Below, in pieces: positions 1-35,907 of a DNA stretch of 35,907 bases (the first letter of the stretch is position 1; every line of letters begins with the position of its first letter). Below the pieces are notes generated by a model, which was not told the origin of the DNA, searched no databases, and was given only the letters and a program-made list of their open reading frames with translations. Source of the stretch: a virus. The translations under genes and the position numbers were made by a program. The stretch lies in the IMG/VR virus record IMGVR_UViG_3300044993_000587, positions 1 to 35,907 of that record; one strand, given 5' to 3'.

Positions 1-41
1 GCAGTGCCTCCGCCAGGCTCCCCTGTCCAATCCGACGCTGA

Positions 42-557
42 CCCATCTACGCCTCCACCGTCGCCGTCACCAGCCGAAGCGAATCAGCCCATCGCCCGTT
101 CAGCAAGACGTTTCGCAGAGGTCTCCACAGAGTTTGCATCGGTCGCGTCCCGCTGCGCCACGGACTTCGAAATCTGAAAGACGATGAGATCGTCAGAGCA
201 ATCGCCGAAGACCTAGACAATATTGCCGGCGAGGCGGCAGAAAGACGCGTTGCGGCAGTTCGCGCGCGCCTGGCTCTCGACATACACGGAGCGCTTCCGG
301 AAGGCTTCGAAGCGAAGTATGCGAACGCATGGATCAAACATGCTTACTTAAGTATTGGTAGTCGTCATCTTTCTTTTGAAGAAAGCTCATTGCGACGCTT
401 ACGAACAATCATTTCTCGCGTTCGACAGTGGAGATATGATAGACTCATACCAATAGAGATACTTCCTGTTCCATTATTGACTTCTGCACATGAGCGCATA
501 CGAGCGGCGGAAACAGCCGAACAACACGGCGTTCTTCCGTTTGAGTTCAAAACATAG
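42..557 (+). pseudogene. start-less ORF related to the next gene (remnant or frameshifted copy)
   Basis: An open frame runs from just after a TGA at 39-41 to a TAG at 555-557, about 171 codons, with no ATG or GTG; the only TTG codons are late (390, 477). Codons around 234-284 read AERRVAAVRARLALDI, which closely matches AERRLQAARARLALDL in the next gene (584-1273), and the stretch before it also aligns loosely (a G-x-h-P element, then an acidic helix). It therefore looks like a paralogue that has lost its start. A second frame is open from base 1 to 174 (proline-rich, ending in TGA), so the 5' part may continue there and one frameshift could have split the gene. The 3' half (about 340-480) is visibly A+T-richer than its surroundings. 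Function unknown. A programmed frameshift or a start outside the window cannot be excluded. Confidence 0.5.
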
Positions 558-583
558 AAGACAGCAAGGACGGAACAAAGCAC

Positions 584-1273
584 ATGACAAACGGAACACC
601 GGCAGAACGACTCGCCCGCGCCCTGCAGACCTGCGACCCCGAAGCCTGGACGACCGAAGGCCCCATCGACGGCAAGCTCGTCGTCCTGCGCCACCGCGAC
701 GACGTCGCCCTGCAGATCGACCGAGGCCAACGCAAGCGCCGCGCCTGCCGCGTCTTCGTCGAGGTCGAGATCCTACACAGCGGTCGCGCGTACGGCGGTT
801 TCCGCCAGACCACCCCCGAGGTGGTGCGGACCTGGACTCCCTTCGGGATGCTCCCCATGCCCACGCGCCTGCCAGCAGATGCGGCTCAGATGCGGGATGC
901 CCTGATCGCAGCCCTCGACCGCGCCGTCGGCCCCGCCGCGGAACGCCGCTTGCAGGCCGCGCGCGCCCGTCTCGCGCTTGACCTTGCTCCATTCCGCGAC
1001 GACGCGCCGGATCCGCAGCGGATCGGCTGGCATCTCAGCCTCGAGACCGGCGAGATCTACGGCCCCCGCAAGACGCTCGACATCCGCCAGGACGCCGCGC
1101 GGAAGGCCCTGATGGACACTCTGAAGGACGTCTGCGTCATGCGCCACGGCCTGCTCGAGAAGATCGTCAACATCGACATCCATGAGATCGACAGCGCCCA
1201 TGCCCGCGCCGACGCGACGGCGCTCGCCGCCGCCGGCGGGCTGGCCGAACCGCTCACTCTGACAATCGTGTAG
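584..1273 (+). CDS. conserved hypothetical protein, 229 aa, paralogue of the upstream remnant
   Basis: I do not recognise a family. The 229-residue soluble protein has no signal peptide or membrane segment. Its centre (about residues 117-134, AERRLQAARARLALDL) repeats the motif seen in the start-less ORF at 42-557, so two related genes stand in tandem. The N-terminal third is rich in beta-type alternation (KLVVLRHRDDVALQI, RRACRVFVEVEIL) and the C-terminal half is helical. The ATG at 584 follows a gap of only 26 bases after the upstream ORF; no strong Shine-Dalgarno sequence is visible. It stands at the left of the early operon and is followed by a structured leader (1300-1400). It may be an early regulator or a replication accessory protein, but that is only position-based inference. 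Confidence 0.7.
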   Translation: MTNGTPAERLARALQTCDPEAWTTEGPIDGKLVVLRHRDDVALQIDRGQRKRRACRVFVEVEILHSGRAYGGFRQTTPEVVRTWTPFGMLPMPTRLPADAAQMRDALIAALDRAVGPAAERRLQAARARLALDLAPFRDDAPDPQRIGWHLSLETGEIYGPRKTLDIRQDAARKALMDTLKDVCVMRHGLLEKIVNIDIHEIDSAHARADATALAAAGGLAEPLTLTIV

Positions 1274-1320
1274 AGCATATCTGCTATGCACTAAAATCTC
1301 GGCAAAAGGCTGGGCGGACC

Positions 1321-1385
1321 TGACCGCTGCCCTAGGTCACCCGTGCCGGACAGAGAGCCGGCACCGCCGGGAGGGGTCCCGGCGG
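1321..1385 (+). promoter_or_regulatory. structured leader with three consecutive hairpins
   Basis: Between the end of the 229-aa gene and the ATG at 1408 lie three successive inverted repeats. TGACC/GGTCA is at 1321-1325 and 1335-1339. GTGCCGG/CCGGCAC is at 1343-1349 and 1358-1364. A perfect 9-bp stem CCGCCGGGA/TCCCGGCGG (1364-1372 and 1377-1385) has a GGGG loop. No U-tract follows, so this is not an ordinary intrinsic terminator. The ribosome-binding sequence CGGGAGAA (1392-1399) lies just after the last stem. A regulatory leader, processing site or antitermination element is possible; the fold is seen, the role is inferred. Confidence 0.5.
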
Positions 1386-1407
1386 CAACAACCGGGAGAA
1401 AAGCGTC

Positions 1408-2151
1408 ATGTCTGCGGCTACCGAAACCGCCGTCATCAAGGACATCAAGACTGTCGAGTTCGTCGACGCCGACGGCGCGAAGCGCATCGGTGTGTATTTT
1501 CCCTTCCGCTTGAAGGACAGCTTCAAGCGTTGCTTTCCGAGCGCCCGGTGGAACCCCGTCGAGAAGCGTTGGGAGATCAGCGCGAGGACGGCGAAAGCGC
1601 TGCAACAGTGGATCAATGTTGCGTCGGGCGCGGCGGAGCCACTTGGCTATGCGGACGCGATTGAGCTGACCGAACAGCAGATCGGCAAGATCAAGATCGA
1701 GATCGACGTGCTGCTTCAAGCGGCGCGAGCGCACGAACAAACTGCCGCGCGGCTCGCGCAGACAGTCAAAGAACTCGAAGCCGCACGCGTTCAGATCGAA
1801 GCTGCCCGCGAGCGCAAGGCGGCGGCGGAGAAGGCCGAGCGCGAGAGGCGCGCGCAGATCGACGCCATGCTCAACGCTGTCATCGACGTCGAAGCTGTCG
1901 TCGAGGCAGAAGAGCAGATGCGGAAAGCCTGGGCGCGCGGGCATGGCGCTGGGAAGCGCGAGTGGCACGAAGCCGAGCGCGTCGCGCTCGCGGCGCAGGC
2001 CGCGCTCGCCGAAGCCGGCATCCGCTGGGACTTCTGCGACCGGCTCTGCAACCGCAACTTCAACCGCCCGGATCGAGACAACTACATGCCAGCCGACGCT
2101 CGGTACGACGTCCGCGTCGTCAAGCGGCAGGCGACGGGAGAGGCGGCGTGA
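1408..2151 (+). CDS. HARP-like motif and coiled-coil protein (early, DNA metabolism?)
   Basis: The 247-residue protein starts at ATG 1408 behind a good GGGAGA site. Residues about 28-56 read YFPFRLKDSFKRCFPSAR followed by W-N-P-x-x-K-R-W-E-I. This resembles the HARP/SMARCAL1-type motif (F-K-x-h-P-x-a-x-W-x-P-x-x-K-x-W) found in fork-remodelling ATPases and in many small phage proteins. Residues about 88-155 form a long charged coiled coil (repeated A-E-R-K patterns), and the C-terminal part (about 185-247) is a separate domain with N-R-x-F-N-R-P-D-R-D-N-Y. The gene overlaps the next by one base (TGATG) and opens the operon that leads to the sigma factor and helicase. A role in binding branched DNA during replication is plausible by motif only; there is no ATPase domain here. 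Confidence 0.7.
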   Translation: MSAATETAVIKDIKTVEFVDADGAKRIGVYFPFRLKDSFKRCFPSARWNPVEKRWEISARTAKALQQWINVASGAAEPLGYADAIELTEQQIGKIKIEIDVLLQAARAHEQTAARLAQTVKELEAARVQIEAARERKAAAEKAERERRAQIDAMLNAVIDVEAVVEAEEQMRKAWARGHGAGKREWHEAERVALAAQAALAEAGIRWDFCDRLCNRNFNRPDRDNYMPADARYDVRVVKRQATGEAA

Positions 2152-2513
2152 TGTCTCATCTGTTCTCGAAGATTCACGGAGCGTCGAACGGAGAGCCGAT
2201 CCGGCTCTCCGCTCATCAGCGGCTCGAGCACGGCGAGGTCCTGGAGCGGCTGCGGGCGATGGCAGCGACGCTCGAGGACGCCAAGAGCCGGCGCACGCGC
2301 GAGGATCTGCCGAAGGCGGCTCGTGAGATGGCCTGGAGGCGGTGCAGCCTCTTTTCGAGCCGAATCATCGACGAAGCGAAGCACCTGACGATCCATGATC
2401 GGCAGGCGCGTTGGGTGCATTGGGGGCCGCCAGGCATTGTCCGGCTCGTTTATCCGCCGAGCGCGCGCGGCGCGCCGGATCTCTACCTCGATTTGCTCGA
2501 GGACGGACGATGA
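2151..2513 (+). CDS. hypothetical protein, 120 aa
   Basis: The family is not recognised. The ATG overlaps the TGA of the preceding gene (TGATG at 2149-2153), and the gene itself ends in an ATGA overlap with the next, so it is translationally coupled on both sides. The protein is helical and charged in residues 20-60 (A-x-x-L-E-D-A-K-S-R-R-T-R-E-D-L-P-K-A-A-R), then forms a compact end with aromatic residues (W-V-H-W-G-P-P-G) and an acidic C-terminus. The position between the HARP-like protein and the sigma factor suggests an early replication or takeover function, without direct evidence. Confidence 0.68.
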   Translation: MSHLFSKIHGASNGEPIRLSAHQRLEHGEVLERLRAMAATLEDAKSRRTREDLPKAAREMAWRRCSLFSSRIIDEAKHLTIHDRQARWVHWGPPGIVRLVYPPSARGAPDLYLDLLEDGR

Positions 2514-2929
2514 GCGGCGTCTCTCTGCCAGTTGCGGCGCTTCGCGTGGCTCTCGCGCTGAGACGCGGGCTCAACGCGGAAATCCGCCGTGCGCGCGATG
2601 GCGTCTGCGGCGCGCAGATAGCGCACGACCGCGACCGCCGCGTCAAGGTCGCTCTGCATCAGGAGTGGGCGCCGGAATCGTGGAAGGACGATCTTCCGAT
2701 GCCGCGTCCGGGTAGCCGCTCCGGCATTCGCGCTCGTCAGATCCGCGAAGCAGAAGCGATCGAAGCGTGGGCGCTGCCGCAGATCACGGCTCATCAGCGC
2801 CAGGCGTACCGCGTTCGCGCCGCCGAAGTCGATGCCGAGGCCGATGCCGCCTGGCGTCGGCGCGGCGAAGCCCGCCGGGCCGCGACGCGCCGCGAGGTGC
2901 CGGCGCCGCTGTTCTTCGACACAGCATAG
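2510..2929 (+). CDS. hypothetical protein, 139 aa, basic
   Basis: Start at ATG 2510, overlapping the previous stop as ATGA; a longer in-frame reading exists from 2411 but would run deep into the previous gene and is not preferred. The 139-residue protein is strongly arginine-rich and almost entirely helical, with R-A-R-Q-I-R-E-A-E-A-I-E-A-W-A near the centre and an A-D-A-A-W-R-R-R-G-E-A-R-R segment near the end. It has no membrane segment or recognised domain. Its composition would fit nucleic-acid binding. It is the last gene before the structured gap preceding the sigma factor. Confidence 0.65.
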   Translation: MSGVSLPVAALRVALALRRGLNAEIRRARDGVCGAQIAHDRDRRVKVALHQEWAPESWKDDLPMPRPGSRSGIRARQIREAEAIEAWALPQITAHQRQAYRVRAAEVDAEADAAWRRRGEARRAATRREVPAPLFFDTA

Positions 2930-2940
2930 TAACATCTACA

Positions 2941-3027
2941 CGCCGCCGGCGGCGCACGCCGGCAACCGACGCGATGGCCCCGGCCCGTCGCGTCGGCACG
3001 GGGCCTCAAACAAAGAAAGAGGGAGGC
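2941..3027 (+). promoter_or_regulatory. mutually exclusive hairpins ahead of the sigma gene (switch-like leader)
   Basis: The 102-base gap before ATG 3032 contains the palindrome CGCCGCCGGCGGCG (2941-2954), an 8-bp stem CGACGCGA/TCGCGTCG (2967-2974 and 2988-2995), and a 6-bp stem GGCCCC/GGGGCC (2976-2981 and 3000-3005). The latter two interlock and cannot form together. GCCTC (3003-3007) can also pair with GAGGC (3023-3027), covering the Shine-Dalgarno GGGAGG (3021-3026); pairing of GGGGCC upstream would break that. The base pairing is seen; a switch or thermosensor role is inference by analogy with rpoH mRNAs. Confidence 0.4.
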
Positions 3028-3031
3028 TCCG

Positions 3032-4102
3032 ATGCCAAAGAAGGTTCAGTTTCTGAGCGCCGAAGAAGAGTTCGACTTGGCATGCCGTTGGCGCGACCGC
3101 CGCGACGTCCGCGCGCGGGATCGGCTCATCATGTCATACCGCCCGTTCGCGCTGCGCGCCGCGGAGCAGGCGTCGCGGCTGGGCCGCGGCAACATCGAAG
3201 ACCTCGCGCAAGAGGCGACGCTTGCGCTTCTCGAAGCGGCGGACAAGTTCGAACCCGAGCGCGGGCATCGCTTCTCGACATACGCGCGCTTTTCCGTTCA
3301 GCAGCGGCTGAACAAGCATCACTTCGACATGTCCGGTCCGATGCGCGTCGGCACGACGCAAGCCGACAAGCGCGCGCTCTACCGCTTTCCGAAGCTGCGC
3401 GCGGAATGGGAAGCGAAGCACGGGCGCGACCTCGACGACGAAGGTCGGCAATGGATCGCGCGGCAGGCCGGGACGTCGATGGCAGTCCTGCGCGACGTCG
3501 AGGCGCATCTGCGCGGCGGGCATGTTGCGCTTGACGCGCCCGCGTTTGCCGACGGCGACGGCAGGGTTCAGGACATGATCGCGGACGAGGAGCAGGGGCC
3601 GGACGCCGCGCTGCGCCGTCTTCTGGACGACGAAAAAGCAGAGCTTTTCGGCTGGGCGCTGTCTCGGCTGCCCGAGCGCGAGCGCAAGATCATTGAGATG
3701 CGCTTCGGTGTCGGCGCGCGCGCCGGGCAGCCGGCGGAGCACCTCGAGACGATCGCCGTGCTCGAGGGCGTGTCGCGTGAACGCATCCGGCAGGTCGAGG
3801 CGCGGGCGATCGACATGCTGCGACAGATGATCGCGTCTGCGCCCCGACGCGCGGAGCGCCTGGCGCGGCCGGCGCCGGCGCCGGAGGTCCGGCACTCGAA
3901 GCTGCCGGCATTGCTGACGCCGGAAGATCTGGCGCGGGCGCGCGCGAAGGCGAGAGAGATGTCGGCAGAGCGGCACCAGGCGCGGCGCCGACATGAGGCC
4001 TGGGCGCGGAGCGCACAGATGCGGCTCATCGACTGGTGCGGAGAGCGGGGGTGGTTGCTGGCCGGGTCTATCTCCGAACGGGAGACCCGCGCCGCCGCCT
4101 GA
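3032..4102 (+). CDS. phage-encoded RpoH-like (sigma-70 family, group 3) sigma factor
   Basis: This 356-residue protein would bind host core RNA polymerase and select promoters. Region 1.2/2.1 starts at FLSAEEEFDLA (7-17) and continues through R-D-R-L-I-M-S-Y-R-P-F-A (29-40). Region 2.2 is DLAQEATLALLEAADKF (57-73), region 2.3/2.4 is about 74-97, and region 4 is about 211-266 with the helix-turn-helix SRERIRQVEARAIDML (248-263). T-T-Q-A-D-K-R-A-L-Y-R-F-P-K-L-R (108-123) sits where heat-shock sigma factors carry the RpoH box (Q-R-K-L-F-F-N-L-R). Bacterial RpoH is about 285-300 residues, so the roughly 90-residue basic C-terminal tail is extra. Start: GGGAGG at 3021-3026, 5 bases before the ATG. 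It lies inside the early phage operon, not in a heat-shock context, so it probably drives phage promoters. Confidence 0.9.
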   Translation: MPKKVQFLSAEEEFDLACRWRDRRDVRARDRLIMSYRPFALRAAEQASRLGRGNIEDLAQEATLALLEAADKFEPERGHRFSTYARFSVQQRLNKHHFDMSGPMRVGTTQADKRALYRFPKLRAEWEAKHGRDLDDEGRQWIARQAGTSMAVLRDVEAHLRGGHVALDAPAFADGDGRVQDMIADEEQGPDAALRRLLDDEKAELFGWALSRLPERERKIIEMRFGVGARAGQPAEHLETIAVLEGVSRERIRQVEARAIDMLRQMIASAPRRAERLARPAPAPEVRHSKLPALLTPEDLARARAKAREMSAERHQARRRHEAWARSAQMRLIDWCGERGWLLAGSISERETRAAA

Positions 4103-4157
4103 TGCTCTTCACCTCTGGGCGGCGTCGTTGCAGCGGCGCCGCCGGGATGACCGAAGA

Positions 4158-6716
4158 ATGAACGCAATCAACTTCGACATCATCGAATGGCCGATCGACC
4201 CCGAGGAGAGCGTGCTCCTCGGCATGGCGTTGGCCTCGCCGACGTGGCGAACGGATGAACCCGCGCTGGTCGCAGACGTAGCACGCTGGAATCCGGACGG
4301 GCTTGCGCGCGTGCAAGCGCGGGCCGCCGCGCACTGGCGCGGTCAGCCGCAATCGAGGATGCTGCGTCTCCCGAAGGGGCAGACGCGCAGGACATGCCTG
4401 CCGCCCTTCGACGCCGAGCCGACACGGCTGCGGGACGAGACGGTGGCCGAGCAGACGAGGACGATCCGGCGCTGGGCGCGGGACGCTGCGGCGTTCGCCT
4501 CGAAAGAAGCGGTAATCGATGAAGAAGAGCGCCGAGCCGGTCTGACGGCAGCAACGAAGCGGCTGGCCGAGGCCGCCGACATCGACGGCTACATCGACGC
4601 AGTGAATGACGCCGGGCGCTTGACCGCACCGGACGAGGCGCCGCGCTTGCTGATCACCGGCGCACAAGGCACAGGAAAAAGCAGCGCGCTCATTCAGGCG
4701 CTGGCGTCTCTGCGTGCCCGCGGTTTGATCGTTTGGGTGCTGGTGCCGACGCATGAGCGCGCGGAAGAGACAGTCCAGGAGTACAACGCCGCCCGCGCTC
4801 GCTTCAAAGGCGGGTTGCGGGCGATCGCCATCCGAGGCCGCACCGCGCCGTCCAGGACGACGAAGGGCGAGACGATGTGCCGCCGCGCCGACATTGTACG
4901 AAAGGCTCAGACAGAGGGCGTCGAGATCGAGACGCAGATCTGCGCGCATTGCCCGTTGCGGGCATCGTGCGAGTACTTGCAGCAGCGCGCGGACGCGCTC
5001 GACCTCGTGGCAGAGGGCGGCATCTTCGTCATGCCGCACGACTACGCCTACCTGCCGGCGCCCGTGCCGGCGCCGGACGTGATCGTCATCGACGAAGCAA
5101 TCCGAAATCCGGTGCATGTCGAGTCCGTCGATCCGGCTCTCTTGACGGCGGTGCCGCAAGATGTCCTAAACACGAAGGCCGGGCCTGCGCTGCTGGCGAC
5201 GCTGGGGGCGCTACGGCAAGCGCTGACCGCCGGCAACGAGCGGGCCCGCGCCGCCGCGCGGGCGGCGCTCACGAAGAGCGAGGTGCGCGAGGCGTCGGAT
5301 GCGCTGCTCGACGCGGCGACGCCGCCCGACGTCTCTGCGGTCGCCGGCGACGACGCGGCGATCGAGCAGGCGTTGAACGCCGGCGCGGCGACCCGGTCAT
5401 GGGCGAAGGCAGTGCGTGAGGTCGTGCGGGCGGTGCTGCGAGAGTGGGACCTGACGCCGACAGATCGCTACCCGGACGGTCGCCCGGGGTTCCGAGCGCT
5501 TTGGCTCGCAGAGAGCAAGGAGGGAACGCGGCTCTTCGTCGCACGGCTGAGGAAGCACAAGATCGGGCGGGAAAAGCCGGTGTTGTGGCTCGACGGGACC
5601 GGCGACCCGACGCTGTGCGCGCGCGTCGTTCCCGGCCTCGATCATCAACACTTTCCGGTCGATCGGCAAGGCGTCGTTCGTCAAAGCCGGGGCTACGGGT
5701 CCGGGTTCTCGCGGACGTCGTTGATCGCTCGCCGCATCGGGCGGCTCACGGCGGAGCCGATCTCCGGGGCGCTGGACCGGCGCGCAGGCGCGCGACGCCA
5801 GGCGCTGCGGGCGCTGGCAGACGCGGTGCCGGAGACATTCCTGGCGTCGTCCAAGGCGACCGTCGAGGCGCTCGTCGCTGACGGCATGCGGTCGGCGGGC
5901 GGGCACTTCGGGGCGCTGCGCGGGCTGAACCGCTTCAAGCACTGCAAGCGAGCGATCATCGTGGGCTGCGACACACCGCGCATCGAGGCTGTCGAGGCTG
6001 TTGCGCGCGGGTACTCAGCAACCGACCCGGCGCCGTTTTTCCCCGCAGGCGAATACACAAGACAGACGCGGCTGCGTCGGTTCCGCGACGGCAGCGTCTC
6101 GCCGGTCGAGGTTTTGTGCCACCCAGACCCCCTGTGCGACGCTGTGCTTTGGCAGGCGCGCGAAGCGGAGGTCATGCAGGCGCTGGACCGGGTGCGCGGG
6201 GTCTTCCAGTCCCGGCAAATGCTTATTCTAAATAGCCTGGCGCTGCCGCTTGCGATCGACGAAGAGGTCGAGGCGGCGGAGGTGCTGCGCGTCGGCGCGC
6301 GGGCGTCAGGCCGGGACGTCCGGGAGCAGGGCATGGAGCGGCTCTGGCGGGTGATCGAAGGAGGGGCAGAGGCCGTTCCGCTCACCGAGGCAGACCTGCC
6401 TCGGCTGTGGCCTGGCATCTGGGCGGGTCGGAAGCAAGCGCAGAGGTGGCTGGAAAGGCAGGGAGGCGCCGAGGCTATCGCTTCTGCTGTCGTCGGACGG
6501 AATTATTCCCCCCCCACCGTTACTATAGATTCTAGTGACGCTGGGGGGGGAATAATTCGGGCTGTAAGGTTCCGGGCAGATGGAGCGAGGGGTAGAGGGT
6601 CTCTGGCCTTGGTCCGGGACGACGTCGATCCTGCCGAGGCGCTGGCACGGGCGGTTGGGCGTCCGGTGCAGATCTTGACCGTCGGCGACACGGAACGCCT
6701 GTCAGCGGCAGGCTAA
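4158..6716 (+). CDS. large SF2-type DNA helicase with Fe-S-like cysteine cluster (phage replication)
   Basis: This is a predicted 852-residue ATP-dependent DNA helicase. Walker A GAQGTGKS is at 168-175 and Walker B DVIVIDEA at 307-314. Between them stand C241, C262, C265 and C271 (C-x20-C-x2-C-x5-C, QICAHCPLRASC), the location of the Fe-S cluster in XPD/DinG-type helicases. The C-terminal motor has GHFGALRGLNRF (motif V region) and QALDRVRGVFQSRQ at about 674 (motif VI with its arginines). The ATG at 4158 was chosen because earlier in-frame codons run back into the sigma gene. An inverted repeat at 6500-6558 lies in codons about 782-801 without breaking the frame. It is the last gene of the early operon and is followed by a terminator. 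It could alternatively be a primase-helicase, but I see no primase motifs. Confidence 0.8.
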   Translation: MNAINFDIIEWPIDPEESVLLGMALASPTWRTDEPALVADVARWNPDGLARVQARAAAHWRGQPQSRMLRLPKGQTRRTCLPPFDAEPTRLRDETVAEQTRTIRRWARDAAAFASKEAVIDEEERRAGLTAATKRLAEAADIDGYIDAVNDAGRLTAPDEAPRLLITGAQGTGKSSALIQALASLRARGLIVWVLVPTHERAEETVQEYNAARARFKGGLRAIAIRGRTAPSRTTKGETMCRRADIVRKAQTEGVEIETQICAHCPLRASCEYLQQRADALDLVAEGGIFVMPHDYAYLPAPVPAPDVIVIDEAIRNPVHVESVDPALLTAVPQDVLNTKAGPALLATLGALRQALTAGNERARAAARAALTKSEVREASDALLDAATPPDVSAVAGDDAAIEQALNAGAATRSWAKAVREVVRAVLREWDLTPTDRYPDGRPGFRALWLAESKEGTRLFVARLRKHKIGREKPVLWLDGTGDPTLCARVVPGLDHQHFPVDRQGVVRQSRGYGSGFSRTSLIARRIGRLTAEPISGALDRRAGARRQALRALADAVPETFLASSKATVEALVADGMRSAGGHFGALRGLNRFKHCKRAIIVGCDTPRIEAVEAVARGYSATDPAPFFPAGEYTRQTRLRRFRDGSVSPVEVLCHPDPLCDAVLWQAREAEVMQALDRVRGVFQSRQMLILNSLALPLAIDEEVEAAEVLRVGARASGRDVREQGMERLWRVIEGGAEAVPLTEADLPRLWPGIWAGRKQAQRWLERQGGAEAIASAVVGRNYSPPTVTIDSSDAGGGIIRAVRFRADGARGRGSLALVRDDVDPAEALARAVGRPVQILTVGDTERLSAAG
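6500..6558. repeat. long near-perfect hairpin palindrome inside the helicase gene
   Basis: GAATTATTCCCCCCCC at 6500-6515 is matched exactly by GGGGGGGGAATAATTC at 6543-6558. The stem extends one more pair (A6516-T6542), is interrupted by a single C/C mismatch (6517/6541), and continues with CGTTACTA (6518-6525) against TAGTGACG (6533-6540, one G-T wobble), leaving a 7-base loop. The total is about 25 pairs over 59 bases. The A+T-rich outer ends and the runs of 8 C and 8 G are unlike the surrounding coding sequence. It lies in frame near the 3' end of a replication gene, so a replication origin or assembly site is possible, as in phages whose origin lies within the initiator gene. Confidence 0.85.
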
Positions 6717-6736
6717 TGGACCCATGTTCTCGACAC

Positions 6737-6819
6737 GCGGCCCCCTAGCGTTCGGGGGACCGCCAGGCCCTGCAAGGCCGCACCTCGTCCGGACGAAGGA
6801 ACGGAGACGAGGACTCCTG
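6737..6819 (+). ncRNA. candidate structured RNA or 3' UTR element before the terminator
   Basis: Downstream of the helicase stop lies GCGGC (6737-6741) pairing with GCCGC (6777-6781). Inside or competing with it is CCCCC/GGGGG (6741-6745 and 6754-6758), then CTCGTC paired with GACGAG (about 6783-6788 and 6806-6811), then the intrinsic terminator at 6834. No credible ORF fills the gap. This could be a small RNA or merely a stabilised 3' end; the role is unproven. Confidence 0.3.
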
Positions 6820-6833
6820 GAAGAGAGACCAAA

Positions 6834-6870
6834 GACCCCGGCGCCTCATAAGCGCCGGGGTCATTTGTTT
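6834..6870. terminator. rho-independent terminator, probably bidirectional
   Basis: A perfect 11-bp stem GACCCCGGCGC/GCGCCGGGGTC (6834-6844 and 6852-6862) with a 7-base loop is followed by ATTTGTTT on the plus strand. On the minus strand the same stem is followed by TTTGGTCTCTCTT. It separates the rightward early operon (ending 6716) from the leftward restriction-modification operon (ending 6984), so it can stop both convergent transcripts. A further imperfect hairpin (about 6865-6890) lies on the restriction side. Confidence 0.85.
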
Positions 6871-6983
6871 CGGGTTTATAGCCCAAACAAAGGTTCAGAC
6901 CGGGCCTATTGGCGCCCTTTAAAGCAAAAACGTCATGCACTTCAGGGTGCGCCAGCAAGTCGTGATCGGCAAGGCGTTGGAAT

Positions 6984-8066
6984 CTATGAAGCGACCAACT
7001 TCTTCACCAAGTCGTTCCAGGCGACTTTAACTTTGGCAGGCACTTGCGAGCTGTCAAAGAGATCAAGTACCTCTTTCATAAAAGACGCTCTGGTTGCCGA
7101 GCCGAACAGCGCGAGGTTATTTAAAATCAGTTCTTTCAGTTCGATGAAGTTGATCTCGTGACCTTGGGTGAAGTATGTTCGCGCCACCGCTCGGGCTTCA
7201 CCATCCGGTTGCGTATTTGAGAATATGAACATATAATCCGAGATACCTTTCTGGACAATCTTGGTATTGAATGTTGAAACGACTCTCGACTTGCTAATGG
7301 GGCGCTCCGTCACCTCGATTGCTAGGATAATCTGGTCGCCATTTTTGACGGTAACATCCCCGCCTGCGCCTGAAGCCGCGTCTGACACGTTGATGTCCTG
7401 CCAATCGATGACCCATGGAAGGTTGAACGACTTCTTCACTGCGCCCAGCATCGCAACGGTCAGGAGAACCGGTATCAATCCTCCGCTTTGGATTTGGAGA
7501 AGCCCATTGATGAGCGCACCGTACTGCTCCAGGCTGAGTCGCCGGATCCGAGCGAGAGGGATGACCGACTTATCGCGAAGCAACAAGAACTGATGAAGCA
7601 GATAGATAACAAGGAGGCGAACCGTCTCTGCGTCCGCCTTTTCCATCTCGCTGATGTAGTCGAGCAGCGCGGCGTAACCCTTCTTGTCGCGAAGCCCTTC
7701 CTCTAAGGACTTCGTGAATTTAACGCTCCGACGAAAAACGGAGAGGTACGGCCCCTTCGAACAAGGGATGAGTCTGTCCTGGAGAAACGGATTGACAACC
7801 CGCTCGTCTAGGGTTCGCCCATTGAAGGCGTCACTTCCCTGGTTTGCATAGGGATGCCTGATGTTGATTTTGCGATCCAACAACCTGGCGAGGCCGCAAC
7901 CCAGAAGAACTTCCCGATAGGCTTGGGTGGATGAGTCAAAGATGGTCTTGGCTGCGGCTTGTGCGGTTTCAGAGACGTTCGGTGGAGCGCCTTCCAGATG
8001 GCGGGCCTCCGCCTCAGCAAACAGGTCTGCTAGGAGGCTCTTGGCAGCCTCATAGTCGAGTCCCAT
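6984..8066 (-). CDS. putative type II restriction endonuclease (variant PD-(D/E)XK)
   Basis: This 360-residue protein is encoded directly after the methyltransferase: the TAA stop of the methyltransferase abuts this ATG with no gap. It carries the signature S-D-A-F-N-G-R-T-L-D-E-R-V-V-N-P-F at about residues 78-94, of a kind common near the N-terminus of type II endonucleases. A likely nuclease core lies in the second half: PWVIDWQDINVSD, then G-G-D-V-T-V and I-I-L-A-I-E-V-T-E, i.e. a D...E-x-T arrangement instead of the usual E-x-K. It should cut DNA unless the partner methylase has modified the site. Its base composition is visibly more A+T-rich than the phage genes, suggesting acquisition from another genome. 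The family (perhaps SacI-like) is uncertain; the pairing with the methylase is the main argument. Confidence 0.75.
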   Translation of the reverse strand: MGLDYEAAKSLLADLFAEAEARHLEGAPPNVSETAQAAAKTIFDSSTQAYREVLLGCGLARLLDRKINIRHPYANQGSDAFNGRTLDERVVNPFLQDRLIPCSKGPYLSVFRRSVKFTKSLEEGLRDKKGYAALLDYISEMEKADAETVRLLVIYLLHQFLLLRDKSVIPLARIRRLSLEQYGALINGLLQIQSGGLIPVLLTVAMLGAVKKSFNLPWVIDWQDINVSDAASGAGGDVTVKNGDQIILAIEVTERPISKSRVVSTFNTKIVQKGISDYMFIFSNTQPDGEARAVARTYFTQGHEINFIELKELILNNLALFGSATRASFMKEVLDLFDSSQVPAKVKVAWNDLVKKLVAS

Positions 8067-8990
8067 TTAATAGTTCATCCAGAGGCACTCCTGCCTCATC
8101 TTCTTGATAGAGTGGCACTGCTTCTTCGGCGCATCGAACCTACGCCAGCCATCGAAGAGACGATCCATAGTGTCGCATCGATAGCCAGAGACTGCCACCT
8201 TGCCCTTCACGTTTCGAAGGGTTTTTGCTAGCTCTTCGTGCGCTGCCATATCCATCTCGAAGCCATAGGCCTTCGCGTCGCCGCGCGTCTCATGGAGGTA
8301 TGGCGGGTCGCAATAGAACAGCGTGTTGGGGCTGTCGTAAAGCTTAATGACATCGATGGCAGGACGGTTCTCAATTTGAACTCGAAGTAGCCGCTCCGCG
8401 ATCTCATCCAGCCCCTCGATGCCGCCGAGCCAGCGGGAGACAACGCCCGACATGCCTGCCCGGCTTGTGTTCTTGCAGTTGGCCCAGCGGCCAAGCGTAG
8501 CAGTCTGCGCGAGTCCTGTCCGAGCCTGACGAGCGCGGATGTAGAAGCGTCGCGCGCGTTCGAGGTCGCTCGCCCGAGCAGCGCTCGCAGTGACCGCGCG
8601 ATGGAACTCCTCCCTCGAGAACGGCGTCAGGGCGATCGCGCGCTTGATTTCCTCGGGGCGGTCGCGAAGGACACGGAAGAAATTGACGACATCACCATCG
8701 ATGTCGTTGTAGGTCTCGATCGGGGCCGGCTCCCTGTTGAGCAGGACCGCAGCAGACCCCGCGAACGGCTCGCAGTAGTGGTGAGTCTGAGGAAGAAGCG
8801 GAAGAAGCCAGTCGAGGTGACTGAACTTGCCGCCATACCAACCGAACGCGATGCGCCGGCGACGATTCCGCCGCTTGAGGACGAGCACGTTGTCAAAGGA
8901 CTCCGTCTCGTCCAGATAGATCGGGGACAGAGTGCGCCCGCCGCTCTGCGTCTCGGATTCCTCGCGGAGGTTCATCAGCATTTGCTTCAT
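8067..8990 (-). CDS. DNA adenine N6-methyltransferase, Dam/D12 class
   Basis: It transfers a methyl group from S-adenosylmethionine to adenine in its recognition site. Features seen: the N-terminal FGWYGGKF element typical of D12-class enzymes, motif I YCEPFAGSAAV (SAM binding), catalytic motif IV FYCDPPYL, then KGKVAVSGY and the C-terminal QECLWMNY typical of phage and bacterial Dam-like enzymes. Start at 8990 (307 residues), where AGGG stands about 6 bases upstream; a longer reading from 9056 adds 22 unconserved residues and is less likely. The gene is immediately followed by the putative endonuclease, forming a restriction-modification pair in which the methylase is made first. Alternatively it could act as an orphan phage methylase, but the direct coupling argues for a pair. 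Confidence 0.9.
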   Translation of the reverse strand: MKQMLMNLREESETQSGGRTLSPIYLDETESFDNVLVLKRRNRRRRIAFGWYGGKFSHLDWLLPLLPQTHHYCEPFAGSAAVLLNREPAPIETYNDIDGDVVNFFRVLRDRPEEIKRAIALTPFSREEFHRAVTASAARASDLERARRFYIRARQARTGLAQTATLGRWANCKNTSRAGMSGVVSRWLGGIEGLDEIAERLLRVQIENRPAIDVIKLYDSPNTLFYCDPPYLHETRGDAKAYGFEMDMAAHEELAKTLRNVKGKVAVSGYRCDTMDRLFDGWRRFDAPKKQCHSIKKMRQECLWMNY

Positions 8991-9204
8991 GGGGCACCCT
9001 GGTGGTTGAGCAGTGTCGGCTTCCGGAGGAGGTATCTTCTGGTCCAAGCGCCGCAAGCCCTGCGGCCTCCTGTCCCATCGATTCGCTGAATAGCCTACCT
9101 CGCCGTTGGCTTCGCTGCCGAGAGAAGACGTGTTTTGATGACCTAGGCCCCGGCGCCTCGGTCACAACAGTGATATGGGGTCTCGGCTCTTGGCTAGTCG
9201 TGGC
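8991..9204. other. gap between transposase and methyltransferase, no gene seen
   Basis: These 214 bases hold no convincing coding sequence; the short ORFs here are proline/arginine-rich shadows. The stretch should carry the promoter of the leftward methyltransferase-endonuclease operon, but no good -35/-10 pair stands out. The putative left end of the insertion element lies at about 9160 (GGTCACAACA). Confidence 0.4.
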
Positions 9205-10307
9205 TCATTCAGACGGAAGCAATGTGCCGGCGCGGATCGCCGCGCCTCTCTTGGTTGGCGGCGCGATTCCGCCAGCCTTCGTGCGCCGCAGCTCCCTCCG
9301 GACGGCGTTCCGTAGAGCGGCACCGAGCATGTCAAGCACGGGCACCGGCTCCATCCGATAGCGGACTTTCTTGCGCGGACCTAGCACCGGGACGCGGCGC
9401 CGCTGGTTCCACCGGAAGGCGGCCTCTTCCAGGTAGCGGGGCAGGTGCTGCCGGCTGATCTGGTGGTAGGTCCCGAACTTCATCCGCTCCAGCAGGGCGC
9501 CGAAGGACTCGGCGGTGTTGTTGTGGACTTGGCCCCGGACGAACTCCTTGGACGTGTGATCCACGGACTCATGCCGGTGGTAGTCCTGGCCGATCCGCCA
9601 ATAGGTCGGGTTGCCATCCGTCATCAGGTGTGCGTCCTTGCGGACGAAGGCGTCGGCCAGGGGGCCGAGGGCGTCGTATCCGTCATTCGGGATCGGCGCC
9701 GTGCGGACCTGCCCCTGGCGCTCGACGGCGATAAAGACGCCGGCCTTCTTCGTGCCCTTCCCGCGCTTGTTGATGACGTGCTTCTGGAAGCGCGGCTTCC
9801 CGCCGATGAACTTCTCGTCCATCTCCACGACACCCGCGAGCAGCGGCGCGTTGTCGGGCGTGCGCATCATCTCGCGGATGGCGTGGCCCATCTTCCAGGC
9901 CGTCTTCTGCGAGACGCCCACCCACCGGGCGAGGAAGACAGACGAGACGCCCTTGCTCGACTGGAACAGGAAGTAGCAGGCGAGGAGCCACTTCCAGAGC
10001 GGCAACTTCGTCGCGTGCATCGGCGTCCGCGTGGTGACCGAGAACTGCTGCTGGCAGTCGGCGCATTCGTAGAGGCCATCGCGCACGGACGAGCCGCGGA
10101 TCGGCCACGTCGTCAGGCTGTCGCAATAGTGGCAGAAGCGCCCGCCCGGCCAGACGGCGCCGTTCCAGGAAACGCCAGCATGCACGCTCGTTTGGGAACC
10201 GCTTCCGCAGGTCGTCGATCGCTTTGATCTCGTCCTCCATGATTGCCCCTCCGAACTTGGCGACCTGGGTGACAGGCTTTGGGTTATAATCCCAATTTAT
10301 TGCAACC
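9160..10307 (-). mobile_element. degraded IS1595-family (ISXO2-like) insertion sequence
   Basis: The element is defined by its transposase. Candidate imperfect terminal repeats are GGTCACAACAGTGATATGGG reading inward from 9160, and GGTTGCAATAAATTGGGAT reading inward (minus strand) from 10307. They share GGT-YR-CAA-Y-A followed by a T-GGG element. No matching 8-bp target duplication flanks these ends, and the transposase reading frame is broken, so this looks like an old immobile copy. Ends are approximate. Confidence 0.45.
9205..10240 (-). pseudogene. IS1595/ISXO2-like transposase, frameshifted near the N-terminus
   Basis: The intact part (ending at 9205) carries a zinc-ribbon (CHYC then CADC) followed by the DDE domain of IS1595 transposases: V-V-E-M-D-E-K-F-I-G-G-K, H-L-M-T-D-G-N-P-T-Y, and H-x-N-T-A-E-S-F-G. 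The normal N-terminus (EIKAIDDLRKRFPNE) is present but in another frame, starting at ATG 10240 behind a GGAGGGG ribosome-binding sequence. That frame continues to about W-R-F-L-E-R-R-R, whereas the zinc-ribbon part (VWPGGRFCHYC) is one base out of register, so a single-base change near 10160-10175 breaks the gene. A programmed shift is not usual for this family. The short version from GTG 10188 would lack the conserved N-terminal helix. Confidence 0.8.
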
Positions 10308-10339
10308 TGATATTGTCGCGTCGGCCCCATGTCTTTGAC

Positions 10340-10948
10340 ATGCACGCCGCAGAAATCGCGCGCGATGTCGAAGCGCTGCTTGTCGAGCGGCGGCGCGTGT
10401 CCGAGCTGCTCGTCGGGCTTCTCACCCACCCAGCCGGCCTCAATAGAGAAACAGATGACATCATCGCCGCCCTCTTCGACCGCGACGCCGGGCCGCGCTT
10501 CTCGACTGATGTCAAGGCCGCTCGGTCGCTGATCGAGTACGGCGAGGGCGTCGTTGTCACGCCGCTCGGCGACGGCTTCTACGGCGCAGAGGTCTATCAG
10601 GTCGCCCCTACGATCAACGGGCACGAGGCCGATCAGTGGCAGACCTACGACTGTCGCATGGACGTCGAAGCGATCGGTCACGGCGAGGCCGCGGCAGTGG
10701 TGGCCGCGCTCATCATCGTCCGTGCAGTGCAGGCCGCCCAGCTCGTCGATCTCGTGCGAGGAAATCCCGCTCTCCTAGGGCGCCTCGACTTCGCGCGGGG
10801 ATGCCTGCGGCGCGCCCCCGTTTCTGCCCCGCGCGAGCGCGGCGAGGGGGCGGCTCCAAATCTCGCTCGCAAGGCGTCGTCCGCGCCCGAGAGGCCGGGG
10901 GTGTTGCGGCGCATGCTTGGCGTCGTCTGGCGGAGGGCGCGGCGATGA
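10340..10948 (+). CDS. hypothetical protein, 202 aa
   Basis: The family is not recognised. The ATG at 10340 was chosen over TTG 10313, which would lie against the insertion-sequence end; no clear Shine-Dalgarno sequence supports either, and the true 5' end may have been disturbed by the insertion. The protein has an N-terminal helical part (AAEIARDVEALLVERRRV), a mixed centre containing GDGFYGAEVYQVAP, an alanine-rich hydrophobic helix (AAAVVAALIIVRAVQAAQL, about residues 120-140), and a basic, arginine-rich tail. The gene overlaps the next by ATGA. It lies between acquired cargo and the late operon, so it could be accessory. Confidence 0.6.
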   Translation: MHAAEIARDVEALLVERRRVSELLVGLLTHPAGLNRETDDIIAALFDRDAGPRFSTDVKAARSLIEYGEGVVVTPLGDGFYGAEVYQVAPTINGHEADQWQTYDCRMDVEAIGHGEAAAVVAALIIVRAVQAAQLVDLVRGNPALLGRLDFARGCLRRAPVSAPRERGEGAAPNLARKASSAPERPGVLRRMLGVVWRRARR

Positions 10949-11157
10949 GCGGGATGGGGCTGGCTATCGTCATCATCTCCCTCGCGCCCGCGCCGGGGCA
11001 GCCGAGGCTGGCGGTCATGCCTCTGGCTCTTGACCGTGCGCTGTCTGTGTTGGCGCAAGAAGAGAGCTGCAAGGCGTTTGCCGAGGCATTGAGCCGGCAA
11101 ATGGCCGCCGCCCGCGACCCGCGCATCGCTGTCTGTGTCAGGGCCGCCAACGTCTGA
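10945..11157 (+). CDS. hypothetical small protein, 70 aa
   Basis: The ATG at 10945 overlaps the TGA of the upstream gene (ATGA), so the two are coupled. The 70-residue product begins with a hydrophobic stretch (MGLAIVIISLAPAPG) that could be a short signal or membrane-associated segment, followed by a helical part with two cysteines (S-C-K-A-F and V-C-V-R). No family is recognised. It is the last gene before the 320-base non-coding region that precedes the terminase. Confidence 0.55.
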   Translation: MSGMGLAIVIISLAPAPGQPRLAVMPLALDRALSVLAQEESCKAFAEALSRQMAAARDPRIAVCVRAANV

Positions 11158-11212
11158 CCGCCGGACGCCTGCCGTCGCGGGGCCCCTGAAGGGGGCGGGG
11201 TTAACGGGTGGG

Positions 11213-11230
11213 GCGGCGGCGCCGCTTTTT
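11213..11230 (+). terminator. weak intrinsic terminator
   Basis: GCGGC (11213-11217), a 3-base loop, GCCGC (11221-11225) and five T residues (11226-11230) form a short but classical terminator just after the 70-aa gene. A GCCCC/GGGGC hairpin (about 11181-11195) precedes it. It would isolate the upstream genes from the late operon. Confidence 0.55.
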
Positions 11231-11272
11231 CGTATATACAATACTAGATTTGGGGTATCCTAGCCTACTTAT

Positions 11273-11292
11273 ACCCACTAGATCTAGTGGGT
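11273..11292. repeat. 20-bp perfect palindrome
   Basis: ACCCACTAGATCTAGTGGGT is its own reverse complement over all 20 bases. Its core (ACTA...TAGTG with AGAT in the centre) resembles the inner part of the hairpin inside the helicase gene (6522-6540). It is a candidate site for a dimeric protein (operator or cleavage site). Confidence 0.85.
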
Positions 11293-11311
11293 CAGGCCCG
11301 GCCGTCAGCAC

Positions 11312-11361
11312 AAGCGCAAGAATGTTGCGCTTTATCCGCACTTTCGCGCAATATCATTGCG
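11312..11361. promoter_or_regulatory. two spaced dyads GCGCAA-N5-TTGCG
   Basis: AAGCGCAA/TTGCGCTT (11312-11319 and 11325-11332) and GCGCAA/TTGCG (11346-11351 and 11357-11361) share the same half-sites and the same 5-base spacer. Their centres are 32 bp apart, about three helical turns, so one protein could occupy both on the same DNA face. Candidates are the small terminase or a late-operon regulator. Confidence 0.6.
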
Positions 11362-11477
11362 TAAAATGCCCTCTCGCGAGCTTTTCGGAGCCCGCGGTCC
11401 ACCCTGCATCCGGGCCCTGTGGAGCGCCATTCGGGCGTCTCGGGCGCTAGCCCTGGGGCCAGGCCCATCTCCTGCAC

Positions 11478-12107
11478 ATGCCTCGTCGCCCGTCGCCTCC
11501 CGGCCAGCCGCCTGATCCGCCGCCCGAGGCGGTCGTTGTGCCCTTCCGCCGGGCCGGCGCCGCGCTCGGTGCGCCCGACGTCGTCCGCCTCGAGGTCACC
11601 GCCGAGGGGCTGGCCGCGGTGCTAGGGTTGAGCCGCCAGCGCATCGGACAGCTCGTCGCCGAAGGCGTCGTACCGAAGCACGCGCGCGGTGCCTACCCGC
11701 TGTGCCAGGCTGTCCAGTCTGTCGTGCAGACAGCGCGCGCAAACGGAGGCCCCGGTCGCAAGGTTGCCGACGCCGACGCGCGCTGGAAGCTAGCGCGCGC
11801 TCGACAAGCAGAGGCGAACGTTGCGGCGCTCGAAGGGCGCCTGCTTCCGCGTGAGGCCGTGGTGGCAACATGGTCTCGGATGGCCGGCGCAATCCGCGCT
11901 CGACTGCTCGAAATGCCGCGCTCCCTCGGTCCCGATCTCGCGCGCGCGCAGACCGCCGAGGAGGCATCAACCCTGCTGAAGGAGGCGCTCTACCGCGTCC
12001 TGTCCGCTATTGCCGAGGACCCCGTCTATGCAGACGACGAGTCGATCCCGGGCGTCGATCTTGTCGATCGCCAGGGCGACGATGAAGAGCCTAGCTCCTC
12101 CGCCTGA
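11478..12107 (+). CDS. terS: terminase small subunit (Nu1-like)
   Basis: This 209-residue protein recognises phage DNA for packaging. After a proline-rich N-terminus, residues 41-76 form a winged helix-turn-helix of the lambda Nu1 type: VTAEGLAAVLGLSRQRIGQL, then VAEGVVPK and RGAYPL, matching the Nu1 pattern (L-x-x-G-h-S-x-R-x-h-x-x-L-V-x-E-G followed by G-x-Y). The middle (about 95-130) is a charged helix and the end is acidic (D-D-E-E-P-S-S-S), as expected for the part that contacts the large subunit. It is the first gene of the late operon and overlaps the large terminase gene by 26 bases. The start ATG has only a weak upstream ribosome-binding sequence. Confidence 0.88.
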   Translation: MPRRPSPPGQPPDPPPEAVVVPFRRAGAALGAPDVVRLEVTAEGLAAVLGLSRQRIGQLVAEGVVPKHARGAYPLCQAVQSVVQTARANGGPGRKVADADARWKLARARQAEANVAALEGRLLPREAVVATWSRMAGAIRARLLEMPRSLGPDLARAQTAEEASTLLKEALYRVLSAIAEDPVYADDESIPGVDLVDRQGDDEEPSSSA

Positions 12108-14058
12108 TCTGACGGTCAGCGAATGGGCTGAAGCCGAGCGTTTCCTGTCGCCGGAGACGAGCAACGCCCCGGGGCCGTGGCGCAACGCGAGCACGCCGTA
12201 CCTCGTCGAAGTCATGGACTGCTTCTCTGACCCGCGCGTCGAGAAGGTCGTGATGATGACGTCGTCGCGTGTCGGCAAGACTGCGACGCTGGAAAACGCG
12301 ATCGGCTATTTCATCGCTCAAGATCCCTGCGCGATCGGCGTCTATTTCCCGAACGCCGACGAAGCGGCGCGCTTCGGCAAGAAGCATCTCGACCCGCTGT
12401 TGCGCGACACGCCGGCGCTGGCCGGCAAGGTCGTCGCCGCGCGCGGCAACCAGTCCGGCTCGACGACCACGGAGAAAATCTACCCCGGCGGCACGCTGGA
12501 GCTTCTGTCCGCGAACTCGCCGGCGGACCTCGCGGGCCGCACTTTCCGCGTGGTCTTGATGGACGAGGTAGATCGCTTCCCCGCCAACGTGGGCGGCGAG
12601 GGCGATCCCGTGGCTCTCGCGGAGAAGCGCGCCGAAACCGCACAGGTCGGGCGCAAGATCGGCCTTGCCTCGACGCCGACGCTGGCCGGCGCGTCGTTGA
12701 TCGCGCGCGAGTACGAGGCATCGGACCGGCGCCGCTACTACGTGCCGTGCCCGCACTGCGGGCACATGCAGCATCTGCGTTGGGCGCAGGTGCGATGGCA
12801 GAAGGAGGAGGTTGAAGGGAAGGGAGAGCGTTGGGATTACGCGTCCGCGCGGTATCACTGCGAATCCTGCGATGCGCCATGGACCGACGCCGATCGCATC
12901 CGCGCACTGGCACGCGGGGAGTGGCGCGCCGAGGCGCCGTTCCAAGGCGTCGCCGGCTTCCATCTCAACACGCTCTACTCGCCCTTCACGACCATGGCCC
13001 GGCTGGTCCGGGACTGGGAACGAGCGCAGAGCGACCGCGAGAAGCTGAAGGCGTTCATCAACACGACGCTGGGTGAAGTCTGGGAAGACCGCGTCGGACA
13101 GCCGTCGAGCGTCGATGCGCTGCTCGCACGGCGCGAGGTCTATCCCGCGGAGGTGCCCCCTGGTGCGGCCATCCTGACGCTGGGCGGCGACGCGCAGTCC
13201 TCGCCCGCGGGCCTGGCGTGGGAGGTTGTCGGCTGGGGGAAGGATGGCGAGTCATGGTCCATCGCTGCCGGCTTCATCGAGCAACAGCCAGGCACGCCGC
13301 AGTTCGAGGCCGAGCTGGAAGCAATCCGCCTGCGGCACTGGAAGCGCGCCGACGGGACGACCGTGCAGATCGCGGCGTGCGCGCTCGATACGGGCGGGCA
13401 CTACACCGACGCAATCACCGCCTACGCGCTGCCGCGTCGCGGACAGCGCGTCTTCCCGATCAAGGGCGTAGGTGACACGCCGGGACAGCGACGTCAGGTG
13501 TGGCCGACGGGCCTGGTCGCTTCGGGCAAAGGAGCAGGCAAGGTCTGGCCGGTTGGCGTGCAGGCGGCAAAGGACGTCGCGCTCGGCTCTCTCGACATCA
13601 CGGCTCCAGGGCCGGGCTACTGCCATTTCCCCGCAGATCGCGATGCGTCGTGGTTCGAGCAGCTGCTTGCCGAGCGCCGCGTCCATGTGAAGGGCCACGG
13701 CGGCCTTACGCAGTGGCAGCCGCGTCCAGGCTTCCGCACGGAAGCGGCGGACTGCCGGACATATGCGTATGTCGCGCTCGTCGCGCTCCGAAGCATGTTC
13801 CCCGGCACGTTCAACCGCGCACTAGCCGCAGAGCAACAGCGCCTTGCCGCGTGGGTTGCGGCAGGCGGCGAGACGGCGCCTGTCGCTGCGCCACAGCCTG
13901 ACGTCCGGCCTGCGCCCGTCGCGCCCGCGCTGCCTGAGCCGACGCCGGCGGCGCCTGTGCGTGTGCCTTGGCGTCCGACACCGCAGCCCGGCGTTCCGCG
14001 TGGCGGGGCGCGTCCGCAGACGGTGTTCGAGAAGCGAGGCGCTGGTCGGCGCTGGTGA
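12082..14058 (+). CDS. terL: terminase large subunit (lambda GpA family)
   Basis: This 658-residue packaging motor cuts the concatemer and pumps DNA into the prohead. The ATPase part has the Walker A-like TSSRVGKT (60-67) and Walker B VVLMDE (D161-E162). A zinc-binding-like insertion, CPHC (223-226) and CESC (260-263), is typical of the GpA family. The nuclease part has LGGDAQ (Asp at about 371), DTGGHYTDA and TEAADCRTYAY. The C-terminus is a proline/alanine-rich tail. The ATG at 12082 lies inside the small-subunit gene, giving a coupled start; 12010 is an earlier in-frame ATG but would add residues outside the family. Length is close to that of GpA (about 640). Confidence 0.95.
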   Translation: MKSLAPPPDLTVSEWAEAERFLSPETSNAPGPWRNASTPYLVEVMDCFSDPRVEKVVMMTSSRVGKTATLENAIGYFIAQDPCAIGVYFPNADEAARFGKKHLDPLLRDTPALAGKVVAARGNQSGSTTTEKIYPGGTLELLSANSPADLAGRTFRVVLMDEVDRFPANVGGEGDPVALAEKRAETAQVGRKIGLASTPTLAGASLIAREYEASDRRRYYVPCPHCGHMQHLRWAQVRWQKEEVEGKGERWDYASARYHCESCDAPWTDADRIRALARGEWRAEAPFQGVAGFHLNTLYSPFTTMARLVRDWERAQSDREKLKAFINTTLGEVWEDRVGQPSSVDALLARREVYPAEVPPGAAILTLGGDAQSSPAGLAWEVVGWGKDGESWSIAAGFIEQQPGTPQFEAELEAIRLRHWKRADGTTVQIAACALDTGGHYTDAITAYALPRRGQRVFPIKGVGDTPGQRRQVWPTGLVASGKGAGKVWPVGVQAAKDVALGSLDITAPGPGYCHFPADRDASWFEQLLAERRVHVKGHGGLTQWQPRPGFRTEAADCRTYAYVALVALRSMFPGTFNRALAAEQQRLAAWVAAGGETAPVAAPQPDVRPAPVAPALPEPTPAAPVRVPWRPTPQPGVPRGGARPQTVFEKRGAGRRW

Positions 14059-14097
14059 AGCCGCGCCCGGCGCGGGCGTGGAACCAACTCCGTAGAG

Positions 14098-14334
14098 ATG
14101 AGCGATATTCCCGATCCCGCGGCTTACACGCGCGATGACCTTGCGCGCATCCGCAAGGCAATCGCCGCTGGCGTTCGGACGGTGACGATCGGCGATCCTC
14201 CGAAGTCCGTGACCTATCCGTCGATCTCCGAGCTGATCCGGGTTGCCGCCTACATCGAGGGGCTGCTCGCCGCGCAGGAAGCCACGCGCCCGCGGCTCCG
14301 CATGTTCCGCTTCCGCCACAGCCGGGGGGTCTGA
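14098..14334 (+). CDS. gpW-like head-tail joining protein
   Basis: This 78-residue protein stands between the large terminase and the portal, exactly where lambda has W. It shows the gpW arrangement: an N-terminal helix (RDDLARIRKAIAAGV), a beta hairpin (R-T-V-T-I-G-D-P-P-K-S-V-T-Y), a second helix (S-I-S-E-L-I-R-V-A-A-Y-I-E-G-L-L-A) and a basic tail ending R-F-R-H-S-R-G. Lambda gpW is 68 residues and seals the packaged head. The ATG follows CGTAGAG, a modest ribosome-binding sequence. The next gene starts 2 bases after its stop. Confidence 0.85.
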   Translation: MSDIPDPAAYTRDDLARIRKAIAAGVRTVTIGDPPKSVTYPSISELIRVAAYIEGLLAAQEATRPRLRMFRFRHSRGV

Positions 14335-14336
14335 CG

Positions 14337-15917
14337 ATGACCGAGAAGCCCCGCTTCCGCGTCGCCGCCGGCTCCGGCATCCGCCCGTCGGCGCCGTCCG
14401 CGCTAACGGTTCAGCGCGCGCGGGCGTCGTATGACGGCGCGGCCCGCACAGACCGCACCGCCTCGTGGAACGGCGCGCCCGACATCTCCGCGCACTTCGC
14501 CCTCTCGCTCTACGGTCCCGAACTTCGGCGCCGCAGTTGGATCGCGTACCGCAACATCGCCGTTGCCCGCCGCGGCATCGAGAGGATGACGGATGCCCTG
14601 GTTGGTAGCGGCGCGCGCCCGCGCATGCGCGGTGTGCCCGCCGCAGACGCTCAACGCTGGCTGCGGCTCTGGGAGCGTTGGACTCGTCAGGCAGACCCGA
14701 CCGGCGCCACGACGTTCTACGGCCTCCAACGCCAAGCTTGCCTTGAAATGTTGATCGGTGGCGACGCGATTGCTCGCTTCCGCGAGCGGCGTCTGACAGA
14801 CGGCCTGGTCGTGCCGTTGCAGATCGAGATGCTGTCCGCCGACTTCCTGCCTGACTGGAAGCACGAGCTGGCGCCCGACGGGCACGTCATCCGCGCCGGC
14901 ATCGAGCTGAGCCCGATCGGGCAGCCGACTGCCTATCACCTGTACCGCTCGAACCCGAAGGACGTGTTCGGCGCCTGGGCGCTGAACGGCGGGAACGCGA
15001 TGACTGTCTCCGTGCCGGTGTCCGAGGTGCTGCACATGCGTGCCGTCGGCGCGGCGGGGCAGTTGCGCGGCGAGCCGATTCTGGCGCCCGCTCTGCTGAA
15101 GCTGCGCGACCTCGACGACTACGACGACGCCGAGCTCGTCCGGATGAAGAGCCTAGCCGTCGCCGCGGGCTTCCTCGAGGACAACGGCACAGGAGAGCCC
15201 TCGACCTTCGAGCAGCTCGCCACGCAGACCGACACGCCCGGCGTCGGCTCTGTTGCCGTCGAGCCTGGACTTTTCGTTGAAGTCGGACCGGGAAAGAAGA
15301 TCGTCCCGACACCGCCCGCAGGCGTCGCTCCGCAGTACGAAGCATTCGTCCGGACGCAGCTGCGTCTCGTCGCTGCCGCGGTAGGCGTCCCCTATGAGGC
15401 CCTCTTCGGCGACTGGTCTGCCTCGAATGACCGCACCTATCGAGCGGCAATGTTGGAGTGGAAGCGCTACGTCGATGCCGTGCGCTGGACAGCGATCGAG
15501 CCGCAGTTCTTGCGCCCAGTCTGGACGCGCTTCGTCCGTGTCGCCGTGCTTTCCGGTGCCGCCGATCTGCCTTCCGGCATGGCCGAGGAGGAGTTCGTTG
15601 AGTCGGTTGAGTGGGCCTATCCGGCCTGGGGCTGGCTCAACCCCGTTCAAGAAGTCGAGGCGTACAAAGCGGCCATCCGCTCCGGTTTGACAACCCGCGC
15701 TTACGTTGTCGGCGAGCTGGGGTTCAACATCGAGGACATCGATGCAGAGCTTGCGGCAGACCAGGCGCGCGCCGACGCTCTCGGTCTCGCGCTCGATACA
15801 GACCCGCGCCGGACGTCGAACGCGGGCGTCACGCAAGCGCGGCCGGCTGGAAGCGCTGATCCGAATGCGCCGTCGCTAGCAGACGTTCAACCAGCGGAAC
15901 CACCTAATCAGTCATGA
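14337..15917 (+). CDS. portal protein (lambda gpB family)
   Basis: This 526-residue protein forms the twelve-fold DNA gate at the head vertex. Family features seen include the R-x-R-A-S-Y-D-G-A N-terminal segment and R-R-S-W-I-A-Y-R-N-I-A-V-A-R-R near residue 60. The central G-I-E-L-S-P-I-G-Q-P-T-A-Y-H-L-Y is followed by V-S-E-V-L-H-M-R. The late segment GVPYEALFGDWSASNDRTYR is highly typical of lambda-type portals. Length agrees with gpB (533). It begins two bases after the gpW-like gene and overlaps the protease gene by ATGA. The last 40 residues are low-complexity. Confidence 0.95.
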   Translation: MTEKPRFRVAAGSGIRPSAPSALTVQRARASYDGAARTDRTASWNGAPDISAHFALSLYGPELRRRSWIAYRNIAVARRGIERMTDALVGSGARPRMRGVPAADAQRWLRLWERWTRQADPTGATTFYGLQRQACLEMLIGGDAIARFRERRLTDGLVVPLQIEMLSADFLPDWKHELAPDGHVIRAGIELSPIGQPTAYHLYRSNPKDVFGAWALNGGNAMTVSVPVSEVLHMRAVGAAGQLRGEPILAPALLKLRDLDDYDDAELVRMKSLAVAAGFLEDNGTGEPSTFEQLATQTDTPGVGSVAVEPGLFVEVGPGKKIVPTPPAGVAPQYEAFVRTQLRLVAAAVGVPYEALFGDWSASNDRTYRAAMLEWKRYVDAVRWTAIEPQFLRPVWTRFVRVAVLSGAADLPSGMAEEEFVESVEWAYPAWGWLNPVQEVEAYKAAIRSGLTTRAYVVGELGFNIEDIDAELAADQARADALGLALDTDPRRTSNAGVTQARPAGSADPNAPSLADVQPAEPPNQS

Positions 15918-17260
15918 AGAGCGCAGTCCGTCAGCGCGCGCGCCAGTCGTATGCCCTCGTCGGCTCCGCCGGCGGGCCGGCGACGCTCTACATTTACGGC
16001 GAGATCGGCGGTCTTGGCGTGTCTGCCGCGCAGGTCGCCGCCGACATCGAGGCGCTCGGGCCTGTCGAGAAGCTCACCGTGCGCGTGTCGTCGTACGGCG
16101 GCGACGCCATGGAAGGCGTCGCCATCAACAGTCTCTTGCGGTCCTTGCCGTATGACGTCGAGGTCGTCATCGACGGCATCGCGGCGTCTGCCGCCTCCGT
16201 CATTGCCGTCGCCGGGCGTCGTGTGCTGATGCCGAGCACGGCCCTCATGATGATCCACGATCCGTGGGCTGTCGCTCTCGGCGGCGCCGAAGACATGCGG
16301 CGTCAGGCCGCGATCCTGGAGAAGGTCAAGAGCGCGCTCACTGCTGCCTACCTCGCAAAGGCGCCGGAAATCGACCGCGATCGTCTCGACGCCCTGCTCG
16401 CCGAAGAGACCTGGCTCACTGCAGAAGAAGCGGTTGATCTCGGCCTGGCCGACGAGATCGTCGAGCCAGACGCCGACCGCGAGGTGCCGGCATCCGCCGC
16501 CGCCCGCCCCGCAATCTACGCCGCCGTCGTCCGTCGTCTGGCCTCGTCTGCCGCGGCGTGCGCGCGAAAGAGCGGCCAGGACTTCAGCAAGGAGAAGAGC
16601 ATGGCCAAGGGACGCAGGCCCCTCGCGAAGAAGGCCGAGGCGCCAATCGAGGAGGAAGAGTCCGCGCGCGCCGTCGAGGAGCGCAAAGACGAGGAGACGT
16701 CTGCGGAGAGCGATCCTCCCGAGGAGGAGACCAAGACCGAGGCCACCGCGCCGGCGCCCGAGGAAGATGACGACGAGGCCGGCAATGCCGACGCTTCTGC
16801 TGGCGACGACGACGAGGAGGACGACGGCGCTGTCGCGAGGAAGGCCAAGGCGCAGGAGGACGAGGAGACCGATGATGCTCTCGCCCTCGCGGTTCGTCTG
16901 CGTGCGGCCGGCGAGCCGGACGCCGTCGCCCTTGCCAGGGCCTGGGCCGGTTTGAAGCCGGATGAGATCGCAGCGAAGATCGAGCTTCGTCGCAGTATCC
17001 GCGCGGCCATTGCGACGGCAAGACAGCTTGGAACCATCTCTTCAACCGTCGAGACCGCCGCGCTCAATGCGGCGTCTCTCGGCGAGGCCCGCGCGCTTCT
17101 GCTCGACGCTCTCGCCTCCGCGCAGGAGGCCGCCGCAATCGACAGACGCCCGCGGCCCGCCGGAGACGTCGGCCTGGCCGGCGCAATCGACGCACACGAG
17201 ATCGCCCGCGCGCGCTTCCGCGCCGGGTTTAACACGAGGGCCGCCAAGGAGACACGCTGA
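15914..17260 (+). CDS. ClpP-type prohead protease with C-terminal scaffold domain
   Basis: This 448-residue protein combines a serine protease that matures the prohead with a scaffold-like tail. The protease has the ClpP/S14 fold signals: Y-I-Y-G-E-I-G near residue 27, VRVSSYGGDAMEGVAI (57-71), catalytic serine S92 in DGIAASAAS, and histidine H115 in MMIHDPW. Residues from about 230 are a highly acidic, low-complexity region (E-D-D-D-E and D-D-D-E-E-D-D runs), then a helical end (about 325-448). Lambda keeps the same arrangement in gene C, with Nu3 nested inside. The ATG overlaps the portal stop, and the gene ends in a one-base TGATG overlap with the decoration gene. Confidence 0.92.
   Translation: MKSAVRQRARQSYALVGSAGGPATLYIYGEIGGLGVSAAQVAADIEALGPVEKLTVRVSSYGGDAMEGVAINSLLRSLPYDVEVVIDGIAASAASVIAVAGRRVLMPSTALMMIHDPWAVALGGAEDMRRQAAILEKVKSALTAAYLAKAPEIDRDRLDALLAEETWLTAEEAVDLGLADEIVEPDADREVPASAAARPAIYAAVVRRLASSAAACARKSGQDFSKEKSMAKGRRPLAKKAEAPIEEEESARAVEERKDEETSAESDPPEEETKTEATAPAPEEDDDEAGNADASAGDDDEEDDGAVARKAKAQEDEETDDALALAVRLRAAGEPDAVALARAWAGLKPDEIAAKIELRRSIRAAIATARQLGTISSTVETAALNAASLGEARALLLDALASAQEAAAIDRRPRPAGDVGLAGAIDAHEIARARFRAGFNTRAAKETR
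16601..17260 (+). CDS. nested in-frame scaffold protein (Nu3-like), internal start
   Basis: Inside the protease gene, AAGGAG (16589-16594) stands 6 bases before an in-frame ATG at 16601, one of the best ribosome-binding sequences in the operon. The 219-residue product would contain only the acidic coiled-coil scaffold region and helical C-terminus and no protease residues. That matches lambda Nu3, which starts inside C and is made in excess. The context supports independent production of scaffold; it has not been shown here, and the site could be fortuitous. Confidence 0.7.
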   Translation: MAKGRRPLAKKAEAPIEEEESARAVEERKDEETSAESDPPEEETKTEATAPAPEEDDDEAGNADASAGDDDEEDDGAVARKAKAQEDEETDDALALAVRLRAAGEPDAVALARAWAGLKPDEIAAKIELRRSIRAAIATARQLGTISSTVETAALNAASLGEARALLLDALASAQEAAAIDRRPRPAGDVGLAGAIDAHEIARARFRAGFNTRAAKETR

Positions 17261-17628
17261 TGCCCACGCTTACCGAGCCTGTCCGTAGCGGCGAGGTTCT
17301 GCTTCACGAGGTCGTCGGCATCACCCGCGACACCGTGCCCCTCGCCGCGAGCCAGACCATCGTCCCGGGCCAGGTGCTCGGGCGCCTGACCGCAACCGGC
17401 GCTTATGTCGCCTGGGATCCTGCGGCCAACACCGGCGCCGAGATCGTCGCCGGCGTCGCCTACGAAGGCGTCCAGACCGGCGGCTCTGCCGGCCAGATCG
17501 TCGTCATCCTGGCGCCTGCCGCCGTGAAGGAGGACCTGCTGGTCTTCCCGCAGAGCGCGACGCCTACGCAGATCGCCGCGGCCAAGGCGGCCATCCGCAA
17601 CCTCGGCATCCGCGTCCGCGCGGCCTGA
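17260..17628 (+). CDS. head decoration protein (lambda gpD family)
   Basis: This 122-residue trimeric protein would stabilise the expanded capsid lattice. The sequence follows the gpD/HDPD pattern. There is an N-terminal arm (PVRSGEVLLHEVVGI), then R-D-T-V-P-L-A-A-S-Q-T-I-V-P-G-Q-V-L-G-R with the conserved P-G-x-V-L-G, then A-Y-V-A-W-D-P-A-A. The segment A-G-V-A-Y-E-G-V follows, and the C-terminal strand is N-L-G-I-R-V-R. Lambda gpD has 110 residues. The ATG overlaps the protease/scaffold stop and the gene lies directly before the major capsid gene, as in lambda. Confidence 0.92.
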   Translation: MPTLTEPVRSGEVLLHEVVGITRDTVPLAASQTIVPGQVLGRLTATGAYVAWDPAANTGAEIVAGVAYEGVQTGGSAGQIVVILAPAAVKEDLLVFPQSATPTQIAAAKAAIRNLGIRVRAA

Positions 17629-17644
17629 CACAGGAGCCTTCACA

Positions 17645-18670
17645 GTGAGCATCCTCAACATCTTCGACAACGATGCCTTCGGCGTCGTCTCCCGCTCCCG
17701 CGCGCTGTCGCAGCAGCCAGCCGCGCCGGCCCGGGTGCGGTCTCTCGGCATCTTCACGCCGGTGCCCGTGGCGACCACGACCGTGGCGCTGGAGTCCATC
17801 GATGGCACCCTGGCGATCGTTCCCTCGACCCGCCGCGGCGGCCCGGGCGTGACGCAGCAGCGCGACCGCGCGACGATCCGCGACGTCCGCATCCCGCGCT
17901 TCGCGGTGGAAGACGTCATCACTGCGGACGATCTCCAGAACGTGCGCGTTCTCGGGACGGACTCCGAGCTGGCCCGCGCTGAGTCTGTCTTCAACGAGAA
18001 GGTGACGAAGGCGAACCGCAACCTCGACACGACCGAAGAGTTCCTGCTGCTCGGCGCCCTGCGTGGCCTCGTCCAGGACCGCGACGAGAACGGCAACCTG
18101 CGGACGCTGCTCGACCTGCATGGCCTCTTCGGGCTGACGGCGCCGGCGCCGACCGACTTCCAGCTGACCGCAGCGAACCCAGCGCGCGGCGCGCTGAACG
18201 ACGCGGTTTCGGCGGAAGTCTACGCGATCGAGGACGCTCTCGACGGCATCCCGTTCGAGCGCGTGCATGCCTTCGTCGGTCGCATCTTCGCGAAGAACTT
18301 CCGCAGCCATCCCGAGTTCCAGGCCGCGCTCTTGAACGAGCCGTTCGCTCTGCGCGCCGAGCGCAACGGCGGCGAGGGCTACACCTGGCAGTTCGCGGGA
18401 GTAACGTTTGAAGTCATGGGACGTCGGATCAACGGCGCTCCGTTCGTCGGCGACAACGAGGCGATCTTCTTCCCCGTCGGCGCCGAGGGCGTGGCCGAGG
18501 TCTATTACGGCCCCGCGGACTACGTCGAGACGGCGAACACGATCGGCCTCCCCCGCTACGTCAATAACTGGTCTTTGAACCCGCGTGCGCGGCACATCGA
18601 GGTGCAGATGAACGTGCTGCCGGTCTGGCGCAAGCCGGCGGCTCTGCGTCGCGCCGTCGGCAACACTTGA
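17645..18670 (+). CDS. major capsid protein (lambda gpE family)
   Basis: This 341-residue HK97-fold shell protein corresponds to lambda gpE (341 residues). It starts at GTG 17645 with AGGAG about 9 bases upstream. Recognisable pieces are the N-terminal arm, P-R-F-A-V-E-D-V-I-T-A-D-D-L, L-R-T-L-L-D-L-H-G-L-F-G in the middle, and the typical C-terminal A-D-Y-V-E-T-A-N-T-I-G-L-P-R-Y followed by H-I-E-V-Q-M-N-V-L-P-V. It should be the most abundant product of the operon. It is followed by a perfect 11-bp G+C hairpin that may protect its mRNA. Confidence 0.95.
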   Translation: MSILNIFDNDAFGVVSRSRALSQQPAAPARVRSLGIFTPVPVATTTVALESIDGTLAIVPSTRRGGPGVTQQRDRATIRDVRIPRFAVEDVITADDLQNVRVLGTDSELARAESVFNEKVTKANRNLDTTEEFLLLGALRGLVQDRDENGNLRTLLDLHGLFGLTAPAPTDFQLTAANPARGALNDAVSAEVYAIEDALDGIPFERVHAFVGRIFAKNFRSHPEFQAALLNEPFALRAERNGGEGYTWQFAGVTFEVMGRRINGAPFVGDNEAIFFPVGAEGVAEVYYGPADYVETANTIGLPRYVNNWSLNPRARHIEVQMNVLPVWRKPAALRRAVGNT

Positions 18671-18679
18671 CGGTTCGTA

Positions 18680-18707
18680 GCCGGGGCGGCCTGAAAGCCG
18701 CCCCGGC
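18680..18707 (+). repeat. strong hairpin just after the capsid gene
   Basis: A perfect 11-bp stem GCCGGGGCGGC/GCCGCCCCGGC (18680-18690 and 18697-18707) has loop CTGAAA. It starts ten bases after the capsid stop and is not followed by a T-tract, so transcription probably continues. An mRNA-stabilising or partial-termination role that boosts capsid over downstream genes is inferred. Confidence 0.65.
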
Positions 18708-18766
18708 GCCTCCCTCCCCCGAGGGGTCATGATCGGGGAACCCGAGGCCGGGGCGGGGCGGCCCGG

Positions 18767-18792
18767 CTCCGGGGTCAAGTACAGCCCCGGAG
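18767..18792 (+). promoter_or_regulatory. hairpin covering a ribosome-binding site
   Basis: CTCCGGGG (18767-18774) pairs perfectly with CCCCGGAG (18785-18792) around a 10-base loop. The 3' arm contains GGAG, the only Shine-Dalgarno sequence for the next gene, at proper distance from ATG 18802. Formation of the stem would lower translation of the spike base gene after the very strongly expressed capsid gene. Confidence 0.5.
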
Positions 18793-18801
18793 ATGACGTC
18801 G

Positions 18802-19053
18802 ATGTCGATTGCTGCCGACCTGTCGAGTCCCGCCTCTCGCGGCGTCGAGATCACGCCGTCCGACACGACGGACCTGCCCGCTCTGGCGCGCGGCCTTTGG
18901 ATTGGCGGCGCGGGCGCAGTGCGCGTCATTCTCGCCGACGATACTGGCCCTGTCACATTCTCCGGCGTCGCCGCCGGAACGCTTCTGCCCGTCATCGTGC
19001 GGCGTGTCCTCGCGACCGGCACGACGGCAACATCGATTGTGGGGCTGCGCTGA
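18802..19053 (+). CDS. spike base protein, RCAP_Rcc01079-like family
   Basis: This short protein (83 residues from ATG 18802, 86 from ATG 18793) contains SPASRGVEITPSDTTDLP, then A-R-G-L-W-I-G-G-A-G and P-V-I-V-R-R-V-L-A-T-G-T-T-A-T. This is the pattern I associate with the small spike base proteins of alphaproteobacterial prophages and gene transfer agents. ATG 18802 is preferred because GGAG lies nine bases upstream, whereas it abuts ATG 18793. It overlaps the next small gene by TGATG. It probably forms the base on which the head fibre encoded two genes later is mounted. Confidence 0.75.
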   Translation: MSIAADLSSPASRGVEITPSDTTDLPALARGLWIGGAGAVRVILADDTGPVTFSGVAAGTLLPVIVRRVLATGTTATSIVGLR

Positions 19054-19196
19054 TGAGGATCGGCATTGGCATCGGTCTCACATTCACACTTTCGGGCGGT
19101 GCCGGAAACGCGCCCGTGCTGCTTCCTCTCACGCTTGCGCGCGCCGACATCTTTCTCGATCGCGCTGATCTGACGATCGCCAGCTTGGAGGCCTGA
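19053..19196 (+). CDS. hypothetical small protein, 47 aa
   Basis: A 47-residue product that starts at ATG 19053 inside the preceding stop (TGATG) and ends 4 bases before the next gene. Sequence: a glycine/hydrophobic N-terminal half (RIGIGIGLTFTLSGGAG) and a second half with a short helix ending A-S-L-E-A. No family is recognised. Tight packing between the spike base and fibre genes on the same strand supports it being real. Confidence 0.55.
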   Translation: MRIGIGIGLTFTLSGGAGNAPVLLPLTLARADIFLDRADLTIASLEA

Positions 19197-19200
19197 TCTG

Positions 19201-20082
19201 ATGAGCCTCTCGCATCCTGTCTTCCCGCCTGAGAACAACGCCTCGACGAACCTGCCGACCGCGTTTGCGAACCTGAACGCGGCCCTGCGCGCGCTCGACG
19301 GCGCTGACACGCTCGTCATCGATGCCGGTGCCACGCCGCTTGACACCGTGCTTCCGCGCATCCCGCAGGTGCTGGCCGTGCACGGCACGCCGTCCGCGCT
19401 CGACGGCAATGGGCGCTATGTGCTGCGGCTGCCGAGCAACGGTTCGCCGGACCAGATGCTCATTGTCGCAAACCGCACGACGGCACCTCTGCGCCTGACG
19501 ACAGCAAGCGGAGCAAACGCGCTTGTCTCATCGCTCGCCGCAGGACGGATCGAGGCCTTTGTGCTGAGCGGCTCGACGATCGGCGCTTATGCGCTGTCTT
19601 CGACGCGGACAGGCAAGGCCAACACGACGCACTTTCACACAATGAGCGAGATCATCGGTCTCAACGAGACCGGAATGCCCGTCTGCCTGGGGATCAGTGT
19701 GGATCAGTCTGTTCCGTCAGACCCAACAGATCCGCCGCTGACAAGGATTGTTTGGGATCACACTCCGCTTTTCTCATCGATGGGCGTTCAGGTGAATTAT
19801 TCAACCGGCGAGATTGCGTTCTTGGATCAGGGCAGATATCGCATCTCTGCCCAAATCGTGATGGGGCCTGATTCTCCTAAATTTGATATTGTTCTGTTTG
19901 AGAACGGCAATCCTATGCTGGTCCCGTATTTGAGGCTGTCTGCGCGCGAATCCGCATTTATGTCTCCACCGCCGATGTTTTTCTTCGCTGGGGACGTCAT
20001 CGACCTTCGCGTAAGGCACTATGAGCCAACCGCGCAAAACGTCCTGACGTCGTCATATTTTGCGGTGGAGCGTATCCTGTGA
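19201..20082 (+). CDS. putative head fibre with C-terminal C1q/TNF-like domain
   Basis: The protein has 293 residues. The N-terminal 60 residues contain F-A-N-L-N-A-A-L-R-A-L-D-G-A, a typical anchoring helix of phage fibres. The middle is beta-rich (T-A-P-L-R-L-T-T-A-S-G-A-N-A-L-V). The C-terminal 120 residues look like a C1q/TNF-type jelly roll: Y-S-T-G-E-I-A-F-L-D-Q-G-R-Y-R-I-S-A-Q, a strand D-I-V-L-F-E-N-G, then F-F-A-G-D-V-I-D-L-R-V-R and the final S-S-Y-F-A-V-E-R-I-L. The second half is somewhat more A+T-rich than the neighbouring genes, suggesting exchange. Its location in the head operon rather than the tail suggests a capsid- or spike-mounted adhesin. Confidence 0.6.
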   Translation: MSLSHPVFPPENNASTNLPTAFANLNAALRALDGADTLVIDAGATPLDTVLPRIPQVLAVHGTPSALDGNGRYVLRLPSNGSPDQMLIVANRTTAPLRLTTASGANALVSSLAAGRIEAFVLSGSTIGAYALSSTRTGKANTTHFHTMSEIIGLNETGMPVCLGISVDQSVPSDPTDPPLTRIVWDHTPLFSSMGVQVNYSTGEIAFLDQGRYRISAQIVMGPDSPKFDIVLFENGNPMLVPYLRLSARESAFMSPPPMFFFAGDVIDLRVRHYEPTAQNVLTSSYFAVERIL

Positions 20083-20159
20083 GCGGCTTGATGACAGGGG
20101 CTGAAAGGGTCGCGGCGATCGACGCCGTCTGGCCCGCATGGCCGGAGACACAAGCATGA
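20079..20159 (+). CDS. possible 26-aa coupled small ORF
   Basis: GTG 20079 overlaps the TGA of the fibre gene, and the frame runs to TGA 20157-20159, which overlaps the next ATG (ATGA), giving MSGLMTGAERVAAIDAVWP plus seven more residues. The perfect overlap at both ends fits the style of this operon, but the length makes it weak; it may only be spacer that lets ribosomes pass to the next gene. Confidence 0.3.
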   Translation: MSGLMTGAERVAAIDAVWPAWPETQA

Positions 20160-20494
20160 CCGCGGCTCACCTCGAAACGATCGTCTTTGACGCCGCATAC
20201 GGCACCTTCGGCACGCCGGTCTCTTACCAGCGCGCATCCGGCGGCGCGCCGCTGTCGATCGTTGCGCTCGACAGGACGCAAGGCAAGCAGATCCCGCTCC
20301 ACAACGGCCAGGTCATCACTCTCGATCCAGGGTGGACGGTGCGGGCGGCAGACGTCCCGCAGCCTGCCGAAGGTGATCTCATTACGGCGCACGGGCGAAC
20401 ATGGCGTGTCGTCTCTTACCAAGCCGCGACGACCGGCGGCGTCGGCACGGGCGAGTGGCTTCTCACCGTCAATCTTGAAGGGGCGACACCGTGA
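20156..20494 (+). CDS. head-tail joining protein (lambda FII-like)
   Basis: This 112-residue protein starts at ATG 20156, with GGAG nine bases upstream; the longer reading from 20138 lacks a ribosome-binding sequence. The order of strands matches the FII fold: IVFDAAYGTFG, a long strand region A-P-L-S-I-V-A-L, then V-R-A-A-D-V-P-Q-P-A-E-G-D-L-I-T with the conserved G-D-x-h, then R-T-W-R-V-V-S-Y and a last strand W-L-L-T-V-N-L. It follows the capsid cluster and precedes the tail terminator gene, as in lambda. Sequence similarity is weak, so position carries much of the call. Confidence 0.7.
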   Translation: MTAAHLETIVFDAAYGTFGTPVSYQRASGGAPLSIVALDRTQGKQIPLHNGQVITLDPGWTVRAADVPQPAEGDLITAHGRTWRVVSYQAATTGGVGTGEWLLTVNLEGATP

Positions 20495-20937
20495 GCCTGA
20501 GTGTGCGCGAGCGCATTCATGCCGCGCTGCTTCAAGTCTTGGAGACGGTGCCCGGCGTCGCTGTCGTCGAGCGCAACCGTGCCGCCAACATTCCGCCCGG
20601 GCGGCGTCCGTTCCTCGTTCTCCTCGACGGCGACGAAAGCGAGATGCGGTATCCGAACGACACTCGGCCTGGTGCCCCGGCGCTCGTCGATCTCACCCCG
20701 ACCGTCGTCCTGGGCGTCGAAGGCACGGACGCGGACGTTGGGCCGGCGCTCAATGCGCTGATTGCTGACGTACAGAAAGCGCTCGCGACGCAGGCCGCGC
20801 CGTTGGCCGGTCTGCCGATCGTCTCGCCGCCGCGGCAAATCGGACTCAAGACGAGCTTGGCAAAAGGCAAGACCACCGAGATGGCCGCTGTTCTTAGCCT
20901 CGGCCTCACCTATCGACTGGACCCATCTTCCCCCTGA
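20491..20937 (+). CDS. tail terminator protein (lambda gpU-like)
   Basis: This 148-residue protein begins by an ATGA-type coupled start (GTG 20491) behind the FII-like gene. The pattern is that of gpU-like and similar tail completion proteins. It has an N-terminal helix (RERIHAALLQVLETVPGV), a strand R-P-F-L-V-L-L-D-G-D-E, a central V-D-L-T-P-T-V-V-L-G-V-E-G, and a helix L-N-A-L-I-A-D-V-Q-K-A-L. The C-terminal strand is A-A-V-L-S-L-G-L-T-Y-R. It would cap the tail tube at its head-proximal end. No enzymatic residues. Confidence 0.75.
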   Translation: MSLSVRERIHAALLQVLETVPGVAVVERNRAANIPPGRRPFLVLLDGDESEMRYPNDTRPGAPALVDLTPTVVLGVEGTDADVGPALNALIADVQKALATQAAPLAGLPIVSPPRQIGLKTSLAKGKTTEMAAVLSLGLTYRLDPSSP

Positions 20938-20977
20938 ACCATCATGGCGCCCGCGCGCCTGACCGGAGACAACGACT

Positions 20978-21535
20978 ATGGCCGCTTCGACCGCAAACTA
21001 CACTGTCAGCAAGGGCATTGTTTCGTGGAAGCCTGAGGGCGCCCCGAACTACCGCGACCTCGGTAACGCGCCGGCGCTGTCTATCACGCCGGAGATCGAG
21101 TTCTTAGAGCACTTTTCGTCGCGCGCCGGCATCAAGTCGAAGGACCTCGAAGTTCCCGTGCAGGTCGCGGGCAAGGTGTCTTTGACGCTCGACGAATTCA
21201 CGATCGACAACATTGCCCTCGCCATCCTCGGTCAGGTGAGCGACCAGACGTCCGGCGACCCCGGCTTCATTGCGTCGCTCGGCCCCGGCGAGACGCAGCG
21301 CCGGCGGGTGCAGATCATGAGCGAGAGCACGATCATTGGCGCTCTGCGGTACGTCGGCACGAATACGGTTGGAAAGCGCGTTCAAGTCGATCTGCCGCGC
21401 GTCGCCTTCAAAGGAGGCTCGGCCCTGCAGCTGATCTCCGACGAGTGGAACCAGTTTGAGCTTACGGGTGAGATCCTGCTCGACACCGCGCAAACGAACA
21501 ACATCGGCTTCGGTCGTATCTACGAGATTGCCTGA
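20978..21535 (+). CDS. major tail tube protein
   Basis: This 185-residue protein should form the stacked rings of the tail tube. It is beta-rich with one helix. The N-terminal ANYTVSKGIVSWKPEGA is followed by RDLGNAPALSITPEIEFLEH, a pattern I associate with tail tube proteins of alphaproteobacterial siphophages. V-S-L-T-L-D-E-F-T-I-D-N-I-A-L-A-I-L-G follows. The C-terminal part F-K-G-G-S-A-L-Q-L-I-S-D-E-W-N-Q-F-E-L-T-G-E ends a typical beta sandwich. CGGAGACA lies before the ATG. It is followed by a perfect 9-bp hairpin. Confidence 0.85.
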   Translation: MAASTANYTVSKGIVSWKPEGAPNYRDLGNAPALSITPEIEFLEHFSSRAGIKSKDLEVPVQVAGKVSLTLDEFTIDNIALAILGQVSDQTSGDPGFIASLGPGETQRRRVQIMSESTIIGALRYVGTNTVGKRVQVDLPRVAFKGGSALQLISDEWNQFELTGEILLDTAQTNNIGFGRIYEIA

Positions 21536-21551
21536 TTTGAGCGATGAAACA

Positions 21552-21578
21552 GGGCCGGCGTCTGGGTGGCGCCGGCCC
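21552..21578 (+). repeat. strong hairpin just after the tail tube gene
   Basis: GGGCCGGCG/CGCCGGCCC (21552-21560 and 21570-21578) is a perfect 9-bp stem with a 9-base loop, 17 bases after the tail tube stop and with no T-tract. It parallels the hairpin after the capsid gene and may protect the mRNA or tune expression between abundant tube protein and scarce chaperone. Confidence 0.6.
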
Positions 21579-21598
21579 ACAAACTGGGAGACAAGCAC

Positions 21599-22048
21599 AT
21601 GAGCCTGGCAACAATCCTCGGCGCGCAGCGGCAGCCTACCGTCTCGGTGCTCGGCGTCGATGTGCCCGTGTCCGGCATTTCTGTCGCCGGGCTTGCTGTT
21701 CTCATGGCGCGTTTCAAGCAGGTCTCGGACTATCTGTCCGGGCGCCCGGTTGATCTCGATGTCGAGACTCTGCTTTCGCTGGGTCCTGAGGTTGTTGCGG
21801 CGATTATCGCCTGCGGCACGGGCGGCGTCCGCCTGACGCCACAGGGCGCATCGATCGACCCCGCCGAAGAGGCCGCCGCCGCCTTTCTTCCGCTCGAAGC
21901 CCAGGTCGATCTGCTTGAAGCTATTCTGAGCCGGACGTTCCCGCGAGGCGTGCCGGATTTTTTCGACAGAATCACCCGGCTCGCGCAGGCGGCGGGCCTG
22001 GTGACGGTCGCGGTGTCAGAGAACACGGACTCGACGTCTTCGACATAA
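21599..22048 (+). CDS. tail assembly chaperone, short form (gpG-like)
   Basis: This 149-residue product of the zero frame starts at ATG 21599 with GGGAGA upstream. It is helical, with an N-terminal beta part (TVSVLGVDVPVSGISVAGL) and a C-terminal half L-E-A-Q-V-D-L-L-E-A-I-L-S-R-T-F. It lies between the tail tube and tape measure genes, the invariant position of the two-form chaperone (lambda G and GT) that coats the tape measure protein during assembly. A slippery heptamer near its end gives the long form. Confidence 0.85.
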   Translation: MSLATILGAQRQPTVSVLGVDVPVSGISVAGLAVLMARFKQVSDYLSGRPVDLDVETLLSLGPEVVAAIIACGTGGVRLTPQGASIDPAEEAAAAFLPLEAQVDLLEAILSRTFPRGVPDFFDRITRLAQAAGLVTVAVSENTDSTSST

Positions 22049-22308
22049 GCGCCGCCGGCTGGTCGAAAGGCCGTCCGTCAAACCTGGCGCAAGACCTGGC
22101 CGACGCTTGCGTCACGCTGATCGAGCGCGGCCATGACCGCGCCTCGGTCTGGCTCTCGACGCCGCGGCAGATCGCCGCGCTTCTGCGCGCGTCTGATCGC
22201 GCGCACAACCGCCGTCTCGCCGACGCTATCTACACTGGACGGCTCGCGCACCACGGCAAGGACAACGCGGTCAGGGACGCGGTGAGGCGCCTTGAAAAAG
22301 GAGGCTAA
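21599..22308 (+). CDS. tail assembly chaperone, long frameshifted form (gpGT-like)
   Basis: A -1 shift at TTTTTTC (21958-21964) would join the short chaperone to a second frame that is open from 21919 to TAA 22306-22308, giving about 236 residues. That second frame has no ATG or GTG near its start, so it needs the shift to be made at all. Its protein (ISAAGWSKGRPSNLAQDLA, then A-C-V-T-L-I-E-R-G-H-D-R-A-S-V-W-L-S) is well-formed and helical, and ends just 6 bases before the next gene. In lambda the GT form recruits the tail tube protein to the tape measure. Coding quality of the extension and the perfect heptamer agree. Confidence 0.85.
21958..21964 (+). promoter_or_regulatory. programmed -1 ribosomal frameshift site
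   Basis: In the chaperone frame the codons are GAT TTT TTC, i.e. the heptamer T-TTT-TTC of the X-XXY-YYZ type. Slippage by one base re-pairs both tRNAs perfectly. A G+C-rich stretch with possible CCCG/CGGG pairing (about 21975-22000) follows at a suitable distance and could act as the stimulatory structure. Confidence 0.85.
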
Positions 22309-22314
22309 GCTTTT

Positions 22315-23100
22315 ATGGCTCAGGACAGAACCCTGAGGATTGACATCGACGAGACAGCGTTGGCCCGTGTCCTCGGACAGAATGAAGTCCGTCTCGCCAA
22401 GGCCGCGACGCGATCGATGAAGCGGGTGGTCGATCGGGCAAAGAGAGACGTCCGCAAGATCGTCCGCCGCAGGTTCAAGCAATACCAAGGACCAAACGCG
22501 TCCCTCACCGGTGCCGCGAGGTTCGAGAACTCGTGGCGTGGCGTCTATTACCCCGATCGGCGGAACGCTTTCTCACTGTCGCCCCGAGGGTTCATCTTCT
22601 TCAACGCGCCGTGGGCTAGCATTTTCGAGACCGGCGGCACGATCGAGGGCGACGCGCTCGTCATGCCGCTGCCAAACGCCCTGGCTCTCGGCCTCGGCCA
22701 GAGCCGGTCGATCGCCGGGCGCTGGAAGAAGAGCAGCAACCTCGACGAAGCGCGCGCTCTGCTCGGCAATCCGGACACGGGCAAGCTGCAGTCTGTCCCG
22801 ACGGCGAACGGCTACATTCTCGGCGCGGGGGAAGAGGACGTCCGGCGCGCTGGTCTTACTGGGAAGATCAGGCCGACGTTCTTCGACGCCACAAATCGAC
22901 GGGCGTTCTATGCCTTGTTTTGGGTGACGAGGCGCACTCGGATCAAGCCGCGCATCAACGTTGCCGCCGAGGTCAAGAAAGCGAGCGCTCTCTTCCCGCA
23001 GATCTTTCAGTCCGAGATGAGCAAGATCGAGCGCAGCGCCGCCCGTGCCGCTGAACGCAAACGCCTTCGAGAGATTCAACGGGCGTCGCGCGGGCGGTAG
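22315..23100 (+). CDS. minor tail protein, DUF6441/gpZ-like
   Basis: The protein has 261 residues. The N-terminal part is a charged helix (A-T-R-S-M-K-R-V-V-D-R-A-K-R-D-V-R-K-I-V) followed by ENSWRGVYYP. The centre has RGFIFFNAPWASIFETGGTI, a pattern seen in DUF6441 proteins, and then V-M-P-L-P-N-A. The C-terminus is again basic and helical. Such proteins stand in the tail region of phages and may help tail completion (compare lambda Z, though Z lies earlier in the gene order). The ATG follows a GGAGG sequence about 11 bases upstream. Confidence 0.6.
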   Translation: MAQDRTLRIDIDETALARVLGQNEVRLAKAATRSMKRVVDRAKRDVRKIVRRRFKQYQGPNASLTGAARFENSWRGVYYPDRRNAFSLSPRGFIFFNAPWASIFETGGTIEGDALVMPLPNALALGLGQSRSIAGRWKKSSNLDEARALLGNPDTGKLQSVPTANGYILGAGEEDVRRAGLTGKIRPTFFDATNRRAFYALFWVTRRTRIKPRINVAAEVKKASALFPQIFQSEMSKIERSAARAAERKRLREIQRASRGR

Positions 23101-23137
23101 TCGGGTGCCCTGGCCCCATCTTCTCCATGACCTTTTC

Positions 23138-23158
23138 GGGCGCGTGACGCGCGCGCCC
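23138..23158 (+). repeat. hairpin ahead of the tape measure gene
   Basis: GGGCGCG/CGCGCCC (23138-23144 and 23152-23158) can form a 7-bp stem in the 83-base gap before ATG 23184. The purine-pyrimidine alternation (GCGCGC) makes alternative pairings possible. No promoter is seen. The role is unknown. Confidence 0.35.
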
Positions 23159-23183
23159 GCGCGCGCACGGAGACGCTGACGGC

Positions 23184-25808
23184 ATGGCCGACCGCATTCG
23201 CGTACAGATTGCTCTCGACGGCGCAAATCAAGTCCGGGCGGCGCTGTCTTCGATCGCGACTGCGGGCGGAAGGTCGTTTGGCGATCTTCGGCGCGCAGTC
23301 GCAGGTGTCGGCGAAGCGCTGTCGAACATGGGGCGTCGGGTCTCGGTTGGATTGACGGCCGCCGCCGGCGCAATCACTGCAACCGGCGCCGCTCTTCGCG
23401 GACTCGTCGCCCCTGCCGCGCAGACTGCGGAGGAGATGAAAAACGCGGCCGAGTCGATCGGCACGACCGCCGACAAGCTTGCCGAGTTGCAGTTCGCGTT
23501 CGGGCGCGCCGGCGTCCGGCCAGAGCAAGCACAGCGGCTGCTGGGCGGCTTCGCCAATCGCTTGCAGGAAGCCGCAAGGGCAGAGCAAGAGGCGCAGAAG
23601 ACGCGCGAGGACGCCGTGGCTCGTAGCGCAAGAAGCGGCCGTCTGGTGCGGCTATATGGCGAGCAGGCAGAGCAGATCGCGCGCACGATCGACCGTGGCG
23701 ATCAAGCGATCACAGCCTCTCTCGAACGGCTCTACCGAACCGCACAGAGGGAATCGATCCGCGGCGAGACCGCGCTTGATCGCATTGCCGCCCAGGCGCG
23801 CATGGACGAGATCGCCAGAGCGGTTCGCGCTGGCACGGACGCCCGTCGTGATCTGCTTTTGCGTCAGCTCGAAGAGACGCGCGCTCTGCGCGAAGAGGCG
23901 ATACGCGAAGGCGCCCGCGCGCAGGAAGAGCTGCTACGTTCGAGCGAACCGACAAACCAGACCCAGCGCGCTCTTCGGCGACTGGGCGTTTCCGTGCGCG
24001 ACGCATCCGGCAATGTCCGGACTCTGCATGACGCCTTGGCCGACGTTGCCAACGCGTTTCAGCGCTTGCCGGACGGCCCGGAAAAGGTCTCGCTTGCTGT
24101 CGATCTGTTCGGAGAGCGCGGCGTCCGTCTGATCCCGGTTCTGAACCGCGGTGCCGCCGGCATGGAGCAGCTCGCAGAGCGCGCGCGCCGTCTCGGAATC
24201 GTGCTCGGCCCGGAGGGGACGCAGGTTCTAACGAGATATCAGGAAGCGTCCGACGACCTGGCCGATACCCTCACAGGCCTTCGCAACACGGTTGCCGTCG
24301 TCGTGGCGCCGGCTTTGACTGCGTTCAGCGACACGATCCAACAACTCATCGAGCGCAACCGCGTCGCCATCGGGCAGGGGCTGGCCGACGCCTTGGAGCG
24401 CGTTCGTCCCGTCGTCAATGACCTTCTCATCATGCTGTCCGGCGGAGCGGCGCAGACGGACTTCGTGCGCGGCATCATCGACGACTGGAACGAGGTGCGG
24501 CGCATTCTCGGGATCGTCGGGCGCTTCGTCGCAGACGAGCTTGTGCCCGTCTTCCGAGACGCAATCATCCCAGCGGTGAATGCCGTTCGTGAAGCCTTCG
24601 GGTTCCTGGCAGCCGAGTGGAACAAGCTCACGGGTAGCAACGCAACGGGCGGTCAGGTAGCGATCGCGCTTGTCGTTCTGCGGCTTGTCGGCGCCTTCAA
24701 CCTGCTTGGCAGCGTCATCCGTCTCGCTTTCGTTGCGCTCCGAGGAGCGGCGACTTTGGCTTTTGCGGTGTTGAAGCCAATCGCCGGCGTCATCGCCGGC
24801 ATTGTCAAAGGTCTTGGTTCCTTGGCGGGAGCGGCGACCGCAGGCAGCGGCGCCGTCGCCGCGCTGGGCGCGGCTCTGGCTAGCACGCCGGCGATCATCG
24901 CCGGAATCGTCGCTGGCGCCGTAGCGCTCGGGGTCGCTCTCGTCAAAAACTGGGGAGCGGTTCGCGACGGCGCCAAGCGCGCCTTCGACCTGGTCGCGGC
25001 GGCATTCGAGGAGCTTGTCGCAGGCTTGGCCGAGGGAGCGGGCTTCGTCGTCGGCTTCATTGTCGGCGCGTTCGAGAACATGCCGACGCTGTCGCGCGCG
25101 GCCTGGGACCTTGTCGCAACCGGGTTCCAGGCGGCATGGGACTTCATCCCCGGCTTCGTGCAGGCTGTTGCTCAGCGGTTCGTCGAGGGCTTCACTGACG
25201 GACTTGACGCGCTCAGCACATTGATCGTCTCCGCATTCGAAGGCATCCGCGACGCGCTGTTCTCGGTGCTGTCCGGACTGTTCGACTTTTGGAAGCGCCA
25301 GTTTGACGGGATCGTGCGCGTCTTCGAGCGCGTCCGCTCTGCGTTCATCAGCGGGCGCGAAGCGGCGAATCAAGGCATCGAGGCAGAGGCGCGGCGTCGT
25401 GGCTACGCCGGCGGCGGCTATGTGTCTGGCCCTGGAACCGGGACGTCGGATTCCATCCTCGCGCGCCTCTCGAACGGCGAGTTCGTCATTCGTGCGGAAG
25501 CCGTGCGGCGCTACGGTGTCGCTTTCTTGGCGGCGCTGAACGCGATGCGTCTGCCGGCGTTTGCCGTCGGCGGCATGGTGCAGCCGATCGACGTCCGCAT
25601 CCGCTCGGGCCTGCCGGCTTTTGCCGAGGGCGGCCTGGTTTCGGCGACGTCGTCCGGCGGGCGTCCGCTGACCCTCGTTGTCGGCGGCGAGACAATCTCA
25701 GGCTTTACCGGCACAGAGACAGCGATGGAGACGCTTGAACGCCGTTTGCGCCGCGACGCGCGGGCGCGTACGGCGGCGCCCGCTCCGTGGCAGCGGAGGA
25801 ACGGATGA
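23184..25808 (+). CDS. tail tape measure protein
   Basis: This 874-residue protein sets tail length and is ejected with DNA. N-terminal segment: A-D-R-I-R-V-Q-I-A-L-D-G-A-N-Q-V, then an alanine/glycine hydrophobic patch. A long coiled coil runs from about 120 to 270 (Q-E-A-A-R-A-E-Q-E-A-Q-K-T-R and similar). A strongly hydrophobic glycine/alanine-rich region at about 492-590 (A-G-V-I-A-G-I-V-K-G-L-G and others) could insert in the host membrane. The C-terminal YAGGGYVSGPGTGTSDSILA motif with the downstream repeat F-A-V-G-G-M-V and F-A-E-G-G-L-V is typical of tape measure proteins. The size predicts a tail of roughly 130 nm at about 1.5 angstrom per residue. Confidence 0.93.
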   Translation: MADRIRVQIALDGANQVRAALSSIATAGGRSFGDLRRAVAGVGEALSNMGRRVSVGLTAAAGAITATGAALRGLVAPAAQTAEEMKNAAESIGTTADKLAELQFAFGRAGVRPEQAQRLLGGFANRLQEAARAEQEAQKTREDAVARSARSGRLVRLYGEQAEQIARTIDRGDQAITASLERLYRTAQRESIRGETALDRIAAQARMDEIARAVRAGTDARRDLLLRQLEETRALREEAIREGARAQEELLRSSEPTNQTQRALRRLGVSVRDASGNVRTLHDALADVANAFQRLPDGPEKVSLAVDLFGERGVRLIPVLNRGAAGMEQLAERARRLGIVLGPEGTQVLTRYQEASDDLADTLTGLRNTVAVVVAPALTAFSDTIQQLIERNRVAIGQGLADALERVRPVVNDLLIMLSGGAAQTDFVRGIIDDWNEVRRILGIVGRFVADELVPVFRDAIIPAVNAVREAFGFLAAEWNKLTGSNATGGQVAIALVVLRLVGAFNLLGSVIRLAFVALRGAATLAFAVLKPIAGVIAGIVKGLGSLAGAATAGSGAVAALGAALASTPAIIAGIVAGAVALGVALVKNWGAVRDGAKRAFDLVAAAFEELVAGLAEGAGFVVGFIVGAFENMPTLSRAAWDLVATGFQAAWDFIPGFVQAVAQRFVEGFTDGLDALSTLIVSAFEGIRDALFSVLSGLFDFWKRQFDGIVRVFERVRSAFISGREAANQGIEAEARRRGYAGGGYVSGPGTGTSDSILARLSNGEFVIRAEAVRRYGVAFLAALNAMRLPAFAVGGMVQPIDVRIRSGLPAFAEGGLVSATSSGGRPLTLVVGGETISGFTGTETAMETLERRLRRDARARTAAPAPWQRRNG

Positions 25809-26314
25809 GCATTTCGGCTTCGTTTCAGACCGATCTCGCCATTTCCGGTGTCGTCATTCCTTACGGCGCCGCGCGCGGCATCGACGTCTCGATCGCGCCG
25901 ATCGACGCCGGCGGCATGCGCCGGACGATCAACGGCACGCTCGTCGATCTCACGCGATCCACGCACCAGAAGTATCGGTTGGAAATCACGTGTCGAGACA
26001 CGGTCGCGCCGGCGCTCGCCGCGCTCTGGCGCGGCCAGACAGTCTCTGTCAATGCGCCGATTCCTCTTCGGCAGGTTGTTTCTTCTGGCTCTGCGACACT
26101 CGTCCGTACTCCGGTTCCGGGATCTGTGCGGTGCTTCACGGCAGACGGTACGCCCGTCCCCGCGACCGTTTCCGGCACATCGGTTTCTACTTCGCCTAGC
26201 GCGGCATACGTTGAATACAAGCCCGTGATGACGATGATGGTCGTCGAGCGTTCCGAGGACTTCGCGGAATGGGACGCGACGACTGGATGGTCGATCGTAC
26301 TCGAGGAGGTCTGA
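25805..26314 (+). CDS. putative distal tail protein, 169 aa
   Basis: ATG 25805 overlaps the tape measure stop (ATGA). The 169-residue product is beta-rich: ISASFQTDLAISGVVIPYG, then T-I-N-G-T-L-V-D-L-T, then Y-R-L-E-I-T-C-R-D-T-V-A-P and a final Y-K-P-V-M-T-M-M-V-V-E-R-S-E-D-F. The first gene after the tape measure usually encodes the distal tail or adaptor ring, and the all-beta character agrees. I see no family-specific motif, so the call rests on position and fold type. Confidence 0.55.
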   Translation: MSISASFQTDLAISGVVIPYGAARGIDVSIAPIDAGGMRRTINGTLVDLTRSTHQKYRLEITCRDTVAPALAALWRGQTVSVNAPIPLRQVVSSGSATLVRTPVPGSVRCFTADGTPVPATVSGTSVSTSPSAAYVEYKPVMTMMVVERSEDFAEWDATTGWSIVLEEV

Positions 26315-26315
26315 C

Positions 26316-28157
26316 GTGTCACTTCAAAACGTCGGCCGCTTTTTCTTCGCGCTGGTTCCGGAGGCACAGTCGGCGCCGTCTAACTTCAATCCTGCCGTGC
26401 ATGCGCGCGAAGACGCGCAGGTCTTCTCCCTCACGATCGAGGAGCAGGAGGGGCAGTTCGCGACCGCCGAGGTCGAGGTTCTCAACACTCTTGCGCTGAA
26501 CGAGACGCTGCTTAGCCCATCGCGCCCGCCGTGGGTCTTCATTTCGGTCGAGATCGACGGCACGCCGACGCTGATCTTTCACGGACGCCTGGTTGCTTAT
26601 CCGCGCGGCGTCGAAGGAAGAACGCTGACCTTGGAGTTCATCTCTGAGCCGGCAGACGCCGAGGCGCGGCGCGCCGCGTTTCTCAACGGTCTCAAAGTCC
26701 TTCCGTTCTATGAACCGCTTGCGGCGCGTGGAACGCGTGCCGACGACGCACAAGAGGTTCTGGCCGCTCGGCCTGCGGTTCTGCACTGGAACCGCCGCAC
26801 AGGCGACCTGACGCTGTCTCCTATCCGGCCAGGCACTCCCATCGCCACTGTCAATGACGCCGCCATTCTCGATGGCAGTCTGCGTGTCGATGTCGGCGAG
26901 GACCCTGTTCGGCGCGTGCAGATCAACGTGACCGCCGAATGGGAACAGCAGGGCAACGGCATCATTGACATCACCGGCGAGATCGACCGGCGCTTCTATC
27001 TCAGGCAGCCAAACACGCTGACGCCAGATCAGCTCGAGGGTGAGTGGCCGAAGGCCGGCTCGGCGCTCGGAGACAACACGGGCTATACCGTGGTTCGGTC
27101 TGATCTCGTGCGGAATCCGAGGCCCGGGTTCGCGAACTTCCCAAGCGAGGCGACCGCGTTCATCGATCAACAGGCGGAGCCTTCCGCAGACCCGTTCGTG
27201 CAAGCGGCGTATGTCCGGCGTCCTGTCGGCGTGCCATGGACCTGGTATCGCTCGCGCGTCGTCGTCGCCGCAGAGTACCGGCAGAAGCGAAGCGAGGTCG
27301 TGACCGGCCTGCTGCTACACAACGTGCAGCCGCTCGGCCCCGGCGTCGGGCGCACGGCGTCCGTCGATCTTGCGCTCGGCGACGTCGCGGAAGACAGTGT
27401 GTTCCCGTTGTGGCGTCCTGGCCAGTTCTACGCTGCGGGCGCAGAGGTTGCCTGGGGCGGCTGGGTATGGCGGGCGCGGGTCGGGCATCTATCCGTCTCT
27501 TTCCCGGCAGACCTTCAAATCGAGCGATGGGAGCGACTCAATGTTACCGGTTCCGCGATCGGCGACGTCGCGCGCGCTTCCTACTTCAACACTCCGCGCG
27601 GCCAACAGTCCGTGCAGCACGCGGTACTACGGGCAATCGCGATCATGCAACGAGAGGCGCGCTGCGTGTCCGTCTCCTTCGAGGTGCCGCTCAACCTCGC
27701 GCTACTCTGGGACACGACGCAGACGCTGACCGTCGTTTCGAGCCAGCTGCCCGGAGGAACAGCGACCGGCAAGATCACGCGGCTTGTCCTGCGCGTCGAC
27801 GGTTCCGGCACATCGACCGCGGAGGTGCGGATCGAGTGCGTCATCGGTGCCGCAGGCGGAACCGGGCCAAACGTCTCATACAGCTACTCGACGAGCGGCA
27901 TCTTCAACCCGGTCGATCCGTACTTGTTCTCAGCGGGCTACCTCGTCGAACGCGTCGAAGTCGTCAACGACGGCGCCGCGCAAGCGGCGTTGCTTCGATC
28001 CGCGGACACGGAAGACGAGATCCAGCAGACGCTGCAAGACGCCGGGACCCAACTCCGTATCCAGATGAAAAGCCTCGCGGCTTACGACGAGATCAAGACG
28101 GTTTGGAGCATGGCGTTCAACAACGCGTTCTGGCCGGGCCACGGTATCACGCTTTGA
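26316..28157 (+). CDS. tail hub/baseplate-like protein with chitin-binding-like segment
   Basis: This 613-residue protein starts at GTG 26316 with GGAGG eight bases upstream. The N-terminal 200 residues (Q-V-F-S-L-T-I-E-E-Q-E-G-Q-F and W-V-F-I-S-V-E-I-D-G-T-P-T-L-I-F-H-G-R-L) resemble the first domains of tail hub proteins, which begin with a bound small-domain pair. Residues about 366-390 (W-R-P-G-Q-F-Y, A-A-G-A-E-V, G-G-W-V-W-R-A) follow the pattern of CBM5/12 carbohydrate-binding modules (W-x-x-G-x-x-Y-x-x-G-x-x-V-x-x-x-G-x-x-W-x-A). It lies between the distal tail and adhesin genes and so would form the tail tip that docks to the cell surface. Confidence 0.6.
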   Translation: MSLQNVGRFFFALVPEAQSAPSNFNPAVHAREDAQVFSLTIEEQEGQFATAEVEVLNTLALNETLLSPSRPPWVFISVEIDGTPTLIFHGRLVAYPRGVEGRTLTLEFISEPADAEARRAAFLNGLKVLPFYEPLAARGTRADDAQEVLAARPAVLHWNRRTGDLTLSPIRPGTPIATVNDAAILDGSLRVDVGEDPVRRVQINVTAEWEQQGNGIIDITGEIDRRFYLRQPNTLTPDQLEGEWPKAGSALGDNTGYTVVRSDLVRNPRPGFANFPSEATAFIDQQAEPSADPFVQAAYVRRPVGVPWTWYRSRVVVAAEYRQKRSEVVTGLLLHNVQPLGPGVGRTASVDLALGDVAEDSVFPLWRPGQFYAAGAEVAWGGWVWRARVGHLSVSFPADLQIERWERLNVTGSAIGDVARASYFNTPRGQQSVQHAVLRAIAIMQREARCVSVSFEVPLNLALLWDTTQTLTVVSSQLPGGTATGKITRLVLRVDGSGTSTAEVRIECVIGAAGGTGPNVSYSYSTSGIFNPVDPYLFSAGYLVERVEVVNDGAAQAALLRSADTEDEIQQTLQDAGTQLRIQMKSLAAYDEIKTVWSMAFNNAFWPGHGITL

Positions 28158-28167
28158 GGGCGCGCGC

Positions 28168-30969
28168 ATGAGCATTGACCGGTACATTCAAGATGCCTCG
28201 GACTTGCCGCCGCCGCAGACCGGCGCGGCCGTGCCCTCGACGCGACGCGTTGCGTCGGGAACGCCCGTGATCCAGACGCCGGGCGGCGCGACTGCCGGCG
28301 TGCCTGTGCGCGACCTTCCTCATGTCGATCAGCGTTTGGCGATTGTATGGCGCGCCGAGCTGCGCGGTGCGCTGCACACGCTGCAAGCGGCGCCGGCGCA
28401 GATCGACCCGTCTCTCGGGAATGCCTGGCTCCTCGACGGCGGCTCGACGACGCTGCTGCCGCCGCCGCCGGTGCCTACAAACCAGCGTCTCCCCGGCGTG
28501 GTCGTGCGTCCGCGCTCCGCGGTCGTCTGGATCGTCGCGCGTCGGCCTTACACGATCGGCGGCCCGATTCTCTGGAACACGCGCTACGTCCCCGCGCAGC
28601 GCGAAGTGCTGACACCCGGCGATCCGCCGGTTGCCGAGGTCATCGACTACGCCGAGCCTGAGACGGGGCCGCCCCCGGCGAATCCTGCCGGGCAATGGGA
28701 TACCGTGCGCCTCACCTGGTTCGAATCGCTTGAGCGGTGGAGCGCCGAGGTCATCATCGGCAACCTCGCGGAGCAAGAGGACCTCGAGCCGACACCCCCG
28801 CAGCAGGAGCCCGAGGACGACGACCAAGGCGACCCCGACCCCGACGGCGAGGGCGACGAATACACCGGCGATGGCGACCCCTATGATCCCGCCGATGTCG
28901 CGCGCCCGCCGGGCGCCGGAGGCCCCGACGACGAGTTCGTCGATGACGACGGCAACCGGCGCCTGCGTTCGTCGGGCCGGCTGTTCCTACTGACCTCGAC
29001 GTCTCTCTATCTGCTGTCGGGAGACGGCGGGCGCACCTGGTCTCGCCACACCGGCCCTTGGGGCGCCGGCGCCGCAGCGTCTGTGCTCGGCGGCGTCGTG
29101 CATGTTGTCGACGGCGCGGGCAATCTGTGGATTTCGAGCAATGGCGCGACGTCATGGACGCGCGCCCCGCGCGGCGTGCAGCTCGCGCAGACTGCCGCTG
29201 GCGGCGGCAATCAACTCGCCGTCGGACGCGCCGGGCGCATCGTCATCGACGGCGGCGCGGCGCGTGAGGGCGACACTCCGCTCGGCAATCGATCTCTGAC
29301 GTCGCTCGCCTACCGCCGCCCCACCGGCGGCGGCTCGGACGCGTGGGAGATCGCCGACGAGCGGCGCGGGTCGCTCGACGGCGCGCTTCGCGGTGTCGTC
29401 GTGAATCGAATCGAGGATACATCGACCGGCGTCCAGTACTGGATCGGGCCCCGCGCTGCGAACCCGACGATCGCCGCAGGGACTTACCGCATCATCTTCG
29501 ACCGCACGACCTGGCTCGACGGCGGCGGCAACGTCTGGCGCCCCTTGTGGCCGAACCAGTTCTTCACGGATGAGATCGTCTGGCCCGGCGGGTCCGCGCT
29601 CGACTACGCGCAGGCCGTCATCGGCGCCCTGAATCCCCAGGCGAGACAGCGGCTCTCCGGCCCCTATCTGCCGCTGCCGGTCGATATCTCGGCGTCGGTC
29701 GAGTGGGTCGAGTACCCGGACAACACCCGGCGCGCGCGGCTCACGATTCTGTGGCAGCCACGACCGCCGGGGCCTGGAGAATACCCTGTTGAGTTTCGAC
29801 CGCATGATCGGCTGCGACTTGACGGAGCGGTTGGATTCGAAGCGGTGAATGGCGTCAACACGGACGCCGACTGGGACGCCACGACGAGCACGGTTCGCTA
29901 CGAGGGCAACGTCGCCGCAGCAACGCCGGAGCCTGCGCCGAACAGCGACAGCTTTGCGCTCTTGAAGATTGAAGCCGTCGGCGGAGACATAGATGCGCTG
30001 GCGAATGCGGTCGGCGGTACAATGAGTGGAACGATCGCGATCACCGCGATTCATGATACTACTTTCGGATGGACCCCATCTGGGCCGCGTCCTCCTGGAC
30101 AAGATATGACGCGCAGCGTCATTGATGTCGAAGTCGTGATCGGCAACAACTGGAGGTACCGCGGCGGTGTCGGCGGCGACGGCTTGCCGGAAAGTCAGAG
30201 ACCATTCGATGGCGAGCGCGTGCGTGCCGGCGGAATCGAGGTGCAACTTGCGTTCGACGTAGCAAACAGCTCTCCGGGCTACGGCGGCGCTCAGCCGGAA
30301 AACGTCTCGTTGTCTGTGTTTTTCCCGTCTGGCTGGCGCTTCCCGATTGACATTCAACAGATTCCGAGCACCCGGCCTTGGCTCGGCATGCGCAGTGAGG
30401 CGTCGCCGACGCTCAACGAAGTCTATGTGCGCTTTGTCCCCGCGCGGTCTGGCGCGTGGATGATCGCGGCCAACGACCGCAAGACTGCGCTCGCGACTGT
30501 TTCCGGCGCGGCGATCGAGATCTCCGCGGCCGCCGATCTCCCCGCGGGGCTTTCGACAGTGCTGGCAACTCGAGAGATGTTCTTTGCCGTCAGTGACGCA
30601 GGGGCAAACAGTTTTACCTCAGATGGCCTGACGTGGCTCGAAAACGGCAACGTGTCCGACGGGCCGCCGCCACAGTCCGTCGTCGCCGCTCCTGTGTTGT
30701 GGGGTGCGAGCGGCCGTGTGCTCATCGTGATTTCGCGGAATGGCGGCCCGCGGGGCCGCCGGATTGAGACCGACCTGACGACCTCCGACCTCGGCCTTTC
30801 AGGAGCGCTCGTGAACCGGCGCGCGAGCAGCCTCAACTACCGAGCGGGTCGCTGGTGGGCCGTGGACGGCGGCACGAACCGTGTCTACTGGTCGAACGAC
30901 GGCGCTCTCTGGCGCGTCCTGCCGCCCCTCGGCAACGACGTCCAGGCGGTCGAAGTCGAGGGCGAATAG
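28168..30969 (+). CDS. large tail-tip adhesin with Asp-box repeats
   Basis: This 933-residue protein is the likely receptor-binding protein. A proline/aspartate/glycine-rich linker lies at about 210-245 (E-D-D-D-Q-G-D-P-D-P-D-G-E-G-D-E). After it stand S-G-D-G-G-R-T-W (about 283), S-S-N-G-A-T-S-W (about 324), and C-terminal S-D-G-L-T-W and S-N-D-G-A-L-W copies. These follow the Asp-box pattern S-x-D-x-G-x-x-W found in sialidases and other beta-propellers. The middle (about 420-780) looks like an independent domain set and may be exchanged between phages. No catalytic residues are recognised. It is the last and longest tail gene. Confidence 0.65.
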   Translation: MSIDRYIQDASDLPPPQTGAAVPSTRRVASGTPVIQTPGGATAGVPVRDLPHVDQRLAIVWRAELRGALHTLQAAPAQIDPSLGNAWLLDGGSTTLLPPPPVPTNQRLPGVVVRPRSAVVWIVARRPYTIGGPILWNTRYVPAQREVLTPGDPPVAEVIDYAEPETGPPPANPAGQWDTVRLTWFESLERWSAEVIIGNLAEQEDLEPTPPQQEPEDDDQGDPDPDGEGDEYTGDGDPYDPADVARPPGAGGPDDEFVDDDGNRRLRSSGRLFLLTSTSLYLLSGDGGRTWSRHTGPWGAGAAASVLGGVVHVVDGAGNLWISSNGATSWTRAPRGVQLAQTAAGGGNQLAVGRAGRIVIDGGAAREGDTPLGNRSLTSLAYRRPTGGGSDAWEIADERRGSLDGALRGVVVNRIEDTSTGVQYWIGPRAANPTIAAGTYRIIFDRTTWLDGGGNVWRPLWPNQFFTDEIVWPGGSALDYAQAVIGALNPQARQRLSGPYLPLPVDISASVEWVEYPDNTRRARLTILWQPRPPGPGEYPVEFRPHDRLRLDGAVGFEAVNGVNTDADWDATTSTVRYEGNVAAATPEPAPNSDSFALLKIEAVGGDIDALANAVGGTMSGTIAITAIHDTTFGWTPSGPRPPGQDMTRSVIDVEVVIGNNWRYRGGVGGDGLPESQRPFDGERVRAGGIEVQLAFDVANSSPGYGGAQPENVSLSVFFPSGWRFPIDIQQIPSTRPWLGMRSEASPTLNEVYVRFVPARSGAWMIAANDRKTALATVSGAAIEISAAADLPAGLSTVLATREMFFAVSDAGANSFTSDGLTWLENGNVSDGPPPQSVVAAPVLWGASGRVLIVISRNGGPRGRRIETDLTTSDLGLSGALVNRRASSLNYRAGRWWAVDGGTNRVYWSNDGALWRVLPPLGNDVQAVEVEGE

Positions 30970-31026
30970 CACATCGCGCTGGACCTATTTTCAAGGCGTG
31001 CTGTTTTTCTACCTTGAGGTACAGAG

Positions 31027-31398
31027 ATGTCTTCCCTGCCGCCCTCCCCCAGCTCGGTAGACCTTGGGCGCGAGATCCTGACGCTCATTGCGACCGTCAA
31101 CAGACTCGACGGACAGATCCAAGCGCAGATGGGCAACATCGCCGCGGCCATGGTTGCGGAGCGCGAGGCGCGCGCAGTCATGGAAGCGCATCTCCGCGAA
31201 GACCTGGCGCGGCACAAGGCCGAGGCCGATGCGCGCGCCGATGGCTTGCAGAAGACCGTCGATCGTATGGCCGCCGAGACGCATCAGATCAAGACGCGAA
31301 TCTGGTTCGCGTCTGGAATCGCCGCCGCCGTGCTCTGGATCGTGAGCAACATCCTCCCGACCACGATCGGCTTCTTCTTCCGCGCGCCCGCGCCCTGA
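31027..31398 (+). CDS. holin-like coiled-coil protein with C-terminal membrane helix
   Basis: The 123-residue protein has a helical coiled coil (about 15-90, with A-E-R-E-A-R-A-V-M-E-A-H-L and D-G-L-Q-K-T-V-D-R-M) followed by a single membrane helix IWFASGIAAAVLWIVSNIL near the end. This is the build of XhlA-type accessory lysis proteins. GAGGTACAGAG upstream of the ATG serves as the ribosome-binding sequence. It is the first gene after the tail adhesin and before the endolysin, which supports a lysis role; a tail or membrane anchor role cannot be excluded. Confidence 0.6.
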   Translation: MSSLPPSPSSVDLGREILTLIATVNRLDGQIQAQMGNIAAAMVAEREARAVMEAHLREDLARHKAEADARADGLQKTVDRMAAETHQIKTRIWFASGIAAAVLWIVSNILPTTIGFFFRAPAP

Positions 31399-31419
31399 TT
31401 CTGAACCCACTTACTCCTC

Positions 31420-31531
31420 GGCTACCGGGGCTGTGAGATAGCGGCCTCCCACGCATCAGACCCCGCCAGTCCCCGGCGGCGCCCGCCCCAGCGGGCCCCG
31501 GTAGCCACTCCCGCGCAATCGGCTACGAGGA
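31420..31531 (+). promoter_or_regulatory. structured leader with competing pairings around a ribosome-binding site
   Basis: GGCTACCGGGGC (31420-31431) pairs perfectly with GCCCCGGTAGCC (31495-31506), enclosing a CCGCC/GGCGG hairpin. The GTAGCC part (31501-31506) can alternatively pair with a second GGCTAC (31521-31526) that directly touches the Shine-Dalgarno GAGGA (31527-31531). The two states are exclusive, so the leader could switch access to the site. The pairing is seen; the switch role is inferred. The stretch between 31399 and 31538 has no other gene. Confidence 0.5.
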
Positions 31532-31538
31532 CCCGGCC

Positions 31539-32681
31539 CTGAGCGAACACACTCTCTCCTGCCCCCACCGTTCCACCATCGAGACCATCATCGCGGAACA
31601 CGGCGGCGTCTCTGCCGCCGCGCGCTACCTCGGTGTCTCCCCGCGCGCCGTTCGACTGCGCCGAGACCGAGAGCAGCTCCAGCGTCTGCGCGCGGCGTCC
31701 TCAGCGCCTGCATCGCTGGCTTCTGTCGATCCGGCGACGCTTGCCGCCGCAATCGCCGGCGCCCTGGCGCAGGTCATGACGCCGCCCGCCGCGCCATCGC
31801 GCGCGGCGTACGCCGCTGTCCCAGAGACGCTCGACGAGATGAGCGCGCGCGGCGCGCGGCCCGCGCCTGAGGCGCGCCCGGCGACGCGACGCGAGGCGAC
31901 GGATGCCGCGGTCGCCGAGGGGCAGGCACCGGACCGCCCGACGGACAACACGCGCATCCTCGCGTTCGGTTGCATTCATCTCCCATACCACCACCCGGAC
32001 GCCATGGCGTTCCTGCGCGCACTGCGCGACGACGTCGAGCCGACGCGGGTCGTGTGCCTGGGCGACGAGGTCGATTGGCAGGCGCTGTCGGCGTTCGTCC
32101 GCGACCCTGACCTAGCGTCCGCCGGGCACGAACTGCGCGAGGCTCGGCGCGCGGCGCTCGAACTGCATGACCTGTTTCCGATCGTCGATGTACTGCACTC
32201 GAATCACGCCGCGCGCCCGCGCCGGGCCGCGAAGGGCGCCGGTCTCCCGCGCGGCGTCATGGCCTGTCCCGGCGACATCTTGTTCGGTGAGCGCATCGAA
32301 GACGGGCGCTTTGTTCGCCCGAAGGGGCGGGGGCTGGGGTGGCGCTGGCATCACGAACTGACCTTGGATCTTCGCACCGGGTCGTGCGTCTTCGCGCACG
32401 ACCTTGGGACGAACCTGCAGCGGATCGCGCTGGAAGAAGGTGTCTCTGTCGTGCAGGCCGACCATCACCGGCTCGCCGGCGTCGAGTGGATCACGACGCG
32501 CCTCGGACAGCGCTTTGCCGCCGCGTCCGGATGTCTCATCAACCCGCGCAGCCCGGCCTTCGCCTACGACAGAGCGGGCGCCAAGCGGCCGATGTTGGGC
32601 GCGCTCGTGATCTACGACGGCGTGCCGTCGTTCGCGCCCATGCTGCTCGACAAGCACGGGCGCTGGATCGGCCGCCTGTAG
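31539..32681 (+). CDS. HTH plus calcineurin-like metallophosphoesterase, probable CTG start
   Basis: An open frame with no ATG, GTG or TTG runs upstream of the first ATG (31776). CTG 31539 lies 7 bases after GAGGA and is the best start, giving 380 residues. Residues 21-42 form a helix-turn-helix (HGGVSAAARYLGVSPRAVRL). After an alanine/proline linker the phosphoesterase domain (about 138-380) has HLPYHHPDAMAFLRALRDD, C-L-G-D-E-V-D-W (173-180), L-H-S-N-H (219-223), and a late Q-A-D-H-H. The usual first metal ligand (D in D-x-H) is replaced by C145 in F-G-C-I-H. Such proteins cleave phosphoesters (often of nucleic acids); with an HTH it may act on DNA. Starting at ATG 31776 instead would lose the HTH. 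Confidence 0.6.
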   Translation: MSEHTLSCPHRSTIETIIAEHGGVSAAARYLGVSPRAVRLRRDREQLQRLRAASSAPASLASVDPATLAAAIAGALAQVMTPPAAPSRAAYAAVPETLDEMSARGARPAPEARPATRREATDAAVAEGQAPDRPTDNTRILAFGCIHLPYHHPDAMAFLRALRDDVEPTRVVCLGDEVDWQALSAFVRDPDLASAGHELREARRAALELHDLFPIVDVLHSNHAARPRRAAKGAGLPRGVMACPGDILFGERIEDGRFVRPKGRGLGWRWHHELTLDLRTGSCVFAHDLGTNLQRIALEEGVSVVQADHHRLAGVEWITTRLGQRFAAASGCLINPRSPAFAYDRAGAKRPMLGALVIYDGVPSFAPMLLDKHGRWIGRL

Positions 32682-32684
32682 TCC

Positions 32685-32716
32685 GCCGGGCCCATCTTCT
32701 GGGTGACCAGCCCGGC
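32685..32716 (+). repeat. hairpin before the endolysin gene
   Basis: GCCGGGC (32685-32691) pairs with GCCCGGC (32710-32716) in the 56-base gap between the phosphoesterase and endolysin genes. It is not followed by T residues. An endolysin ribosome-binding sequence (CCGGAG) lies after it. Confidence 0.35.
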
Positions 32717-32737
32717 CCTCAACCGGAGTCATCGATC

Positions 32738-33763
32738 ATGACCGCGACACCGTACCGCACGACCGGACGCCCGGCTCGGACACCGTCGAAGAACTGCGAG
32801 CGATTCCTGCACGCGCAGGAGGGCCTCGCGCGCCGCATTTCAGGCGACCCGACACGCGTCCGCGCCTACCAGTGCCCCGGCGGCGTCTGGACTATCGGGT
32901 ACGGCAGCACGGCCTACGAAGACGGAACGCCCGTGCGCGAAGGCGACGTCATCACCGTAGAACGCGCGCAAGCGCTGTTCCGGGATCGCCTCGCGAAAGT
33001 CTATGTTCCGGCGGTTTTGCGTGCGCTCGATGATCGCGGCATCGTCGTTGATCAAAGCGAGCTCGATGCGCTGGTGTCGTTGTGCTATAATATCGGTCCC
33101 GGCTCGCCGACGTCCCGCCGCGGCTTCTACAACAGCAGCGTCGTTCGCGCCCTCGCACGCGGCGACCGCGAGGCCGCGGCAACGGCGTTCCTCGACTACC
33201 GCTTCGCCGCCGGCCAGGAGCTGCGCGGTCTGCGCCGTCGGCGTGAGCTCGAAGCTAAGATGTTCCTCGAGGGCCCTGACTCCGAGCCTGGCCTCTTCGA
33301 CGCTGCGCCCGCGGTCGAGCAGGCGCAGACTGCAGAGGGAATCGCCACGGCGCGCCCGATCCTGACGCGCACCGAGACGGCCATCGCCATCCCTGCCGCC
33401 GCTGGCGCGACCGCCGCCGTCGCCGATGTCGCGGCACCTGTCGTGCAGACCGTCGCCGAGGTCGCCGCACCGCTCCAGGATGCCGGGCACTCCTTGCTCA
33501 GCCTGTCCTACGTGCTGCCTATCCTCGGGACGATCGGCGCCCTGCTCGTCGCCGCCGGCGTCGGATACGGCACCTACGCCACGCTCCGCGCGCGCCGCGC
33601 CGAGGCGGCGCTGCGCGCGGTCCAGGCCGCGCACCTCGCGTCGCCCGCCGCGGAAGAGCGGGCCTCCGAGATCGAAGTCGAGCCCGTCGAGGACGAGGCC
33701 CCGCCGCCCCGCGCCGCCAAGCGCGCGACGCCGGCGCGTAGCCGCAGCCGGAGCCGCGCGTGA
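32738..33763 (+). CDS. endolysin, GH24 lysozyme with C-terminal membrane segment
   Basis: The N-terminal 190 residues form a T4-type (GH24) lysozyme that hydrolyses peptidoglycan. Catalytic glutamate E28 is in F-L-H-A-Q-E-G-L. A-Y-Q-C-P-G-G-V-W-T-I-G-Y-G (43-56) places C46 and T52 at the other two triad positions, the E-C-T version common in phages. D-A-L-V-S-L-C-Y-N-I-G-P-G (about 111-123) is conserved in the family. From about 250 a hydrophobic helix (VLPILGTIGALLVAAGVGYG) would cross the membrane, followed by a basic/acidic tail. Family members are usually about 160 residues, so 341 reflects an added anchor or holin-like part. It overlaps the next gene by TGATG. Confidence 0.88.
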   Translation: MTATPYRTTGRPARTPSKNCERFLHAQEGLARRISGDPTRVRAYQCPGGVWTIGYGSTAYEDGTPVREGDVITVERAQALFRDRLAKVYVPAVLRALDDRGIVVDQSELDALVSLCYNIGPGSPTSRRGFYNSSVVRALARGDREAAATAFLDYRFAAGQELRGLRRRRELEAKMFLEGPDSEPGLFDAAPAVEQAQTAEGIATARPILTRTETAIAIPAAAGATAAVADVAAPVVQTVAEVAAPLQDAGHSLLSLSYVLPILGTIGALLVAAGVGYGTYATLRARRAEAALRAVQAAHLASPAAEERASEIEVEPVEDEAPPPRAAKRATPARSRSRSRA

Positions 33764-34236
33764 TGAGCGTGGCCGCGCTCTGCGCGGTCGTCTGTCTCTT
33801 TGCGGGGGACTCGCTCGCCGTCGGCATGGCGCAGGCGTCGCGCCTGCCGTCTGCGGCGATCTCCGGGATCGAGGCCGCACACCCATCAATCCAAGCTGCA
33901 GTGCGGGGCGCGCCTGGCGGGGCGGTCGTGCTGCTGTCGGTCGGCACTAACGACACGCACAACATCACGCCCGCGCTCCGCGCGCTCGGCGACGTCGCCC
34001 GCGCCCGCGGCGTGCGGCTCGTCGTCCTGACGCCGCCGTGCCATCGCCCCGCGTCCCTCGACGCGCGCTCGCAGCGCCGGGCAGAAGAGGCCCGCGCCGC
34101 CGGCGTCGAGACGCTCGACCTGCGCGCGCTGCCCGCGGGCGCATGCAGCGCGCCCCGCGCGCCCGACGGCATCCACTTCACGGGCGCGGGCTACCGCGCC
34201 CTCGCTGGCCAGGTCCTGGCCGCGCTTGCGCCGTGA
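33763..34236 (+). CDS. small SGNH/GDSL hydrolase
   Basis: The 157-residue protein contains all four SGNH blocks: AGDSLAVG with catalytic S17, a block II glycine in I-S-G-I-E (about 35), VGTNDTH with the oxyanion N63, and DGIHFTGAGY with the D135/H138 dyad. Such esterases remove acetyl or other ester groups from polysaccharides; next to an endolysin it may de-esterify peptidoglycan or surface polymers. The hydrophobic start (MSVAALCAVVCLFAG) is the first beta strand and perhaps also an export signal. Start ATG 33763, one base after GTG 33760, overlaps the endolysin stop. The next gene overlaps by GTGA. Confidence 0.8.
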   Translation: MSVAALCAVVCLFAGDSLAVGMAQASRLPSAAISGIEAAHPSIQAAVRGAPGGAVVLLSVGTNDTHNITPALRALGDVARARGVRLVVLTPPCHRPASLDARSQRRAEEARAAGVETLDLRALPAGACSAPRAPDGIHFTGAGYRALAGQVLAALAP

Positions 34237-34604
34237 GCGCCCACGCCCGTCTCCGCGGTGAGCGCATGCGGTCGGCGCTGTGCGCCGACCCCGAGACCCG
34301 ATGCCGCGCTGCCCGCGTGCTGGTCGCCGCGCGCGCCGCCCTGCGCGTCGAAGTCGATGCCATGCGTCGCCCCGCGCTTGCGCCGCACGCCGCGCGGTGG
34401 CGCGCCCGCGTCGAGCGCGAGGTCGCCGGACTACGGCGACACCTCGACCGTCTCGGCGCCGACATCGGCGAGCGCCTTGCGGTGCGCTGCGTAGCGCAAG
34501 ACCCGAGCGATCCCTTCGACCTCTTCACGCCCGCCGTCGTCGCTGCCGACGGCTATGGCATCGTCTGCCTGCTCGCGGACGTCGTGTACGGAGATCGCGC
34601 ATGA
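34233..34604 (+). CDS. hypothetical protein, 123 aa, arginine/alanine-rich
   Basis: GTG 34233 overlaps the SGNH stop; ATG 34266 is a later possible start (112 residues). The product is almost all helix, rich in arginine and alanine (VLVAARAALRVEVDAM and ARVEREVAGLRRHLDRL). A less basic end contains D-P-F-D-L-F-T-P-A-V-V-A-A-D-G-Y-G. No family is recognised. A coupled small gene of the lysis module with unknown role; a regulator or a membrane-associated helper is possible. Confidence 0.55.
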   Translation: MSAHARLRGERMRSALCADPETRCRAARVLVAARAALRVEVDAMRRPALAPHAARWRARVEREVAGLRRHLDRLGADIGERLAVRCVAQDPSDPFDLFTPAVVAADGYGIVCLLADVVYGDRA

Positions 34605-34813
34605 TCCGTCATCCCGGCCTCGCAGAGCCCGTCGTCGTGTTCGTCATGCTCAATCCCTTCTCTCCCGGGGACCGGCCAGAAAGCGTGACCTACATTCCGA
34701 CGTCCGTGCTTGCATACCTGCGTGACAGGACGTCCGAAGAGTGGGCCGACCTTCTCTCCGGTCGTCGCGCCGAGGTGCGCCTCGGCGTTGCGCCGCGGGG
34801 AGGGCACTCGTGA
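34601..34813 (+). CDS. hypothetical protein, 70 aa
   Basis: ATG 34601 overlaps the preceding TGA (ATGA), and the gene ends in a GTGA overlap with the next, so it sits in an unbroken coupled series. The protein begins with a strand (EPVVVFVMLNPFSPGDRPES), then V-T-Y-I-P-T-S-V-L-A-Y-L-R-D-R and a helix S-E-E-W-A-D-L-L-S-G. No membrane segment and no recognised family. Confidence 0.55.
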   Translation: MIRHPGLAEPVVVFVMLNPFSPGDRPESVTYIPTSVLAYLRDRTSEEWADLLSGRRAEVRLGVAPRGGHS

Positions 34814-35010
34814 ATCCGGCGCAGCGCGCCCGCCCCCAGGTCCTGGGCATGGCGACCATCGGCGGTCTCGGCTACATCCTCCTCTGCGGCATCACTGCCG
34901 CGGCCGCCGGTCTGCTCGCCGTAGCGCGGCGCAGTGGCGCTCCCGTCGGCGCTGTGCTCCTGCTTGCCGCGCTCGCCGGGGCCGGGGCTGCGGCAGCCCT
35001 GATGCGCTAG
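34810..35010 (+). CDS. small membrane protein with two helices (possible holin)
   Basis: This 66-residue protein starts at GTG 34810, overlapping the preceding stop. Two hydrophobic helices, about 14-36 (ATIGGLGYILLCGITAAAAG) and about 46-64 (VGAVLLLAALAGAGAAAA), are separated by a short turn with R-R-S-G. This is the build of a class II holin, and it lies between the endolysin and spanin genes. The sequence itself is low-complexity, so function is inferred from topology and place. Confidence 0.55.
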   Translation: MNPAQRARPQVLGMATIGGLGYILLCGITAAAAGLLAVARRSGAPVGAVLLLAALAGAGAAAALMR

Positions 35011-35022
35011 TCGAGCCCATTT

Positions 35023-35036
35023 CCTCCCCCGGGAGG
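35023..35036 (+). promoter_or_regulatory. hairpin hiding the ribosome-binding site of the next gene
   Basis: CCTCC (35023-35027) pairs with GGAGG (35032-35036) over a 4-base loop. GGAGG is the Shine-Dalgarno sequence of the gene starting at 35044, so the stem can delay its translation. It is the second such arrangement in the late operon (compare 18767-18792). Confidence 0.5.
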
Positions 35037-35043
35037 ACCCGCC

Positions 35044-35238
35044 ATGCTGCTGCTCGACATCTTGATCTTCGGCATCTGGGTCGTGTCCTGCTCGGCCATC
35101 GCCGGCATTGCCGCCTACGCCGTCGGCAAGATGGTCGGAGAGGCGCTCGGCGGCCCGGACTTCTGGACGCCTCGCCCGGCAGCGCGCCCATCGCGTCGCC
35201 CGTCCCGCCACAGCCTCATGCTGGAGCCCCGCCGATGA
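35044..35238 (+). CDS. small membrane protein, 64 aa
   Basis: A single N-terminal hydrophobic helix (LLLDILIFGIWVVSCSAIAG, continuing A-A-Y-A-V-G) is followed by a short basic, proline-rich tail. It lies between the two-helix membrane protein and the spanin pair and overlaps the next gene by ATGA. It may be an antiholin or holin partner. No family is recognised. Confidence 0.5.
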   Translation: MLLLDILIFGIWVVSCSAIAGIAAYAVGKMVGEALGGPDFWTPRPAARPSRRPSRHSLMLEPRR

Positions 35239-35528
35239 TCCGTCGCCTCCTCTCCTCCGCCGCCGGCGCCGTGTCCGGCGGATGGTCCAAGGTCCTGCCC
35301 TACTTTCTCGCCGCCGTAGCCGCCCTGGGAGCCATTGCCGCCATCTTCGGGCGCGGCTACCGCGCCGGCGCCGACCGAGTCCGAGCTGACGTCGCGCGCC
35401 GGGACGCCGCCGCCGCAGAGCGCGCGCGTGCCACGCAGCAGAAGACTCTGGAAGCACAGATCCAGCAGCGTCCGTCCTCGCCGTCGGAGACGGCGGCCTG
35501 GCTGCGCGACCCCCGCCGCCCGTTCTGA
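35235..35528 (+). CDS. inner-membrane spanin (Rz-like)
   Basis: The 97-residue protein has an N-terminal membrane helix (VLPYFLAAVAALGAIAAIFG, about 20-39). A periplasmic charged helix follows (about 42-80, G-A-D-R-V-R-A-D-V-A-R-R-D-A-A-A-A-E-R-A-R), then a short end. This is the i-spanin topology. Together with the lipoprotein encoded just downstream it would join inner and outer membranes during lysis. Its ATG overlaps the upstream stop. Sequence identity to Rz cannot be judged; topology and order carry the call. Confidence 0.7.
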   Translation: MIRRLLSSAAGAVSGGWSKVLPYFLAAVAALGAIAAIFGRGYRAGADRVRADVARRDAAAAERARATQQKTLEAQIQQRPSSPSETAAWLRDPRRPF

Positions 35529-35541
35529 TCGGAGCACCACC

Positions 35542-35781
35542 ATGCGCTTCGCTTCCATCGTCCTTGCCGCCCTGCTTCTCGCCGGCTGCGCGCCGGCTCT
35601 GCCGCCTGCACCGCCCGCGGTCGTGTGCCCTGCGCTCGTCGAGTACGATCAGACGACCCGCAATCGTGCCGCAGATGAGGTCGAGCGCCTGCCGCCGGGG
35701 TCTGTGCTGGCGGGGATGATCGCGGACTACGCCGCCTTGCGCGCGGCGGTGCGCGCATGCAGGGAGACCGCCTCTCGATGA
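35542..35781 (+). CDS. outer-membrane spanin lipoprotein (Rz1-like)
   Basis: The 79-residue protein begins with a lipoprotein signal (MRFASIVLAALLLAGC) whose lipobox L-A-G-C places C16 as the lipid-bearing residue. A proline-rich stretch follows (A-P-A-L-P-P-A-P-P-A), as in Rz1, then a charged helix. It lies 13 bases after the Rz-like gene rather than nested within it. GGAG about 6-7 bases before the ATG is the ribosome-binding sequence. Expected site: outer membrane, paired with the inner-membrane spanin. Confidence 0.8.
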   Translation: MRFASIVLAALLLAGCAPALPPAPPAVVCPALVEYDQTTRNRAADEVERLPPGSVLAGMIADYAALRAAVRACRETASR

Positions 35782-35907
35782 ACGAGCAGCAGACCACCGA
35801 CGTCACCGACCTCATCCCCCCGATCACCGACGAGGAGCGCGCCGCGTGGCGAGAGGAATGGACCTACTGGGAGCGGGCCCGACCGCCGCACGCCCTAAGG
35901 TCTTTCC
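35778..35907 (+). CDS. hypothetical protein, cut by window end
   Basis: ATG 35778 overlaps the stop of the lipoprotein gene (ATGA) and the frame stays open to the last base, 43 residues (TTDVTDLIPPITDEERAAW, then a W-T-Y-W-E-R-A-R segment). The N-terminus is acidic. The family is not recognised; the gene continues beyond the window. Confidence 0.5.
   Translation, partial: MNEQQTTDVTDLIPPITDEERAAWREEWTYWERARPPHALRSF

Follow-up and report, generated by a model that had tools for sequence, protein, structure and literature searches.

A hairpin fixed in place but free in sequence within a DinG/XPD-like helicase gene: a candidate replication element of alphaproteobacterial plasmids and phages

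The window, i.e. the whole stretch of DNA analyzed here, is a 35.9-kb viral record carrying genes for a terminase, portal protein, head protease, tape measure protein and endolysin. A helicase ORF begins at position 3993, and the gene immediately 5′ of it (3032-4102), which overlaps its 5′ end, encodes a phage sigma factor of the sigma-70 type. Just 3′ of the helicase gene, on the minus strand, lies a restriction-modification pair (6984-9056) composed of genes for a SacI-like endonuclease and a D12-class adenine methylase. The lowest G+C content of the window (0.53 at 7001-8000) falls in this region, and the pair looks like an acquired cassette. A perfect, G+C-rich hairpin located between the helicase and restriction-modification genes (6834-6862) has a terminator score on both strands and is probably a bidirectional terminator. 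Another hairpin, the subject of this analysis, lies in frame near the 3′ end of the helicase ORF. The distinguished features are:

3993-6716, plus strand: helicase ORF of 907 codons, probably starting at Met 4158; DinG/XPD-like, with an SF2 core and no primase domain of its own
6500-6515, plus strand: left arm of the outer stem, GAATTATTCCCCCCCC (sequence, folding and comparison with homologues)
6516-6518, plus strand: poorly paired step ACC, facing GCT at 6540-6542 and including a C/C mismatch; relatives have a 3x3 internal loop here
6519-6525, plus strand: left arm of the inner stem, GTTACTA
6526-6532, plus strand: loop, TAGATTC
6533-6539, plus strand: right arm of the inner stem, TAGTGAC, with one T.G apposition
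6540-6542, plus strand: poorly paired step GCT, facing ACC
6543-6558, plus strand: right arm of the outer stem, GGGGGGGGAATAATTC
6501-6563, plus strand: codons NYSPPTVTIDSSDAGGGIIRA, mostly a low-confidence linker between the helicase core and a small C-terminal domain (translation and structure model)

No Pfam match above the cut-off and no PHROG match were obtained for the helicase ORF. A structure model built from 13 sequences (mean pLDDT 65.5) contains an SF2 core that aligns lengthwise with DinG. No structural match was wider (475 residues at Z 19.6 and rmsd 6.2); for generic DEAD-box cores the scores were 18-19, with fewer residues aligned. Since the structural matches are mostly to generic SF2 cores, the label “DinG-like” denotes the widest alignment and not a unique match. 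Four cysteines of the Fe-S cluster type are present between motifs I and II in the window helicase and its near homologues, and a simple pattern describing them was matched in 24 of the 67 homologues introduced below. No primase was recognized among the window ORFs tested.

The hairpin occupies positions 6500-6558, which read GAATTATTCCCCCCCC-ACC-GTTACTA-TAGATTC-TAGTGAC-GCT-GGGGGGGGAATAATTC. The initial annotation placed it in frame in codons about 782-801, in agreement with a count from Met 4158, and described its G8/C8 runs and AT-rich ends, which indeed differ from the surrounding sequence. The layout given there also holds, namely a 17-bp outer stem (6500-6516/6542-6558), a C6517/C6541 mismatch, an 8-bp inner stem and the 7-base loop TAGATTC, except that one of the 25 pairs is a G.T apposition (T6521/G6537, in the inner stem) and 24 are Watson-Crick pairs.

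With a net score of 20, this hairpin ranks by far the highest in the whole window (the runner-up scores 12), and a search for further copies of the 59-base element in the window matched only its own site and its own reverse complement. The predicted RNA fold has an energy of −46.9 kcal/mol (z −6.5), while the DNA fold gives z values of −6.8 (plus strand) and −7.3 (minus strand); none of 200 dinucleotide shuffles reached the stability of the hairpin in the RNA and DNA folds. Because fold energy alone is a weak discriminator in these G+C-rich genes, the analysis relied on the Watson-Crick scores of the arms and on codon shuffling. Shuffling of synonymous codons with the protein kept (n = 60) yielded a score of 6.3 ± 1.0 (maximum 9) versus the observed 20, so the structure is not explained by base composition or by the sequence of the protein. 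The hairpin is real and not a product of chance, as the initial annotation had considered very likely. The residues that it encodes (about 782-802 of the model) lie mostly inside segment 768-802, where pLDDT is under 50. They are predicted to form a poorly ordered linker between the helicase core and a small C-terminal domain, and the protein would tolerate the hairpin for this reason.

Relatives of the helicase (21-30% identity) were found on alphaproteobacterial plasmids and in genomes. Searches with tblastn located them in 20 plasmid records, nearly all alphaproteobacterial, and ten aligned plasmid relatives share 24-28% identity with the window helicase. Loci were collected from plasmid records, genome contigs and whole-genome profile searches, and positions were counted from helicase motif VI; the first homologue alignment was too diverse for pattern scans. 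Two sets were used: 67 homologues under 90% identical for a strict scan, and 54 under 60% identical for score statistics. Some relatives are fused to a primase, of the Toprim_3 type in several cases and of the Prim-Pol type in one. The helicase part is joined to Prim-Pol in locus L010 (138-4388), and the same part is joined to DUF7146 and Toprim_3 in L003 and L007, i.e. primases are swapped on one helicase and one hairpin place. No close relative was found in viral contigs with either the window helicase or its four-member alignment, and a terminase search of viral contigs returned 80 loci, none of them with the helicase. The sole near relative of the phage seen is a 6.4-kb viral contig (L107), whose terminase is 95% identical to that of the window and which is too short to include the helicase.

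The homologue alignment, a check proposed in the initial annotation, runs through the hairpin with no extra length. Most relatives possess, at the same aligned place approximately 230-345 nt 3′ of helicase motif VI, a hairpin of their own, unrelated in sequence and encoding different residues. This is the opposite of the same residues being encoded by non-palindromic DNA, the pattern that had been named as an argument against a conserved DNA function. The strict scan identified 41 hairpins among the 67 homologues; two of these (L009 and L035), which have no AT-rich apex, are doubtful, and some others comprise merely 9-11 bp. Five loci at first called empty (L004, L046, L064, L069 and L083) contain imperfect hairpins once bulges or G.T pairs are permitted.

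In the set under 60% identical, a score of at least 10 was reached at the site in 24 of 54 homologues versus 3 of 423 control windows of equal size from the same genes (Fisher p ~2e-22, with no correction for phylogeny). In the codon-shuffle test, 23/54 homologues scored at least 10, against a null mean of 6.0. Among viral-contig loci with relatives of one subgroup, 9 of 15 scored at least 10 at the site. The hairpin lies at or past the gene end in three loci (L023, L034 and L048) and straddles the stop codon in a fourth (L087); therefore it is the nucleotide element that is kept, not the peptide. Several helicase clades have no hairpin, including a coherent set (L073, L078, L079, L082, L088 and L089); in these, initiation may take place elsewhere, or the helicase may have another use. 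Five loci of a clade without the in-gene hairpin (L073, L075, L076, L078 and L082) share a small perfect palindrome, TTTCGCAAA...TTTGCGAAA, approximately 30-105 nt past the stop codon, which may be this clade's own site.

Inspection of the hairpins revealed a common anatomy. The outer stem measures 11-17 bp and is free in sequence; it is followed by a poorly paired step, about 3 bases long and in many cases rich in A; the inner stem, approximately 7 bp in length, is often CCTATA/TATAGG; and the loop is AT-rich, with 5-12 bases in most cases. The window hairpin conforms to this plan (16 bp, ACC/GCT, GTTACTA/TAGTGAC and TAGATTC, respectively). Between homologues the outer arms (11-17 bases from the apex) are approximately 25% identical, which is the random level, and yet they pair at 77-100%; similarity is higher (38-46%) in the three bases nearest the apex. 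The A+T content of the apex exceeds that of its own gene in all 33 long hairpins, by 29 points on average. Compensatory changes were observed in two small sets of close relatives: a set of five sequences (L066, L067, L068, L071 and L090) shows them at two pairs of the outer stem and one of the inner stem, and a set of three (L081, L085 and L083) at three outer-stem pairs.

We propose that the hairpin is probably a cis-acting DNA element of the helicase's replication module, with the origin or its initiation hairpin as the most likely identity. An origin, a single-strand initiation hairpin and a primosome site had all been suggested from the outset; the hairpins of the homologues support these roles as a group, and sequence does not separate them. 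An origin or initiation hairpin recognized by its structure is proposed because the element is tied to a primase-helicase gene of mobile replicons, because two small plasmids showed no other initiator among the proteins examined, and because a precedent exists in pRN1. The two plasmids are pCMU02 (22.6 kb) and a Roseivivax plasmid of 17.9 kb; none of their proteins that were tested was recognized as another initiator, and neither plasmid contains a larger hairpin than the element. GC skew showed no consistent turning point at the element.

In pRN1 of Sulfolobus, replication requires a stem-loop that lies on the 3′ side of the primase-helicase gene and whose structure, but not its sequence, is conserved; one stem mutation was tolerated only with a second change restoring the symmetry of the stem (PMC4234260). 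The pRN1 protein combines an archaeo-eukaryotic primase, an SF3 helicase and a winged helix, and the stem-loop, of approximately 100 nt, lies downstream of the gene (PMC4234260). In both cases a large stem-loop accompanies the 3′ end of a gene for a primase-helicase, with structure kept and sequence free. In our case, however, the helicase is an SF2 enzyme of the DinG/XPD-like type, accompanied by a toprim primase, a Prim-Pol or no primase, and the hairpin lies mostly inside the coding sequence. A replication protein of the pRN1 type was not found: the fold and motif VI are those of SF2, and the primase domain is Toprim_3 in several relatives, Prim-Pol in one and absent from the window. As the helicase class differs, we do not claim membership of the pRN1 family. 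In the best reading, which rests on this analogy, the hairpin would work like the pRN1 stem-loop, but inside the coding sequence and with a different class of helicase.

The λ origin lies within gene O and consists of an iteron array and an AT-rich region. It resembles the proposed arrangement as a cis-acting origin within the coding sequence of its own initiator, if the hairpin is indeed an origin; the iterons and AT-rich region of λ contrast with a hairpin of free sequence. The origins of the telomere phages N15, PY54 and phiKO2 were reportedly placed inside the 3′ part of repA by Ziegelin et al. in 2005. These phages have a large Rep protein with Toprim_3, a domain also present in some of the relatives analyzed here. 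Alignment of the helicase parts with N15 and PY54 RepA (hhalign) gave nothing significant, and the best hairpin score in the N15, PY54 and phiKO2 repA genes was 8. Descent from N15/PY54 RepA is thus not supported, with no detectable homology of the helicase parts and no comparable hairpin. The ssiA and ssiB sites of RSF1010, of approximately 40 nt and one per strand, are recognized by sequence and act together with iterons and RepA/B′/C (PMC4434180, PMC4234260). The ssi hairpin has a GTG start site and a dedicated primase, RepB′. The likeness would be that the primase system of a plasmid reads a hairpin in the DNA once unwinding has occurred; here, by contrast, there is one longer hairpin inside the helicase gene, and its arm sequences are not conserved.

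By the proposed mechanism, the Rep helicase would bind the element, and the primase would be its own domain in several relatives; this phage would use a separate primase or that of the host. The AT-rich apex might melt, or the dyad might extrude as a hairpin upon unwinding; the helicase would then load onto the exposed strand and a primer would be laid near the hairpin. Recognition would occur chiefly through structure and the AT-rich apex, so that the outer arms could drift freely while still pairing. Such drifting arms could also set replicon specificity.

A different DNA-level role, as a binding site for auto-regulation, a partition site or a site for site-specific recombination/resolution, appears unlikely. 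A dyad whose AT-rich center is kept while its arms vary freely could suit such proteins, and both small plasmids encode ParA and a tyrosine recombinase. However, the place of the element follows the helicase gene and not the ParA or recombinase genes. Sites for partition or recombination usually retain the sequence that suits their protein but may lie in various places, unlike this element, whose unequal loops also bear no likeness to a crossover site.

The element might instead act in the transcript, as an mRNA structure affecting translation, mRNA stability or attenuation of rep in copy-number control. We consider this improbable, despite the high stability of the RNA fold and the association of the element with the rep gene, within whose transcript it mostly lies. 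The non-Watson-Crick stem cells (36 in all) comprise 19 G.T and 17 A.C, and since an mRNA structure should prefer G.U, this near equality, drawn from a small number of cells, favors but does not prove an element acting as DNA or as a hairpin on either strand. The hairpin was also absent from the terminator-like sites (G+C-rich stem followed by a T run), having no T tract, and no Rfam 15 family matched it above the gathering score. A position toward the end of the coding sequence or after it would moreover be odd for self-control of rep.

Template switching perfects quasi-palindromes, and in a linker predicted to be poorly ordered and weakly constrained it could create such a dyad and keep it perfect with no selected function. 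We regard this as very improbable: it fails to explain one fixed place across dozens of divergent genes, the AT-rich apex of all the long hairpins, the rarity of such scores in the control windows or the hairpins at or past the stop codon. The initial suggestion of a recently inserted in-frame mini-element, prompted by C8/G8 arms and AT-rich ends unlike their surroundings, can practically be dismissed, since the element adds no length relative to homologues, is single-copy, was not matched in searches of viral contigs and phage records, and corresponds to hairpins of unrelated sequence at one site. A palindromic element of the RPE-like type was likewise rejected, as neither extra length nor several copies per genome were observed.

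A broader proposition, which we hold to be evenly balanced, is that these alphaproteobacterial plasmids, prophages and phages form an undescribed replicon class, with a primase and a DinG/XPD-like helicase as initiator and an in-gene hairpin origin in which the shape and the AT-rich apex, not the sequence of the arms, are recognized. No paper on the origin of this helicase family was found in the open literature, a search that covered few subscription papers. Under this reading, one stretch of DNA would serve as a protein linker and a freely evolving origin together, and a DNA structural element would be seen to evolve freely within a coding sequence. If true, this would fill in the origin that is missing from a plasmid and phage family in which the replication genes carry no annotation beyond hypothetical or toprim, and would make origins findable by structure where sequence is not conserved. 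Recognition of shape by an initiator, and arm sequence as the setter of replicon compatibility, would then become testable.
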